64,000 nucleotides of DNA, taken from assembly GCF_014252015.1 (NCBI RefSeq), contig NZ_CP059206.1:124001-188000 (forward strand), read 5' to 3'. The notes beneath the pieces are model-generated. The model worked only from the letters and a program-made list of their open reading frames with translations, was not told where the DNA came from and did not search any database. This stretch comes from Blattabacterium cuenoti. Lineage in GTDB: Bacteria; Bacteroidota; Bacteroidia; Flavobacteriales; Blattabacteriaceae. The position numbers and the translations under genes are program-made. Position 1 is the first letter of the stretch. Every line of letters begins with the position of its first letter. Of the stretch, positions 1-64,000 are shown one piece after another.

Positions 1-427
1 CGTCTTTTTTGTAAGATTGAGTTAATATAACAACTTTATTCGCTACCATAAAAGAAGAATAAAAACCTAAACCGAAATGTCCAATAATATTAGAATAATC
101 CGTTAAATTTTTATATTTTTTAATAAATTCTTCAGCTCCAGAAAAAGCGATTTGATTAATATACTTATTTATTTCTTCTTTAGTCATCCCTACACCATTA
201 TCCCTAATATGAAGAGTATTATTTTTCTTATCTATGAAAACTTTTACTTTAAAATCATCAACGATATCATATAAATTTTCTAATTTGATTATAGTTTTCA
301 ATTTTATGACTGCATCTACAGCATTAGAAACTAATTCACGTAGAAAAACTTCTTGATCGGAATAAAGAAATTTTTTAATAATAGGAAAAATGTTATCTGA
401 AGTAACACTAATTTTATTTTTATTCAT
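1..427 (-). CDS. htpG: Hsp90-family chaperone HtpG, N-terminal part (cut by window edge)
   Basis: ATP-dependent Hsp90 chaperone of the cytosol. Only the first 142 codons or so are present; the gene runs off the left edge. Reading from the ATG at 427-425, the start has the GHKL ATPase features of Hsp90: the helix with RELVSNAVDA (the Asn that coordinates magnesium-ATP), the DNGVGM motif, and GHFGLGFYS near the window edge, where the ATP lid begins. The usual family motif is RELISNASDA, so this copy is slightly diverged. It lies 92 bases downstream of ftsY on the same strand. I am confident of the family; nothing can be said about the middle and C-terminal domains. Confidence 0.93.
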   Translation of the reverse strand, partial: MNKNKISVTSDNIFPIIKKFLYSDQEVFLRELVSNAVDAVIKLKTIIKLENLYDIVDDFKVKVFIDKKNNTLHIRDNGVGMTKEEINKYINQIAFSGAEEFIKKYKNLTDYSNIIGHFGLGFYSSFMVANKVVILTQSYKKD

Positions 428-519
428 GGATATTGAATTATAAAATTATTAGTAAAAAATAACAAAAATTATACCGTTATTTTTATATAGACACCATGTC
501 AGGTTTATTCTTTTTCAAT

Positions 520-1464
520 TCAAAAAAAACAATCAACAAATTTTTTACCATTAAATTCTTTTAGATCTTGTATATGCTCTCCTATTCCCAAATATTGTAT
601 AGGAATTTTAAATTGATCCATAATTCCTATAACCACTCCACCTTTAGCTGTTCCTTCTATTTTAGTTAAAATGATAGAAGAAATTTTAACAAAAGAAGTA
701 AATTGTTTTACCTGTTCAAAAGCATTTTGACCAGTAGTAGCATCTAAAATAAGTATAATTTCATGAGGAGATTCAGGTATTATTTTTTTCATAACTCTAC
801 TTATTTTAGAAAGCTCTTCCATAAGATGCTTTCTATTTTGTAATCTTCCGGCAGTATCGATTAGTACCACATCTTTTTTCTTAAATTTTGCCGATTGTAA
901 AGTATCATAGGCTACAGATGCTGGATCCGCATGCATATGTTGTTTTATTAAAGGAACTCCAGCTTTTTTGGACCATATTTCAAGCTGATCAATAGCAGCA
1001 GCTCTAAATGTATCTGCAGCTCCTATAACTACATGAAAACCTTTTTTCTTTAAAAAAAAAGCTAATTTTCCAATTGTGGTAGTTTTTCCAACTCCATTTA
1101 CACCTACTATCAAGATTACATATGGTTTTTGGCTAATTTTGTATATCTTAGTTTCTAAATCTAAACATGTATTTTCAATATTTATAAAAAGAGCTTTAAT
1201 TTCTTCTTTAAGAACATTATAAATATCTTGTGAATTTATATATTTTTCTTTTTGAATTCTTTCTTCTAAGTTTTTAATAATTTTTATAGTAGTTTGTGTT
1301 CCTATATCTGCAGATAATAATATTTCTTCTATATGATCAATAATATTGATATCTATCTCTGATTTTTTCAAAAACAGATTTTTTATTTTATAAAAGAAAG
1401 ATTCTCTAGTTTTTTTTAATTCATGATTAAATACTTTACTTCTTTTTTTTTTAAGAAAAAACAT
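520..1464 (-). CDS. ftsY: Signal recognition particle receptor FtsY
   Basis: GTPase receptor that docks the SRP-ribosome complex at the inner membrane for co-translational insertion of membrane proteins. The 314 residues are essentially the NG domain: a helical N domain (about 1-110), then the G domain with GVNGVGKTTT (P-loop), DTFRAAAIDQL, DTAGRLQNR and TKIEGTAKGG, ending with the GIGEHIQDLKEF closing motif. The acidic A domain of E. coli FtsY is absent, as in many Bacteroidetes; only a short Lys-rich start precedes the N domain. It is downstream of the ribosomal-protein genes rpmB-rpmG and a DUF4295 gene on the same strand, and is probably co-transcribed with them. Confidence 0.96.
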   Translation of the reverse strand: MFFLKKKRSKVFNHELKKTRESFFYKIKNLFLKKSEIDINIIDHIEEILLSADIGTQTTIKIIKNLEERIQKEKYINSQDIYNVLKEEIKALFINIENTCLDLETKIYKISQKPYVILIVGVNGVGKTTTIGKLAFFLKKKGFHVVIGAADTFRAAAIDQLEIWSKKAGVPLIKQHMHADPASVAYDTLQSAKFKKKDVVLIDTAGRLQNRKHLMEELSKISRVMKKIIPESPHEIILILDATTGQNAFEQVKQFTSFVKISSIILTKIEGTAKGGVVIGIMDQFKIPIQYLGIGEHIQDLKEFNGKKFVDCFF

Positions 1465-1473
1465 TATAAATTA

Positions 1474-1629
1474 TTACTTTTTATTAAAAAAAATCTTGAT
1501 TTCTTCATCAGAAATTATTTTATTTTCAAAGGTATAACAACCTGATTTTTTAGATTTCACTATTTTAATAGCTAATGTCATTTTTTTTGAAGTCTTTTTT
1601 TTTTGATTATTTGTTTCCTTTTTAGACAT
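1474..1629 (-). CDS. Small DUF4295-type protein (probable Bacteroidetes ribosomal protein bL38)
   Basis: This 51-residue Lys-rich protein starts MSKKETNNQKKK and contains VKSKKSGCYTFENKI followed by an acidic turn and a Lys-rich end. Length, charge and the pattern K-x-V-K-S-x-K-[ST]-G-x-Y-T-F match the Bacteroidetes DUF4295 family as I remember it. That family typically sits between rpmG and ftsY, exactly the place seen here. From memory, the ribosome structure of Flavobacterium johnsoniae has an extra large-subunit protein, bL38, which I believe belongs to this family; that link needs a search. The gene ends 9 bases before the ftsY start and begins 12 bases after the rpmG stop, so it looks like part of the same transcript. 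Confidence 0.78.
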   Translation of the reverse strand: MSKKETNNQKKKTSKKMTLAIKIVKSKKSGCYTFENKIISDEEIKIFFNKK

Positions 1630-1641
1630 TTATTATTAATT

Positions 1642-1824
1642 TTATTTAATTTCTTTATGAACCGTATATTTTCTTAATATTGAATTGTATTTTTTTAATT
1701 CGATTCTATTCGGAGTGTTTTTCTTATTTTTCGTTGTAATATATCTAGAACTGCCAGATTTACCTATTTTTCTTTGTTCAACACATTCTAGTATAACTTG
1801 TATTCTATTTCCTTTTTTTCCCAT
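1642..1824 (-). CDS. rpmG: 50S ribosomal protein L33 (zinc-free form)
   Basis: Large-subunit protein bL33, 60 residues. The core [19 protein letters not shown] is diagnostic, as is the basic C-terminus with YTVHKE. The zinc-binding version has two CxxC pairs. Here there is only one cysteine (in ECVEQ), and the second pair is replaced by NSIL, so this is the C-minus form. The stop of rpmB (upstream) is one base from this start, so the two are translationally close and surely share a transcript. Confidence 0.95.
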
Positions 1825-1825
1825 T

Positions 1826-2053
1826 TTAATATTTGTATTTAAAACGTTTTAAAACTTTTTCTATTCCTATTTTATTGATGAGCTTGATAATAGAAGTGCA
1901 AATTTTTAAAGTAATCCATTTTTTTTCTTTTATCAAAAAGAAACGTTTTTTACATAAATTAATATTAAAACGACGTTTATTTTTATTATTTGCATGAGAA
2001 ACTCTATTTCCTATCATTGCTTTTTTACCTGTCAACTCACAAACTTTTGACAT
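1826..2053 (-). CDS. rpmB: 50S ribosomal protein L28
   Basis: Large-subunit protein bL28, 75 residues. The N-terminus [21 protein letters not shown] and the following basic stretch with TKRRF-like NKRRFNIN are typical. The CxxC zinc knuckles of C-plus L28 are missing; the first is CELT. It is the first gene of the minus-strand run rpmB-rpmG-DUF4295-ftsY and is divergent from yebC, with about 97 bases between the starts that should carry both promoters. Confidence 0.95.
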
Positions 2054-2150
2054 AATAATTTTTTTCGTTAAATTGTAAAAATGACTAATGACTTAAATAT
2101 ATAACATTTATATATATATATTATATTTTAAAATAAATAAAAGACATTTC

Positions 2151-2861
2151 ATGTCAGGACATAGCAAATGGTCAAATATACAACATAGAAAATTGAATCA
2201 AGATTTCAAAAAATCTAAAAAATTTTCTAAAATTCTCAAAGAAATTTATATAGTTGTAAAAGAATCAGGAACTAACAATTCTCGTTTCAGAAATGTGATT
2301 CTAAATGCTAAATCAGTCAATATTCCTAAAAGTACCATAGAAAAAGCTATAAAAAAAGCTTTACAAATCAAAAAAAATGATTATAAAAATTTAAATTTAG
2401 AAGGATTAATTTACGGAATTAGTATAATTATAGAATGTATAACAAATAATAACATTCGAACAATATCTGACATAAGAACACTTTTTAATAAAAATGGAGG
2501 TAGATTATGTAATAATGGTGAACTAATTCATTTTTTTCATAGAAAGGGTGTTTTCTATATCAAAAAAAAAGATATTCATTATTCAATGGAAGATTTTGAA
2601 CTTATGACAATAGATTTTGGAGCTCAAGATTTTACGATAGATCATAACATGATCTATTTATATACAGATTTTGAATATTTTGGATCTATGAAAAATAATT
2701 TGGAAAAATTAGAAATACTCTATAAGTATAAAGTATTACGTATTCCTAAACAGATAAAATATGTTTCAGAAGAAAAAAGAAATAAAGTTTTAGATTTAAT
2801 GAAAAAACTTCATATGAATAATGATGTAGAAAATATTTACTCAAATTTATATGAAAAGTAG
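2151..2861 (+). CDS. yebC: YebC/PmpR family regulatory or translation-related protein
   Basis: A 236-residue protein beginning MSGHSKWSNIQHRK, the signature start of the YebC/TACO1 family. It continues with the three-domain family pattern, including IPKSTIEKAIKKA, a glycine/glutamate segment (NLEGLIYGISIIIE) and a glycine-rich NKNGGRLCN. Family members are described as transcriptional regulators in some bacteria and, for TACO1/YebC, as factors helping ribosomes through difficult motifs. Several usual acidic positions have drifted to Lys/Asn, as expected of an AT-biased genome. Its stop codon lies inside the 5' strand of helix P1 of the following RNase P RNA gene. Confidence 0.93.
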   Translation: MSGHSKWSNIQHRKLNQDFKKSKKFSKILKEIYIVVKESGTNNSRFRNVILNAKSVNIPKSTIEKAIKKALQIKKNDYKNLNLEGLIYGISIIIECITNNNIRTISDIRTLFNKNGGRLCNNGELIHFFHRKGVFYIKKKDIHYSMEDFELMTIDFGAQDFTIDHNMIYLYTDFEYFGSMKNNLEKLEILYKYKVLRIPKQIKYVSEEKRNKVLDLMKKLHMNNDVENIYSNLYEK

Positions 2862-3175
2862 AATGTCCTATCGCATTTTCAATTAATTTATTATTATATA
2901 TAAATATTGAAAATGAGGAAAGTCCGGACACCGTAGAGCAACACAATGGGTAACACCCATCCATCGTGAGATGAGGAATAGTGCAACAGAAAGAAAGTAC
3001 AGATTAATTTATTAAATGCTGTAGTGAAATCATGTAAACTCTGTGTGGTGAAATGCCATGTATACCGGAAAACTAGCTCGGTTGAAACTGGGGGGTAGGC
3101 AGATTGAGATCATGGGTAACCTAGATCCTAGACAAATGATAGGTTAAAAACAGAATCCGGCTTATAATTCTACTT
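2858..3175 (+). ncRNA. rnpB: RNase P RNA (bacterial class A)
   Basis: Catalytic RNA of RNase P, which removes 5' leaders of pre-tRNA. Conserved blocks are visible: GAGGAAAGTCCGGACACC at 2915-2932 (5' strand of P4 and flanks), AGTGCAACAGAAAGAA near 2980-2996, and AGAATCCGGCTTAT near 3152-3165 (3' strand of P4). Helix P1 can be drawn from GTAGAAT (2858-2864) with ATTCTAC (3167-3173), and a P2/P3-like pairing from GCATTTTCAAT with ATTGAAAATG. The RNA is about 316 nt, short against about 377 nt in E. coli. Seven T residues (3174-3180) follow P1. The 5' end coincides with the yebC stop codon. The protein subunit gene rnpA is at 14537-14938. Confidence 0.95.
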
Positions 3176-3180
3176 TTTTT

Positions 3181-3264
3181 GGAGAGATGGCCGAGAGGAT
3201 TAAGGCGCACGTCTGGAAAGCGTGTTCACAAAAAGTGTCAAGGGTTCGAATCCCTTTCTCTCCG
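3181..3264 (+). tRNA. tRNA-Ser (anticodon GGA)
   Basis: This 84-nt cloverleaf has acceptor GGAGAGA paired with TCTCTCC and discriminator G. The anticodon loop is CTGGAAA, giving anticodon GGA (UCC/UCU codons). It has the long variable arm of a class II tRNA and a T arm with GGTTCGAATCC. No CCA is encoded. It starts only 7 bases after P1 of the RNase P RNA, so the two RNAs may be cut from one precursor. Confidence 0.97.
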
Positions 3265-3278
3265 CTTTCATTTCTATT

Positions 3279-4442
3279 CTATAAATTTTCTATATCTTTC
3301 AGTTTTTTCTCAATCAAGCTGGTTCTAACGCCTAATAATCGATCTATATCTTTGGAAGCCCCTTGTAATTTATTTTGAGCTTGGTGTAATAATAATCCAA
3401 ATTTTGAAAATTCCTGTTTCACCGTTTCTAAAATTTTCCATACTTCGGAACTTCTTTTTTGAATAGCTAAAGTTCGGAATCCAATTTGTAAACTATTTAA
3501 TACAGCAGCCAATGTAGACGGTCCTGTTATCACCGTTTTATATTTTCTTAATAATTCTTCTAATAAACTAGAATTTCTTGCAATTTCAGCGTATATTCCC
3601 TCAAATGGTAAAAAAAGAATAGCAAAATCAGTAGTGTTTGGAGGATCTATATACTTATCTTTAATATCTTTTGACATTTTTTTAAGTACAGATTCCATAT
3701 TTTTTATAGCTGCTTCTATATTCTTTTTTTCTCCATTATGATAAGCTTCTTGTACTTTTTGATAAGTTTCTTTTGGAAATTTAACATCAATTGGTAACCA
3801 TATGATATTTCCGTCTCCAAACCCTGGTAGTTTTATCGCAAATTCTACGACAAAATTTGTGCTAGATTTGGTCACAACATTAGAAGCATATTGTTCTGGA
3901 GATAAAATCTGTTGTAAAAGCATTGAAAGCTGCATTTCGCTAAAACTTCCACATATTTTGACATGATTTAAAGTTCTTTTTAAAGAACTCACATCTTTCG
4001 CCAAGATCTTCATTTCTCCTAAACCTTCTTGTAAAAATAATAATTGATTTCCAATTATTTCAAATGATTTTCCCAAATGAATATTTAAAGAATTTTGAAG
4101 CTTATCATCAACATTTTCTCTTATTTCCTCAAGTTTTTTTTCAATAATTTTAATAAATTTTTCTTGTGATGTATAAATATAATCTAATTTTTTATCTTGA
4201 TTTTCAATATAAAATTGAACTTTTTTATCAATAACATCCTGAAATATTTTTACAGTTTGTATCAAACCGTCTTTAACTTCAATTAAATAATCACCAATTT
4301 CAGTTTTACTATATTTAGATAATTTTTGAATTTCATTCTGCTGATCTTTAAATTCTTTCCTAAAAAAGAATTCCAATTTTCTAAAAAAATATATGCATAT
4401 GAATAAAATAAAAAAATAAAAAAGTAAAACTGAATAATACAT
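3279..4442 (-). CDS. rmuC: RmuC family DNA recombination protein
   Basis: A 387-residue RmuC relative. The first 20 residues are a hydrophobic membrane anchor, followed by a long coiled coil (about 25-150). The RmuC domain, a presumed nuclease-like fold, includes GSFSEMQLSMLLQQILSPEQY, LPIDVKFPKE, FAILFLPFEGIYAEI and ITGPSTLAAVLNSL, all typical. RmuC limits inversions and rearrangements at short repeats in E. coli; its biochemical activity is not settled. It is one of few recombination-related genes here, with ruvB and the AddA-like helicase. The gene is convergent with tRNA-Ser. Confidence 0.93.
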   Translation of the reverse strand: MYYSVLLFYFFILFICIYFFRKLEFFFRKEFKDQQNEIQKLSKYSKTEIGDYLIEVKDGLIQTVKIFQDVIDKKVQFYIENQDKKLDYIYTSQEKFIKIIEKKLEEIRENVDDKLQNSLNIHLGKSFEIIGNQLLFLQEGLGEMKILAKDVSSLKRTLNHVKICGSFSEMQLSMLLQQILSPEQYASNVVTKSSTNFVVEFAIKLPGFGDGNIIWLPIDVKFPKETYQKVQEAYHNGEKKNIEAAIKNMESVLKKMSKDIKDKYIDPPNTTDFAILFLPFEGIYAEIARNSSLLEELLRKYKTVITGPSTLAAVLNSLQIGFRTLAIQKRSSEVWKILETVKQEFSKFGLLLHQAQNKLQGASKDIDRLLGVRTSLIEKKLKDIENL

Positions 4443-4485
4443 TCAAATCAAAAAAATGAAATCATTTTATGTTATGAGGAAAAAA

Positions 4486-4558
<73 letters not shown>

Positions 4559-4612
4559 GATATTATATTAATATAATGTTTTTCATTTACAAAATCAAAT
4601 ATAAAAATTTAT

Positions 4613-6193
4613 TTATCCATTCATAGATATTAAGAACTCCTCATTGTTTTGAGTTCTAGCTATTCTAGATCTTAAAAATTCCATAGCTTCTACTGGATTC
4701 ATATCTGAAAGGTGTTTTCGCAAAATCCACATTCTTTGCAAAGTATTCGTATCAAGTAAAAGATCATCTTTCCTTGTGCTAGAAGAAACGAGATCAATAG
4801 CTGGATAAATTCGTTTATTAGCTATTTTCCTATCTAATTGAAGTTCTTTATTTCCTGTTCCTTTAAATTCTTCAAAAATTACTTCATCCATTTTTGATCC
4901 TGTATCAATCATAGCTGTAGCAATTATAGATAAAGAACCTCCATTTTCTATATTTCTAGCAGCTCCAAAAAATCTTTTGGGTCTGTGTAATGCATTTGCA
5001 TCCACCCCTCCAGATAATACCTTTCCAGAAGCTGGAGCGACTGTGTTATACGCACGTGCCAAACGTGTAATAGAATCTAGTAATATAACTACATCATGAG
5101 AACACTCTACCATTCTTTTTGCTTTTTGCAAAACAATGTTAGCCACTTTAACATGTCTATCTGCTGGTTCATCAAAAGTAGATGCAATGACTTCTCCTTT
5201 TACATTTCTTTGCATATCTGTTACTTCTTCTGGACGTTCATCAATTAATAATATAATTAAATATACTTCAGGATGATTAGCTGCAATAGCATTAGCTATT
5301 TCTTTTAATAAAGTTGTTTTTCCTGTTTTAGGAGGAGCAACAATCATTCCTCTTTGTCCTTTTCCTATAGGAGTAAAAAGATCTACAATTCTTGTAGAAA
5401 GAGTCGCATTTTTTTCAGCTAATTTAAATTTTTCATTTGGAAATAGTGGAGTTAAATGCTCAAAAGAATCTCTGTCCCTGACAAAAGATGGAGATCTACC
5501 ATTAATCTCAATAATTTTAATGAGTGGAAAATATTTTTCGCCATCTTTAGGTGGACGAACTTCTCCCCTTATTGTATCACCTGTTTTCATTCCAAAAAGT
5601 CTGATTTGAGATTGAGATACATAAATATCATCAGGAGATGATAAATAATTAAAATCAGAAGATCTCAAAAATCCGTAATTTTCTGGCATAATTTCCAATA
5701 CCCCTTCACTTATTATTATTCCCTCAAATTCGTATTCAGGAGTACGGTATTTATTAGTAGAAATTTTTTGTGATCCGACTTCTATTCCAGGATATGATGA
5801 TATATTTTGAGTTTCAAATCTATCATTTCTATCATTTTTTTTCCAATTAGAAAAATTTTGATGTTTTTTTTGAAATTTTGTGGATGTTTCTGTTCTAGAA
5901 CTAGAAATTTTTAAATGTTCTTGAGAAATCAATTTTTTTTTACCATTTATACTTTTATTTTCTGAAAATAAATTTTTAGATTCAGTATTTTTTCGCATTT
6001 TAAATCCTTTTTTTAAAGAATTTTCCCTTTTTGAAGGGATAGAAGTGTTTTTATTATTAATATTAATAATGGAAATAATTTTTTCTAGGAGCTCGTTTTT
6101 TCGTAATTGTGTACATTTTTTTAATCCTGATGAACGAGCAATTTCCTGTAATTCAAAAAGTTTCTTACTTTTTAATTCAGTAATATCAAACAT
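4613..6193 (-). CDS. rho: Transcription termination factor Rho, with long disordered insert
   Basis: Hexameric RNA helicase that terminates transcription. Order: a SAP-like N-terminal domain (1-43); a low-complexity Lys/Ser/Asn-rich insert (about 45-145); a cold-shock RNA-binding domain from about 147 ([15 protein letters not shown]); and the ATPase core with Walker A (APPKTGKTT), Walker B ([15 protein letters not shown]), and the [13 protein letters not shown]-loop region. Total 526 residues against 419 in E. coli, the excess being almost all insert. Such inserts are known in Bacteroidetes Rho. The gene is divergent from the DUF4293 gene with 173 bases between. The small number of visible intrinsic terminators in this window suggests Rho matters here, which is inference. 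Confidence 0.97.
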
Positions 6194-6366
6194 AAAGTGA
6201 TTGGGTTTTATATATGTATATGCTTGGTAAGTAATATACTTTTGGTGTAATTAATGTAATAACTTATGAAAAATAACTTAGAAACGATAAATACAATAAA
6301 TACAATTATACAAAAATTAATTTGAACTTAAATAAATTATAAAAATAATTTAATCTTTACATTATT

Positions 6367-6747
6367 ATGTTATATAGAATACAAACATTATACTTACTTA
6401 TTTCTATTTTTATTTATTCTGTTTTCATATATTTTTTATCTGATTTTTTATATTTCAATTTGTATTTGAAAAAAATAGTTTTCATTTTTATGATTCCATG
6501 TTTATTTTTATCTATTTTAAGTTTTTCCCTTTTTAAGAAAAAAAAAATTCAAATATTTTTGAATAAAATTAATATACTTGCTAATACTATTCATGTCCTA
6601 TTCCTTATTTTTTCATGTTTTCAATTAAAATTGATTTCTACAATTATGTTTATTCTATTATTTTTTAGTATATATTTTTTATATATGGCTAATAAAGCTA
6701 TAAGAAAAGATATAGAATTGATAGACTCTATAAATAGAATACGATAA
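6367..6747 (+). CDS. DUF4293-type integral membrane protein
   Basis: A 126-residue, very hydrophobic protein that begins MLYRIQTLYLLISIF, the recognisable start of the Bacteroidetes DUF4293 family (often MIQRIQTVYLLL). Four membrane segments can be drawn, at about 7-28, 37-56, 72-90 and 92-110, with a charged C-terminal tail (NKAIRKDIELIDSINRIR). Its position opposite rho is also the usual one in this phylum. Function is unknown. Its Phe/Ile/Leu-rich composition reflects both membrane location and AT bias. Confidence 0.82.
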   Translation: MLYRIQTLYLLISIFIYSVFIYFLSDFLYFNLYLKKIVFIFMIPCLFLSILSFSLFKKKKIQIFLNKINILANTIHVLFLIFSCFQLKLISTIMFILLFFSIYFLYMANKAIRKDIELIDSINRIR

Positions 6748-6795
6748 ATAAATATTCTTAATTTCAAGAATCTTTATAAAGATAATATTTAAAAA

Positions 6796-7869
6796 ATGAA
6801 AAAAATTTCATTAATTCAAAAGTTAGAAGTTTACAAAAAAGAATTTCATGAAATTTCAAAATCAATAATACAACCTGATATTATATCGGATTATAAACAA
6901 TACAAAACATTATTAAAAAAATATTCCAAATTAGAAAAAATAGTTTCTATTTATGAAGAATACAAAAAAAAATTAGTTCTACTTGAAGAAATTAATTTTG
7001 TTTTAGAAAATGATTCAGATACGGAAATAAAAGAGTTTGCTTTAACAGAAAAAAACAAAATTTTGGAAAATTTATCTTCTCTTGAAAGAGAATCTTCTAA
7101 TTTCTTATCTTCAAAAAAAGAGAATACAACAGAAGATCATAGAAACGCTATTTTAGAACTACGTTCTGGAACAGGAGGAGATGAAGCATGTCTTTTTGTT
7201 GAAGATATATTAAGAATGTATACAATGTATTTTAAAAAATCAGGTTGGAAATATAAAATAATACATGCTCAAAAAGGAGGAATTAAAGGATATAAAGAGA
7301 TTATTTTAGATATCAATGGAGAAGATGGAGTTTATGGTAATTTAAGATTAGAATCTGGAGTTCATAGAGTTCAAAGGATTCCCAAAACAGAATCTCAAGG
7401 AAGAGTGCATACATCCGCTATAACCGTTGCGGTTCTTCCTAAAGTAAAAGATATAGAAGTTAATATTAATTTATCTGATATAAAAAAAGATACTTTTAGA
7501 TCTAGTGGTTCTGGAGGGCAACATGTAAACAAAACTGAATCAGCTGTACGATTAACACATATTCCAAGTAAAATAACAGTAGAATGTCAACAAGAGCGTT
7601 CTCAACATAAAAATTTTGAGAAAGCTATAAGTGTATTACGATCACGTATTTATCAGAATGAAAAAGAAAAAAGATTAAAAAAAATATCTATGAAAAGAAA
7701 ATCTTTGATTTCTACGGGGGATCGTTCTGTAAAAATTAGGACTTATAATTATCCTAGAAATAGAGTTACGGATCATAGAATTCATAAATCTATTTATGAT
7801 CTTACAGGATTTATGAATGGAAACATTCAAGAAATGATAAACTTCTTAAAGTTATTTGAAAAAAAATAA
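6796..7869 (+). CDS. prfA: Peptide chain release factor 1
   Basis: RF1 reads UAA and UAG and triggers peptide release. The 357-residue protein has the stop-codon-reading PxT motif as PKT (196-198, in RVQRIPKTESQGR), which distinguishes RF1 from RF2 (SPF). The GGQ catalytic tripeptide is at 240-242 (SGSGGQHVNKT). The C-terminal RTYNYPRNRVTDHR is standard. It follows the DUF4293 gene by 48 bases on the same strand and is convergent with accC only 4 bases away. Confidence 0.97.
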   Translation: MKKISLIQKLEVYKKEFHEISKSIIQPDIISDYKQYKTLLKKYSKLEKIVSIYEEYKKKLVLLEEINFVLENDSDTEIKEFALTEKNKILENLSSLERESSNFLSSKKENTTEDHRNAILELRSGTGGDEACLFVEDILRMYTMYFKKSGWKYKIIHAQKGGIKGYKEIILDINGEDGVYGNLRLESGVHRVQRIPKTESQGRVHTSAITVAVLPKVKDIEVNINLSDIKKDTFRSSGSGGQHVNKTESAVRLTHIPSKITVECQQERSQHKNFEKAISVLRSRIYQNEKEKRLKKISMKRKSLISTGDRSVKIRTYNYPRNRVTDHRIHKSIYDLTGFMNGNIQEMINFLKLFEKK

Positions 7870-7873
7870 TGTT

Positions 7874-9238
7874 TTATACTTTGTTATCGAACAAAAAATC
7901 TAAATCTAGATTATCTACAAAACTTGTATTATAATTCCCACTTAAAAATTCGTTATTTTGCATAATTTTTCTGTGAAAAGGAAGAGTAGTATGGATCCCT
8001 TCTATAACAAATTCATCTAAAGAACGACGCATTTTTTCAATAGTTTCTTTTCTACTTTTTGCCGTAGTAATAATTTTAGCAATCATAGAATCATAGTAAT
8101 GTGTAATATTATATCCTGCATAAATATGTGTATCAATCCGTACCCCTTTTCCTCCAGGTAAATGCATTTGAGTTATTTTTCCAGGAACTGGACGGAAATT
8201 TTTGTACGGTTCTTCTGCATTTATTCTGCATTCTATTGAATACATTTTGGGATAATAATTTTTTTTTATAGAAAGTTTTTTTCCATAAGCTAAAAATATT
8301 TGTTCTCGGATTAAATCTAAACCTGTTATTTCTTCAGTTATAGTATGTTCTACTTGTATCCTTGGATTCATTTCCATGAAATAAAAATTCTTTTTTTGAT
8401 CTACCAAAAATTCTATAGTTCCTACTCCTTCATAATGAATATACTCAGCCGCTTTTACGGCTTTTTCTCCCATTTTTTTTCTAAGAGATGAAGTTAAAAA
8501 TGGGGAAGGTGCTTCTTCCACTAATTTTTGATTTCTTCTTTGAATAGAACAATCTCTTTCTGAAAGATGACATACTTCTCCATACTTATCTCCTACAATT
8601 TGGATTTCTATGTGTCTTGGATTCAAAATGAATTTTTCTATATACATATCTTTTTTTCCAAAACAAGACAAAGCCTCTTTTTTAGCTTCTTCCCAAGAAT
8701 TTTTTAAATGATTTTTATCTAAAACAGATCGTATTCCTTTTCCTCCACCTCCAGCGACAGCTTTTATAACAATTGGATACCCTATTTTATCTGCAATTTT
8801 CTCTATATCCTTATAAGATGATTCTACAAAACAGTCAGATCCAGGTAAACAAGAAATTCCAATTTTTTTCATGGTTTTCTTAGCTAAAATTTTATTTCCC
8901 ATCTGAATCATATGATTAGGTTTAGCCCCTATAAACTTTATCCCATGTTTATGGCACATTGAAGAAAAATATGCATTTTCAGATAAAAATCCATATCCAG
9001 GATGAATAGCATCTGCGTTGGTAATTTCTGCAGCTGAAATCAAATTTGGAATGTTTAAATAAGATTGATATGGAGGAGGTGGTCCAATACATACAGCTTC
9101 ATCCGAAAAATAAACATGAAGACTATGTTTATCTGCTGTGGAATAAACAGCTACAGTTTTAATTCCCATTTCTTTGGATGTTCGTATAATTCGTAAAGCA
9201 ATTTCTCCACGATTAGCTATTAATATTTTTTTAAACAT
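7874..9238 (-). CDS. accC: Acetyl-CoA carboxylase, biotin carboxylase subunit
   Basis: ATP-grasp enzyme that carboxylates the biotin of AccB, the first step of fatty-acid synthesis. At 454 residues it has family length. Visible are the N-terminal FKKILIANRGEIALRIIR, the glycine-rich ATP loop (KAVAGGGGKGIR), the ERDCSIQRRNQKLVEEAPSP segment and the catalytic EMNPRIQVEHTITE. It follows accB by 5 bases in the run rpmF-accB-accC. The third component accD is at 52634; accA is not in this window. Confidence 0.97.
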   Translation of the reverse strand: MFKKILIANRGEIALRIIRTSKEMGIKTVAVYSTADKHSLHVYFSDEAVCIGPPPPYQSYLNIPNLISAAEITNADAIHPGYGFLSENAYFSSMCHKHGIKFIGAKPNHMIQMGNKILAKKTMKKIGISCLPGSDCFVESSYKDIEKIADKIGYPIVIKAVAGGGGKGIRSVLDKNHLKNSWEEAKKEALSCFGKKDMYIEKFILNPRHIEIQIVGDKYGEVCHLSERDCSIQRRNQKLVEEAPSPFLTSSLRKKMGEKAVKAAEYIHYEGVGTIEFLVDQKKNFYFMEMNPRIQVEHTITEEITGLDLIREQIFLAYGKKLSIKKNYYPKMYSIECRINAEEPYKNFRPVPGKITQMHLPGGKGVRIDTHIYAGYNITHYYDSMIAKIITTAKSRKETIEKMRRSLDEFVIEGIHTTLPFHRKIMQNNEFLSGNYNTSFVDNLDLDFLFDNKV

Positions 9239-9243
9239 AAAAT

Positions 9244-9696
9244 TTAATAATTAGGATCTAAAAGAAATAAAGGTTGGTCATAATCAACAGGGGAAGCATC
9301 TTCCACTAAAACTTTAATCAATTTTCCATTTACTTCAGATTCAATATCATTAAATAATTTCATTGCTTCTATAACACAAACTTTTGTTCCTATTTTTATT
9401 TTATCTCCTATCTTTACAAAAGGTTCTTGATCTGGATTCGGTTTTCTATAAAATGTTCCAATCATAGGAGATTTTATAGTAAAATATTTATTTATATTTT
9501 CTTTTTCTTTTTTAGAAAATTTATCGTAATAATCAGAAATAGAAGAAGATATTTTAGGATTCCACGAATATTTTTCATTTTTTCTCAATGTTCTATTTTT
9601 CATATAAATTTCAGTGTTTCCTATTTTAATCTTTATCTCATCTATATTTGAATCCGAAATAAACTTAATCAGGTATTTTATTTTTTTTAAATCCAT
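9244..9696 (-). CDS. accB: Acetyl-CoA carboxylase, biotin carboxyl carrier protein
   Basis: A 150-residue carrier with a flexible linker (about 35-70) and a C-terminal biotinyl domain. The biotinylation motif EAMKLFNDIES is complete, the acceptor lysine being K113. The PMIGTFYRKPNPDQEPFVKIGD segment contains the thumb region typical of bacterial AccB. A biotin ligase would be needed to modify it; none is in the window. It lies between rpmF (3 bases upstream) and accC (5 bases downstream), a standard arrangement. Confidence 0.97.
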   Translation of the reverse strand: MDLKKIKYLIKFISDSNIDEIKIKIGNTEIYMKNRTLRKNEKYSWNPKISSSISDYYDKFSKKEKENINKYFTIKSPMIGTFYRKPNPDQEPFVKIGDKIKIGTKVCVIEAMKLFNDIESEVNGKLIKVLVEDASPVDYDQPLFLLDPNY

Positions 9697-9699
9697 ATT

Positions 9700-9903
9700 T
9701 TATAAGGATTCTTTTTTAGTTTCATTATTATTATATAGAATTTTTCCTTTGTAATAAAGGATGTTTTCATGCCAATACGCATGATGGTATAAATGTTTTT
9801 TATTTGTTAAAATACATTTTGCTAATAAAGGTTCTTTTACTTTAAAATGACTTCTTCTTTTATTTCTTCTAGATTTAGACTGTCTTCTTTTAGGATGGGC
9901 CAT
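9700..9903 (-). CDS. rpmF: 50S ribosomal protein L32 (zinc-free form)
   Basis: bL32, 67 residues, starting MAHPKRRQSKSRRNKRRSH, which is diagnostic. The zinc-binding version has two CxxC motifs in the second half; here CILTNKKHLYHHAYW keeps a single cysteine, so no Cys4 site exists. It begins the rpmF-accB-accC run, a pairing of ribosome and lipid genes common across bacteria, and is divergent from proS. Confidence 0.95.
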   Translation of the reverse strand: MAHPKRRQSKSRRNKRRSHFKVKEPLLAKCILTNKKHLYHHAYWHENILYYKGKILYNNNETKKESL

Positions 9904-10016
9904 AAATAACTTATTTAATAAATCACTAATTTAGAAATAAAATTAAATGTGTTAAGTAATTTTTTTTATATATTAATAAACAGAGTCATATATTATATTA
10001 TTATTATTTATGTTTT

Positions 10017-11495
10017 ATGAGTCAATCACAATTAACTAAACGTAGTGAAAATTACTCAAAATGGTATAATGAAATAGTTATTAAATCCGGTTTAGCAGAA
10101 TTTTCTGGAATTCGTGGTTTTATGATAATTAAACCGTATGGATATACTTTATGGGATAGAATGAAAACAATATTAGATAATATGTTGAAATTTACGGGTC
10201 ATCAAAATGTTTATTTTCCTTTACTTATTCCAAAATCTGCTTTTTCAAAAGAAAAAGAACATACTGAGATTTTTTCTGAGGGATGTGCTGTTGTTACACA
10301 TTCTAGATTGAAAAAAAATCCAGATCAAGAAGAGCTTATTGTTGATCCTGAATCTAAGTTACAAGAAGAACTAGTAATTAGACCAACCTCAGAAAGTATA
10401 ATATGGAAAACTTATAAACGTTGGATTCAATCTTATAGAGATTTACCTATTTTATTTAATCAGTGGGGGAATGCACTAAGATGGGAAATGCGAACTCGTT
10501 TATTTCTTAGAACTACGGAGTTTCTATGGCAAGAAGGACATACTGCACATTCTACCGAAAAAGAAGCGATAGAAGAAGCTATAAAAATATTAAATATTTA
10601 CACAGATTTTTCAGAAAAATTTATGGCTATTCCTGTATTACAAGGAATAAAACCATATATGGATAAATTTTATGGTTCAGAAAAAACATATTGTATTGAA
10701 GCTCTAATGCAAGATGGAAAAGCTTTGCAAATTGGCACTTCACATTTTTTAGGACAAAATTTTTCTAAAGCTTTCGATGTTAAATTTACTAATTTTAACG
10801 GAAAAAAAGAATATGTATGGTCAACTTCTTGGGGCGTCTCTACCAGATTAATAGGAGGACTCATTATGTCACATTCTGATGATAAAGGATTAATATTACC
10901 TCCAAAAATAGCTCCTATACAAACTGTTATTGTTCCCATTTATAATAATAAAGAAAAACATTCTATAATTAATGAAATAGCAATAAAAATTTTAAATATA
11001 TTGGAAAAAGAAGGGATACGAGTAAAATATGATAATAGAGTTATGTTAACTCCTGGATGGAAATTTCATGAATACGAAATGAAAGGAATACCCATACGGA
11101 TCAGTATCGGAAAAAATGAAATACAAAATGGAAAAGTAGAAATTTTCAGAAGAGACACCTATGAAAAAACATTTATCCCTTGGATAAGTTTAAAAAATTC
11201 AATACCAAAATTATTAGATGAAATCCAAAAAAATATTTATAAAAAAGCTTTTAATAGAACTCAAAAATTAATCATTAAATCAGATGAATACAATGATTTT
11301 AAAAACAAAATAAATCATTCAGGAGGGTTCATTATGGCTCATTGGGATGGAACAAAAAATACAAGCAAAAAAATTCAAGAAGAAACAGAAGCAAGCATAC
11401 GTTGTATTCCTATGTCTTATGAAAAGGAAAAAGGAAAATGCATTTATTCTGGTAATCCTTCTTCCCAAAGGGTTGTTTTTTCTAAATCTTATTGA
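10017..11495 (+). CDS. proS: Prolyl-tRNA synthetase, archaeal/eukaryotic type
   Basis: Class II synthetase that charges tRNA-Pro. At 492 residues with no editing domain inserted between motifs 2 and 3, it is the short archaeal/eukaryote-like form used by Bacteroidetes. Features: YTLWDRM and PLLIPKS near motif 1, [10 protein letters not shown] and [33 protein letters not shown] fragments of motif 2, and [17 protein letters not shown] at motif 3. An anticodon-binding domain and a C-terminal domain with [13 protein letters not shown] and IRCIP follow. Its last 7 bases overlap the convergent pyrD gene. Confidence 0.96.
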
Positions 11496-12430
11496 AGATA
11501 TTTTAGTTTTCCTTTAAAACTATTTAAAGATGAATAATTCTTCTTTTTTAAAAGAAAAATTAATTCTTTTTTCAATCTTTCAAATACTGAAATTCCTTCT
11601 TTCATAAATTGTGTCCCAATTTGAACAGCAGAGGCTCCACATAATATATGTTCAAAAATATCTTTTCCAGAAGAAATACCCCCACATCCTATGATAGCTA
11701 TGTCTTTACGAAGATAAGTATAAAATTTATGAATATTTGCCAATGCAAATGGCTTGATAATTGATCCACCTATCCCTCCAAATCCTTTTTTAGGACGTAT
11801 TACTACTGATTCTTTATTTATATCAATAAATAATCCATTAGGTAAACTATTAATACAAGTAACAAAAAAAATAGGGAATTGATTTAAAATCAAAGCTATA
11901 TTCTTAATGTGAGCCTCATGAAAATAAGGAGGCAGTTTAATTCCTAAAGGTTTTTTATTAAATTTAAATATGTTTTCTATGAAATTGGAAATTCCATAAA
12001 AATCATAACCTAACATTTTTTCTTTTTCAAGAATATTTGGACAAGATAGGTTTAATTCTATAGCTGTAATTTTTGAATATTGATTTGCTTTTTGAACAAG
12101 AGAATAATTTTCTTCTATAGATAATCCAGAAATAGAAAGAAAAATAGGTTTATTTATTTTTTTTTTTTCTATAAAATTTATATAAAAATCTATCCCAAGA
12201 TTAGGTAATCCCATAGAATTTATACTTCCTATATTCCATTCGAAATATCTAGGTAAAATATTTCCTTCCCTAGGTTTATAGGTACAACTTTTTGTAACAA
12301 TTCCACCAGAAGAACTATTTAATAAATTGGATAGATCCTGATCTGTAGAACAAAGAACTCCTGAAGCGTTCATAATGCATAATGGAAGTTTGATTCCATT
12401 TATACTAGCAGAAATATCTATTTTTTTCAT
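11489..12430 (-). CDS. pyrD: Dihydroorotate dehydrogenase, class 1A (fumarate-type)
   Basis: Flavoenzyme that oxidises dihydroorotate to orotate. I place the start at [12 protein letters not shown] (ATG at 12430-12428), giving 313 residues. A longer frame opens at 12514 but would overlap the start of the divergent pyrEF gene, and its extra residues are not family-like. The order NLSCPN (with the class 1 active-site cysteine), [32 protein letters not shown] and [20 protein letters not shown] closely follows the soluble homodimeric class 1A enzymes, which use fumarate as electron acceptor. No PyrK-like subunit is nearby. The family assignment is strong; fumarate use is inferred from it. Confidence 0.94.
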
Positions 12431-12496
12431 AATCATATCAATTGTAAGAATATCCAAGTATAAAATTTTTAACTTTACCAAAACAGCTTTTTTTTT

Positions 12497-13855
12497 ATGG
12501 AAGAAAAAGAACAATTCTTTTTAGAAATTTACAAATTAGGAATCATTAAATTTGGAAATTTTACACTGAAAAGTGGAATGAATTCCCCTATATATATAGA
12601 CTTTAGACCGATAGCTTCTAGACCGGATTTATTAATAAAATTATCAGATTTACTCATAAATGAAGTTTCATCTTATAATTTTGAACTAATTTGTGGAGTT
12701 CCATATGCAGCTTTACCTATAGCTACAACTTTATCATTGAGATCAAAAATTCCACTAATTATTAAAAGAAAAGAAAATAAAGGATATGGAACAGAACGAA
12801 TGATTGAAGGAATATATAAAACAGGACAAAATTGTCTGATTATAGAAGATGTTGTCACAAGTGGAGATAGTTTATTAAAAACTGTCATTGACCTTGAAAA
12901 AGAAGGATTAATAATCAAAAACATTATGTCTATTCTTGATAGAGAACAAGGAGGAATAGATAATATAAAAAAAAGAGGATATAATATCCGAACTTTATTT
13001 CGAATAGGAGAAGTTTTTAAAATATTAAAAAAAGAACATTTTTTAAAAAAACAAGAAATACATATTATTCAGTTTTTTTTAAGAAAAAAAAATATAAAAA
13101 ATATTCAAAATAAACGTATTTCTTATGAAGAAAAAAAAGAAAAAATTTCTCATCCTATAGGAAAAAAACTTATTGATATTACATTGAAAAAAAAAACAAA
13201 TTTAATAGTTTCTGCTGACTTAATATATACTCAAAATATTTTAAAATTAGTCAATTTAATTGGAGATTTAATTTGTGGATTAAAGCTTCATGTAGACATT
13301 ATAAATGATTTTTCATATTCATTTATAAATTATCTTAAAAATATTTCTATAGAAAAAAAATTTTTATTATTCGAAGACAGAAAATTATGTGATGTTGGTT
13401 CTACTAATTATCTTCAGTTGCATTATGGTATTCATAAAATTTCTTCTTGGGCAGATATCATAACGGCACATGTATTTGCTGGGAGTATGAGTATACAAAA
13501 CTTGAATATTCCTTCTAATATGGGATTAATAACAATATCTGAAATGTCTTCTTATGGAAGACTATCTGATGATAATTATATAAGAAAAGTATTAAATATA
13601 TCTATAAAAAATCCAACAGTAATTGGTACAGTAGCACAAAGAAAAGTAGACGATAGATTATTACTATTTACTCCTGGTATTCATTTTAGAAAAATGAATA
13701 ATGGAAATAGCTATATTCATCCTGTTCAAGCATTTGAAAAAAATGGAAGCGATTTTATTATTGTAGGAAAAGCTATTTCCCAATCTTGGGATCCAAAAAT
13801 AGAAGCTGAAAAATATAGAAATGCAGGATGGAAAGCTTATGAAAATGGACTTTGA
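12497..13855 (+). CDS. pyrEF: Bifunctional UMP synthase: orotate phosphoribosyltransferase-OMP decarboxylase fusion
   Basis: The last two steps of UMP synthesis on one 452-residue chain. Residues 1-185 are the phosphoribosyltransferase, with FTLKSGMNSPIYIDFR and PRPP loop IIEDVVTSGDS (around 115-123). After a Lys-rich linker (185-210), residues 211-452 are OMP decarboxylase, with the lysine of GLKLHVDI (K263) and the catalytic D-x-K-x-x-D array as D294, K296, D299 in FEDRKLCDVGST. Late motifs are LTPG-like FTPGIHF, GSDFIIVGKAI and AEKYRNAGWKAYE. Domain order and decarboxylase motifs resemble eukaryotic UMPS rather than the usual separate bacterial PyrF. It is divergent from pyrD (66 bases) and is followed by an intrinsic terminator. 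Confidence 0.95.
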   Translation: MEEKEQFFLEIYKLGIIKFGNFTLKSGMNSPIYIDFRPIASRPDLLIKLSDLLINEVSSYNFELICGVPYAALPIATTLSLRSKIPLIIKRKENKGYGTERMIEGIYKTGQNCLIIEDVVTSGDSLLKTVIDLEKEGLIIKNIMSILDREQGGIDNIKKRGYNIRTLFRIGEVFKILKKEHFLKKQEIHIIQFFLRKKNIKNIQNKRISYEEKKEKISHPIGKKLIDITLKKKTNLIVSADLIYTQNILKLVNLIGDLICGLKLHVDIINDFSYSFINYLKNISIEKKFLLFEDRKLCDVGSTNYLQLHYGIHKISSWADIITAHVFAGSMSIQNLNIPSNMGLITISEMSSYGRLSDDNYIRKVLNISIKNPTVIGTVAQRKVDDRLLLFTPGIHFRKMNNGNSYIHPVQAFEKNGSDFIIVGKAISQSWDPKIEAEKYRNAGWKAYENGL

Positions 13856-13860
13856 ATTAC

Positions 13861-13894
13861 CTCATTTTATTCACATAAAATGAGTTTTTTTTTA
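13861..13894 (+). terminator. Intrinsic terminator after pyrEF
   Basis: A perfect 10-bp stem, CTCATTTTAT (13861-13870) with ATAAAATGAG (13875-13884), a TCAC loop and then ten T residues (13885-13894). It begins 5 bases after the pyrEF stop. It is the clearest Rho-independent terminator I see in the window. Confidence 0.85.
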
Positions 13895-14017
13895 AAAAAA
13901 TTAATGATACTGATTATATTTTATTTAATTTGTAAAAAAAAATATATAATCATATTTAAAAATAAAAATTGTTTCAATCATAACGAGGTAAAAAATTATT
14001 TTGAATAAATTTTGAAT

Positions 14018-14593
14018 ATGGAATGGATAAATTCATTAATTAGTTGTTTTATGATACTTTTTAGCATTATAGACATATTAGGGAATGCGCCCATTATTAT
14101 GGGATTTAAATCAAAGGGGAACATTATAGATACTAAAAAAGTTATAATCACTTCTCTCGTAATATTTTTATCTTTCCTTTTTTTAGGACAACCTATGCTT
14201 CAAATCATTGGAATTGATGTTCATTCTTTTTCTGTAGCTGGATCTGTAGTGTTGTTTTTAATTGGTTTAGAAATGATACTAGGGATAGATCTTCACAAGG
14301 TAACGGAAAATGCTCAAACATCTATAGTTCCAATTGCATTTCCACTTATAGCAGGACCCGGATCTTTAACTACTTTAATTTCATTAAGAGCAACTTATGA
14401 CGTAAATGTTATTCTTTTATCTCTTATATTAAATATGATAGTTGTCTATTTTGTAATAGATAGATGTGATTTTATAGCCGAAAAAATAGGAAATAACGGT
14501 TTGGATATTCTAAAAAAAATATTTGGAATTGTTTTATTAGCTTTTGCAGTTAAAATTTTTGGGGCCAATGCTGGTCAATTGTTTCAACAATGA
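14018..14593 (+). CDS. MarC family integral membrane protein
   Basis: A 191-residue protein of the MarC/UPF0056 family, with about six membrane helices. Typical are the first helix with INSLISCFMILFSIIDILGNAPI, LIGLEMILGI, and the conserved TSIVPIAFPLIAGPGSLTTLI. The frame can be opened 6 bases earlier at a TTG, but ATG 14018 (MEWINSL) is the better start. Despite the name, MarC is not part of multiple-antibiotic resistance; its role is unknown. The 3' end overlaps the convergent rnpA gene by 57 bases. Confidence 0.93.
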   Translation: MEWINSLISCFMILFSIIDILGNAPIIMGFKSKGNIIDTKKVIITSLVIFLSFLFLGQPMLQIIGIDVHSFSVAGSVVLFLIGLEMILGIDLHKVTENAQTSIVPIAFPLIAGPGSLTTLISLRATYDVNVILLSLILNMIVVYFVIDRCDFIAEKIGNNGLDILKKIFGIVLLAFAVKIFGANAGQLFQQ

Positions 14594-14938
14594 CTTTTTT
14601 TTATTGAAAATGCTTATAATAGATTCATTTACATCTTTAAATTTAGGTAAATAAAAGGCTTTATAAATCAAAATTATATAATAATTTTGATTTATAATAT
14701 ATTTATCCAAAATCGATTTATTCAAAATAAAAGAAGCTTTTAATAAACGTTTTATTCTATTTCTGTGAACTGATTTTTTAAAATTTTTTTTTTTTACTAG
14801 AGTTCCAACTAATTTTAGTGATAATTTTTTTTCATAATTCGTTTTAAAAAAAACAGATAAAACAGGATACACTAGCGAATAGTCTCCATTTTTTATTATT
14901 TTTTCAAAAATTTTTTTTTTTTTAAATTGCATTTTCAA
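14537..14938 (-). CDS. rnpA: RNase P protein component
   Basis: Basic protein that helps the RNase P RNA bind pre-tRNA. At 133 residues, the family signature HRNRIKRLLKASF is present, preceded by LVKKKNFKKSV. The N-terminus is very Lys/Phe-rich. The last 18 codons overlap the 3' end of the convergent marC gene, and this tail is beyond the usual family core, so the overlap probably arose by stop-codon loss. It lies 9 bases downstream of fbp on the same strand. Confidence 0.93.
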   Translation of the reverse strand: MKMQFKKKKIFEKIIKNGDYSLVYPVLSVFFKTNYEKKLSLKLVGTLVKKKNFKKSVHRNRIKRLLKASFILNKSILDKYIINQNYYIILIYKAFYLPKFKDVNESIISIFNKKKSLLKQLTSIGPKNFNCKS

Positions 14939-14947
14939 TTAAAAAAT

Positions 14948-15943
14948 TTATTCACACATAAACTCTTCTAACTTAGAAACCATTCCTATAGGACCACAAA
15001 CAAATGGAGTTCTTTGATGTAATTTAGTAGGCTTTATATCTAGAATACGTTCTGCTCCATTAGAAGCTCTTCCCCCAGCTTGTTCGGTTAAAAAAGCCAT
15101 AGGATTACATTCATAAAGTAATCTCAATTTACCTTCTGGATAAGAAGCTGTTTTGGGATAAATATAGATTCCTCCTTGTATTATATTTCTATGAAAATCA
15201 CCTACTAAAGATCCAATATATCTGGCTGTATATGGACGATTATCTTTTTTTTCTTGACAATATCTAATAAATCTTCGAATTCCATTAGAAAATTTAGCAT
15301 AATTTCCTTCATTAATAGAATAAATTTTTTCCGTTTTAGGAAAACAAAGATTAGAATGAGATAAATAAAATGTTCCAACTGAAGGATCTAAAGTAAATCC
15401 ATGCACTCCATTTCCGGTACTATATACCAATATAGTAGAAGATCCATAAATAATATATCCTGCAAGAATTTGTTGATTTCCCTTCTGCAAAAAATCTTCT
15501 ATTGTCAAATTCATTTGAATAGGAGATTTTCTTATATAAACAGAAAATATAGTTCCAATAGATACATTCACATCTATATTAGAAGAACCGTCAAGTGGAT
15601 CTATTAAAACAATATATTGATTTTGATAAAAATTTTCTTGCTTTCCCTTTATTATTATAAAATCTTTACTTTCTTCAGAAGCTATTCCACAAACAACATT
15701 TCTACTTTTAAAAGATTCTATGAAAGCTCTATGAGCAAAATTATCCAATTTTTGTTGATTCTCTCCTTGAATATTAGTAAATCCAGAACTTCCTATAATT
15801 TCTTCTGTTATCCCTGCTTTATTTACTTCTTTATGAATAGCTTTAGAAGCTAATTTTATAGAACTAAATAATCGCAGTAATGCTTCGGTTGAATATGAAA
15901 AACAATCCTTATTTTCTATAATAAACTCCCCTAATGTATACAT
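14948..15943 (-). CDS. fbp: Fructose-1,6-bisphosphatase, class I
   Basis: Gluconeogenic enzyme removing the 1-phosphate of fructose-1,6-bisphosphate. It has 331 residues. The metal-site motif [19 protein letters not shown] is intact, as are [15 protein letters not shown] and the substrate-site [21 protein letters not shown]. With the class II aldolase at 53482 it points to hexose synthesis from smaller carbon units, in line with a symbiont that runs carbon upward for wall and nucleotide precursors. Same strand as rnpA, 9 bases apart. Confidence 0.96.
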
Positions 15944-16080
15944 GTATCTATCATATAAATACTTTTTTTTTACGTAAAGATCAGATTTTTTTTAAAAAAT
16001 TTTGTAATCATGTTTTAATTTATATAAAAATAATAAACTTTATTATGAATTTTATATATTTCTGTTAATTTTATTGTTTA

Positions 16081-16842
16081 ATGAAAATCCTACAAATATC
16101 ATTCATATTGTTATGGCGTATATGGTTTTTTATTATCAATATATTTTTGATTCCTTTATGGGCAGGGGTTTCTATCCCATTTATTTTTAGAGATAAACAT
16201 TATCCTATTGCATATTGGTTTCATCAAATGTGGGCTAGAAGTAATCTTTTTCTCATGGGTTTTTGGTATGCATTGGAAAAAGACAAAGAAATATTAGATA
16301 AAAATAAACAATACGTAATTATCAGTAATCACAGTTCTATTATGGATATTATGCTAATTTACTCTTTGATGAGAAATCATCCTTTAGTTTTTGTGGGTAA
16401 AGCTGAATTAGCTAAGCTACCATTTTTTGGATTTGTTTATAAAAAAAGTAATATTCTTATTGATAGAAAAAATTTATCAAGTTGTATACAAGTATTTAAA
16501 AAAATAGAAAATAAAATCGATTCTGGAAAAAGTGTTTGTATCTTTCCAGAAGGAGGTGTACCTAAACCCTCTATTGCTTTAGCCCCTTTTAAGGGAGGAG
16601 CTTTTTTTGTCGCTATTATAAAAAAAATATCTATTATTCCTTTTACTATAGCTGACATAAAAACAAAATTTCCCAGTTTTTTTATTATTAAAGGGGGTCC
16701 AGGAAAAATAAGGATTAAACAACATCATTCTATATCAACAAAAAATTTATCCTTAAAAGATAAGAATAGTTTGAAAGAAAAATGTTTCAACTTAATAAAA
16801 TATCAACTAGAAAAATTTGAACGTGAAAAAACTAATAATTAA
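16081..16842 (+). CDS. plsC: 1-acyl-sn-glycerol-3-phosphate acyltransferase
   Basis: Membrane-bound acyltransferase making phosphatidic acid. In 253 residues it shows an N-terminal membrane helix, the HX4D catalytic box as NHSSIMD, KAELAKLPFFGFVYKKSN with its following IDR motif, and the glycerol-phosphate box FPEGGVPKP. It is followed 34 bases later by rnhA on the same strand. I am sure of the family; acyl-donor choice (ACP or CoA) cannot be seen. Confidence 0.93.
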   Translation: MKILQISFILLWRIWFFIINIFLIPLWAGVSIPFIFRDKHYPIAYWFHQMWARSNLFLMGFWYALEKDKEILDKNKQYVIISNHSSIMDIMLIYSLMRNHPLVFVGKAELAKLPFFGFVYKKSNILIDRKNLSSCIQVFKKIENKIDSGKSVCIFPEGGVPKPSIALAPFKGGAFFVAIIKKISIIPFTIADIKTKFPSFFIIKGGPGKIRIKQHHSISTKNLSLKDKNSLKEKCFNLIKYQLEKFEREKTNN

Positions 16843-16876
16843 AATAATTCAACTAATTTAATTATATGAATTATTC

Positions 16877-17350
16877 GTGAACAAAAAAATTCATATTTAT
16901 ACTGACGGTTCTTCAAAAGGAAATCCTGGACCAGGAGGATATGGGGTTTTTATAGAAATATTTTTTGGTTATTCTTATAATAGAAAAATAATTTCAGAAG
17001 GATTTCGTTATACAACGAATAATAGAATGGAACTATTAGCAGTGGTAATGGGACTAGAAAAAATAGAAAATAAAAAACAAAATATTACTGTTTTTACTGA
17101 TTCTAAATATATAGTAAATACTGTACAAAATAAATGGATTTATAAATGGAAGAAAAACAATTTTCATAATAAAAAAAATATAGACTTATGGAAAAGATTT
17201 CTTTATTTATTCGAGAAACATTTTGTTATATTTCATTGGATAAAAAGTCACAATCATCATTATATCAATGATTATTGTGATCAATTGTCTACAAAAGCAT
17301 CTAAAAAAATAAATTTAAAAATAGATCATGTGTATGAAAAACAGATGTAA
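16877..17350 (+). CDS. rnhA: Ribonuclease HI
   Basis: Cuts the RNA strand of RNA-DNA hybrids. 157 residues starting at a GTG (no in-frame ATG upstream). The four catalytic acids are visible: D10 (IYTDGSSKGNPGPGG), E52 (NRMELLAV), D75 (VFTDSKYIV) and the Asp of DYCDQLSTKA near the end. W-x-x-G positions of E. coli RNase HI are partly replaced by a Lys/Asn-rich handle (KWKKNNFHNKKN). It is convergent with the methyltransferase gene 3 bases away. Confidence 0.95.
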   Translation: MNKKIHIYTDGSSKGNPGPGGYGVFIEIFFGYSYNRKIISEGFRYTTNNRMELLAVVMGLEKIENKKQNITVFTDSKYIVNTVQNKWIYKWKKNNFHNKKNIDLWKRFLYLFEKHFVIFHWIKSHNHHYINDYCDQLSTKASKKINLKIDHVYEKQM

Positions 17351-17353
17351 ATA

Positions 17354-18160
17354 TTATTTAGCATAATTTTTTTGTCTAATAATTTCATATATAATTATAG
17401 ACATTGCATTACTTACATTTAATGAATCTATATTTCCAAACATAGGAATAGTTATTATTTGATCAGCATATTTCAACCAAATATTGGATACCCCCTTATT
17501 TTCAGAACCAAAAACAACAGCTATTTTATTAGTTTGGGAAAATTTAGTATGGTATAAATTCATTGTTTTCTTATATTTATGAAATCCTGTTGTTATAATT
17601 TTAATTTTATTATTTTGTAACCAATATATGATTGATTCTATTTTTTCTATAAAAATATTTCTTGTGAAAATACTTCCTAAACTACATCTGATAATATTAG
17701 AATTATATACATAAGTTTTCATATTACATAGTATAATAATATGAATATTTGCCGCATCAGCTATCCTTAACATAGCTCCTATATTTCCTGGTTTTTCTAT
17801 CCCATCTAGTATGAGTATTAAAGAAGAATTTCTATTATCAATTTTTATGCTTTTCAACTGATTCATATATTTTTTTTCTTTAAATAAAGCAATAATTCCA
17901 CCTGAATTCTCTCTATACGCTAGTTTTTTAAAAATTTTCATGCTAATAAGAAAGGTTATCGAATGAAATGATTGAATCATATTATACTTATGAAATATTT
18001 TTTCGCATATAAATATTCTTATTGGAAAATAATTTCCCTTTACAGCCATTTCGAATTCTTTTATCCCTTCAACAAAGAATATATTCATATAATTTTTTTT
18101 ATTATAAATTTTTATCAAATCTTTAATTTTCGTATTTTGAATGCTGTGTATTTTTTTCAT
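17354..18160 (-). CDS. TrmH/SpoU family RNA 2'-O-methyltransferase
   Basis: This 268-residue SPOUT-class methylase has an N-terminal substrate-binding domain (1-100) and a C-terminal knotted domain. Motif 1 is GIEKPGNIGAMLRIADAAN, motif 2 VVFGSENKGVSN, motif 3 IPMFGNIDSLNVSNAMSIIIYE; the last two bind S-adenosylmethionine. It probably methylates ribose in tRNA or 23S rRNA. The exact target (RlmB-like or TrmH-like) cannot be told from motifs, so I give no symbol. Convergent with rnhA, divergent from the deaminase gene. Confidence 0.92.
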   Translation of the reverse strand: MKKIHSIQNTKIKDLIKIYNKKNYMNIFFVEGIKEFEMAVKGNYFPIRIFICEKIFHKYNMIQSFHSITFLISMKIFKKLAYRENSGGIIALFKEKKYMNQLKSIKIDNRNSSLILILDGIEKPGNIGAMLRIADAANIHIIILCNMKTYVYNSNIIRCSLGSIFTRNIFIEKIESIIYWLQNNKIKIITTGFHKYKKTMNLYHTKFSQTNKIAVVFGSENKGVSNIWLKYADQIITIPMFGNIDSLNVSNAMSIIIYEIIRQKNYAK

Positions 18161-18185
18161 ATTTTTTTGTATAATGATTTATAAA

Positions 18186-18598
18186 ATGTATAAAAAAAAC
18201 GATGATATGATATATATGAACATGGCTATTGAACGTTCTAAATTATCTTTTTGTAAAAAAAAAAAGTAGGAACTATTATAGTTAAAAATAATAAAATCAT
18301 ATCTTGTGGATATAACCAGACTCCAAATGGATTTGATAATATATGTGAAGATAATAATGGAGATACCAAATGGTATGTTATACATGCAGAAGCCAATGCA
18401 ATATTAAAAATTGCTTCTTCTTCTTTTTCCTGTAAAGGAGCTTCCATATACACCACTCACTTTCCATGCAAAGAATGCTGTAAACTAATTTATTTATCTA
18501 ATATAAAAAGAGTTGTTTATTTACAACATACAAGAAATAATGAAGAATTAACTTTTTTGAGCAAATTAAAAATAAAAATAGAAAAACTAATCTTATAA
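18186..18598 (+). pseudogene. dCMP deaminase family gene split by an A11 tract (slippage-rescued or decaying)
   Basis: Two abutting reading frames together spell a full zinc deaminase of the dCMP (ComEB-like) family. The first, from ATG 18186, gives MNMAIERSKLSFCKKKK and then meets TAG just after 11 A residues (18255-18265). The second, entered from the GTA at 18266, continues VGTIIVKNNKIISCGYNQTPNGFDN, then HAEANAIL (zinc His and catalytic Glu) and PCKECCK (zinc cysteines), stopping at 18598. Twelve A residues would join them into 137 residues, the normal length. Everything else is intact, so polymerase slippage may restore function, or the base may be a sequencing error. The product would supply dUMP for ThyA (26119-26913). 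Confidence 0.85.
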
Positions 18599-18610
18599 AT
18601 TTTATGAAAA

Positions 18611-18692
18611 ACCCAGGTGGCGAAATAGGTAGACGCGCTGGACTCAAAATCCAGTGATTTCAATCATGCGGGTTCGAATCCCGCCCTGGGTA
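18611..18692 (+). tRNA. tRNA-Leu (anticodon CAA)
   Basis: An 82-nt cloverleaf: acceptor ACCCAGG pairs with CCTGGGT, discriminator A; the anticodon loop CTCAAAA gives CAA (UUG codons). Class II type with a short variable arm (TGATTTCAATCA) and T arm with GGTTCGAATCC. No CCA encoded. It starts 12 bases after the deaminase stop on the same strand. Confidence 0.96.
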
Positions 18693-18711
18693 TTATCTTT
18701 TTCTATTCAGA

Positions 18712-20418
18712 TTAGAATAAGAAATATCTTTGAGAAAGTGGTAAAACATCAGAAGGATGAGAAATTATTTTTTCTCCATTTATATAAACATTATAAGTTT
18801 TAGGATCCACTTCTAAATTGGGTATTTCTTCGTTTAGTATCATGTTTTTTTTGGATAACGAACGACATCCTTTCACTATTTTGATTTGTTTTTTGATTTC
18901 ATTTTTTTCAAAAAAACTATTATTGATTGCATTTATTGAAACAAAAATACTACTCAATTTTGGTTCAAAATATCCAAACATTTTTCGATACATAAATGGC
19001 TGAGGGGTTGGAATGGTAGCATTAGGATCTCCCATACTAGCGTATACAATCATTCCACTTTTTATAACTAATTCAGGTTTTACACCAAAAAAAGAAGGTT
19101 TCCACAATACCAAATCTGCCATTTTCCCGATCTGAATAGAACCTACATATTCAGAAATACCATGAGTAATAGCAGGATTTATAGTATATTTTGAAATATA
19201 TCTTTTGACTCTAAAATTATCATTATTTTTATGATCTTCATGAAGTGATCCTCTTTCTTTTTTCATTTTATCAGCTGTTTGCCATGTTCTTTTTACAATC
19301 TCACCTATGCGACCCATAGCTTGAGAATCAGAACTAGTCATACTAATGGCCCCTATATCATGTAAAACTCCTTCTGCACTAATAGTTTCAGATCTTATAC
19401 GGGATTTAGCAAAAGCAATATCTTCTGGTAAATTAGAATCTAAATGGTGACAGATCATTAACATATCTAAATGTTCATCTATAGTATTACAAGTATATGG
19501 CATAGTAGGACTTGTTGATGAAGGTAAAATATTAGGAAATGATATAACTTTTAATAAATCAGGAGCATGTCCTCCACCTGCTCCTTCTGTATGATAAGTG
19601 TGAATGGTTCTATTTTTTAATATTTTTATAGTATCTTCTACATAACCTGATTCATTTAGGGAATCTGTATGTATATTAACTTGTACGTCCAATTTTTCTG
19701 CTACATCTAAACATTGGTCTATAACATGTAAAGTGCTCCCCCAATCTTCATGGATTTTTAATCCTCCTGCACCAGCTTTTATTTGTTCAATTAAAGCTTC
19801 TGGACGAGAGCTATTTCCACTTGCAAGAAAAATAAGATTAATAGGAATATGATCTGTACTTTTTAACATTCTTTGAATATTCCATACACCTGAAGTACAA
19901 TTTGTAGCTATAGTTCCGGTAGCCGGTCCTGATCCACCTCCAATAATAGTAGTAGTTCCACTTTCTAAGGCAACTTCAAACAATTGTGGACATATGTAAT
20001 GAACATGACTATCTACACTTCCAGCTGTTACTATGATATTTTCTGAAGAAATAACTTCGGTTCCTGCTCCAATATACATGTTAGGAGTAACCTTATCCAT
20101 AAAATAAGGATTACCCGCTTTTCCTATTCCAACAATAATTCCATTTTTAATTCCTATATCCGCTTTTATGATTCCCCAATAATCAATAATAATAGCATTA
20201 ATTAATACTAAATCTAAAACTCCTTCATCTCTTGTAGCAAACGGATGTTGTCCCATTCCATCTCTAATTACTTTTCCTCCTCCAAAAACACATTCATCTC
20301 CATAAATTGTATAATCTTTTTCTATTTCAATCCATAAAGATGTATCCCCTAAACGAATTTTATCTCCTTTAGTAGGACCATACATACTAGCATAAGATTC
20401 TCTATCTATTTTTTTCAT
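18712..20418 (-). CDS. ureC: Urease alpha subunit
   Basis: Catalytic nickel subunit that splits urea to ammonia and carbamate. 568 residues, full family length. All metal and active-site residues are present at a constant +4 offset from the Klebsiella numbering: H138 and H140 (HVHYICPQ), carbamylated K221 and H223 (GLKIHEDWG), H250, H276 ([12 protein letters not shown]), flap residues C323-H324 and D364 (SSDSQAMGR). So the enzyme should be active once nickel is inserted. Its start overlaps the ureAB stop by 4 bases. No accessory genes (ureD/E/F/G) are in this window; they must lie elsewhere. In Blattabacterium, urease feeds nitrogen recycling from host waste. Confidence 0.98.
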
Positions 20419-21044
20419 ATAGTTGTATTTTCTTTTCCCGAAAATCCATAAATTTTTTTACTTCCACCAATTTCTACTAACATAACTTCCTTCGTTTCTC
20501 CTGGTTCAAAACGAACAGATCTACCAGAAGGGATATCTAGTCTATATCCTTTGGTTCCTTCTCTATCAAAAAGAAGAGCCGAATTTGTTTCATAAAAATG
20601 AAAATGAGATCCTACTTGAATAGGACGACTCCCCGTATTGGATACTATTCTTTTTATACGAGATCTACCAGGTAACAATACTATATCTTCTTTTAAAAGA
20701 TTATATTGTCCTGGAATTAGACTAGAATTTTTTTTTCTGTTTTTTTTGATAGGATGATGTATAGTTACCAACTTTGTTCCATCAGGAAAAGTAGCTTCTA
20801 CTTGAACATTATTAAGTAATTCATACACTCCATCCATAACTTGTTCATCGTTCAGAATATTTCCTGCTTCATACATGAGATCTTTCACTGTCTTTCCATC
20901 ACGAGCTCCTTCCATTACATAATGAGCGATTAAAGCTAAAGATTCGGGATAATTTAATTTTAATCCTCTTTTTAAACGTTTTTTTGCTAATTCTCCAGCC
21001 ATGTGTAGAAGAATTTTTTCCTTTTCATAAGAAGTTAAATGCAT
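20415..21044 (-). CDS. ureAB: Fused urease gamma-beta subunit
   Basis: The two small urease subunits on one 209-residue chain. Residues 1-100 are gamma, starting [20 protein letters not shown] and containing [20 protein letters not shown]. From about 112, after a Lys/Asn linker, comes beta with [35 protein letters not shown] and [16 protein letters not shown]. Gamma-beta fusions are known in several lineages, including Helicobacter UreA. The gene is first in the ureAB-ureC pair and divergent from thrA across 308 bases. Confidence 0.97.
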
Positions 21045-21070
21045 ATGCTTTCTTTAATTTGATTCATAAA

Positions 21071-21078
21071 CAAACATA
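21071..21078 (-). promoter_or_regulatory. Candidate -7 promoter box for ureAB
   Basis: On the minus strand this reads TATGTTTG, matching the Bacteroidetes consensus TAnnTTTG. The start point would lie about 20 bases before the ureAB ATG. A second match (TAACTTTG, minus, 21103-21110) lies further upstream. The -33 TTG element is not at ideal spacing (nearest gaps 13 and 24 bases), so this is a candidate only. The whole 21045-21352 spacer (308 bases) otherwise holds only the thrA candidate promoter and an unconvincing 64-codon frame. Confidence 0.4.
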
Positions 21079-21297
21079 ATATTCGTAGCCACAAAATGGG
21101 TTCAAAGTTATGAAATATTATAATAATGAAAGATAAGTATAATGCTTTTTCATCCCTATTTCATCCTTCATATCCCAAAGTATTTGATCATTATATATTT
21201 TTAAAAAAAATTGCAGACTACATCTAGTTAACTTTATTTTATATAAAATAAAAAAACTTATAAAAAATAAAAAAAGCACGTCTCCATAAATTATCAT

Positions 21298-21305
21298 TAT
21301 TTTTG
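21298..21305 (+). promoter_or_regulatory. Candidate -7 promoter box for thrA
   Basis: TATTTTTG, a match to TAnnTTTG, 47 bases before the thrA ATG. I see no TTG at the ideal -33 spacing and no threonine-rich leader peptide or attenuator hairpin, so threonine control by attenuation is not supported by the sequence. Confidence 0.35.
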
Positions 21306-21352
21306 TGAACATCTTTAATAATGGGAAAATTGTTTTAAAAAATAATTAAAAA

Positions 21353-23800
21353 ATGCAAGTTTTAAAATTTGGGGGTAGTTCCGTGGCTCATTCTGATGCT
21401 ATAAAACGTATTGGTTCTTTATTAGAAAAAAAACCAAAAGGAAGATATGCAATTGTTGTATCTGCATTAGGAAATATTACGGATCAGTTAATACAATGCG
21501 GGCAATTAGCTTCTGAAAGAAAAAATATTTATAAAAATATATTAGAAGAAATAGAAATTAGACATCTTAATATTATAAGAGAATTATTTCCTATAACCTA
21601 TCAAAGTCATTTAATTAGTTGGATTAAAAAAAATATAAATGATTTAGAAAGTTTATGTGATGGAATTTTTCAAGTAGAAGAACTTTCAAAACGTTCTTTA
21701 GATAAAATTATGAGTTTTGGAGAGTTAAGTTCTTCTTTTCTTATTGCAGAAAAACTGAAACAATCTGGTTTAGATGCAGTTTGTAAAGATAGTAGAGACT
21801 TGATTATAACCGATTCTCAATTTGGATGTGCACAAGTAGATTTTATCACAAGTAATCACCATATCGTTCAGTTTTTTCGTGAAAAAACATCAGAATATGT
21901 TGTTTTACCAGGATTTATAGGTTCTACGTTAGAAAACGAAACAACTACTCTTGGAAGGGGTGGCTCTGATTATACTGCGGCTATTTTAGCTGCTGCTATA
22001 TCTGCTAGTTTACTTGAAATATGGACGGATGTAAGTGGAATGATGACAGCAAATCCAAAAATTGTAAATCAAGCTTTTCCTATAAAAGAAATTTCTTATG
22101 AAGAAGCTATGGAATTATCACATTTTGGAGCAAAAGTTATTTATCCTCCTACGATTCAACCTGCTATGAAAAAACATATTCCTATACAAATTAAAAATAC
22201 TTTTTCTCCTTTAGATCCAGGTACTTTAATTTATATTAATAAAAACACGAATATAAGTCAACCTGTCACTGGTATATCTGGAATTCAAGATATGGCTTTA
22301 CTTACTTTAGAAGGAAGTGGAATGGTAGGAATTCCTGGGTATTCTAAACGTTTATTTGAAGCGTTGTCACGTGAAAAAATAAATGTAATATTTATAACTC
22401 AAAGCTCTTCAGAACATTCGATAACAACAGGAATTCATGAAACAGATGTTATCAAAGCAAAAACGGTAATAGATAGCGAATTTGCTCAAGAAATACATCA
22501 AAGACGTATAGATCCATTAAGAATAGAAAAAGATCTTTGTATAATCGCTGTAGTAGGAGATAATATGAAAAATCTTCATGGAACCAGTGGAAAAATGTTT
22601 GCTTCTTTAGGAAGAAATAGTATTAATGTTAGAGCTATAGCCCAAGGTTCTACTGAAAAAAATATATCAGCTGTTATTAGAAAAACAGATTTTAAAAAAG
22701 CATTAAATACTTTACATGAAGCTTTTTTTGAAAGCCCACCAAAACAAATTAATCTTTTCATTTGTGGAGTGGGAAAAGTAGGAAGTAAATTACTTGAACA
22801 AATAGACCAACAACAAAATTATCTATTGGAAGAATTAAAACTTCAAGTTAGAGTAATCGGGTTGGCTAACAGTAAAAAAATGTATTTCAATGATCATGGA
22901 ATCAATTTAAATGATTGGGAAAAATATCTGAACCAAAGAAGTATTAAGATGAATATATATTCCTTTATGGAGGAAGTATGGAAATTTAATCTAAGGAATA
23001 GTTTATTTGTTGATAATACAGCTAGTGAAGAAATGGCCATGACTTATGATAAATTTTTGAAAAATGGAATAGGGGTTATTACTTGTAATAAAATAGCTTG
23101 TTCCTCCGATTATGATCATTATAAAAAATTAAAAATACTTTCTAGACATTTCAAAGCTCCATTTTTGTTCGAAACAAATGTAGGGGCTAGTCTTCCAGTT
23201 ATTAGTACACTAAATGATCTAATTAATAGTGGAGATAAAATTAATAAAATAGAAGCTGTATTATCAGGAAGTTTAAATTTTATATTTAATCATTTTGTAG
23301 GAGAAAAATCCTTTTTAGAAGTAGTAAAAGAAGCACAACTAAAAGGGTACACAGAACCTGATCCTAGAATTGATTTAAGTGGGTTAGATGTTATGCGAAA
23401 GATTCTAATTTTAGCAAGAGAATGTGGTGCCCCATTAGAATTGAGTGATATTCATCAGAAATCTTTTCTTCCGGAAACTTGTTCAAATTCTACTTCCATA
23501 GATAATTTTTATAAAGAATTAGACCGACATAGAGATTACTTTTTTAAAATCAGAAGTAAAGCAGAAGAAGAGAAGAAACGTTTACGTTTTATTGCACGTT
23601 ATGAAAATGGGGTTGCTTATGTTGGACTAGAATCTGTTAAACAGATTCATCCATTTTTTCAATTAGAAGGAAAAGATAATATGGTTTTATATAACACGTA
23701 TCGTTATGCTGAACAACCTCTCATCATAAAAGGAGCAGGTGCTGGAGCAGAAGTTACTGCATCCGGAGTTTTTTCAGATATTATTAAAGCTACTAAATAA
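21353..23800 (+). CDS. thrA: Bifunctional aspartokinase / homoserine dehydrogenase
   Basis: First and third steps of the aspartate pathway on one 815-residue chain. The kinase (1-290) opens KFGGSSVAHSDAI and has TLGRGGSDYTAA. The middle (300-460) holds two ACT-like regulatory segments (LEGSGMVGIPG; IAVVGDNMKNLHG), so threonine feedback is possible. The dehydrogenase (465-815) has the NAD(P) loop FICGVGKVGSKLLEQ and YTEPDPRIDLSGLDVMRKILILARE. It heads thrA-thrB-thrC; gaps are 5 and 33 bases. With dapD at the right edge it places threonine, methionine/lysine precursors and cell-wall diaminopimelate in this genome. Confidence 0.97.
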   Translation: MQVLKFGGSSVAHSDAIKRIGSLLEKKPKGRYAIVVSALGNITDQLIQCGQLASERKNIYKNILEEIEIRHLNIIRELFPITYQSHLISWIKKNINDLESLCDGIFQVEELSKRSLDKIMSFGELSSSFLIAEKLKQSGLDAVCKDSRDLIITDSQFGCAQVDFITSNHHIVQFFREKTSEYVVLPGFIGSTLENETTTLGRGGSDYTAAILAAAISASLLEIWTDVSGMMTANPKIVNQAFPIKEISYEEAMELSHFGAKVIYPPTIQPAMKKHIPIQIKNTFSPLDPGTLIYINKNTNISQPVTGISGIQDMALLTLEGSGMVGIPGYSKRLFEALSREKINVIFITQSSSEHSITTGIHETDVIKAKTVIDSEFAQEIHQRRIDPLRIEKDLCIIAVVGDNMKNLHGTSGKMFASLGRNSINVRAIAQGSTEKNISAVIRKTDFKKALNTLHEAFFESPPKQINLFICGVGKVGSKLLEQIDQQQNYLLEELKLQVRVIGLANSKKMYFNDHGINLNDWEKYLNQRSIKMNIYSFMEEVWKFNLRNSLFVDNTASEEMAMTYDKFLKNGIGVITCNKIACSSDYDHYKKLKILSRHFKAPFLFETNVGASLPVISTLNDLINSGDKINKIEAVLSGSLNFIFNHFVGEKSFLEVVKEAQLKGYTEPDPRIDLSGLDVMRKILILARECGAPLELSDIHQKSFLPETCSNSTSIDNFYKELDRHRDYFFKIRSKAEEEKKRLRFIARYENGVAYVGLESVKQIHPFFQLEGKDNMVLYNTYRYAEQPLIIKGAGAGAEVTASGVFSDIIKATK

Positions 23801-23805
23801 AAATC

Positions 23806-24759
23806 ATGAAGGGAGTTAAAATATTTGCACCAGCTACTGTAGCTAATTTGGCTTGTGGGTTTGATGTTATTGGATTGGCTTTAGATTTTCCTAAAGATGA
23901 AATTTTTTTATATAAATCTAATTATCCAGGAATACGTATCCATCGAATGGATGGATCCCCGCTACCTAATGATCCAAAAAAAAACGTAGCTTTTGTCGCT
24001 TTACAATTTTTATTAAAAAAATATCAACAAGAACAAAGATTTGATAATGAAAAAAAAATAGGATTTGAAATTGAGTTAATTAAAAATATTCATCCTGGAA
24101 GCGGTATAGGGTCTAGTGCAGCTAGTGCTGCAGGGATTGTTTATGGAGCTAATAAACTATTAGGAAATCCTTTTAGCACTATACAATTAATACGTTTTGC
24201 TATGGAAGGAGAACGTGTGGCAAGTGGAACGGCCCATGCTGATAATGTTGCTCCTGCTATCATGGGAGGAGTTACATTAGTTAGAAGTTATAAACCATTG
24301 GATATTACTAAATTGAACGTTCCCAATGAATTATGGATTAGTATTATACATCCACAAATAGAAGTCAAAACATCAGATGCTAGAGAAATCCTAAAACAAA
24401 AAATATTGATGACAGATGCTATTAGACAATGGGGAAATATAGGTGCATTAGTAGCAGGTTTATATCAAGAAGATTATGGTTTAATAAGTAGATCCTTGGA
24501 AGATGTTATAGTGGAACCTATACGAGCTGTGCTTATTCCAGCTTTTTATGAATTAAAAATAAGATGTAAAGAAATAGGGGCTTTAGGTGGGGGAATTTCT
24601 GGTTCAGGTCCTTCTGTTTTCATGCTTAGCAAAGGAAATCATACTGCAAAAAAAGTCACTGAAATTATGAATAAAGTATATTCTCCTTTAAAAGTAGATT
24701 ATAAAACTTATACTTCTCCTATCAATAGACAAGGAATCAGGTGGGCTGAAATATTGTAA
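23806..24759 (+). CDS. thrB: Homoserine kinase
   Basis: GHMP-family kinase making O-phosphohomoserine. 317 residues. The start FAPATVANLACGFDVIGLAL, the ATP loop HPGSGIGSSAASAAG and the C-terminal LGGGISGSGPSVFML are all classic. Its AT-poor composition at conserved glycine motifs suggests strong purifying selection. It sits 5 bases after thrA, middle gene of the thr run. Confidence 0.97.
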   Translation: MKGVKIFAPATVANLACGFDVIGLALDFPKDEIFLYKSNYPGIRIHRMDGSPLPNDPKKNVAFVALQFLLKKYQQEQRFDNEKKIGFEIELIKNIHPGSGIGSSAASAAGIVYGANKLLGNPFSTIQLIRFAMEGERVASGTAHADNVAPAIMGGVTLVRSYKPLDITKLNVPNELWISIIHPQIEVKTSDAREILKQKILMTDAIRQWGNIGALVAGLYQEDYGLISRSLEDVIVEPIRAVLIPAFYELKIRCKEIGALGGGISGSGPSVFMLSKGNHTAKKVTEIMNKVYSPLKVDYKTYTSPINRQGIRWAEIL

Positions 24760-24792
24760 AATAATAAGATTCTAAAAAATAATTAATATGTT

Positions 24793-26109
24793 ATGTTGTA
24801 TTATAGTTTGAAAAATTATAAAAACTTAGTTTCTTTCGAAGATGCTGTTTTAACTGGTTTATCACCTGATGGTGGATTATATATGCCTAAATGCATTCCT
24901 AAATTAGATACAAAATTTATTCGTAAACTTCCGTTTCATGACATTTATACGCTTGCTATGTTGATTATAAAGCCATATATCGGAAAATATATCCCAGAAG
25001 AATTTATTGATAAAATCATTCATGATACTTTAAATTTTTCTTTTCCAATGAAAAAAATACATGATAATATTCACGTATTAGAGCTTTTTCATGGACCTAC
25101 TTTAGCTTTTAAAGATGTTGGAGCTAAATTTATGGCAGGATGTTTAAGTTTTTTTTCTAAAAAATTAGGAAAAAGTATTACAGTTTTAGTTGCCACTTCA
25201 GGAGATACCGGGGGAGCTGTCGCTAAAGGATTTCATCAAAAACCTGGAATAGAAGTCATTATTTTATATCCATATAATGGAATCAGTTCTGTACAAAAAA
25301 AACAAATTACTTCATTGGGAGATAATATATTAGCTTTAGAAATACACGGAAGTTTTGATGATTGTCAGAGCATGGTGAAAAAAGCTTTTTTAGATAAAGA
25401 AGTGAACAAAAAATATACATTAACTTCTGCAAATTCTATTAATATAGGAAGATGGCTCCCTCAAATGTTTTATTACTTTTTAGCTTACAGACAAATGATT
25501 ATAAAAAATCCGATAGAGTTAATTTTTTCAGTTCCTAGTGGAAATTTTGGAAATCTTTGTGCAGGAATGATGGCTGAAAAAATGGGGTTACCTATAAAAT
25601 TTTTTATTGCATCTACAAATATTAATGATACTATACCTAGATTTTTAAAATCTACAAAATATCATCCTCTTCCGGTAAAAAAAACTATATCAAATGCTAT
25701 GGATATATCTGATCCAAGCAATTTTTCTAGAATATGGCATTTATATCATAAAAATATCTTTCAATTAAGAAAAAAATTATATTCCTACAAATTCACGGAT
25801 GAAGAAACTTTAGCAAGTATAAAAATGATATGGTCCGAATATCAATACATGCTTGATCCACATGGAGCCATAGGTTATTTAGGACTTAGACAATATTTAC
25901 AAAAAGTTAATAATGTTTCAGAACCATCGGTTTTTTTGGAAACCGCTCATCCTATTAAATTTTTAGATCATATGCCATTTTCTTTACAAAAAAAGATACT
26001 CTTTCCTAAAGAATTAGAAGTCTTTTTAAACACAAAAAATAAAAATCAAAGTATTCCCTTATCCAATGATTTTAATGTTTTCAAAAATTGGTTATTAGAA
26101 AGAAAATAA
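24793..26109 (+). CDS. thrC: Threonine synthase
   Basis: PLP enzyme converting O-phosphohomoserine to threonine. 438 residues. The N-terminal SPDGGLYMPK, the PLP lysine in LAFKDVGAKFM, and the phosphate-binding TSGDTGGAVAKGF are visible. Translation is taken from ATG 24793 (MLYYSLKNY). Last gene of thrA-B-C, converging on thyA with a 9-base gap and no visible terminator. Confidence 0.97.
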   Translation: MLYYSLKNYKNLVSFEDAVLTGLSPDGGLYMPKCIPKLDTKFIRKLPFHDIYTLAMLIIKPYIGKYIPEEFIDKIIHDTLNFSFPMKKIHDNIHVLELFHGPTLAFKDVGAKFMAGCLSFFSKKLGKSITVLVATSGDTGGAVAKGFHQKPGIEVIILYPYNGISSVQKKQITSLGDNILALEIHGSFDDCQSMVKKAFLDKEVNKKYTLTSANSINIGRWLPQMFYYFLAYRQMIIKNPIELIFSVPSGNFGNLCAGMMAEKMGLPIKFFIASTNINDTIPRFLKSTKYHPLPVKKTISNAMDISDPSNFSRIWHLYHKNIFQLRKKLYSYKFTDEETLASIKMIWSEYQYMLDPHGAIGYLGLRQYLQKVNNVSEPSVFLETAHPIKFLDHMPFSLQKKILFPKELEVFLNTKNKNQSIPLSNDFNVFKNWLLERK

Positions 26110-26118
26110 GATGTATTT

Positions 26119-26913
26119 TTAAACGGCAACCTCTCCCTTTATATGAGGAAAAGGATTATAATTTTTTAATTGAAAATCTTCAAAACGAAATTGAAAAATG
26201 TTTTTAACAGAAGAATTGATTATTATTTTAGGAAGTGTTCTTGGAGTTCTTTTCATTTGTAGTTTTATTTGTTTAATATGATTATTATAAATATGAGCAT
26301 CACCTATAGTGTGAATGAGTTCTTTTTCTTGAAGATCAAGAACTTGAGCTAACATAGTAAGTAATAAAGCATAAGAAGCAATATTAAATGGTAATCCTAT
26401 AAAAATATCTGCGCTTCTTTGATATAAAAGTAATGATAATTTTTTTTTATATACATAAAATTGAAATAATAAATGGCAAGGAGGTAATGCCATATCTTGA
26501 ATCATTCCTACATTCCAAGAAGATACTATTAAACGTCTAGAATTAGGATTTAATTTGATTTCTCTTATGATATTAACTATTTGATCAATCAAATGGCCAT
26601 CGTAGGTTGGCCATTTTCTCCATTGATATCCATATATAGGACCTAATTCTCCATTTTTATCCGCCCACTTATTCCAAATATAAACTTGGTTTTTTTTTAA
26701 AAACTGAATGTTAGTATCACCTTTCAAAAACCATAATAGTTCATAAATAATAGATCGTATATTTAATTTTTTAGTGGTTAAAAGAGGAAAACCTTTTTCT
26801 AAGTCAAATCTCATTTGATATCCAAACATGCTTATTGTTCCTATCCCAGTACGATCTTTTCTTTTGACTCCTTTTTCTAATATATTTTTTAATAAATTTA
26901 AATATTGTTTCAT
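26119..26913 (-). CDS. thyA: Thymidylate synthase
   Basis: Makes dTMP from dUMP with methylenetetrahydrofolate. 264 residues, the exact E. coli length. Features: [28 protein letters not shown], the catalytic cysteine in [34 protein letters not shown] and HIYNNH. dUMP must come from dCTP/dCMP or dUTP; the dCMP deaminase at 18186-18598 is the likely but frame-broken supplier in this window. Convergent with thrC, divergent from prs. Confidence 0.97.
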
Positions 26914-26959
26914 AACTTTTCAATATGTATTTATTTTATTTATTTTTTAATTTAAAGAG

Positions 26960-26967
26960 TATTTTTG
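26960..26967 (+). promoter_or_regulatory. Candidate -7 promoter box for prs
   Basis: TATTTTTG, a TAnnTTTG match, 15 bases before the ATG at 26983. It helps to decide the start: a TTG at 26965 would open the frame six codons earlier, but that TTG lies inside this box. Confidence 0.45.
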
Positions 26968-26982
26968 CATAAAAAAATAACT

Positions 26983-27921
26983 ATGAATCAAAAGGTACTC
27001 TTCTTTTCTACAAGAAGCGGATTGAAATTGTCAGAAAATATAGCTTATTATTATGGAAATTTTCTTGGTAAAGTACGGTTTTTAGAATTTAGTGATGGAG
27101 AATATACTCCTTGTTTTGAACAATCTGTTCGTGGAACTCAAGTATTTTTAATTGGATCTACTTTTCCTCCAGTAGATAATTTAATGGAATTATTATTAAT
27201 GTGCGATGCAGCTCGTAGGGCTTCCGCTTACAATATAACACTTGTTATTCCGTATTTTGGATGGGCGAGACAAGATCATAAAGATCAACCTAGAACACCT
27301 ATTGCAGCAAAGCTTATAGCTAATTTAATAGTAGCTTCAGGAGCTACTAAGGTTATGACCATGGATTTACATGCAGATCAAATTCAAGGATTTTTTGATA
27401 TTCCTGTAGATCATTTATATGCATCTAGAATATTTATCGATTATATTAAAAGATTAAACATTGATCAGTTGACCATTGCTTCTCCAGATATGGGAGGAGC
27501 TAAAAGAGCTAGAAGCTATGCAGGTTATTTGGGAACAGATGTAGTAATCTGTTATAAAGAAAGAAAAAAAGCAAATGAAATAGAGTTTATGAATCTTATA
27601 GGAAATGTACAAGAAAAAAACATTATACTCATAGATGATATGGTAGATACGGCCGGAACTTTAACAGAAGCTGCTAATTTAATTAAAAAACAAGGAGCTA
27701 AAAGTGTACGTGCTATAGCTACTCATCCTGTATTATCAGGAAATTCATATGAAAAAATTCATCAATCAGCTATTGAAGAATTGGTAGTTACAGATACGAT
27801 TCCCATAAATCAAATGAAATCTAATGATAAAATTAAAGTTTTATCTTGCGCTCCACTTTTTGCGGAAGTGATGCAATCAGTACATAAAGATGAGTCTATT
27901 AGTAATAAATTTATAATATAA
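26983..27921 (+). CDS. prs: Ribose-phosphate pyrophosphokinase (PRPP synthetase)
   Basis: Makes PRPP from ribose 5-phosphate and ATP, feeding the purine block (37490-52626), pyrEF and aromatic/histidine pathways. From ATG 26983 it has 312 residues, the family norm. Motifs: FSDGEYTPCFEQSVRG, PYFGWARQDHKDQPRTPIAAKL, MDLHADQIQGFFDIPVDHLYA, and the PRPP loop LIDDMVDTAGTL. rplY starts 1 base after its stop, so prs-rplY-tadA form one tight unit. Confidence 0.96.
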   Translation: MNQKVLFFSTRSGLKLSENIAYYYGNFLGKVRFLEFSDGEYTPCFEQSVRGTQVFLIGSTFPPVDNLMELLLMCDAARRASAYNITLVIPYFGWARQDHKDQPRTPIAAKLIANLIVASGATKVMTMDLHADQIQGFFDIPVDHLYASRIFIDYIKRLNIDQLTIASPDMGGAKRARSYAGYLGTDVVICYKERKKANEIEFMNLIGNVQEKNIILIDDMVDTAGTLTEAANLIKKQGAKSVRAIATHPVLSGNSYEKIHQSAIEELVVTDTIPINQMKSNDKIKVLSCAPLFAEVMQSVHKDESISNKFII

Positions 27922-27922
27922 T

Positions 27923-28528
27923 ATGAAATATGTAAATATATACGGTTATATGAGAAATATTGGGGAAAAAGCAGTTCGTTCCATTCGAGATTCTGGAAGA
28001 ATCCCATGTATTTTATATGGAAAAAATATAAATATTCCATTTTCTACTTCATTAGAAAGTTTAAGGAAAATAGTATATACTACAGAAGTATATGGTATTG
28101 TACTTAAAATAGAAGGATATGATCAAAGTATAAATGCAATTCAAAAGGAAATACAATTTGATCCTGTTAATGATAAAATACTACATGTAGATTTTTATAA
28201 AATTGAAAAATTAAAACCTATTATATTAGAAATACCCGTAAAATCATTTGGTAGACCTATTGGAGTAACAAAAGGAGGAGAATATAATTCTTCTGTTAGA
28301 AAATTAAGAGTAAAAGCATATCCATCTGATATACCAGAATATATTAAACTAAATATTAATTCTTTAGACATTGGAGATAGAATCATAGTAGAGGATTTAT
28401 ATAATGATCAATATACTATATTACATCCTTCTCATACACTAATAGCAAGTGTAAAAAATTCACGTACAACTATAAAAGGTACTGAAGAAGAAAGTAACGA
28501 AGGAAAAGAAAAAGAAGATAAAAAATAA
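27923..28528 (+). CDS. rplY: 50S ribosomal protein L25 (CTC form)
   Basis: 5S rRNA-binding protein bL25, 201 residues. The N-terminal L25 domain (to about 90) has RDSGRIPCILYGKN and QFDPVNDKILHVDFYKI; the C-terminal CTC beta domain follows (RPIGVTKGG, LDIGDRIIVEDL), ending in an acidic, low-complexity tail (TEEESNEGKEKEDKK). The long CTC form is usual in Bacteroidetes. Between prs (1 base) and tadA (1 base). Confidence 0.93.
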   Translation: MKYVNIYGYMRNIGEKAVRSIRDSGRIPCILYGKNINIPFSTSLESLRKIVYTTEVYGIVLKIEGYDQSINAIQKEIQFDPVNDKILHVDFYKIEKLKPIILEIPVKSFGRPIGVTKGGEYNSSVRKLRVKAYPSDIPEYIKLNINSLDIGDRIIVEDLYNDQYTILHPSHTLIASVKNSRTTIKGTEEESNEGKEKEDKK

Positions 28529-28529
28529 A

Positions 28530-28985
28530 ATGTCTTTAGATTTTTATTTTATGAAAATAGCTTTAGATGAAGCTTTTATCGCTTTTCATAAAAATGAAAT
28601 TCCTATAGGTGCTGCAATTACATATCAGAATATAGTTATAGCAAAAGCACATAATTTAACTGAAACTTTATGTAATATTACAGCACACGCAGAAATGTTA
28701 GTTATCAATTTAGCATCAAATTTTTTGAAAAAAAAATATATAAATAAATGTACATTATATGTAACCCTAGAACCCTGTGTTATGTGTGCTGGAGCTTTGT
28801 TTTGGGCTCAAATAGGAAGAGTCGTTTGTGGAGCATCTAATCCATCAAAAAGAGGATTTATCTATGCTGGAAACAAATTACATCCTAAAACAGAATTCAT
28901 ATCTGGAATTATGAAAAGTCAGTGTAAAGCTATTATACAGGAATTTTTTTGTGATAAAAGAATCCAGAAATCTAAAAAATTATAA
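28530..28985 (+). CDS. tadA: tRNA-specific adenosine deaminase
   Basis: Converts the wobble adenosine of tRNA-Arg(ACG) to inosine. 151 residues. Zinc and catalytic residues: H53 and E55 (HAEM) and C83/C86 (EPCVMCAGAL). The spacing and sequence around them fit TadA rather than cytosine deaminases, although I separate these by motif memory only. It overlaps the convergent dedA gene by 6 bases. Confidence 0.92.
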   Translation: MSLDFYFMKIALDEAFIAFHKNEIPIGAAITYQNIVIAKAHNLTETLCNITAHAEMLVINLASNFLKKKYINKCTLYVTLEPCVMCAGALFWAQIGRVVCGASNPSKRGFIYAGNKLHPKTEFISGIMKSQCKAIIQEFFCDKRIQKSKKL

Positions 28986-29678
28986 AAAATTTAACTTTTT
29001 ACTTTTGCTTATTTTCATTTTTAAAAAAATTGGTAAAGTTGTAATTAATACAATTAATAAAATAATCCATTCAAGATGATTTTTTAATTCCGGAAAACTT
29101 TTATCTAAATAATGTCCAGCTAACATGATAGAAAAAGTCCAAGCAAGCGCTCCAATAATGTTATATATCATAAATTTTTTGAAATCTATGCGAATGGCAC
29201 CTGCTACAATAGGAGCAAAAGTACGAAACATGGGTAGAAAACGACTCATAATAAGAGCAGTTGTTTTATATTTATTGTAAAACAGTTTTGCTAAAATTAA
29301 ATGTTTTTTCTTAAAAAAAAAGGAATCCCTTTTTTCATACAACAGTTTTCCTGATTTATATCCTAACCAGTATCCTTGCATATTACCAAGAATCGCCATT
29401 ACTGCTACAATTAAAATGATGACAACAAAAGGAACATTATAAAAATTTTTGCATAAATCTTCCCCAAAAATTCCAGCAGTGAATAATAAAGAATCTCCAG
29501 GTAAAAAAAAACCAATAAAAAATCCTGTTTCCGCAAAAACAATAGCTAAGAGAATAAATAAAGCTGTATTTCCGAAATATAAAAATATCCATCTAGGATT
29601 AAACAAATGTTGGAAAAAATCCCAAATATCTGACATTTTACAAAAATCACAATGAAAGTCAAAGTTAAATATTTCCAT
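28980..29678 (-). CDS. DedA family membrane protein
   Basis: A 232-residue membrane protein of the DedA (SNARE-associated/VTT) family. Visible are FIGFFLPGDSLLFTAG, a re-entrant-loop motif, and SRFLPMFRTFAPIVAGAIRIDFKKFMIYNIIGALAW, the family hallmark with its arginines. DedA proteins are now regarded as lipid transporters or scramblases, for instance recycling undecaprenyl phosphate or phospholipids. Which lipid is moved here cannot be told. About five to six helices can be drawn. Confidence 0.92.
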   Translation of the reverse strand: MEIFNFDFHCDFCKMSDIWDFFQHLFNPRWIFLYFGNTALFILLAIVFAETGFFIGFFLPGDSLLFTAGIFGEDLCKNFYNVPFVVIILIVAVMAILGNMQGYWLGYKSGKLLYEKRDSFFFKKKHLILAKLFYNKYKTTALIMSRFLPMFRTFAPIVAGAIRIDFKKFMIYNIIGALAWTFSIMLAGHYLDKSFPELKNHLEWIILLIVLITTLPIFLKMKISKSKKLNFL

Positions 29679-29754
29679 TTTTTATAAAAACTAGAAAATA
29701 AAAATATTTATTTTCATATTTACTATATTATGAAAAAAAAACTCATAATTTATT

Positions 29755-29874
29755 ATGGAATGTTTATTTAAATTTATTAATATTTTAGGATGGATTCCTA
29801 ATATATTTTTCTTCATAATAGGTTTTATTTTTATCATTTTTTGGTTATACCAAATATTTTATTTTATTGATTAA
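29755..29874 (+). CDS. Possible 39-residue membrane micro-protein upstream of aroB
   Basis: An ATG-started frame of 39 codons, MECLFKFINILGWIP followed by a run of about 20 hydrophobic residues ending FWLYQIFYFID. It is a single membrane span with one Trp near each end. The gap it fills (29679-29921) is unusually long for this genome. Flavobacteria often have a short membrane protein of the DUF6341 kind near here; the N-x-x-x-W-I pattern resembles that family only loosely. It could also be chance in AT-rich DNA. The promoter-like box for aroB lies just after its stop. Confidence 0.4.
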   Translation: MECLFKFINILGWIPNIFFFIIGFIFIIFWLYQIFYFID

Positions 29875-29888
29875 TAAAAAAATTGGTT

Positions 29889-29896
29889 TAATTTTG
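29889..29896 (+). promoter_or_regulatory. Candidate -7 promoter box for aroB
   Basis: TAATTTTG, a TAnnTTTG match, 25 bases before ATG 29922. It supports starting aroB at that ATG (or at 29928) rather than at the TTG at 29901, which would lie at or before the transcription start. Confidence 0.4.
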
Positions 29897-29921
29897 TTAT
29901 TTGTTACACGAAGCTAAATTC

Positions 29922-30986
29922 ATGAAAATGATAAACAAAGGAGAATTTATATACTTTAATGAAGAAGCTTATGATGTGCTCCGAAATTATTTACTTCATC
30001 AGGTAGATTCTATAAAAAATATATTTATCCTAGTAGATGAGATTACTCACATACATTGTCTTCCCGTTATTTTTAAGAAAATAGATTTTTTAAAAAAATC
30101 TAATGTTATTAAGATCAAATCAGGGGAAAAAGAAAAAAATATTTATACATGTATTCAAATATGTAAAAATCTAGAAAAATTTAAAGCAACTAGAAAAAGT
30201 TTGATCCTAAATTTAGGAGGGGGAGTGATAACAGATATTGGAGGTTTTGTAGCTTCTATATTTAAAAGAGGTATTCGTTTTATTAATATTCCTACAACTT
30301 TATTAGGAATGGTTGATGCAGCTATAGGGAACAAAACAGGTGTGAATTTAGATTCTATAAAAAATGAAATAGGATCTTTTTATGTTCCAGAATTTTTAGT
30401 TATCGATACTCATTTTTTAAAAACTCTTCCGAATAAAGAAATTTTTTCTGGTATGGCTGAAATGTTAAAACATGGATTGATAGCCGATAAAAATTTTTGG
30501 AAAAAAATGAATCAAATACAAATAGGTTTTATTCAAAATGAAAACGAATGTAAGAACTTAATTCATAATTCTGTATTAATTAAACAAAAAATAGTCAATC
30601 AAGATCCTAAAGAAAAAGGATTAAGAAAAATTCTTAATTTTGGACATACTATTGGACATGCTTTAGAAAGTTATTTTATGAATGTAAATAATATACTGCA
30701 TGGAATTGCGGTAACTATGGGAATGATCTATGAATCATGGATTTCTTGTAAAATTAATGGATTATCTTTATATGATTATGAGGAAATTAGATCTACGCTT
30801 TCTGCATTATATCCAATAAAAAATAAAATTTCTGATTTAGAAATTAATAAATTATTGTTGATTATGGAACATGACAAAAAAAATGAAAAAAATAAAATTC
30901 AATTTTCTTTATTAAAAGAAATAGGAAAATGTTCATATAATTGTCAAGTTCCGTATTCCTTAATTAAGGAAAGTTTTTTAAACTAA
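29922..30986 (+). CDS. aroB: 3-dehydroquinate synthase
   Basis: Second step of the shikimate pathway (DAHP to 3-dehydroquinate), NAD- and metal-dependent. From ATG 29922 it has 354 residues. Motifs: LNLGGGVITDIGGFVASIFKRGIRF split around the NAD loop, PTTLLGMVDAAIGNKTGVN, GMAEMLKHGLIAD, and the metal-ligand segment LNFGHTIGHALES. A TTG seven codons earlier opens a longer frame that I reject because of the promoter position. It indicates aromatic amino-acid synthesis for the host. Confidence 0.95.
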   Translation: MKMINKGEFIYFNEEAYDVLRNYLLHQVDSIKNIFILVDEITHIHCLPVIFKKIDFLKKSNVIKIKSGEKEKNIYTCIQICKNLEKFKATRKSLILNLGGGVITDIGGFVASIFKRGIRFINIPTTLLGMVDAAIGNKTGVNLDSIKNEIGSFYVPEFLVIDTHFLKTLPNKEIFSGMAEMLKHGLIADKNFWKKMNQIQIGFIQNENECKNLIHNSVLIKQKIVNQDPKEKGLRKILNFGHTIGHALESYFMNVNNILHGIAVTMGMIYESWISCKINGLSLYDYEEIRSTLSALYPIKNKISDLEINKLLLIMEHDKKNEKNKIQFSLLKEIGKCSYNCQVPYSLIKESFLN

Positions 30987-31013
30987 ATTTTTAATTCACT
31001 AATTAATATTTTC

Positions 31014-31029
31014 AAAAAAAAAAAAAAAA
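31014..31029 (+). repeat. A16 homopolymer abutting the gyrA start codon
   Basis: Sixteen consecutive A residues, the last being the A of the gyrA ATG. It is the longest homopolymer I noticed and occupies the ribosome-binding zone. Bacteroidetes do not rely on Shine-Dalgarno pairing and favour A-rich leaders, so it may aid initiation; length variation by slippage is likely. Confidence 0.9.
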
Positions 31030-33488
31030 TGAATGAAAGTGAAGGAGAAAAATTGATTTCTATTAATATTGAAGATGAAATGAAATCATCTTACATAGAT
31101 TATTCAATGTCTGTTATTGTATCCAGAGCACTTCCTGATGCCAGAGATGGATTAAAACCTGTACATAGAAGAGTTCTTTATGGAATGTACCAATTAGGAA
31201 TTGTTTCTAACAGTTCTTATAAAAAATCTGCTCGTATTGTTGGAGAAGTATTGGGAAAATATCATCCGCATGGAGACATATCTGTTTATGATACTATGGT
31301 TCGTATGACTCAAAAATGGACATTACGTTATCCGTTAATAGACGGACAGGGAAATTTTGGATCACTGGATGCAGATCCTCCGGCAGCTATGCGTTATACA
31401 GAAGTGAGAATGAAAAAGATTTCTGAAGAAATGTTGTTGGATATTAAAAAGGAAACTGTGGAAATGCAATTAAATTTTGATGATTCTTTGGTAGAACCAA
31501 CCGTTTTACCTACACGTATTCCCAATCTTTTAATAAATGGATCTTCTGGGATTGCAGTTGGAATGGCTACTAATATTCCACCTCACAATTTAAAAGAGAC
31601 TATAAATGCTATTTTCGCTTATATAGATGATAACGAATTATCTATAGAAGAAATCATGAAATATATAAAAGCTCCTGATTTTCCTACAGGTGGAATCATT
31701 TACGGATATGATGGTGTTAAAAACGCTTTTCTTACCGGTAAAGGACGTATTATTTTACGTGCAAAAGTACATTTAGAAGAAATTCATGGGAGACAATGTA
31801 TTATTGTAGATGAAATTCCTTACCAAGTCAATAAAGCGGATATGATTTCTAGAACTGTAGAATTGATGAAAGAAGGAAAAATGGATGGAATATATCAGAT
31901 TCGTGATGAATCGGATAGAAATGGATTACGTATAGTATACATTTTGAAACAAAATATAAATCCTAATATATTATTGAATAAATTATTTCAATATACTTCT
32001 TTGCAAACTTATTTTAATGTAAACAACATAGCTTTAGTTAATGGAAAACCTGTTCAACTAAATATTAAAAATCTTATTCAACATTTTATTGATCATAGAC
32101 ATAATGTTATTATTCGCCGTACTAAATACGAACTAAAAAAGTGTCAAAATCGTGTTCATATTTTGTTGGGTTTTCTAAAAATATTGGATCATTTAGATAT
32201 TATGATTCAATTAATTCAAGATTCCCAAAATCATAATGAAGCTTGTAATAGATTGATTCGAAAATTTGAAATTTCAAAAGATCAATCTAAATCTATTTTA
32301 GAGATGAAATTACAAAGTCTTACATCTTTGGAAATTAATAAATTGAAAAAAGAATATGACGACCTTGTTGAAAAAATGAAATTTTTAAAAAATGTTTTGG
32401 AACAGCATTCTTCGAGAACTCAAATTATTAAAGAAGAACTTTTATACATCAAAAAAAAGTACGAAGATCCACGTCGTACACAAATAGATTATTCAGGAGA
32501 TAAAGTAAACATAGAAGATTTAATTGAAAATGAACAGGTGGTTCTTACTATTTCCCATGCTGGTTATATTAAAAGAACATCCTTATCAGAATACAGACGT
32601 CAAGGAAGAGGAGGAGTAGGAAATAGAGGGGCTACTGCTAGAGAATCAGATTTTTTCAAACATTTACTTATAGCTACCAATCATCAATATTTACTTTTTT
32701 TTACAGAAAAAGGAAAATGTTTTTGGCTAAGAGTATATGAGATTCCAGAAGGATCTAAAATTTCTAAAGGAAGAGCAATACAAAATATTATTCATCTTCA
32801 ACAAGATGATAAAGTTAATGCTTATATACTAACTGGAGATCTTACTAATAAAAAGTATGTTAAAGATTATTATGTAATGATGATTACGCAAAAAGGGATT
32901 ATTAAAAAAACGTCTTTAGAAAACTATTCTCGTCCTAGAAAATATGGGATCAAGGCTGTTGTTATTCGTAAAGGAGATTCTTTGTTGGAAGCTATTCTTA
33001 CTAAGGGGAATAGTCATGTTTTTATTGCTGTTAAAAGTGGAAGGATTATTCGTTTTCCAGAAAATAAAGTTCGTTCAACTGGAAGGACTTCTTCTGGAGT
33101 TATAGGAATTCATACAAATAAAAAAGATATGGTTATTGGGATGATATGTGTAGAAGAAAAAGAAAAAGGACATTTATTAGTAGTTTCTGAAAAAGGGTTT
33201 GGAAAAAGATCCCATATAAAAGATTATCGTATTACCAATCGTGGTGGAAAAGGAATTAAAACAATAAATATAACTCAAAAAACAGGAAATTTAATTTCCA
33301 TAAAATATGTTACAGATCAAGATGATTTGATGATTATTAAAAAATCAGGAATTATTATACGCATTTCTATATCAGATATAAGAATTATGGGAAGAACAAC
33401 TCAAGGAGTTAGATTAATTCATTTAAAAGAAAACGATGCAATAGCTGATGTTGCAAAAGTTTACAAACCTATTATGGGTTTTCATTAA
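31029..33488 (+). CDS. gyrA: DNA gyrase subunit A
   Basis: Breakage-reunion subunit of gyrase, 819 residues. The catalytic tyrosine is Y123 ([10 protein letters not shown]); [11 protein letters not shown] and [13 protein letters not shown] are in the N-terminal DNA gate. A GyrA-box-like RQGRGGVG opens the C-terminal beta-pinwheel (about 520-815), supporting GyrA over ParC. Its start codon is preceded directly by an A16 run. The 3' end overlaps the convergent protease gene by 17 bases. Confidence 0.96.
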
Positions 33489-35583
33489 AATCTTGTAATA
33501 TATTAATACATTCTGCTATATAAAAATCTTTTACCAAATTTTTTTTCCATTTTTTTTGTTCTTCATCATTTGCATCTCCTATAATTTTGTAATAAGCTGG
33601 AAAAGCTCGTAATCCATATATATTTAAATAGTTTCTTAAATTTTTTAAGTTTTCGTTTTTTCTTTTTATTTTTAAATTTTCATAATAAAATTCTTTCCAA
33701 TTTAAAGAAAATTGTTTTTTTTTTGAAAATTTATTTTCTAATGATTGTATTTTATTATAAATAGTAATAAAATCCTTATTTTTTTTCAAACGTTTTATAC
33801 TTTTATATTTAATATTTTCTAAATTATTATAATAATAATGTAGATAAGGAATAGGATCGGTATAATCCCATTTCATGGGATTATTTTGATTTTTTTCCAT
33901 AAATTTTAAAAATAGACTTGTTGTATTACTTGGAATAACTATATCTGAATTCACTCCCTTTAATTGAGTAGAACTTCCATTTACACGATAAAATTTATTT
34001 ACGGTAAGTTTTAAAGCGCCTAACTTTTCATTAGATAATAAAAATCTATTTAATGGATAAACAGTTTGCACAGTTCCTTTTCCATATGTTTGAGCACTTC
34101 CAACTATAATTCCTCTTTTATAATCTGCTATGGCAGCAGCGAGAATTTCAGAAGCAGAAGCAGATAATTCATTTACAAGAATAACAAGAGGCCCTTTCCA
34201 TAGAATTTTATTTTCATAACTTTTAAGTAGTTTTTTTTTACCATGAGGGTTTCCTATTTGGACTATAGGAACTTTACCTAAAAAGAAACCAGCAATTTCT
34301 ATTACAGTATCTAAAGATCCCCCTACGTTATTTCTAACGTCTATCAAAATTCCTTTTATATTTTCTTCTTTTAGTTTTTTAATGATTTTTTTTACATCTT
34401 TAGCTGCATTTCTTCCATTTTTATTTTCAGGATTAAAATAAAATTCAGGCAAACAGATCAAACCATATTTATCTTGGTTTTTATCCAAAATTATAACACT
34501 TTTTGCAAAAATTTCTTTTTTTTCAATTATATCTCTAGTGAGGATAACTTCTTCTATAGATCCATTTTTTTTCTGAATAGTAAGTTTAATCTTACTCCCT
34601 TTTTTTCCTCTTATTAAACGGATTGAATTTTCTAACAACATCCCAACGATGTTTTTTGATTCTGAATTAACGTTTTCTGCTACTCGTATAATTTTGTCTC
34701 CTATTTCTATTTTTTTGTTTTTCCATGCAGGACCATTAGTAATGATTTTCACAACGGTGGGGTATCCTTTATCATCTTGTAATTGAACACCTATTCCTTC
34801 TGTTTGTCCAGATATATTTAAATCAAAAATTTCTTTTTCTTTAGGAGAAAAATAATTAGTATGAGGATCATATTGAGAAGTTATAGTATTAACATACATT
34901 GAAAACCAATCGGTTTCTTTTTTTATTTTTAATTTTCTGAAATATTCCTTAATATATTCTTCCACTTTTTTTCTTGATTTTTTTTCTTTTTTAAAAAACG
35001 CATTTTTCCAAATTTTATTTTGGTTTACAAAAGGAGTTTTTCTTTGATTTTCATTAGTGATGATCTCTAATAAAGTCAAATATTTTAAGTATTTCCTCCA
35101 TTTTTCAATACATTCTTCTTTATTTTTAGGATAATAAAGTTTTTGTTGTTCAAATACATACACTTCTTTTTTATTAAAATCAAAAGATGTTTTTAATATT
35201 TGGAAACATATAAATTCTACTTCTTTTACTCTTTTAAAAAAACGTTTTATAATAATATTAAAAAAAGTGGGATCTCCATGAACCCAAAGATCATCTATTT
35301 TTTCTTTATATAAAGAAAGATCTTCCACATCTTTTTGTAAAAAAAAACGTTTTTGATTATCTAATTTTTCAAAATATTTATTATATACTTTTTGAGAAAA
35401 ATTATTGTCTATAGAAATAGGATTTATATGTAAAAAATAAAGTGTCTTATATATTGTTTTGAGTACTATACGATGTTTTTCCTGTTCTCCTAATGGAGAA
35501 CAAAAACTTAATGAAAAAATAAGAAATAAACCAATTATTATATATTTAATATCATTGAGTTTTTTTATTTTAAAATTCACCAT
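33472..35583 (-). CDS. C-terminal processing protease (Prc/Tsp, family S41A), lipoprotein
   Basis: Periplasmic serine protease, 703 residues. The start has a signal peptide ending in a lipobox (SLSFC, C28), so it is probably a membrane-anchored lipoprotein. A helical N-terminal part (about 30-220) precedes a PDZ domain (about 240-330, with [18 protein letters not shown]). The protease core follows, with the nucleophile serine in [14 protein letters not shown] and the lysine in [14 protein letters not shown]-terminal helical extension (about 570-703) matches the long Prc type. Its role is trimming or turnover of envelope proteins. No promoter motif is evident upstream. Confidence 0.93.
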
Positions 35584-35642
35584 TATGCTGTTAAAAAATA
35601 TTAGTAAAATTATATATAAATAGCTATTTTAGCCAATATAAA

Positions 35643-36446
35643 ATGAGTAATAAACCAATTATTTTAGTTACAAATGATGATGGGATTATAGCTCCAGGTA
35701 TTAGAGCCCTTGTTCATTCTATGAATCTTTTAGGAGATGTGTATGTAGTGGCTCCAAATAAACCTCAATCTGGAATAGGACATGCGATAACAATGAATAC
35801 GGTATTATATTGTGATTCAGTTAAAATAGATAATGGCAATCAAAAAGAATGGGAATGTTCTGGAACTCCGGTAGATTGTGTTAAATTAGCTATTAGTAAT
35901 ATACTTCCAAGAAAACCTGATATTTGTGTATCAGGAATTAATCATGGATCAAATTCTTCTATAAATATCATGTACTCTGGAACTGTTTCTGCTGTTATTG
36001 AAGCAAATATAGAGGGAATTCCTGCTGTAGGATTTTCTCTTTTAGATTTTGATTGGAATGCAGATTTTGAACCGTCAAAAAAATATGTATGTCAAATTGT
36101 AAAAAAAATTCTTTATAATCCTATTTATAAAAAAACAATCAGTTTAAATGTTAACATTCCTAAATTAAAAAAGGAGCAAATAAAAGGAATTAAAATATGC
36201 AGACAAGCAGGGTCTAAATGGAAAGAAAGTTTTGAAAAACGTTCTAATCCTAAAGGAAGAACTTATTATTGGTTAGTAGGAGATTTTATTAATTTGGATG
36301 AAAAGGAAGATACCGATGAATGGGCACTAAAAAATGGATATATATCTATTGTTCCTATTCAATTTGATTTAACAGATTATACTATTTTAAATTTTTTAAA
36401 GTCTTGGAATTTTGTATTATTTATTGGATATATAGTTTATTTTTAA
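35643..36446 (+). CDS. surE: 5'/3'-nucleotidase SurE
   Basis: Metal-dependent nucleoside monophosphatase. 267 residues, slightly longer than the usual 250 or so. The N-terminal ILVTNDDGIIAPGI carries the metal-binding aspartates, followed by APNKPQSGIGHAIT, CSGTPVDCVKLAI and SGINHGSNSSINIMYSGTVSAV fragments of the active site. The last 12 residues (FVLFIGYIVYF) are hydrophobic and extend past the normal end. First of the long plus-strand run ending with guaA; ruvB starts 21 bases later. Confidence 0.95.
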   Translation: MSNKPIILVTNDDGIIAPGIRALVHSMNLLGDVYVVAPNKPQSGIGHAITMNTVLYCDSVKIDNGNQKEWECSGTPVDCVKLAISNILPRKPDICVSGINHGSNSSINIMYSGTVSAVIEANIEGIPAVGFSLLDFDWNADFEPSKKYVCQIVKKILYNPIYKKTISLNVNIPKLKKEQIKGIKICRQAGSKWKESFEKRSNPKGRTYYWLVGDFINLDEKEDTDEWALKNGYISIVPIQFDLTDYTILNFLKSWNFVLFIGYIVYF

Positions 36447-36467
36447 TTTGAACATTAAAACGTATAT

Positions 36468-37445
36468 ATGTCTTCTTTTTTAGAAGGATCTTTGAATCCC
36501 AAAAAAATTAAAGATTTTGTAGGACAACATGAAATATTGGAAAATCTAATAGTTTTTATTCAGGCTGCTAAAAAAAGAAAAGAAGCCTTAGATCATATTT
36601 TGTTTCATGGACCTCCTGGATTAGGAAAAACAACACTGGCACATATTGTGGCTAATGAATTATGTGTGAATATTTCTGTTACTTCAGGATCCGTTTTAGA
36701 TAAACCTGGAGATTTAGCAGGCTTATTAATTCATTTAAAAATGAACGATGTAATTTTTATTGATGAAATTCATCGTCTTTCTCCAATAGTTGAGGAGTAT
36801 TTGTATTCAGCTATGGAAAATTATAAAATAGATATTATCATAGATTCTGGATCTAATGCTAGATCAGTACAAATTGATTTATCTCCTTTCACTTTAATAG
36901 GAGCAACTACGAGATCCGGTTTACTAACAGCTCCTATGCGTTCTAGATTTGGTATTAATTTACGTCTTAGTTACTATGAAAAAGAATTATTAAAAAATAT
37001 TGTAAATCGTAGTGCAAAATTACTAAATATTCCAATAACGGAAGAAGCTTCTTATGAAATAGCTAACAGGAGTCGTGGAACTCCACGTATCGCCAATGCT
37101 TTATTACGTAGAATTCGTGATTTTGCACAAATTAAAGGAAATGGAACCATTGATATTAATATATGCAATTTGGGATTGCAATACCTTAATGTAGATAAAC
37201 ATGGATTAGATGAAATGGACAATAGAATTCTTTCTTATATTATAGATTATTTTAAAGGTGGACCTGTTGGAATCAATACTATAGCAACAGCTGTGAGCGA
37301 AAACTCTGATACCATAGAAGAAGTTTATGAACCTTTTCTTATTCAAGAAGGATACTTAATTAGAACACCTAGGGGAAGAAAAACTACAAAATTAGCTTAT
37401 CAGCATATCAAACGAAATTTTAAAATTAAAAAAAAAATAGATTGA
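36468..37445 (+). CDS. ruvB: Holliday junction branch-migration helicase RuvB
   Basis: AAA+ motor of RuvAB, 325 residues. Walker A is GPPGLGKTTLAHI, Walker B IFIDEIHRLSP, sensor 1 LIGATTRSGLL with the arginine finger in PMRSRFGI, and a C-terminal winged helix ends the protein (LIRTPRGRKTT). The gene's presence implies ruvA, and probably ruvC, elsewhere. It is unusual company between surE and the purine run, but spacing (21 and 44 bases) allows co-transcription. Confidence 0.97.
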   Translation: MSSFLEGSLNPKKIKDFVGQHEILENLIVFIQAAKKRKEALDHILFHGPPGLGKTTLAHIVANELCVNISVTSGSVLDKPGDLAGLLIHLKMNDVIFIDEIHRLSPIVEEYLYSAMENYKIDIIIDSGSNARSVQIDLSPFTLIGATTRSGLLTAPMRSRFGINLRLSYYEKELLKNIVNRSAKLLNIPITEEASYEIANRSRGTPRIANALLRRIRDFAQIKGNGTIDINICNLGLQYLNVDKHGLDEMDNRILSYIIDYFKGGPVGINTIATAVSENSDTIEEVYEPFLIQEGYLIRTPRGRKTTKLAYQHIKRNFKIKKKID

Positions 37446-37474
37446 AATGTTTTTTATTATATGTTTATAAGAAT

Positions 37475-37482
37475 TAACTTTG
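37475..37482 (+). promoter_or_regulatory. Candidate -7 promoter box before purA
   Basis: TAACTTTG, a TAnnTTTG match, ending 7 bases before the first purA ATG (37490). If used, transcription from ATG 37490 would be nearly leaderless, while the in-frame ATG at 37508 would have a leader of about 20 bases. Confidence 0.4.
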
Positions 37483-37489
37483 CTAATCA

Positions 37490-38803
37490 ATGTCAAAATA
37501 CACAATCATGCCTTCAAATGTCATTGTTGGTCTCCAATGGGGCGACGAGGGGAAAGGAAAAATTACAGATTTACTTGCTAAAAATTCAGATTATGTAATC
37601 CGCTATCAAGGAGGAAATAATTCGGGTCATTCTATTCATATTAAAAATCGTCATTTTATTCTCCATTTAGTTCCTTCTGGTGTTATTTATTCTGGAGTCA
37701 AATGTATTGTTGGTCCTGGAGTAGTAATTGATCCTAAGTCTTTGATACAAGAAATACAAAATTTAGAATCAATGGAAATCAATACACATCAAGTTTTTTT
37801 AGCAAAAAGAGCTCATGTGACTATGCCTTATCATCGTTTATTAGATCAATATCAAGAAGAAGCTTTAGGAGATAAATCAATTGGAACTACACATAAAGGG
37901 ATTGGTCCTACTTATGAAGATAAAATCGCTCGCATAGGAATTCGTGTTTTGGATTTATTGGATTTAAAAATTTTTTATGAAAAATTAAAATACAATATTG
38001 ATCTTAAGAACAAAATTTTTACAAAAATTTTTCATAGAGAACCTATTTCTTTTCAATCTATTTATGAAGAATATATAGAATATGCAAAGATATTATCTAA
38101 TCGGATTATAGACGCTGTTTATGAAATTCATGATGCTTTTCATAACAAAAAAAAAATTCTATTTGAAGGAGCTCAAGCTATGTTGTTAGATATAAACTAT
38201 GGAACATATCCATATGTAACCACTTCTTCTACCTCCACAGGAGGTGTATGTACAGGAGCTGGAATTCCTACTAACTTTTTAAAAAATTTTATAGGAATAA
38301 CAAAAGCATATTGTACTCGAGTGGGGTTTGGTCCTTTTCCTACAGAGATAGGAAATGAAATTTGTGATATAATACGTAAAAAAGGAAATGAATATGGAGC
38401 AACAACTAAACGTCCCAGACGATGTGGATGGTTGGATTTAATAGCTCTTAAATATTCTTGTATGATTAATGGTATTAATAATTTAGTTATTACAAAACTA
38501 GATGTTTTAAGTGAACTAGAAATTATTAAAATATGTGTAAAATATAAATGTGATGGTGAAATTATTCAATATTTTCCAGCCAATATAAAAAAAAATGTAA
38601 AAGGAGTTTATATAGATCTACCTGGATGGAAACAAGACATATCTCATATTCATGAGTATAAAGATTTACCAAAAAATTGTAAAAAATATATTAAATTTAT
38701 TGAAGATTATCTGAATTTAGAAACTCTGTTAATTTCTGTAGGTTCTGAAAGAAATCAGAACATAATTAAAAATAAATCTTTATTTTTAAAAATTTTTACT
38801 TAG
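37490..38803 (+). CDS. purA: Adenylosuccinate synthetase
   Basis: GTP-dependent enzyme making adenylosuccinate from IMP, the first AMP-branch step. Up to 437 residues from ATG 37490. The family core begins VIVGLQWGDEGKGKI, so the second ATG (37508) gives 431 residues and may be the true start given the promoter box just upstream. Motifs: GGNNSGHSIH, SIGTTHKGIGPTYEDK, FEGAQAMLLDINYGTYPYVT, TRVGFGPFPTE. It opens the eleven-gene purine run; purB begins 19 bases after it. Confidence 0.96.
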   Translation: MSKYTIMPSNVIVGLQWGDEGKGKITDLLAKNSDYVIRYQGGNNSGHSIHIKNRHFILHLVPSGVIYSGVKCIVGPGVVIDPKSLIQEIQNLESMEINTHQVFLAKRAHVTMPYHRLLDQYQEEALGDKSIGTTHKGIGPTYEDKIARIGIRVLDLLDLKIFYEKLKYNIDLKNKIFTKIFHREPISFQSIYEEYIEYAKILSNRIIDAVYEIHDAFHNKKKILFEGAQAMLLDINYGTYPYVTTSSTSTGGVCTGAGIPTNFLKNFIGITKAYCTRVGFGPFPTEIGNEICDIIRKKGNEYGATTKRPRRCGWLDLIALKYSCMINGINNLVITKLDVLSELEIIKICVKYKCDGEIIQYFPANIKKNVKGVYIDLPGWKQDISHIHEYKDLPKNCKKYIKFIEDYLNLETLLISVGSERNQNIIKNKSLFLKIFT

Positions 38804-38822
38804 AATTAAAAAGATTTTTCGT

Positions 38823-40259
38823 GTGGAAAAATATAAAAATCCTTTAGTAGAACGATATAGTAGCAAAGAAATGTTATATAATTTTTCTCCAAAAAAAAAG
38901 TTTCTTATTTGGAGAAAATTGTGGTTATATCTAGCTGAAATTCAAAAAGAATTAGGATTAAACATTAGTAATGAACAAATCTATGATTTGAAAAATCATT
39001 TACATGACATTGATTGGGATAGAGTAAACTTTTATGAAAAAAAATTTAGACATGATGTAATGGCACATTTGTATGCTTTTGGAGAAAAAGCTACTATAGC
39101 TAGACCTATTATTCATTTAGGTGCCACAAGCGCGTTTTTAGGAGATAATACGGATATTATTTTAATTCGTGATGGATTGGAAATTTTATTGAAGAAATTG
39201 ATTAATGTAATTTTTCGTATCAGAAATTTTACTTTAGAATATCATAATATTCCTACTTTAGCTTTCACACATTATCAACCAGCTCAACTCACCACTGTAG
39301 GAAAACGTTCTGCTCTATGGTTACAAAGTTTACTTTTAGATTTCGAAGAATTAGAATTTAGATTGAAAAATCTTCATTTTAGGGGAGTTAAAGGAACTGT
39401 AGGTTCATCAGATAGTTTCAAAGAATTATTTGATGGAGATTTGCAAAAAGTAAAAAATTTAGAAAAAAAATTATCTGATAAATTCAGATTTCAAAATATT
39501 TTTCCTATAACAGGACAAACTTACGATAGAAAAGTTGATGCTCAAATATTAAATTTATTATCCAATATATCTCAATCTTCTCACAAATTTAGTAACGATT
39601 TGCGTTTGTTACAAAATTTAAAAGAAATGGAAGAACCTTTTGAAAAAGAACAAATTGGATCTAGTGCTATGGCTTATAAACGGAATCCAATACGTAGTGA
39701 ACGTATGGCCTCTTTAGCTAAATATGTAATTTCTTTATCCAATAGTTCAGCCTTAGTTGCAGCGACTCAATGGCTGGAACGTACTTTAGACGATTCTGCA
39801 AACAGAAGATTGGTTATAGGGCAATCATTTTTAGCCGTAGATTCTATTTTAATGATTTGGAATAATATATTAGAGAATATTGTCGTATATCCTAAAATTA
39901 TTGATAAACATATAAAAGAAGAACTTCCTTTTTTAATTACTGAACATATTATTGTAGAATGTGTAAAAAACGGATCAGATAGACAGGATATTCATGAAAG
40001 AATCCGAGTTCATTCTATAGCAACTAACGCTAAAATTAGATTAGAAGGAAAGGAAAATGATTTCATTAAACGTATTTTACATGATAAAAAAATACCAATT
40101 CATGAAAAAAAAATGAATCAAATTTTAAACCCTAAAAATCTTACAGGATTTTCTTCAGATCAAACTTTAGAATTTCTTGATACAAGAATCAATCCCATAT
40201 TAAATCGTTTTCATCATTTAATTGATTCTGATATATCTAATATGGATAGACAAGTTTAA
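38823..40259 (+). CDS. purB: Adenylosuccinate lyase
   Basis: Acts twice in purine synthesis: SAICAR to AICAR, and adenylosuccinate to AMP. 478 residues from a GTG start. The superfamily loop is SSAMAYKRNPIRSERMA, with HLGATSAFLGDNTD and LAFTHYQPAQLTTVGKR earlier. Most family members read SSxMPxKxNP; here the proline is Ala-Tyr, a form seen in the longer, eukaryote-like PurB group. Length also suits that group. purL begins 7 bases downstream if its ATG at 40267 is used. Confidence 0.95.
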   Translation: MEKYKNPLVERYSSKEMLYNFSPKKKFLIWRKLWLYLAEIQKELGLNISNEQIYDLKNHLHDIDWDRVNFYEKKFRHDVMAHLYAFGEKATIARPIIHLGATSAFLGDNTDIILIRDGLEILLKKLINVIFRIRNFTLEYHNIPTLAFTHYQPAQLTTVGKRSALWLQSLLLDFEELEFRLKNLHFRGVKGTVGSSDSFKELFDGDLQKVKNLEKKLSDKFRFQNIFPITGQTYDRKVDAQILNLLSNISQSSHKFSNDLRLLQNLKEMEEPFEKEQIGSSAMAYKRNPIRSERMASLAKYVISLSNSSALVAATQWLERTLDDSANRRLVIGQSFLAVDSILMIWNNILENIVVYPKIIDKHIKEELPFLITEHIIVECVKNGSDRQDIHERIRVHSIATNAKIRLEGKENDFIKRILHDKKIPIHEKKMNQILNPKNLTGFSSDQTLEFLDTRINPILNRFHHLIDSDISNMDRQV

Positions 40260-40266
40260 TACCATA

Positions 40267-43200
40267 ATGAATTTTAGAATTTATATACAAAAAAAAAGGC
40301 CTTTTGATATTGATTCTAGAAAATTGCATAAGGAATTGGAAAGTATGAATATTTCATTATCCAATGTAATTATTTATCATATATATGATTTATTTAATAT
40401 AAATGAAAAACTTTTTTCAGAAAGTTTATCAAAAGTTTTTGTAGATCCTGTTACAGATATTTTGCATAGAAAAATACATTTGAATACTTCATATATAGAA
40501 TATTTTCCAGAAAAATATGATGATAGAGCTCATGCAGCTATACAATGCATAAAAGTTCTAGACCCTAAATATCCCAAAGTTTTTGTAAAGACTGGCCAAT
40601 TAATTGAATTAATTGGTATTAAAAATAAACAGGATTTATATAAAATTAAAAAATTTTATATAAAGTCATGCTTAAATATAAAAAACAAAAAAAATGAAAC
40701 CAAAATTATAGATAATTTCATTAATTTTTCTCTTGAAGAAATAACTAGATTCCATAATAGATGGAATTTTTCTATGGATATTAATGATTTGCTATTTATA
40801 CAGAAATATTTTTTTAAAGAAAAGCGTAATCCAACATTAGGAGAATTACGTATATTCGATGTTTACTGGTCTGATCATTGTCGTCATACAACGTTTTTTA
40901 CCTCATTAGTCAATATATCTTTTGATGGATCATTGAAAAAAACATATCAAAGTATTTTTAAAAAGTATTTAAAAGATAGAGATTTAATAGGGATATCCAA
41001 ATTTCCTATAAATCTTATGGATTTATCCTGTCTTCCTGCTAAAATTCTTTATAGGAAGGGAAAATTGAATAATTATGTTTTATCAAATGAACATAATGCA
41101 TGTATGATGATGGTAAATGTAGATTTCGTAGAAAGTAAAAAAAAAGAAAAATGGTATTTATTATTTAAAAATGAAACTCACAATCATCCTACTGAAATTT
41201 ATCCTTTTGAAGGAGCTTCTACTTGTGTAGGAGGAGCCATTCGTGATCCTTTATCAGGTAGAGCGTTTGTTTATCAGGGAATTAGGTTAAGTGGGGCTGC
41301 TGATCCTACCCATTCAAAAACTTTTAATGGAAAATTACCACAACATAAAATTTGTTTTGAATCAGCTCGTGGTTATAGTTCTTATGGAAATCAAATAGGA
41401 TTAGCAACTACCCATGTAAACGAAATTTATCATGAAGGATATAGAGCTAAAAGAATGGAAATAGGGATGGTTGTTGGAGCAGTTCCTGTTGATTTTGTAA
41501 AACAGGATAAACCTAAAAAAGGGGATATCATTTTGTTAATTGGAGGATTGACAAAAAAAGAAGGGATTGGAGGTGCTATAGATTCTTCTAGAGCACATCA
41601 TCCGGATTTAAAAAATAATATTCAACAAAAAGGAGATCCAATAATAGAAAGAAAAATTCAAAGATTTTTTAGAAAAAAAGAAGTTATTTCTTTGATAAAA
41701 AAATGTAATGATTTCGGAGCAGGAGGAGCTGCAGTTGCTATAGGAGAATTAAGTGATAGTTTAGTCCTTGATTTAGACAAAATACCACTAGTAGAAAATG
41801 CAGATAATATAGAAGCTATAGAAATTGCCCTTTCTGAATCTCAAGAACGTATGGCTGTAATATTAGACTCCAAAGATGTTAAAAAATTTATTCATTTAGC
41901 TCATGAAGAAAATATTATGTCTGTACCTATAGGTGAAATAACTGATAACAAACGTATTATTTTTTATTACAAAAAAAAAGAAATTTTTAATGTAAAAAGT
42001 GATTTTTTGAACACAAAAGGATCTCATAAAGAAAAATCCGTTCGTGTGAATTCTCCTATTTCAGTTTCCCCTTTTAATAAATCAAAAAAAATATTCTTTA
42101 GCAAAAAAACATTTTTAAATACTCTTTCTAAATTAAATATAGCTTCTCAAAAAAGTTTAATAGAGATGTTTGATAGTACTGTAGGTGGCACTACAGTTTT
42201 AATGCCTTTTGGAGGAAAATATCAAATGACTCCATCTGAAGGAAGTGCACAAAAAATTCCTGTTTTTAGAGGAAATACAAATACAGTTAGTTTAGTTTCT
42301 TGGGGATTTCATCCTGAAGTTTCTGTTTGGAGTCCTTTTCATGGAGGTGCTTATGCTATTATTGAATGTATTTCCAAAATTGTTTCTATGGGAGGGAATT
42401 ATAGAAATACTTATTTTAGTTTTCAAGAATATTATCGAAAATTGGGTAATAATCCAGAAAATTGGGGGAAACCTTTTTCTGCTTTATTAGGAGCTTATCA
42501 TGCTCAAATGTCGTTAGAATTAGCTTCTATAGGAGGTAAAGATTCTATGTCTGGAACATATAAAAATTTACATGTTCCTCCAACATTTATCGCTTTTGGT
42601 GTATCTACAGGTTTGTGTTTCAATATAATATCTCCTGAATTTAAAAAAGTAGGGAATAAAATCTATTTGTATTATCACAATTCATTAAAAAATGAAATGC
42701 CAGATTTTAATTCCATAAAAAAAGCCTATGACCAAGTTTATGAAGGAATTTGTTCTGGAAAAATTGTTTCGGTAAAAACGGTGAAAGATGGAGGCATTTC
42801 TGTTGCTATTGCCAAGATGTCTTTTGGAAATCGTTTAGGAGCAGTTATTGATTATAAAGATCATTTACTTGAAACTAACATAGGTTCCTTAATTATCGAA
42901 TCTTCATCTTCCATTTCAGAAGATAATTTTATTCCAATAGGAGAAATTATTTCTTCTAAGCATTTAAATTTTAATGGAATATTCATTGATATAGATGAAT
43001 GTATAAAAAATTGGGTAAAAACTTTTTATCCTATTTTTTCTTTTAATGAAGAAGAAAATAATATTAATATTAACAAAATAGAAAAAATTAAAAAAAAAGA
43101 AAGTTATCATTCTGTCATATGGAAATGCAAATTTAGAAAAAAAGGAAAACCTCGTGTATTTATTCCTATATTTCCTGGTACAAATAGTGAATTTGAATCA

Positions 43201-43938
43201 ATTCGTGCATTTGAAAAAGAAGGATCTATAGTAAATACTTTTGTTTTTAAAAATCAATCGGATAAAGATATTGTAGAATCTATATTTTATTTTAAAAAGT
43301 ATATAGAATCCGTTCAAATATTTATGCTTTGTGGAGGTTTTAGTGCTGGAGATGAACCAGATGGATCTGCTAAATTTATTGTATCTATATTACACAATCC
43401 ATATATTCAAGATGCTATTAAATATTTTCTTGATAAAGATGGATTAATTTTAGGAATTTGTAATGGTTTTCAAGGACTAATTAAATCTGGATTATTACCT
43501 TATGGGAAGATTGGTTTAAGAAATTATAATTCTCCTACATTAACCTACAATAAAATAGAAAAACATATATCCCAATGTGTTCATATTAAAGTAATTTCGG
43601 ATCATTCTCCATGGCTAAATGGTATGAAAAATAAAATATATACACTTCCCATATCTCATAGTGAAGGAAGATTTTATGCAAGCAAAGAAACAATAAATAT
43701 TTTATTGAATAAAAATCAAATTGCCACACAATATGTAGATATAGAAGGAAAACCTAGTTTAGATAGATTATATAATCCTAATGGATCTGTTGAAGCCATT
43801 GAGGGATTATTAAGTGAAAATGGTAAAATTTATGGTAGAATGACTCATCCAGAACGTTATGATTCTGGATTATTAAAAAATATTCCTAATATGCATGAGC
43901 ATTCTATTTTTAAAAATGCAGTACAATATTTTTTATAA
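40267..43938 (+). CDS. purL: Phosphoribosylformylglycinamidine synthase, large single-chain type
   Basis: Fourth purine step, with synthetase and glutaminase on one chain. A longer frame opens at 40222 inside purB, but MNFRIYIQKKRPFD (ATG 40267) is the natural start, giving 1223 residues against 1295 in E. coli. In order: an N-terminal PurS-like domain; a linker; the synthetase halves with DVYWSDHCRHTTF, ETHNHPTEIYPFEGASTCVGG, NDFGAGGAAVAIGEL and SIGGKDSMSGTY; then the class I glutaminase with LGICNGFQGLI (nucleophile Cys), ISHSEGRFYA and the final HPERYDSG. It is the longest gene in the window and looks intact. Confidence 0.97.
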   Translation: MNFRIYIQKKRPFDIDSRKLHKELESMNISLSNVIIYHIYDLFNINEKLFSESLSKVFVDPVTDILHRKIHLNTSYIEYFPEKYDDRAHAAIQCIKVLDPKYPKVFVKTGQLIELIGIKNKQDLYKIKKFYIKSCLNIKNKKNETKIIDNFINFSLEEITRFHNRWNFSMDINDLLFIQKYFFKEKRNPTLGELRIFDVYWSDHCRHTTFFTSLVNISFDGSLKKTYQSIFKKYLKDRDLIGISKFPINLMDLSCLPAKILYRKGKLNNYVLSNEHNACMMMVNVDFVESKKKEKWYLLFKNETHNHPTEIYPFEGASTCVGGAIRDPLSGRAFVYQGIRLSGAADPTHSKTFNGKLPQHKICFESARGYSSYGNQIGLATTHVNEIYHEGYRAKRMEIGMVVGAVPVDFVKQDKPKKGDIILLIGGLTKKEGIGGAIDSSRAHHPDLKNNIQQKGDPIIERKIQRFFRKKEVISLIKKCNDFGAGGAAVAIGELSDSLVLDLDKIPLVENADNIEAIEIALSESQERMAVILDSKDVKKFIHLAHEENIMSVPIGEITDNKRIIFYYKKKEIFNVKSDFLNTKGSHKEKSVRVNSPISVSPFNKSKKIFFSKKTFLNTLSKLNIASQKSLIEMFDSTVGGTTVLMPFGGKYQMTPSEGSAQKIPVFRGNTNTVSLVSWGFHPEVSVWSPFHGGAYAIIECISKIVSMGGNYRNTYFSFQEYYRKLGNNPENWGKPFSALLGAYHAQMSLELASIGGKDSMSGTYKNLHVPPTFIAFGVSTGLCFNIISPEFKKVGNKIYLYYHNSLKNEMPDFNSIKKAYDQVYEGICSGKIVSVKTVKDGGISVAIAKMSFGNRLGAVIDYKDHLLETNIGSLIIESSSSISEDNFIPIGEIISSKHLNFNGIFIDIDECIKNWVKTFYPIFSFNEEENNININKIEKIKKKESYHSVIWKCKFRKKGKPRVFIPIFPGTNSEFESIRAFEKEGSIVNTFVFKNQSDKDIVESIFYFKKYIESVQIFMLCGGFSAGDEPDGSAKFIVSILHNPYIQDAIKYFLDKDGLILGICNGFQGLIKSGLLPYGKIGLRNYNSPTLTYNKIEKHISQCVHIKVISDHSPWLNGMKNKIYTLPISHSEGRFYASKETINILLNKNQIATQYVDIEGKPSLDRLYNPNGSVEAIEGLLSENGKIYGRMTHPERYDSGLLKNIPNMHEHSIFKNAVQYFL

Positions 43939-43954
43939 AAATTATAAATAAATT

Positions 43955-44449
43955 ATGAAAGTGGCTATATTTCTTGGAAGTATTTCTGATAAATCAGTTA
44001 TGAAAATAACAGTGGAACTACTCAAACAATTTAACATAAGTTATAAATCTTATGTAATTTCTGCACATCGATTACCAGATATTTTATCAAAAACTATAAA
44101 AGAAATAGAATCTGAAGGTACAGATGTAATTATTGCAGGAGCTGGATTATCCGCTCATTTACCTGGATTTATTTCTTCTAAAACAGTTTTACCTGTTATA
44201 GGAGTCCCTATTTATTGCAATAATAACTATGGATCTTTAGGAGGTATAGATGCCCTTTTTTCTATGGTACAAATGCCAAAAGATGTTCCCGTTGCTACAG
44301 TAGGGATAAATAATTCCTATAATGCAGCTTTATTTGCCATTCATATTTTAGCTATAAAATATCAAGATATAAGAAAATTATTGCTAAAATTTAGAATGAA
44401 AAAAAAAGAAAAATTAATATCTGAAATCAAGCAACATTTATTACCATGA
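43955..44449 (+). CDS. purE: N5-carboxyaminoimidazole ribonucleotide mutase, class I PurE
   Basis: 164 residues. FLGSISDKSVM, VISAHRLPD and GAGLSAHLPGF are the class I PurE substrate-site motifs. Class I PurE moves the carboxylate made by PurK from N5 to C4. No purK lies in this otherwise complete run, so purK must be elsewhere, or high CO2 and non-enzymatic carboxylation must suffice. Its last 4 bases overlap the purC start (ATGA). Confidence 0.94.
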   Translation: MKVAIFLGSISDKSVMKITVELLKQFNISYKSYVISAHRLPDILSKTIKEIESEGTDVIIAGAGLSAHLPGFISSKTVLPVIGVPIYCNNNYGSLGGIDALFSMVQMPKDVPVATVGINNSYNAALFAIHILAIKYQDIRKLLLKFRMKKKEKLISEIKQHLLP

Positions 44450-45174
44450 GCTGCACAATTAAAAAAGATCTTTTATCAGAAGGAAAAACAAAAAAGATAT
44501 ATATAACCAACAATCCACTTGAAGTATTAATTCATCATAAAGATTGTCTAACTGCTTTAGATGGGGTAAAAAAAAATTTTTTGCAGGACAAAGGAATTTT
44601 AAATAATGAAATAACTACATTGATTTTTCAGTTTTTGAATTCTTGTGGAATTCAAACTCATTTTATACGAAAAATAAACAATAGAGAACAATTATGTCAC
44701 AGAGTAAATATAATTCCTATAGAATTTGTTGTTCGTAATATTGTTGCGGGAAGTATGTCTAAACGTTTGGGAGTAAAAGAAGGAATTTCTCTTTCCAGTC
44801 CTATTTTTGAAATATTTTATAAAAATGATAAGTTAAAAGATCCCTTAATTAATGATCATCATGCAGTATTTCTAGAAATTATTTCTTACGAAGAATTAAG
44901 TACCATTTATAACATAACATCGAAAATTAACCATATTATCAAAAAATTTTTTTTGGAGAAAAATATTATATTGGTGGATTTTAAAATAGAATTTGGTAAG
45001 GATTATAAAAACAATATTTTACTTTCCGATGAAATAAGTCCAGATACTTGTCGCTTTTGGGATAAAAAAACAATGAAAAAATTGGACAAAGATCCATTTA
45101 GAACGGGATTAAAAGAAAAAGAAGAAGTATTTGACATATATATGGAGATCTTAAAAAGATTAAATGTAAGTTAA
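44446..45174 (+). CDS. purC: SAICAR synthetase
   Basis: Adds aspartate to CAIR. 242 residues, family length. SEGKTKKIY at the N-terminus, EFVVRNIVAGSMSKRLGVKEG and the catalytic SDEISPDTCRFWD are diagnostic. Translationally coupled to purE by a 4-base overlap. It is separated from purF by 12 bases. Confidence 0.96.
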   Translation: MSCTIKKDLLSEGKTKKIYITNNPLEVLIHHKDCLTALDGVKKNFLQDKGILNNEITTLIFQFLNSCGIQTHFIRKINNREQLCHRVNIIPIEFVVRNIVAGSMSKRLGVKEGISLSSPIFEIFYKNDKLKDPLINDHHAVFLEIISYEELSTIYNITSKINHIIKKFFLEKNIILVDFKIEFGKDYKNNILLSDEISPDTCRFWDKKTMKKLDKDPFRTGLKEKEEVFDIYMEILKRLNVS

Positions 45175-45186
45175 TCCATTAAAATA

Positions 45187-46650
45187 ATGGAAAAAAGATA
45201 TTTTTTTTCCAAAAAAATGATAGATCAATTATTCCCTTCTATTTTGGAAAATAATGATTTCGATAAATTTCATGATGAATGTGGTGTTTTTGGTATTTAT
45301 TCCCCTTATAAAATAGACACTTTTTCTTTAGTTCAATTTGGTTTATTTGCATTACAACATAGAGGACAAGAAGCTTGTGGTTTTTCTGTTTTGCAAGATG
45401 GTTTTATTATATCACATAAAAGCGAAGGACTTGTTTTAGATTTTTTTAGAAAAATATCTAATTCTGAATGTTATCATGGAAATGCTGTAATTGGACATAC
45501 TCGTTATTCTACAGAAGGAGGACAAAGTAAAAAAAATATTCAACCTTTTTTTGGAGAAGATTCCTATGGAAAAAGTACTATATCTATAGTACATAATGGA
45601 AACTTAGTTAATGCTCAATATATTCGTAAAAAATTGGAATCTAAAGGTATCAATTTCATATCTGAATACTCAGATTCCGAAGTTATTCTACGTTTAATAC
45701 AAAAATATTTACCAGAATCTGGTAATAGTTTAGAAAAAGCAATTCAAAAAACAACTATAGATATTAAAGGAGCTTATTCTGTGATTGTACTTATGGATAA
45801 TAAAATGGCTGCATTTAGAGATCCAAACGGAATACGTCCTTTATGTTATGGAATGTTGAATGAAGAAACTTACATATTTAGTTCTGAAACTTGTGGAATT
45901 GATTCTGTTGGAGGATTCTATGTAAGAGATTTGTTCCCTGGAGAAATTATAATTGTGGATAAAAAATCAATTCAATTTTCTTTACTTACAGAAAGAAAAA
46001 ATACAAAAAAAAGAATATGTTCTTTTGAATATATTTATTTTTCTCGTCCTGATTCCTTAATTGAAAATATCAATGTTTATGAAATTCGTGAAAAAAGTGG
46101 AGAAAAACTTTATGAACAACATCCAGTAGAAGCGGATGTTGTCATTGGAGTTCCAGACTCTGGAGTTCCAGCCTCTATTGGATATTCTAAAGCTTCTGGA
46201 ATCCCTTTTAAACCTATTTTAGTAAAAAATAAATATATTGGAAGATCATTTATTCTCCCCCAACAAAAAATGCGTGAAAAAATGGTTAACTTGAAATTAA
46301 ATCCTATATTAGATGAAATAAAAGGAAAACGGATTGTTATTATTGATGATTCTATAGTTCGTGGAACTACTAGCCGTAGACTAGTTTACATATTAAGAAA
46401 AGCAGGAGCTAAAGAAATTCATTTTAGAAGCGCTTCTCCTCCTATTATAGGCCCATGTTATTTAGGAGTCGATACTCCAAGTAAAAAAGATCTTATATCA
46501 TACAATCATATTGATAAAAAAAGTATAGCAAAAATTCTAAATGTAGACAGTTTAGAATTTTTAAGTATGGATAATTTTATAGATATACTTGGAAGTACTC
46601 ATCATTGTTTTGGTTGTTTTACCGGAAATTATCCAGTTAAAAAAAACTAA
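45187..46650 (+). CDS. purF: Amidophosphoribosyltransferase, iron-sulfur type
   Basis: Committed purine step: PRPP and glutamine to phosphoribosylamine. 487 residues. The N-terminal nucleophile is C32 in ECGVFGIYS, so a propeptide of 31 residues must be removed, longer than the 11 of B. subtilis. PRPP loop: IVIIDDSIVRGTTSRR. The four cysteines ligating a 4Fe-4S cluster in the B. subtilis type are visible: in RICSFEYIYF, GPCYLGVD and the C-terminal HCFGCFTG pair. Iron-sulfur assembly is therefore needed for maturation. Confidence 0.95.
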   Translation: MEKRYFFSKKMIDQLFPSILENNDFDKFHDECGVFGIYSPYKIDTFSLVQFGLFALQHRGQEACGFSVLQDGFIISHKSEGLVLDFFRKISNSECYHGNAVIGHTRYSTEGGQSKKNIQPFFGEDSYGKSTISIVHNGNLVNAQYIRKKLESKGINFISEYSDSEVILRLIQKYLPESGNSLEKAIQKTTIDIKGAYSVIVLMDNKMAAFRDPNGIRPLCYGMLNEETYIFSSETCGIDSVGGFYVRDLFPGEIIIVDKKSIQFSLLTERKNTKKRICSFEYIYFSRPDSLIENINVYEIREKSGEKLYEQHPVEADVVIGVPDSGVPASIGYSKASGIPFKPILVKNKYIGRSFILPQQKMREKMVNLKLNPILDEIKGKRIVIIDDSIVRGTTSRRLVYILRKAGAKEIHFRSASPPIIGPCYLGVDTPSKKDLISYNHIDKKSIAKILNVDSLEFLSMDNFIDILGSTHHCFGCFTGNYPVKKN

Positions 46651-46665
46651 TTAATATAAAATAAT

Positions 46666-47655
46666 ATGAAAGAGAAAAAAAGTAACATGACCATATGTAA
46701 AATTAGTAACATTATAGAAAATACTTATAACAATAGAGTAATGAGCACCTTAGATCATTTTTCTGGTTTTTATAAAATATATGAATGTGGATATAAGGAA
46801 CCTATTTTAGTATCTGGAGTTGACGGAGTAGGAACCAAATTACGTTTAGCTATAGACTGTAAAAAATATGATGTAATTGGAGAAGATTGTTTTGCAATGT
46901 GTGCAAATGATGTTTTATGTCATGGAGCTATTCCTTTATTTTTTTTAGACTATTTAGCTTGTGGAAAATTAGATTCTACTATTGTAGAAAAAATTGTAGA
47001 AGGGATTGCTATTTCTTGCCAAAAAACGAACACCTGTCTTATCGGAGGTGAAACGGCAGAAATGCCTGGAATTTATAAAAATAAAGACTATGATATAGCT
47101 GGATTTTGTGTAGGTATTGTGGAAAAAAATAATCTTATAGATGGTAAAAAATTAATTCAAGAAGGAGATATTTTAATAGGACTTCCTTCTTCAGGTGTGC
47201 ATAGTAATGGTTTTTCTGTAATTAGAAATATTTTTTCTACAGAAGATTTTACCAAATCTTTTCAAGGAAAACCGTTTTATGAAACTCTTTTAATTCCAAC
47301 TCGGATTTATCATTTTACTATTCATGCTTTATTAAAAGAATTTTTTATTCACGGATTAGCTCATATTACTGGAGGAGGAATATCAGATAATCTGTATCGA
47401 ATTCTTCCAGAAAATTTATCGGCTATAGTTAAAAAAAAAAAGATTTCTATTCAACCTGTTTTTAATTACATTCAAAAAAATGGAAATCTGTCAGAACATA
47501 AAATGTGGAATACTTTTAATATGGGAGTAGGAATGATTATAGTCGTTTCTTTTAAAGAAAAAGATTCTATTCTAAATAAACTTCATCTTTTAGGAGAGAA
47601 CCCTTTTATTCTTGGTAATATTGTGAAAGGAAATAAAAGAGTATTTTTGAAATAA
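46666..47655 (+). CDS. purM: AIR synthetase (phosphoribosylformylglycinamidine cyclo-ligase)
   Basis: Closes the imidazole ring of AIR. 329 residues. Visible: VDGVGTKLRLA, DCFAMCANDVLCHGAIPLFFLDYLACG, GGETAEMPGIY and the later GLPSSGVHSNGFSVIR and HITGGGISDNL. It lies between purF (15 bases) and purN (11 bases). Confidence 0.97.
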   Translation: MKEKKSNMTICKISNIIENTYNNRVMSTLDHFSGFYKIYECGYKEPILVSGVDGVGTKLRLAIDCKKYDVIGEDCFAMCANDVLCHGAIPLFFLDYLACGKLDSTIVEKIVEGIAISCQKTNTCLIGGETAEMPGIYKNKDYDIAGFCVGIVEKNNLIDGKKLIQEGDILIGLPSSGVHSNGFSVIRNIFSTEDFTKSFQGKPFYETLLIPTRIYHFTIHALLKEFFIHGLAHITGGGISDNLYRILPENLSAIVKKKKISIQPVFNYIQKNGNLSEHKMWNTFNMGVGMIIVVSFKEKDSILNKLHLLGENPFILGNIVKGNKRVFLK

Positions 47656-47666
47656 AGAATATTTTC

Positions 47667-48242
47667 ATGAAGAAAATAGCTATTTTAGTTTCTGGAAAGG
47701 GGACCAATATGCAGCATATATTACAAGCAATTAAAAACGGAATGCTTTATAATTCTATGGTAAATTTAGTGATTTCTGATCGATGGTGTCAAGCCATTCA
47801 ATATGCACTGAAAAAAAATATCACAATATTTTCTTTAATAAGAACTAAAAAAAAATTTCTTTCTAAAGAAATAGACAATATACTTGCAAAATATATTCCG
47901 GATGTTATAGTTCTTTCAGGATTTCTTTCAATACTTGATGCCAATTTTTGTGAAAAATGGTTTGGTAAAGTTATAAATATTCATCCTTCTTTATTGCCTA
48001 AATATGGAGGAAAAGGAATGTATGGAATCAAAGTGCATCAAGAAATTATAAAAAATAAGGAAAAAATATCAGGTGCTACAGTTCACTATGTGACAAAAAA
48101 CGTAGATTTAGGAGACATAATTTTGAAAAAAACATGCAAAATTGATTCCGAAGAGACTCCAATATCTTTATCAAAAAAAGTTTCTATGATAGAAAAAGAG
48201 ATATTAATTCAATCTATTAATAACCTTAAATTCAGGAATTAG
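47667..48242 (+). CDS. purN: Phosphoribosylglycinamide formyltransferase
   Basis: Third purine step, using 10-formyltetrahydrofolate. 191 residues, family length. N-terminal LVSGKGTNMQHIL binds phosphate; the catalytic Asn-His-Asp set is seen in NIHPSLLPKYGGKGMYG and VDLGDII. No folate-independent purT is present here. 11 bases after purM; purH starts about 40 bases on. Confidence 0.96.
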   Translation: MKKIAILVSGKGTNMQHILQAIKNGMLYNSMVNLVISDRWCQAIQYALKKNITIFSLIRTKKKFLSKEIDNILAKYIPDVIVLSGFLSILDANFCEKWFGKVINIHPSLLPKYGGKGMYGIKVHQEIIKNKEKISGATVHYVTKNVDLGDIILKKTCKIDSEETPISLSKKVSMIEKEILIQSINNLKFRN

Positions 48243-48281
48243 TAATTCTATATACTCAAAAAATAATAATTAATTAGTAGC

Positions 48282-49817
48282 ATGTGTATTATGAAAAGAG
48301 CTTTGGTTAGTGTTTATGAAAAAAATGAAATATTATTTAATTTTGTCAGTTTTTTAGATAAAAAAGGATACCAAATAGTTTCTACTGGAGGGACTTATCA
48401 ATTTTTAATCAAAAAAGGGTTATCAAATATTATAGAAGTATCTGATTTGACTTCTTTTCCTGAAATTTTAGATGGAAGAGTTAAAACAATTCATCCTAAT
48501 ATATATGGAGGAATTTTAGCCAATCGTTCCGTTGAAAAACATATGAAATCTATTCATTCTTACAATATTCATCTTATTGATATAGTATTGGTAAATTTTT
48601 ATCCATTCTGTGAAAAAATATATCAAAAATCTATTAATATTAATTCATTAATAGAATTTATTGATATTGGAGGTCCATCTATACTTAGAGCGGCTGCTAA
48701 AAATTTTTTGCATGTGACCGCAATCACAGATAGTAATGATTATGAATTTGTTCAATATGAAATTGAAAATTATGGATTTCCTTCATTAAAATTGAGAAAA
48801 AAACTAGCAGGAAAAGCATTTAATTTTACTTCTGCTTACGATTCTACTATTTCTCAATATCTTTTAGATGATCAATTTCCTACTTATTTACAGACTTCTT
48901 ATGAAAAAAAAATGAATCTCCGTTATGGAGAAAATCCTCATCAAAAAGCGGCTTATTATGTTAATACCTTTCATAAAGGATCTATGCAAAATTTTCGTCA
49001 ATTGCATGGAAAAAAGCTATCATTTAATAATTTAAGAGATATGGATATAGCATGGAAAATTGTTACTCAATTTTCTGAACCTGCTTGTTGTACCGTAAAA
49101 CATTCCACTCCTTGTGGAGTAGCCTTAGGAAAGAATATTATTGAAGCATTTCAAAAAACTTATTATGCTGATACTATTTCTTCTTTTGGAGGAATAATGG
49201 CTGTTAATGTTCCTATTACAAAAGAACTAGCAAAAGAGATTAATCATATTTTTTTAGAAGTTGTTCTTTCTCCAAGTTATGAGAGTGATGTTTTAAATAT
49301 TTTAAAAATAAAAAAAAATATTAGAATTATTAGTATCAGTGAACCTATTTCAGATAAATTAGAATATGCGCAAATAGACGGAGGAATTTTAGTACAAGAA
49401 TCAGATTATTTTTTTCCTCATGAAAAAAATTACAAAATAGTTACTAAAAAAGAATTTAGCGATCAAGAACTAAAATCTTTATTTTTTGCTCAAAAAGTAG
49501 TAAAATATGTAAAATCTAATGCTATTGTTGTCGCTAAAGGAACACAAACTTTAGGTATTTCTGGAGGTCAAACTAATCGAATTTGGGCTGCTCGTCAAGC
49601 TATAGAAAGAGCTTTAGAAAAAAGCAAAGAGGGATTAGTTCTTGTGTCTGACGCTTTTTTCCCTTTTAGAGATGTTGTCGATGAAGCCGCTCGTTCTGGT
49701 GGAATAGGTGCTATTCTTCAACCAGGAGGATCTATACGTGATGAAGAATCTATTAAAGCTTGTAATGATTATGGAATTGCAATGGCTTTTACTGGTAAGA
49801 GACACTTTAAACATTAA
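48282..49817 (+). CDS. purH: Bifunctional AICAR transformylase / IMP cyclohydrolase
   Basis: Last two steps to IMP. 511 residues from ATG 48282; a second ATG at 48291 (MKRALVSVYEK) begins the conserved core and could be the true start. The N-terminal MGS-fold cyclohydrolase has STGGTYQFL and DGRVKTIHPNIYGGIL. The transformylase has RYGENPHQKAAYY, KHSTPCGVALG (catalytic Lys-His) and the final GGSIRDEESIKACNDYGIAM split near the end. The end is 4 bases before the purD start chosen here. Confidence 0.96.
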   Translation: MCIMKRALVSVYEKNEILFNFVSFLDKKGYQIVSTGGTYQFLIKKGLSNIIEVSDLTSFPEILDGRVKTIHPNIYGGILANRSVEKHMKSIHSYNIHLIDIVLVNFYPFCEKIYQKSININSLIEFIDIGGPSILRAAAKNFLHVTAITDSNDYEFVQYEIENYGFPSLKLRKKLAGKAFNFTSAYDSTISQYLLDDQFPTYLQTSYEKKMNLRYGENPHQKAAYYVNTFHKGSMQNFRQLHGKKLSFNNLRDMDIAWKIVTQFSEPACCTVKHSTPCGVALGKNIIEAFQKTYYADTISSFGGIMAVNVPITKELAKEINHIFLEVVLSPSYESDVLNILKIKKNIRIISISEPISDKLEYAQIDGGILVQESDYFFPHEKNYKIVTKKEFSDQELKSLFFAQKVVKYVKSNAIVVAKGTQTLGISGGQTNRIWAARQAIERALEKSKEGLVLVSDAFFPFRDVVDEAARSGGIGAILQPGGSIRDEESIKACNDYGIAMAFTGKRHFKH

Positions 49818-49821
49818 AAAA

Positions 49822-51063
49822 ATGAAAATTTTAATTCTTGGAGGTGGAGGACGTGAACATGCTATCGGAAAAAAATTATTGGAAGATTATCATTTGATAC
49901 AACTTTATTTTTACCCTGGAAATGGAGGAACGAGTATAATAGGAATAAATATTGATAATCATCATACGGTATTAGATTTAGGGATTTTTGCTAAAAAAAA
50001 TGCAATAGATATAACTATTGTAGGATCCGAAATTTTTCTATTAGAAGGAGTTGTAGATATTTTTCAAAATTTTGGGTTAAAAATAATTGGACCACATTAT
50101 TTAGCTGCTAAACTTGAAGGAAATCGCATTTTTGCTAAATCTTTTATGAAAAAATATGGAATTCGTACACCTAAGTATGATATTTTTTATTGTTATGAAA
50201 AAGCTATAGATTTCTTGAAAAAAAAGACGAATTCTATAGCTATAAAAACTAATGGAATAGCTTCAGGAAAAGGAGTTTTTTTAGCCCATAATCAAAATGA
50301 AGCTGAAAATGCTTTAAAAAACATTATGATAAAAAAAAAGTTTGGAAAATCTGGAAACCAAATTATCATAGAAGAATTTTTACAAGGAAAAGAGGTCTCT
50401 ATTATATCTATTTTTAATGGAAAAAACATTATTCCTTTCTTATCGGCCAAAGATTATAAAAAAGTTGAAGATGATGAAAAAGGATTAAATACAGGAGGAA
50501 TGGGTGCAGTTGTTCCTAATCCATATATGACAAATTCTATTTGGATAGATTTTAAAAAAAATATTTTGGAACCTACTTTAGAAGGATTACTTATAGAAAA
50601 ATTAACTTTTTTTGGGTTTTTATATTTCGGATTAATAATAACTTCTAACAAAGTTTATTTGTTAGAATATAATACTCGTATTGGAGATCCTGAAGCTCAA
50701 GCTCTATTTCCATTAATGAAAAGTAATTTTTTGAATATTATTCAATCTATCTTTAAAGATAAAGATAAGGAAATCTCTATTGATTGGAAAAAATTATGTT
50801 CTTGTTGTGTAGTTTTATCATCTAGAGGATATCCTGAAAAATATGAAAGTGGAAAAATTATAACTGGTTTGAATTCTTTAGAAGAACCTTTTTATATTGC
50901 TGGAGCAAAAAGAGAACGAGAAAAGTGGATAACATCAAGTGGACGTGTTATTAATATAGTAGGAATAGGAAATTCTATTCAAGAAGCTAGAAAAAAAGCT
51001 TATGATAAAGTTAAAAAAATTCAATTTGACAATTTGTATTTCAGAAAAGATATTGGCTTATAA
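49822..51063 (+). CDS. purD: Phosphoribosylamine-glycine ligase
   Basis: Second purine step, ATP-grasp ligase. A longer frame opens at 49708 inside purH; the core MKILILGGGGREHAIGKK begins at ATG 49822, giving 413 residues. IKTNGIASGKGVFLA is the ATP loop, EEFLQGKEVSIISI and NTGGMGAVVPNPY follow, and the metal site is EYNTRIGDPEAQA. Order purH-purD is common in bacteria. guaA follows after 18 bases. Confidence 0.96.
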   Translation: MKILILGGGGREHAIGKKLLEDYHLIQLYFYPGNGGTSIIGINIDNHHTVLDLGIFAKKNAIDITIVGSEIFLLEGVVDIFQNFGLKIIGPHYLAAKLEGNRIFAKSFMKKYGIRTPKYDIFYCYEKAIDFLKKKTNSIAIKTNGIASGKGVFLAHNQNEAENALKNIMIKKKFGKSGNQIIIEEFLQGKEVSIISIFNGKNIIPFLSAKDYKKVEDDEKGLNTGGMGAVVPNPYMTNSIWIDFKKNILEPTLEGLLIEKLTFFGFLYFGLIITSNKVYLLEYNTRIGDPEAQALFPLMKSNFLNIIQSIFKDKDKEISIDWKKLCSCCVVLSSRGYPEKYESGKIITGLNSLEEPFYIAGAKREREKWITSSGRVINIVGIGNSIQEARKKAYDKVKKIQFDNLYFRKDIGL

Positions 51064-51081
51064 TCCAAAAAAATACAAAAA

Positions 51082-52626
51082 ATGAAAAAAGATTTTATAC
51101 TCATATTAGATTTTGGATCTCAATATAGTCATATGATTGCTAGAAGAATTCGAGATATAGGAGTATATACTTTATTATATAATTATAATGAGATTTCTAT
51201 ATCTCATATAATATCAAAACAACCTAAAGGATTGATTCTATCAGGAGGACCTTTTTCTATTTATGAAAAAGGCTCTCCATTAATCTCAAAAAATATTTTT
51301 CAACTAAATATTCCTATATTCGGAATTTGTTATGGAATGCAACTTATTTCTTTTCTTTTTGGAGGAAAAATAAAAAAATCAAAATCTAAAGAATATGGTA
51401 AATCATACTTTATCATAGATCATCCTAATAATAGTTTATTTCATGGAATTCCCGATAAATCTATTGTTTGGATGAGTCATTTTGATGAAGTAAAAAACAT
51501 TCCAAAAGAATTTTCAGTTATCGGACATACATCATCTTGTGATATTGCAGCTTTTAGTCATATCAGTAAAAATATTTATGCAGTTCAATTTCATCCAGAA
51601 GTAAAAAATACAGAATATGGAATATCTATATTGAAAAATTTTGTTTTCCATATTTGCAAATGTAATTTGAATTGGAAATTAAATAATTTTGTGCAAAACA
51701 CGATAGATAATATTAAAAAACGTGTAGATCAAAAAAAAGTTATATTAGGTTTTTCTGGAGGAGTAGATTCTTTTGTAACGGCTTACATTATTCATAAAGC
51801 TATTGGTAATTCTTTAAATTGTATTTTCGTAGATACAGGATTACTGCTAAAAACAGAAAAAATATCCTCTTTATGTAAGAAAATGAATTTTCCTATAAAA
51901 ATAATAAATGCTAAAAATCATTTTTTATCCAAGCTAACTGGAATTGTTGATCCTGAGATGAAAAGAAAAATTATAGGAAAAGAATTTTTATATATTTTTC
52001 AAAAAGAATCAGAAAAAATTAAAAATGTTGAATTTTTAGCACAAGGGACCATTTACTCGGATATCATTGAATCTTCTGGTTTTTCAAAAACTTCAATAAG
52101 TTATTCTATAAAATCTCATCACAATGTAGGAGGATTACCCAAAACATTAATGAAATTAAAACTCATTGAACCATTAAAAGAATTATTTAAAGATGAAGTC
52201 AGAAAAATAGGAGAAGAATTAGGACTTCCAAAAGAAATCTTATATCGTCATCCATTTCCTGGACCTGGTTTGGGGATTCGTATTATTGGAGAAATCAATG
52301 AAGAAAAAATTTCTCTTTTGAAAGAAGCGGAAAATATTCTTTCGCAAGAATTAAAAAATTATGATATTTATAATTTTGTAAGTCAAGCTTTTATTGTTTT
52401 ATTACCTATAAAATCTGTAGGGATAAAAGGGGATAAACGAACTTATGAGTATACAGCGATATTACGTGCAATAAATACTGAGGATTTCATGACAGCTACT
52501 TTTTCACATTTATCTTACGATTTTTTAGAAAAAATTTCAAATAGAATTATTAATGAAGTTGATGGAATTAATAGGATAGCATATGATATAACCTCTAAAC
52601 CTCCATCTACTATTGAATGGGAATGA
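51082..52626 (+). CDS. guaA: GMP synthase (glutamine-hydrolysing)
   Basis: Converts XMP to GMP. 514 residues. Class I glutaminase (1-200): ILSGGPFSIY, the nucleophile in GICYGMQLI, and QFHPEV. ATP-pyrophosphatase (205-390): P-loop LGFSGGVDSF, FVDTGLL, AQGTIYSDIIES. C-terminal dimerisation domain with PFPGPGLGIRI and ends SKPPSTIEWE. It closes the purine run; guaB is not in the window. Convergent with accD, 7 bases apart. Confidence 0.97.
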   Translation: MKKDFILILDFGSQYSHMIARRIRDIGVYTLLYNYNEISISHIISKQPKGLILSGGPFSIYEKGSPLISKNIFQLNIPIFGICYGMQLISFLFGGKIKKSKSKEYGKSYFIIDHPNNSLFHGIPDKSIVWMSHFDEVKNIPKEFSVIGHTSSCDIAAFSHISKNIYAVQFHPEVKNTEYGISILKNFVFHICKCNLNWKLNNFVQNTIDNIKKRVDQKKVILGFSGGVDSFVTAYIIHKAIGNSLNCIFVDTGLLLKTEKISSLCKKMNFPIKIINAKNHFLSKLTGIVDPEMKRKIIGKEFLYIFQKESEKIKNVEFLAQGTIYSDIIESSGFSKTSISYSIKSHHNVGGLPKTLMKLKLIEPLKELFKDEVRKIGEELGLPKEILYRHPFPGPGLGIRIIGEINEEKISLLKEAENILSQELKNYDIYNFVSQAFIVLLPIKSVGIKGDKRTYEYTAILRAINTEDFMTATFSHLSYDFLEKISNRIINEVDGINRIAYDITSKPPSTIEWE

Positions 52627-52633
52627 TTTTATT

Positions 52634-53473
52634 TTATGTCATCATAGACACCAAATTATATATATTTTTTTTTAATTCTGTCCTAGGAGAAATTAAATCT
52701 ATAAAACCATGATCCATTAAAAATTCTGCTGTTTGAAATCCTTCTGGTAGATCTTTTCCTATTATTTCCCTAATAACTCTAGGTCCAGCAAATCCAATCA
52801 GTGCTCCTGGTTCAGCTATATTGATATCTCCAAGTAAAGCGTAAGATGCTGTCACCCCTCCCGTAGTTGGATCAGTTAAAACAGATATATAAGGGATTCT
52901 AGCATCACGTAGTTGGGTTAATCTAGCCACAGTTTTAGCCATTTGCATTAATGAAAAAGAGGATTCCATTATTCTTGCTCCTCCAGATTTAGAAATTAAT
53001 ATATATGGATATTTTTTATCGATACAATATTTGATAGCACGAGATATTTTTTCTCCTACTACGGATCCCATGGATCCTCCTATAAATGAAAAATCCATAC
53101 AAGATATCACTACATTTATAGTTTTAATTTTTCCAACTCCTGTTCTAATAGCATCATATAAATTTGTTTTTTTTCGTGCTTCGTTAATTCTATCTGTATA
53201 CTTTTTATAATCTTCCCATTTCATAGGATCTTTGCTCATCATTTTTACATTTATTTCCAAAAATTCACCATGATCAAAAAGAATTTCAAAATATTCTTTA
53301 CTATGAATTCTTACATGGTATCCATCTTCTGGACTTACATAAGCATTTTTTTTTAATTCTTCCGTATCTATAATTTTTCCGTTAGGAGTTCTGTACCAAA
53401 TTCCCTTTGGTAAATCTTTTCTATCATCTATAGATGTTAAAATATTCTTTTTTTTTCTTAAAAACCAAGCCAT
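52634..53473 (-). CDS. accD: Acetyl-CoA carboxylase, carboxyltransferase beta subunit (no zinc ribbon cysteines)
   Basis: Transfers the carboxyl group from AccB-biotin to acetyl-CoA, with AccA. 279 residues. The crotonase-like core is clear: [70 protein letters not shown] and [18 protein letters not shown]. The N-terminal part, where E. coli AccD has a Cys4 zinc ribbon, is present ([13 protein letters not shown] ... [11 protein letters not shown]) but has no cysteine. The fold may survive without zinc. Partners accB and accC are at 7874-9696. Downstream of fbaA by 8 bases. Confidence 0.95.
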
Positions 53474-53481
53474 GGTTATTT

Positions 53482-54549
53482 CTATAAAGTATTAATGTTA
53501 TTCATGGATTCAAAATATTTTTTTAAAATAATTTTAAAAGATTTTTCTCCTTCTCTTAACCATACTCTAGGGTCATAATATTTTTTATTAGGAATATATT
53601 CTCCTTTTGGGTTTCCTACTTGTTTTTTTAAATATTCCTTATTTTTCTTCATATAATCTCTTACTCCACAGGTAAAAGCATATTGTAAATCAGTATCTAC
53701 ATTCATTTTTACAACTCCATAACTAATAGCTTCTTTGATTTCCTTTTCGGTAGATCCTGATCCACCATGAAAAACTAAAGAAACTGGTTTGGGTTTAGTA
53801 TGAAATTTTTTTTGTATATATTTTTGTGTATTTTTCAAAATTTCAGGACGAAGCATTACATTTCCAGGTCTATAAACCCCATGTACATTTCCGAAAGAAG
53901 CTGCTATAATAAAATTTTCACTAATATTCATGAGTCTTTCATAGGCATAAGCAACCTCTTCTGGTTGAGTATAAAGTTTATTGTTTTCTATGTTAGAATT
54001 ATCTATTCCATCCTCTTCTCCTCCTGTTACTCCAAGTTCTATTTCAAGGGTCATTTTACTTTTATTCATTCTATAAAAATATTTTTCACAAATGTGAATA
54101 TTCTCTTTTAAAGATTCTTGAGAAAGATCTAACATATGTGAGCTAAACAAGGTTTTTCCAAAACGTTTATAATATTTTTCATTGGCTTCTATTAATCCAT
54201 CTATCCATGGAATAAAAGATTTAGAACAATGATCTGTATGAAGAATAACCGTTGTTTTATAGGATGAAGCCAATTCATGAATATGCATAGCACTAGCTAT
54301 AGAACCTTGAATTGCTGCTTTTTGATTCTCATTATTTAATCCTTTTCCCGCATTAAAAATAGCCCCTCCATTAGATAATTGAATAATAACAGGAGAATTT
54401 ACTGCTGCAGCCGTCTCCATAACTGCATTCATCGTATTAGATCCAATAACATTAACAGCAGGTATGGCAAACACGTTTTCCTTAGCGTATTCGAATATTT
54501 CTTTAACAAGATTACCAGTAGCTACCCCAAAAGGAAATTTTTTAGACAT
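53482..54549 (-). CDS. fbaA: Fructose-bisphosphate aldolase, class II
   Basis: Zinc-dependent aldolase of glycolysis and gluconeogenesis. 355 residues, the FbaA type. Metal and substrate motifs: [10 protein letters not shown] (Asp and His), [41 protein letters not shown] and [11 protein letters not shown]. Pairs with fbp at 14948. It is first of fbaA-accD on the minus strand, and divergent from the helicase gene across a 166-base spacer with a long inverted repeat. Confidence 0.97.
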
Positions 54550-54604
54550 GTGTTGAATATTTGTTTTATTAATTAATTTAATTTTAATTTAATAATTCGT
54601 GATA

Positions 54605-54637
54605 AAAATTAAGTTACCATAACTTAAACTTAATTTT
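54605..54637. repeat. Nested inverted repeat between fbaA and the helicase gene
   Basis: An 11-bp perfect inverted repeat, AAAATTAAGTT (54605-54615) with AACTTAATTTT (54627-54637). Nested in it is an alternative 8-bp palindrome, TTAAGTTA (54609-54616) with TAACTTAA (54620-54627). It lies in a divergent promoter region, so an operator or an upstream RNA structure is more likely than a terminator. AT-rich DNA gives weak palindromes by chance, but the perfection and length are above background. Confidence 0.55.
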
Positions 54638-54638
54638 G
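54631..54638 (+). promoter_or_regulatory. Candidate -7 promoter box for the helicase gene
   Basis: TAATTTTG, a TAnnTTTG match, overlapping the right arm of the 54605-54637 inverted repeat. The leader to ATG 54716 would be about 70 bases. No TTG element at good spacing is obvious. Confidence 0.3.
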
Positions 54639-54715
54639 GCATATTTTATACAAATTAAAAAATATATGAAAAAATTTTTTATGAAATTAATGAAAATGAA
54701 ATTGAATAATATGCT

Positions 54716-57283
54716 ATGTTAGTTTTGCCATCTACATTAAAAATATATAATGCTTCAGCTGGTTCGGGAAAAACTACTTTTTTAGTAATCAATTATCTTT
54801 ATGTTTTATTAAAAAGTCCTTATCCTGATGAATTTAAAAGAGTTTTGGCTTTAACTTTTACTAAAAAAGCTTCTGAAGAAATGAAAAACCGCATTTTACA
54901 ATGCATAAAAGAATTTTCTAATAAAAAAGTTAAAAAAGAATATTGTTTTTTATTTGATCATATAACAAAAAATTTAGGTTTAACAAAATATCAATTGTAT
55001 CAACGTTCTGAAAAAATATTATTTGCCATATTGCATGATTTTTTTTCTTTTTCTAAAAACATAAGTACCATAGATAAATTTACTTATAATATTATAAAAT
55101 CTTTTTTATCAGACAGAGAAATAAATTTAGAAATGGATACAAATCGGTTTTTATTAAAAGTTGTAGACAATGTATTATATCGATTAAAAAATTCTGAAAT
55201 CTGGTCAAATATCTTAATTCAATCTTCTTTAGAAAAACTAAAAGAAGGAAAAAATTGGGATTTAAGAAAAGAATTATTAAAAATAGCTCATATAATGGTT
55301 GAAGAAAATAATTTTTTTTTTGTAAAAAAAATTAAAAATTATTCTTTAGAAGACTTCATACAATTAAAAAATATTATAATAAAAAGAACTAAAATATTTG
55401 AAAAAAAATGCAAGAAAAAAGGGGAAAAATTTTTTAAATTTTTAGAAAAAAATTCTATTCAAAAAGATTCATTCATTCATTTGGAATTACCTAGATTTTT
55501 TCAAAAGTTACAAAATGGAAACATCTTTTCTAATCCTTTTAATGAACGTCTTGAAAAATACATGAAGAAAGAAACATTTTATTCCCAATTTTTTTATGAT
55601 AAGAATCAAAAAACACTAATAGAAAAAAATAGGAAAAAAATACTTCTTTTATATGAAAAAACTAAATCTATATATAACAAAAATATATCGAATTATCTTT
55701 TAGATAAACTTTTTTTAAAAAACATAAACATATTATCAATAATACATGAAATTGAAAAAGAGTTTCATTATATAAAAAATGAAAAAAAAATTATTTTAAA
55801 TGCAGAGTTAAACAAAATTCTTTATGAAAAAATTATTCAGGGAACATTTCCAAGAATATATGAAAAAATAGGAATGCAATACAAACATTATTTCATAGAT
55901 GAATTTCAAGATGTTTCATTTTTACAATGGCAAAATATTAGAATTTTAGTTGAAAATGCATTATCCGAAAATGGATCAGCTATGATAGTAGGAGACCCTA
56001 AACAGTCTATATACAGATGGAGAGGTGGTGATGCAAAACAATTTATAAAGTTAATTTATTCTAAATCAAATTATTATAAAAAAGAAATAAAAACCATAGA
56101 AAAAAATTTTCGTAGTTATGAAGAAATTGTAAAATTTAATAATTTACTTTATCAATCTATATCTAAAACATTTAATTCTACTCTTTATCAAGACATATAT
56201 AAAAATTATAAACAAAAAACATGTAATAAATCTGGAGGATACGTAGAAATAAATTTTATTAATGATGATAATAAAAATTATAAGGAATATGTTTATTCAA
56301 ATATAAAAAATAAAATAGAACAATTATTGAAACAAAAATATACATTATCGGATATTGCTATTTTAGTTAGAAACAATAAAGAGGGTCATTTTTTGTCTGA
56401 AAAACTAGTAAAAGATGGTATGATAGTGAATACTTCTGTTTCTTTACTAATAAAAAATCAATTGGAAATACAAATAATAATAAATTTTTTTCATATTATT
56501 GCTTATCCTCATTGTTATCAAAAAAGAGTTATTTTAATTCTTTCATTATTAAAAAATAAATTTATTCATACTAAGATAAATGATCACGATTTTATCATGA
56601 AAATACTTTTTTTACCTTTAAATCTATTCTTGAAAAAAATTCTATTTAAAAATTTATTAACATTAAACAAATTATATAATAAATCTATATACAATATATC
56701 AGAAGATATTATTGAAGCTTTTGGATTATTAAATAAACAGAACTCTACATATATCTATTCTTTTTTAGATTTTGTTTATAGATCTACAAAAAGGGTAGGA
56801 AATTCCATTATAGATTTTTTAGATTATTGGGAATATAAAAAAGAAAAAGAAAGTATTGTGATTTCTGATCACATCAATGCTATTCGTATTATGACCATTC
56901 ATAAATCTAAAGGATTGCAATTTCCAGTGGTACTCATTCCTTTCACAGATTGGAATATTTTTTCTAAAAAAAAAGAAGAAATATGGATAGATGTAAATCC
57001 TAATTTCTATTCTGGATTAGATTCTATTTATTTAGAAATAGAAACCTATTTTAAACATATCAAACATGATAATAATATCCGTAATTTTTATGAGTATTAT
57101 TTATCAAATATGAAATTTGATAACATCAATTTGTTATATGTAGCTACTACACGTTCTATTGAACAACTCATTTTATTTTGCAAACATGGAAATAATAAAT
57201 CCATATCATTTTATATTAAAAATTTTTTATGTGAAAAAAAAATATGGAATGACAAAAAATGTAAGTATATCTTCGGAAGATAA
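54716..57283 (+). CDS. UvrD/RecB-type (AddA-like) helicase without C-terminal nuclease domain
   Basis: Superfamily 1 DNA helicase, 855 residues. All motifs are present in order: Walker A (ASAGSGKT, 13-20), Ia (ALTFTKKASEEMKNR), II (DEFQD, 395-399), III (VGDPKQSIYRWRGGDA), IV (EKNFRSYEEI), V (IRIMTIHKSKGLQFP) and VI (LLYVATTRSIEQL). The match is to the Bacteroidetes RecB/AddA-like family, whose members, as I recall, run past 1000 residues with a C-terminal PD-(D/E)XK nuclease. This one stops about 45 residues after motif VI. The 16 bases before lipA leave no room for the rest. Helicase activity looks intact. An AddB-like partner is not in the window. Confidence 0.9.
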   Translation: MLVLPSTLKIYNASAGSGKTTFLVINYLYVLLKSPYPDEFKRVLALTFTKKASEEMKNRILQCIKEFSNKKVKKEYCFLFDHITKNLGLTKYQLYQRSEKILFAILHDFFSFSKNISTIDKFTYNIIKSFLSDREINLEMDTNRFLLKVVDNVLYRLKNSEIWSNILIQSSLEKLKEGKNWDLRKELLKIAHIMVEENNFFFVKKIKNYSLEDFIQLKNIIIKRTKIFEKKCKKKGEKFFKFLEKNSIQKDSFIHLELPRFFQKLQNGNIFSNPFNERLEKYMKKETFYSQFFYDKNQKTLIEKNRKKILLLYEKTKSIYNKNISNYLLDKLFLKNINILSIIHEIEKEFHYIKNEKKIILNAELNKILYEKIIQGTFPRIYEKIGMQYKHYFIDEFQDVSFLQWQNIRILVENALSENGSAMIVGDPKQSIYRWRGGDAKQFIKLIYSKSNYYKKEIKTIEKNFRSYEEIVKFNNLLYQSISKTFNSTLYQDIYKNYKQKTCNKSGGYVEINFINDDNKNYKEYVYSNIKNKIEQLLKQKYTLSDIAILVRNNKEGHFLSEKLVKDGMIVNTSVSLLIKNQLEIQIIINFFHIIAYPHCYQKRVILILSLLKNKFIHTKINDHDFIMKILFLPLNLFLKKILFKNLLTLNKLYNKSIYNISEDIIEAFGLLNKQNSTYIYSFLDFVYRSTKRVGNSIIDFLDYWEYKKEKESIVISDHINAIRIMTIHKSKGLQFPVVLIPFTDWNIFSKKKEEIWIDVNPNFYSGLDSIYLEIETYFKHIKHDNNIRNFYEYYLSNMKFDNINLLYVATTRSIEQLILFCKHGNNKSISFYIKNFLCEKKIWNDKKCKYIFGR

Positions 57284-57299
57284 GAAAAAAGTTATTAAT

Positions 57300-58154
57300 T
57301 TATTTCACATGTTTTTCTGCATGATAAGAAGATCTAACTAATGGTCCGCTTTCTACATATTTAAATCCCATTTTTAATCCAATTATTTTTAATTCTTTGA
57401 ATTGTTCTGGTAAAACAAAAAAACGAACAGGATAATGTTTTAAGGAAGGTTGTAAATATTGTCCCATTGTCAGAATATCTACTTTAGACTTTTTAATATC
57501 TTTCATTGTTTCTATTATTTCTTCTTTTGTTTCACCTAAACCTAACATGATTCCTGTTTTTGTCCGTATATTTTTATTCTTTTCTTTTATATATTGTAAA
57601 ACTTCGAGACTACGATCATATTTAGCTTGAATACGAACCTTCTTTGTTAGTCTAGCAACTGTTTCCACATTATGAGAAATTACTTCTGGCTTAATGTCAA
57701 TTATTCCATCTATTATTTTTTTTTCTCCTTTAAAATCTGGAATTAAAGCTTCTATTGTGATGTTTGGATTAAAATATCGTATTTTTTGTATGGTTTGAAT
57801 CCATATAGAAGAACCCATATCCTGTAAATCATCTCTATTTACCGAAGTTAATACAGCATGTTTTATTTTCAAAATTTTTATGGATTTTGCTACTTTTTCC
57901 GGCTCCTCCCTATCTATTTTATCAGGACGACCTGTTTTCACTCCACAAAATCTACAAGATCTTGTACAAATATTTCCCAATATCATGAAAGTTGCTACTC
58001 CTTTGTCCCAGCATTCACCTATATTGGGACAACTTCCACTTTGACAAATTGTATTCAGTTTATGTAAAGAAACTAATTTTTGCAACTCATGATAATTTTT
58101 ACTCATTGGTAATTTTACTTTTATCCACTTTGGTTTTTTTTGAATTATATTCAT
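57300..58154 (-). CDS. lipA: Lipoyl synthase
   Basis: Radical-SAM enzyme inserting two sulfurs into octanoyl groups on E2 proteins. 284 residues. Both clusters have their cysteines: the auxiliary C37, C42, C48 (CQSGSCPNIGEC) and the radical-SAM C63, C67, C70 (CTRSCRFC). The C-terminal RSSY serine motif is at the end. It implies lipoylated dehydrogenases and a LipB-type transferase elsewhere. Convergent with the helicase gene (16 bases), divergent from nif3. Confidence 0.97.
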   Translation of the reverse strand: MNIIQKKPKWIKVKLPMSKNYHELQKLVSLHKLNTICQSGSCPNIGECWDKGVATFMILGNICTRSCRFCGVKTGRPDKIDREEPEKVAKSIKILKIKHAVLTSVNRDDLQDMGSSIWIQTIQKIRYFNPNITIEALIPDFKGEKKIIDGIIDIKPEVISHNVETVARLTKKVRIQAKYDRSLEVLQYIKEKNKNIRTKTGIMLGLGETKEEIIETMKDIKKSKVDILTMGQYLQPSLKHYPVRFFVLPEQFKELKIIGLKMGFKYVESGPLVRSSYHAEKHVK

Positions 58155-58212
58155 ATCTTTTTTTAATTTTTATTATTATACTATAAAAAATATAAAAATC
58201 AATTTTTTTTGA

Positions 58213-58220
58213 TAAATTTG
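58213..58220 (+). promoter_or_regulatory. Candidate -7 promoter box for the nif3 gene
   Basis: TAAATTTG, a TAnnTTTG match, 28 bases before the nif3 ATG (58249), giving a leader of about 20 bases. The upstream element is not clear in the T-rich flank. Confidence 0.4.
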
Positions 58221-58248
58221 TCCAATATGGGTATTTTTATTTATTTAT

Positions 58249-59352
58249 ATGGATGTGTTTGTTAGAGATATAGCTGATGTATTGGAAAATATAGCTCCTA
58301 TAGAATATGCAGATTCTTATGATAACATTGGATTAATATTAGGATCATTTCATAAAAAAGTAAAAAGTGTACTGATTACTTTAGATCTCACTGAAGAGGT
58401 TTTTTATGAATCTATTCATAAAAAATGCGACTTGATAATTTCTTTTCATCCTATTATTTTTAAATCTATTAAAAATATAACAGGAAAAACGTTTTCAGAA
58501 AGAATTATAATTCATGCGTTAAAAAATGATATATCTATTTATGTCATTCACACAAATTTAGATATGATATGGGAAGGGCCTTCTTCTTATATATCCAAAT
58601 TATTACGAATCAACAGAGAAAAAGTTTTATTTCCAAAAAAAGAAACTATAAAAAAATTAATAACTTATGTTCCAGTTGATTATGCTGAAAAAGTTAGAAA
58701 TGCATTATTTGACGCAGGAGCTGGAAATATTTCTAATTATAGTCATTGCAGTTATAATTTTGATGGATTCGGAAGTTATATGGGAAACAAAAAAACTCAA
58801 CCTTTTATTGGAAAAAAAGAAATTTTTCATATAGAAAAAGAGACGTGTATTGGTGTTATTTTTCCCGATTACAAATTAAATAGAGTGAAAAATGCTTTAT
58901 TTAAAAATCATCCTTATGAAGAAGTAGCTTATGAAATTTATAATCTTGAAAATATAAATCCTCATATAGGAATTGGTTTTATAGGAAATCTTATGGAAAA
59001 AATGAATGAATCTGATTTTCTTTTTTTTATAAAAAAAAAAATGAATGTTTCTTGTATTCGTCATTCTAATTTTACAGGAAAAAAAATTCAAAAAATAGCT
59101 ATGATTACAGGTTCAGGACGTTTCGGAATAGAAACAGCTATAAAAGAAAAAGCTGATGTTTTTATCTCCTCTGATTTGAAATATCATGATTTTTTTAAAA
59201 ATGAAAAAAAAATATTAATTGTGGATGTTGGGCATTATGAATCTGAAAAATTTACCAAAAATTTACTGAAATCTTTTTTAGATAAAAATTTTACTTCTAT
59301 TTCTGTTTATGAATCAGAAGTTCATACTAATCCAGTTAAATATTTTCATTAA
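58249..59352 (+). CDS. NIF3-like dinuclear metal protein
   Basis: A 367-residue member of the NIF3/YbgI family, forming hexamers with a two-metal site; some are annotated as type 2 GTP cyclohydrolase I, but function is unsettled. N-terminal part: YADSYDNIGLILG, ISFHPIIFK, VIHTNLDM. A PII/CutA-like insert (about 135-230, with VPVDYAEKVRNALFDAGAGNISNYSHC) is typical of the long form. C-terminal part: MITGSGRFGIETAIKEKADVFISSDLKYHDFF and DVGHYESE carry the other metal ligands. It contains an in-frame A11 tract at 59031-59041. It forms a tight unit with the next two genes (gaps 2 and 3 bases). Confidence 0.92.
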   Translation: MDVFVRDIADVLENIAPIEYADSYDNIGLILGSFHKKVKSVLITLDLTEEVFYESIHKKCDLIISFHPIIFKSIKNITGKTFSERIIIHALKNDISIYVIHTNLDMIWEGPSSYISKLLRINREKVLFPKKETIKKLITYVPVDYAEKVRNALFDAGAGNISNYSHCSYNFDGFGSYMGNKKTQPFIGKKEIFHIEKETCIGVIFPDYKLNRVKNALFKNHPYEEVAYEIYNLENINPHIGIGFIGNLMEKMNESDFLFFIKKKMNVSCIRHSNFTGKKIQKIAMITGSGRFGIETAIKEKADVFISSDLKYHDFFKNEKKILIVDVGHYESEKFTKNLLKSFLDKNFTSISVYESEVHTNPVKYFH

Positions 59353-59354
59353 TT

Positions 59355-60146
59355 ATGGGACATAAAATACAAGAAGCCGTTACTGTTGTAGATAAATTGA
59401 GAGTATTATATAATCTTCAATTAATAGATTCTCGTATAGATGAAATACGAAAGTTTCGTGGGAATATTCCTATGGAAATAAAAAGTTTAGAAGAAGAACT
59501 AAACCAAATGAAAAAAAAATTAGAAAAGATTCATGAAGATGTTTTTTATATAAAAGAAAATATAAATAAACAAAATAAAAATATTAAATCCTCAGAAATT
59601 CTAATTAACAAATATGAAAAACAAAAAGATCATATCAACAATCATAAAGAATTATATTCTATAGATAAAGAAATTGATTATCAAAAATTAGAAATACAAT
59701 TGTCTAAAAAAAGAATTAAGGAACTGAATATTCAAATTGATAAAAAGGAAGAAGTTATAGGAGAAAAAGAAGATATTTTAAAAAATAAAGAGGAACATCT
59801 TTTTCATAAAAAGAAAGAATTGAATAAAATTCTTTTAGAAAACGATAAAGAAGAAAAAATTTTATTAGAGCAATCTTCGTCTTTTTCTCAAAAAGTAGAA
59901 AATAGTTTATTAAAAATTTATAAAAGAATCAGAAATGGAGTTAAAAATGGAGTAGCTGTTGCTCCAGTACAAAGAGGAGCCCCATTAGGTTCTTATCTAG
60001 CAATTACACCTCAAAAATATTCAGAACTGATACAACGTAACAAACTTTTAATAGATGAACATAGTGGTAGAATATTAATAGATGCTGAATTAGCTGAGGA
60101 AGAAAAGAAAAAATCTTTTGTTTTTTGTTCTAAAAAAAAATTATAG
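59355..60146 (+). CDS. Coiled-coil protein of the C4 zinc-ribbon family, cysteines lost
   Basis: 263 residues. A long coiled coil (about 25-185) rich in Lys, Glu and Ile is followed by a compact C-terminal segment from about 200. That segment aligns with the zinc ribbon of the family normally found next to nif3, but in place of the two cysteine pairs it reads GAPLGSY and DEHSGRILID: the four cysteine positions are Pro, Ser, Asp and Ser. So the fold is kept without a metal site. Family members have been linked to ribosome or RNA surfaces, but the function here is unknown. It directly follows nif3, which supports the family call. Confidence 0.85.
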   Translation: MGHKIQEAVTVVDKLRVLYNLQLIDSRIDEIRKFRGNIPMEIKSLEEELNQMKKKLEKIHEDVFYIKENINKQNKNIKSSEILINKYEKQKDHINNHKELYSIDKEIDYQKLEIQLSKKRIKELNIQIDKKEEVIGEKEDILKNKEEHLFHKKKELNKILLENDKEEKILLEQSSSFSQKVENSLLKIYKRIRNGVKNGVAVAPVQRGAPLGSYLAITPQKYSELIQRNKLLIDEHSGRILIDAELAEEEKKKSFVFCSKKKL

Positions 60147-60149
60147 ATC

Positions 60150-60704
60150 ATGGTACAAACTTATTCTTCTAATGAAATTAAAATTCAAATAAAAGATTTT
60201 GAATTATTAGAAATTTCTTCAGGAAAGAAGAAATTTTTAAGATATTTTTTTTCTAATAAAGCAACGGTAATAATGTTTATTTGTAATCACTGTCCATATG
60301 TTAAACATATCAATACAGAATTGATTCATTTAGCTAATGATTTTTTACCCAAAGGAATTTCATTTTTAGCTATTAATTCTAATGATGTAAAAAAATATCC
60401 GGAAGACTCTCCAGAAAATATGATAAAAGTATATCATAAACTAGGTTATCCCTTTCCTTATTTTTTTGATGAAACACAAGAAGTTGCTAAATATTATTGT
60501 GCAAAATGTACTCCTGAATTTTTTATATTTTCAGGAGATGGAAATTTATGTTATCATGGGCAATTAGATGACTCTAGACCTGGAAATGATGTTCCTGTTA
60601 CGGGTTCTGATGTGAGAAATGTTTTACAGAATATTTTAAAAGGAAATAAAATACATCCGATAGTAAAATTGAGTTACGGATGTAATATTAAATGGAAAAC
60701 ATAA
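60150..60704 (+). CDS. Thioredoxin-like redoxin (AhpC/TSA-type)
   Basis: A 184-residue thioredoxin-fold protein. The redox motif is CNHCPYV near residue 47, within the AhpC/TSA-like framework (ATVIMFICNHC, FLAINSNDVKKYPEDSPENM). A second pair, CAKCTPEFFIF, ends with the cis-proline region usual for the fold. Homologues are annotated only as thioredoxin-family proteins; the substrate is unknown. No signal peptide, so cytosolic. Its last 17 bases overlap the convergent DHH phosphoesterase gene. Confidence 0.88.
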   Translation: MVQTYSSNEIKIQIKDFELLEISSGKKKFLRYFFSNKATVIMFICNHCPYVKHINTELIHLANDFLPKGISFLAINSNDVKKYPEDSPENMIKVYHKLGYPFPYFFDETQEVAKYYCAKCTPEFFIFSGDGNLCYHGQLDDSRPGNDVPVTGSDVRNVLQNILKGNKIHPIVKLSYGCNIKWKT

Positions 60705-61710
60705 GATTTTTATAATAATTTGGGATAATGTTTAAAAAATATTCTATAGCTTCAGGTAAGTTTTTTTCTGACATTCCTCCTGCAGCATTTATATGTCCTC
60801 CTCCTTTAAAATGCTTTTTAGCAAACATATTCACATCAAAATTTCCTTTCGAACGAAAAGAAATTTTGATGGGATATTTTTCTTTTTCTTGAAAAAAGAA
60901 AACAGAAAAAACTATATTTTTAACGCCTAATCCATAGGTTATAATCCCTTCTGTATCTCCTTGTTTGTATGAATAAAAATTTATATCTGAAGCTTGTATG
61001 CTTGTATAAGCGGTACGATATTTTTTTATTATTTTTAATTTTTTCAAAGCTTTAGATAATAATTTCAATCTGTTTTCACTATATTTTTCTTGTAAATGAT
61101 CATAAATGTTATCTATATTAATACCTTTTTTTATTAATTTTCCGGCAATAAAATGAGTTTCTGAAGTTACAGAAGGAAAACGAAAAAAGCCTGTATCCGT
61201 CATTAATCCTACATACAAACATGTAGCTATATCTTTGTCTATTTTATCTAAATTATTCATATCAGATATGAATCGAAATACTAAAATACTGGTAGCTGCT
61301 ACTGTAGAATCTGAAAACATAAAATCAAAAAAAAATGGAAAAGGATGATGGGCAAAAGGATGATGGTCAATTAGTATTTTCTTTGCTTTTGAATATAAAA
61401 AAAAATCTTTTATATTATTGATTCTTGATAGATGATTAAAATCTATAAAAAAAACATAATCAGAGTTTATAATTTTTTTTTTTACCAAAGATTGTGTACG
61501 ATCGGAAAATACGATAATATCCTTGATTCCAGGAAGCCATTGAAAAGATTCAGGATATCCTGTTGGAGATACTAAATATACATCATGTTTTAATTTTCTG
61601 AAGTAAAATAAAAGAGCCAAAGAAGATCCTAATGCATCTCCATCTGGATTGTTATGAGGCAACAATACAATCTTTTTTTTATTTATACCATTGATATTAG
61701 AAAACAACAT
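60688..61710 (-). CDS. DHH-family phosphoesterase (NrnA-like oligoribonuclease / pAp phosphatase)
   Basis: 340 residues with DHH and DHHA1 domains. Motifs: LLPHNNPDGDALGSSLAL (metal Asp), VFFIDFNHLSR, the eponymous IDHHPFAH, GLMTDTGFF and the DHHA1 FAKKHFKGGGHINAAGG. NrnA-type enzymes degrade 2-5 nt RNA fragments and dephosphorylate pAp; RecJ is excluded by length and motif order. In a reduced genome this may be the only oligoribonuclease. Confidence 0.92.
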   Translation of the reverse strand: MLFSNINGINKKKIVLLPHNNPDGDALGSSLALLFYFRKLKHDVYLVSPTGYPESFQWLPGIKDIIVFSDRTQSLVKKKIINSDYVFFIDFNHLSRINNIKDFFLYSKAKKILIDHHPFAHHPFPFFFDFMFSDSTVAATSILVFRFISDMNNLDKIDKDIATCLYVGLMTDTGFFRFPSVTSETHFIAGKLIKKGINIDNIYDHLQEKYSENRLKLLSKALKKLKIIKKYRTAYTSIQASDINFYSYKQGDTEGIITYGLGVKNIVFSVFFFQEKEKYPIKISFRSKGNFDVNMFAKKHFKGGGHINAAGGMSEKNLPEAIEYFLNIIPNYYKNLMFSI

Positions 61711-61720
61711 ATATGTAATA

Positions 61721-63139
61721 TTATTTTTTTTTCAATCCCAATTCTTCTCCTTTTTTTAACATAAGAAAATAAGCCGAATGAAAATTATTAGATATTTTTC
61801 CTTCTAAAATAGAATCTTTAACAAAATTTTTTATGATTCCTATTTTCTTACATGGATCAATATGAAAAGCTTCCATTATATCATTTCCTGATATGGGTGA
61901 TTTCCAATTTTGAATTCTATCTCTTTCTTCTAATTTTTTAATTCTTTCTATGAGAAGATAAATATTTTTTTTATACTGATTTTTTTTATCTATATTGTTG
62001 GTAGTAATATCAGCGATACATAATTTCATTAAGTCTTCTAAATCTTTTCCCATATCAAATAATAATCTACGTATAGCAGAATCACTAGTCTTTTTTTCTA
62101 TTAACGTAATAGGTCTATAACTATGTTTAATCAGCTTTTTAACATATTTTATAGAAGATCCTTTTGGAAGTTTTAAACGTTGAAATATATTTGAAACCAT
62201 TTTGGAGCCTACTAATTCATGAGCATGAAAAGCCCATCCTATTTTAGGAAAAAATTTTTTGGTATAAGTTTTTCCGATATCATGAAGTAAAGCGACCCAT
62301 CTTAACCAAAGAGAATTGGTTTTTTCTTGACTAATATTATCTACTACTTGTAAAGTATGATAGAAATTATCTTTATGTTTATATCCATTCTTTTCTTCTA
62401 TTCCTTTTAATAAAACTAATTCAGGTAATATAATTGATAATAATCCAGATTTGTATAATAATAACAATCCTATAGAAGGCTTTTCAGATAGTAAAATTTT
62501 GTTAAATTCATCAACTATTCTTTCTATAGAAACAATATTTATTCTATTCTTATTCTTTTGAATTGATTGAAATGAAGATTGTTCAATATCAAATTGTAGT
62601 TGAGTAGCAAATCGTATAGCTCGCATCATTCGTAATGGATCATCAGAATAAGTTAGATTTGCATCTAATGGAGTTCTTAATATTTTTTTTTTCAAATCTG
62701 ATAATCCTCTAAACGGATCTATTAATTCTCCATAATTATCTAGGTTTAAACTAATAGCTAAAGCATTAATTGTAAAATCCCTTCGATTTTGATCCTCTTG
62801 CAATGATCCCAATTCTATAATTGGATTTCTACTAGAATAATGATACGATTCTTTTCTTGATCCCACAAATTCTATTTTTTGATTTTCATATTCCAACATA
62901 ACTGTACCAAAACGTTTAAATATTCTTATTTTAGGATAAGGAATAATATATTTAGAAACCTCTTTAGCTAATTTTGTTACTTCTCCTATAGTTAAAATAT
63001 CTAAGTCATTTGACTTCATTCTTCCCATCAAAATATCTCTAACATAACCTCCTATAACATAGCTATTTTGTTTTATTTTTTCAGAAGATATACTTATAAT
63101 ATAAAATATTTTTCTATGAACGGCAGATGATAAATTCAT
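61721..63139 (-). CDS. cca: tRNA nucleotidyltransferase (CCA-adding) / poly(A) polymerase family, with HD domain
   Basis: Class II nucleotidyltransferase, 472 residues. YVIGGYVRDILMGRMKSNDLDI is the active-site segment; RRDFTINALAISL and DDPLRMMRAIRFATQLQF are the neck/RNA-binding motifs; a C-terminal HD domain has WVALLHDIGKTYT. The tRNAs in this window (3181, 4486, 18611) do not encode CCA, which supports the CCA-adding role. Poly(A) polymerase activity cannot be excluded from sequence alone. It lies 6 bases downstream of tsaC. Confidence 0.92.
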   Translation of the reverse strand: MNLSSAVHRKIFYIISISSEKIKQNSYVIGGYVRDILMGRMKSNDLDILTIGEVTKLAKEVSKYIIPYPKIRIFKRFGTVMLEYENQKIEFVGSRKESYHYSSRNPIIELGSLQEDQNRRDFTINALAISLNLDNYGELIDPFRGLSDLKKKILRTPLDANLTYSDDPLRMMRAIRFATQLQFDIEQSSFQSIQKNKNRINIVSIERIVDEFNKILLSEKPSIGLLLLYKSGLLSIILPELVLLKGIEEKNGYKHKDNFYHTLQVVDNISQEKTNSLWLRWVALLHDIGKTYTKKFFPKIGWAFHAHELVGSKMVSNIFQRLKLPKGSSIKYVKKLIKHSYRPITLIEKKTSDSAIRRLLFDMGKDLEDLMKLCIADITTNNIDKKNQYKKNIYLLIERIKKLEERDRIQNWKSPISGNDIMEAFHIDPCKKIGIIKNFVKDSILEGKISNNFHSAYFLMLKKGEELGLKKK

Positions 63140-63145
63140 GTAAGT

Positions 63146-63724
63146 TTACATACGTAATATTTTGATTTGATTAGAAATAATTTTTATAATAGAAGAAGCA
63201 CTGTGCTTAGCTTTTTCTTCTCTACGAAAATTTACAATATAATCTGTTTTACTTAAAATAGCAGGACTAATTTCTGAAAAAGATTTAGGACTGATAAATC
63301 CTGATAAATTGGCAGAAGTAGAAATAATTGGTCTATCCAAACTTCGTATTAAACAAGTACAAAATGGATCATATGTTAAACGAACTGCTAAAGTATTATC
63401 TTGTCTAAAAAGATTAGATGGTATTTTTTTTGCATTTTCGTATATTATGGTAACAGGTTTATCTTTTTTATTAATATTATCAATAATTATTTCTTTAGTG
63501 AAAGAAGATATTGTTCCTACTAATTGATGCAAACGATCCATACTCTCTACTAAAACAATCATAGATTTATAAATATTTCTATTTTTTATTTCACATATTT
63601 TTTTTATGGCTTGTATATTAAAAGCATCACATCCTAATCCCCATACAGTATCTGTAGGGTATAATAAACTTTTTCCTCTTTTTAAGATATTTACACTTTT
63701 TTCTATTTCTACGTAAAAAGACAT
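63146..63724 (-). CDS. tsaC: Threonylcarbamoyl-AMP synthase (Sua5/YrdC/YciO)
   Basis: Makes threonylcarbamoyl-AMP for the t6A37 modification of ANN-reading tRNAs. 192 residues, YrdC domain only, so of the TsaC type without the Sua5 C-terminal domain. Motifs: SLLYPTDTVWGLGCDAFN, KSMIVLVES, LAVRLTYDP and the nucleotide-binding PIISTSANLSG. It starts 1 base after the dapD stop and runs into cca. tsaB/D/E partners are not in this window. Confidence 0.92.
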   Translation of the reverse strand: MSFYVEIEKSVNILKRGKSLLYPTDTVWGLGCDAFNIQAIKKICEIKNRNIYKSMIVLVESMDRLHQLVGTISSFTKEIIIDNINKKDKPVTIIYENAKKIPSNLFRQDNTLAVRLTYDPFCTCLIRSLDRPIISTSANLSGFISPKSFSEISPAILSKTDYIVNFRREEKAKHSASSIIKIISNQIKILRM

Positions 63725-63725
63725 T

Positions 63726-64000
63726 TTAAATTGATAAATTGTGGGTTCTCAATGCATCATTTAAAGATGTTTTTTTATCTGTACTTTCTTTTCTTTTTCC
63801 TATAATCAAAGCACATGGAACATGATATATTCCTGAATTAAATTTTTTTGGATAAGATCCCGGTATAACTACAGAATATCTAGGAACTACTCCCTTAGTT
63901 TCAATAGATTTTTCATTAGTAACGTCAAATATTTTAGTAGAAGCAGTCAAAACGACATTCGCTCCTAAAACAGCTCCTTTTTTTATCAAAACTCCTTCCA
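63726..64000 (-). CDS. dapD: Tetrahydrodipicolinate N-succinyltransferase, C-terminal part (cut by window edge)
   Basis: Only the last 91 or so codons are inside the window. They show the end of a left-handed beta-helix (GVLIKKGAVLGANVVLTAST, in overlapping pieces) and the DapD C-terminal part with VVPRYSVVIPGSYPKKF, CALIIGKRKESTDKKTSLNDALR. The step belongs to the succinylase route to diaminopimelate and lysine, matching thrA upstream in the pathway. The N-terminal domain cannot be judged. Confidence 0.93.
   Translation of the reverse strand, partial: EGVLIKKGAVLGANVVLTASTKIFDVTNEKSIETKGVVPRYSVVIPGSYPKKFNSGIYHVPCALIIGKRKESTDKKTSLNDALRTHNLSI

Follow-up and report, generated by a model that had tools for sequence, protein, structure and literature searches.

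The dCMP deaminase gene of Blattabacterium appears to function although its poly(A) tract is one base short through an old deletion that has been tolerated, and it quite probably does so through slippage at that tract. The window, meaning the whole stretch of 64,000 nucleotides that was analysed, derives from Blattabacterium genome G000 (629,662 bases, one contig). We regard it as nearly certain that the full-length dCMP deaminase is made and as likely that RNA polymerase slippage, by which A11 would be transcribed as A12, is the main route. Support for this reading, which had been put forward in the initial annotation, came from the relatives, from purifying selection and from the exclusion of sequencing error.

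In the window, direct reading of the forward strand gave TGT, eleven A residues (18255–18265) and then GTAGGA. The upstream part of the gene (18186–18269, zero frame) opens at ATG 18186, reads MYKK...LSFCKKKK and ends directly after the four lysines at TAG 18267–18269; the downstream part (18266–18598) reads VGTIIVK...LIL up to the stop codon at 18596–18598. The addition of one A to the tract fuses both frames into a protein of 137 residues, exactly as had been proposed from the junction of the two frames. The gene extent initially given (18186–18598) was exact with respect to the break, but the start lies probably further upstream: relatives begin at the equivalent of ATG 18174 (18174–18185, forward strand; MIYKMYKK...), 12 bases before ATG 18186, and share MxYxIxKKxDD there. 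Because the start used by the relatives matches ATG 18174, the complete enzyme probably comprises 141 residues rather than 137.

Once joined, the protein gives a match to PF00383 with E 1.4e-23, and its best match in the PDB is the dCMP deaminase 4p9c (E 4.9e-29). The HAE zinc/catalytic motif (18383–18391, forward strand) and the PCxxC zinc motif (PCKEC, 18464–18478, forward strand), the PF00383 match and the nearest solved structures all point to a dCMP deaminase, whose catalytic activity is predicted. With known dCMP deaminases (PF00383; PDB 4p9c, 2hvv, 1vq2) the protein shares HAE, PCxxC, the GYNxTPxGFDNxCE segment and its length. Unlike these, the Blattabacterium A11 gene requires frame correction for its production, and the joined protein stays under the NCBIfam cut-off for ComEB (79.7 vs 219 bits).

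A comparison of the tract in relatives, which had been recommended as a check, was carried out on 49 Blattabacterium genomes including G000, all of which carry the dCMP deaminase gene. The same A11, one base short and at the same codon, was found in 30 of them, G000 among these, a result that favours rescue. Two genomes (G007 and G046) carry A10, nine carry A12 and are in frame, and seven are in frame with a 12-base tract that is interrupted by another base; in the remaining one (G045) a T-A10 tract follows a tandemly duplicated, stop-bearing 5′ end. Tract lengths of A9 and A13 were not found among the 49 genomes. On a tree built from 14 flanking proteins with FastTree, parsimony gave A11 as the root state with 10–12 changes (10 when two states were counted), and A11 is present in all members of a deep clade of eight long-branched genomes. 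The A11/A12 state clusters moderately on this tree, with 10 changes compared to 13.7 for shuffled labels and 16 of 1000 shuffles reaching 10. Recurrence of the identical A11 in 30 of the 49 genomes rules out that the lesion is recent or stems from a local sequencing error, and the break, which parsimony places at the base of the sampled tree, appears to be old rather than young or strain-specific. In two genomes the 5′ end of the gene is duplicated in tandem: in G045 (L156) both 5′ copies end in stops and the 5′ part is damaged, and in G018 (L129) a partial 5′ copy lies upstream of an intact dCMP deaminase gene.

None of the 49 genomes shows an interruption of the frame 3′ of the tract; HAE and PCxxC are conserved without exception, and the internal indels in this part consist of whole codons. 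Under a codon model, dN/dS of the downstream part was 0.044 in the deep A11 clade (8 genomes), 0.140 in ten close A11 species, 0.132 in six others and 0.109 over all 30 A11 genomes, compared to 0.100 in the 16 in-frame genomes and to 0.043–0.134 for the intact neighbours thyA, trmH, rnhA and fbp; saturation affects the values of the deepest branches, and the fits to close species (0.13–0.14) much less. For the deep A11 clade, omega = 1 (with kappa fixed in these runs) changed lnL from −1808.1 in the free model to −1968.6 or −1990.4, depending on kappa, a cost of more than 160 log units, and in the close A11 set it cost 91 log units. In a neutral simulation of the deep A11 clade with the fitted branch lengths, a lineage acquired 5.5 stops and an average of only 0.06 lineages out of 8 stayed free of them, while no stop was observed in the real sequences. 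Purifying selection (dN/dS 0.04–0.14 in the broken lineages), which had been named as a second check, was confirmed. Selection downstream of the break is as strong as in species with an intact frame, which indicates that a functional enzyme is made. From the shared break, the open frame and the purifying selection together we infer that the frame is restored during expression.

The proposed route starts from an AT-rich stretch of lysine codons, which is A12 in in-frame relatives and A11 in G000 and 29 other species. On A11, RNA polymerase would slip backward and add one A in a share of the transcripts; messages with A12 would then give the whole enzyme, and those with A11 a stub of 27–31 residues ending at TAG. 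Enough enzyme would be produced for A11 and A12 to be nearly equivalent, and the tract would drift between both. A bias in direction was found, as broken genes are one base short in 30 cases vs 2 for dCMP deaminase and in 21 vs 0 for murD (see below). In Buchnera, transcription indels at homopolymers comprise 151 insertions and 16 deletions (PMC5574713); the one-base-short bias fits polymerase slippage because insertions, which dominate there, mend this direction. Ribosomal −1 frameshifting, however, would produce the same bias, and so would replication that favours deletions. Broken tracts are interrupted in 0 of 32 cases and in-frame tracts in 7 of 16 (Fisher p 1.6e-4, uncorrected for relatedness), and this purity leans towards polymerase slippage as weak support, since it is confounded: interrupted tracts mutate less and stay in frame. 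Likewise, that AAG does not occur as the first codon is weak evidence by itself, because Lys AAG is rare here (6.6%) and about 2 in 32 would be expected at that position. The two A10 genomes (G007 and G046) keep the gene, and −1 ribosomal frameshifting cannot restore A10; their A10 state could be recent or due to assembly errors.

Rescue of poly(A) frameshifts by polymerase slippage is established in Buchnera and Blochmannia, as the initial annotation had stated and as is summarised in PMC5009743, PMC3017870 and PMC4389277 (citing Tamas et al. 2008 and Wernegreen et al. 2010), with published fractions of corrected transcripts in endosymbionts of 12–50% (PMC5009743). The resemblance is close: all are obligate, AT-rich insect endosymbionts with a one-base indel in a long A run, the gene is otherwise intact and under purifying selection, and the break is common to several species. 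Of the features expected of slippage-rescued genes, a single homopolymer indel in an otherwise intact gene, purifying selection on the out-of-frame part and conservation across species were found in the dCMP deaminase gene; transcripts of mixed length, some of them corrected, are predicted. Unlike Buchnera and Blochmannia, Blattabacterium belongs to the Bacteroidota, and one break extends over 30 of its 49 species; the symbiosis is dated to more than 200 My (PMC9603385), whereas Blochmannia is about 40 My old (PMC4389277). In Citrobacter rodentium, the prematurely interrupted tssM gene is likewise reported to be expressed at full length through transcriptional frameshifting, by polymerase slippage (PMC4256274); that case concerns a different kind of host and a different gene and was demonstrated experimentally. 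Polymerase slippage, as initially proposed, is the favoured route, but it is not the sole possible one, as −1 ribosomal frameshifting gives the same product.

Ribosomal −1 frameshifting of the dnaX and IS types operates on A AAA AAG (reviewed in PMC5009743). In the dCMP deaminase gene, tRNA-Lys would slip back by one base on this heptamer before the stop, and the ribosome would continue in the downstream frame; we consider this rather unlikely as the means of rescue. The heptamer (18260–18266, forward strand) is in the zero frame with TAG immediately after it, which makes it a possible −1 slip site, and the same arrangement, a heptamer of the form X XXY YYZ in the right frame beside a stop, is present in 28 of the 30 A11 genomes. 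The protein would be identical to the slippage product, and the one-base-short direction fits 30 of 32 broken dCMP deaminase genes and 21 of 21 murD cases. However, such a heptamer arises free from any A run followed by G, and the Blattabacterium tract is much longer than needed: frameshifting would need no more than the G and the six A before it, but the first five positions are unsubstituted in every broken species. The broken alleles are not all correctable by a −1 shift either, as two related lineages carry the A10 mentioned above. Dissimilar to the dnaX and IS types is also that no conserved stimulatory structure was found downstream. On average there was no RNA structure 3′ of the tract beyond that of shuffled sequences (mean z −0.40 in A11 and −0.28 in in-frame genomes), although z fell below −2 in 5 of 30 A11 genomes and in 0 of 16 in-frame ones; frameshifting assisted by RNA structure was rejected as the means of rescue in view of this absent average signal.

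According to another explanation, the gene is dead or a recent pseudogene, its function abolished by the break and its decay still to set in. The zero-frame product is indeed a short stub, dUTPase can supply dUMP in several genomes, and G045, with its duplicated and stop-bearing 5′ end, may be losing dCMP deaminase. On the other hand, the break is common to 30 species across deep branches, dN/dS lies far below 1, the downstream part is free of stops and frame-breaking indels, and the gene has been lost in none of the 49 genomes. These comparisons thus refute inactivation as an explanation for the set at large, and we deem it very improbable.

The same holds for a sequencing or assembly error hiding a true A12, a concern raised initially. 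Homopolymers of A11 and A12 are a classic site of such errors, and clustering of the A11/A12 state on the tree is no more than moderate; against this, an equal length recurs in 30 assemblies with A13 absent, and comparable runs elsewhere are in frame. In 400 kb of G000, 382 coding A/T runs of at least 9 were counted in 360 intact genes, including 37 of at least 11 that are in frame, and only about four frame breaks were found at such runs; with so few breaks among so many long runs, these are not generally mis-assembled in G000. Parallel breaks in murD also argue against an error, as they include A9, an easy length to sequence that a clade of about 12 species shares, and are strongly clustered. 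Error was accordingly rejected as the cause. An internal start giving a shorter, working C-terminal enzyme is hardly credible and was rejected: the stop sits right at the junction, where termination and re-initiation are possible in principle, but in 25 of the 32 broken genomes, G000 among them, no ATG, GTG or TTG precedes HAE in the downstream frame, and the N-terminal part is itself conserved.

Other frame breaks were sought by scanning 400 kb of G000 against 400 kb of G044. In G000, further breaks at A runs were found in murD (A9), truA (A14) and a CysJ-like flavoprotein (A14), and in G044 rnpA is broken at A10; the names murD, truA and CysJ-like flavoprotein were read from sequence, without comparison to family libraries, and are presumed here. 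The murD gene (G000:C1:266147-267504, outside the window; loci L200-L229 and L260-L278) has its frame broken at one common position in 23 of the 49 genomes, of which 21 were measured directly, all one base short at A9–A14, and two (G002 and G028) were counted from split alignments. Its downstream dN/dS was 0.088 in species with the break, compared to 0.105 in those with an intact frame, and its state follows the tree, with 8 changes compared to a shuffled mean of 16.5 and none of 1000 shuffles as low. A sequencing error cannot account for the A9 break of murD, which about a dozen related species have in common, and murD, a gene that is normally essential, would represent a second case of a shared break. 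The A14 break in truA (G000:C1:22732-23488) needs −1 or +2 and is probably recent, because only G000 and three other, scattered genomes carry it. The CysJ-like flavoprotein (G000:C1 about 381,500, reverse strand) needs +1 at its A14.

The rnpA gene (14537–14938, reverse strand) contains a long A run that is in frame in the window and frame-breaking or stop-bearing in many relatives. In some species one slip rescues the frame on paper. As a clean second case rnpA qualifies only in part, as the in-frame stop of the Blattella symbiont persists after one slip. In that symbiont rnpA is the sole listed pseudogene, with a stop at codon 53 (PMC2768785), and this codon corresponds to the position of the A10 run. 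A split of rnhA into two frames near A10–A13 runs was observed in G047 (L158), G021 (L132) and G030 (L141).

The enzyme had been proposed to be kept because it makes dUMP for ThyA. The thyA gene, which encodes thymidylate synthase, the consumer of dUMP, lies at 26119–26913 on the reverse strand of the window, and ThyA is present at all 49 loci; the argument is weakened by dUTPase, another source of dUMP in several genomes. Because dUTPase likewise makes dUMP, dCMP deaminase need not be the only source, which may help to explain why reduced expression is tolerated. In assemblies that include a small contig (plasmid), dUTPase is located there, whereas it is chromosomal in G002, G016 and G017. 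It was not found in the one-contig G000 assembly, probably because the plasmid was not included. The chromosomal copies (G017:C1:140033, G016:C1:138775, G002:C1:139396) precede the dCMP deaminase gene by about 5 kb, which suggests plasmid integration in these three genomes; the copy in G017 contains one internal TAA. Losses in the neighbourhood of the dCMP deaminase gene (loci L112, L119, L121, L126, L138, L141, L134, L150, L152 and L154) comprise thrB and thrC, both absent in seven or eight genomes. In addition, plsC is absent in G015, G023 and G030, and ureC and ureAB show erosion in G027.

Slippage rescue is a known phenomenon from Buchnera and Blochmannia; new here are the bacteroidote lineage, the very deep and widely shared break, the murD case and the range of naturally occurring tract lengths. 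Within the open-access literature that was searched, no description of slippage rescue in Blattabacterium was found. As annotation tends to call such genes pseudogenes, inferred metabolism becomes distorted. The 49 natural tract variants (A10, A11, A12 and interrupted) provide a ready-made series with which the slippage efficiency required and the time for which a broken frame persists before gene loss become testable. Finally, we tentatively suggest, as a possibility that we hold to be less than probable, that the genus Blattabacterium depends on frame-correcting expression, with several conserved genes (dCMP deaminase, murD and perhaps rnpA) having lacked an intact frame in many or even most species through much of a symbiosis that exceeds 200 My; being one base short would then not be damage but a stable, correctable alternative, which may even serve to keep expression low.
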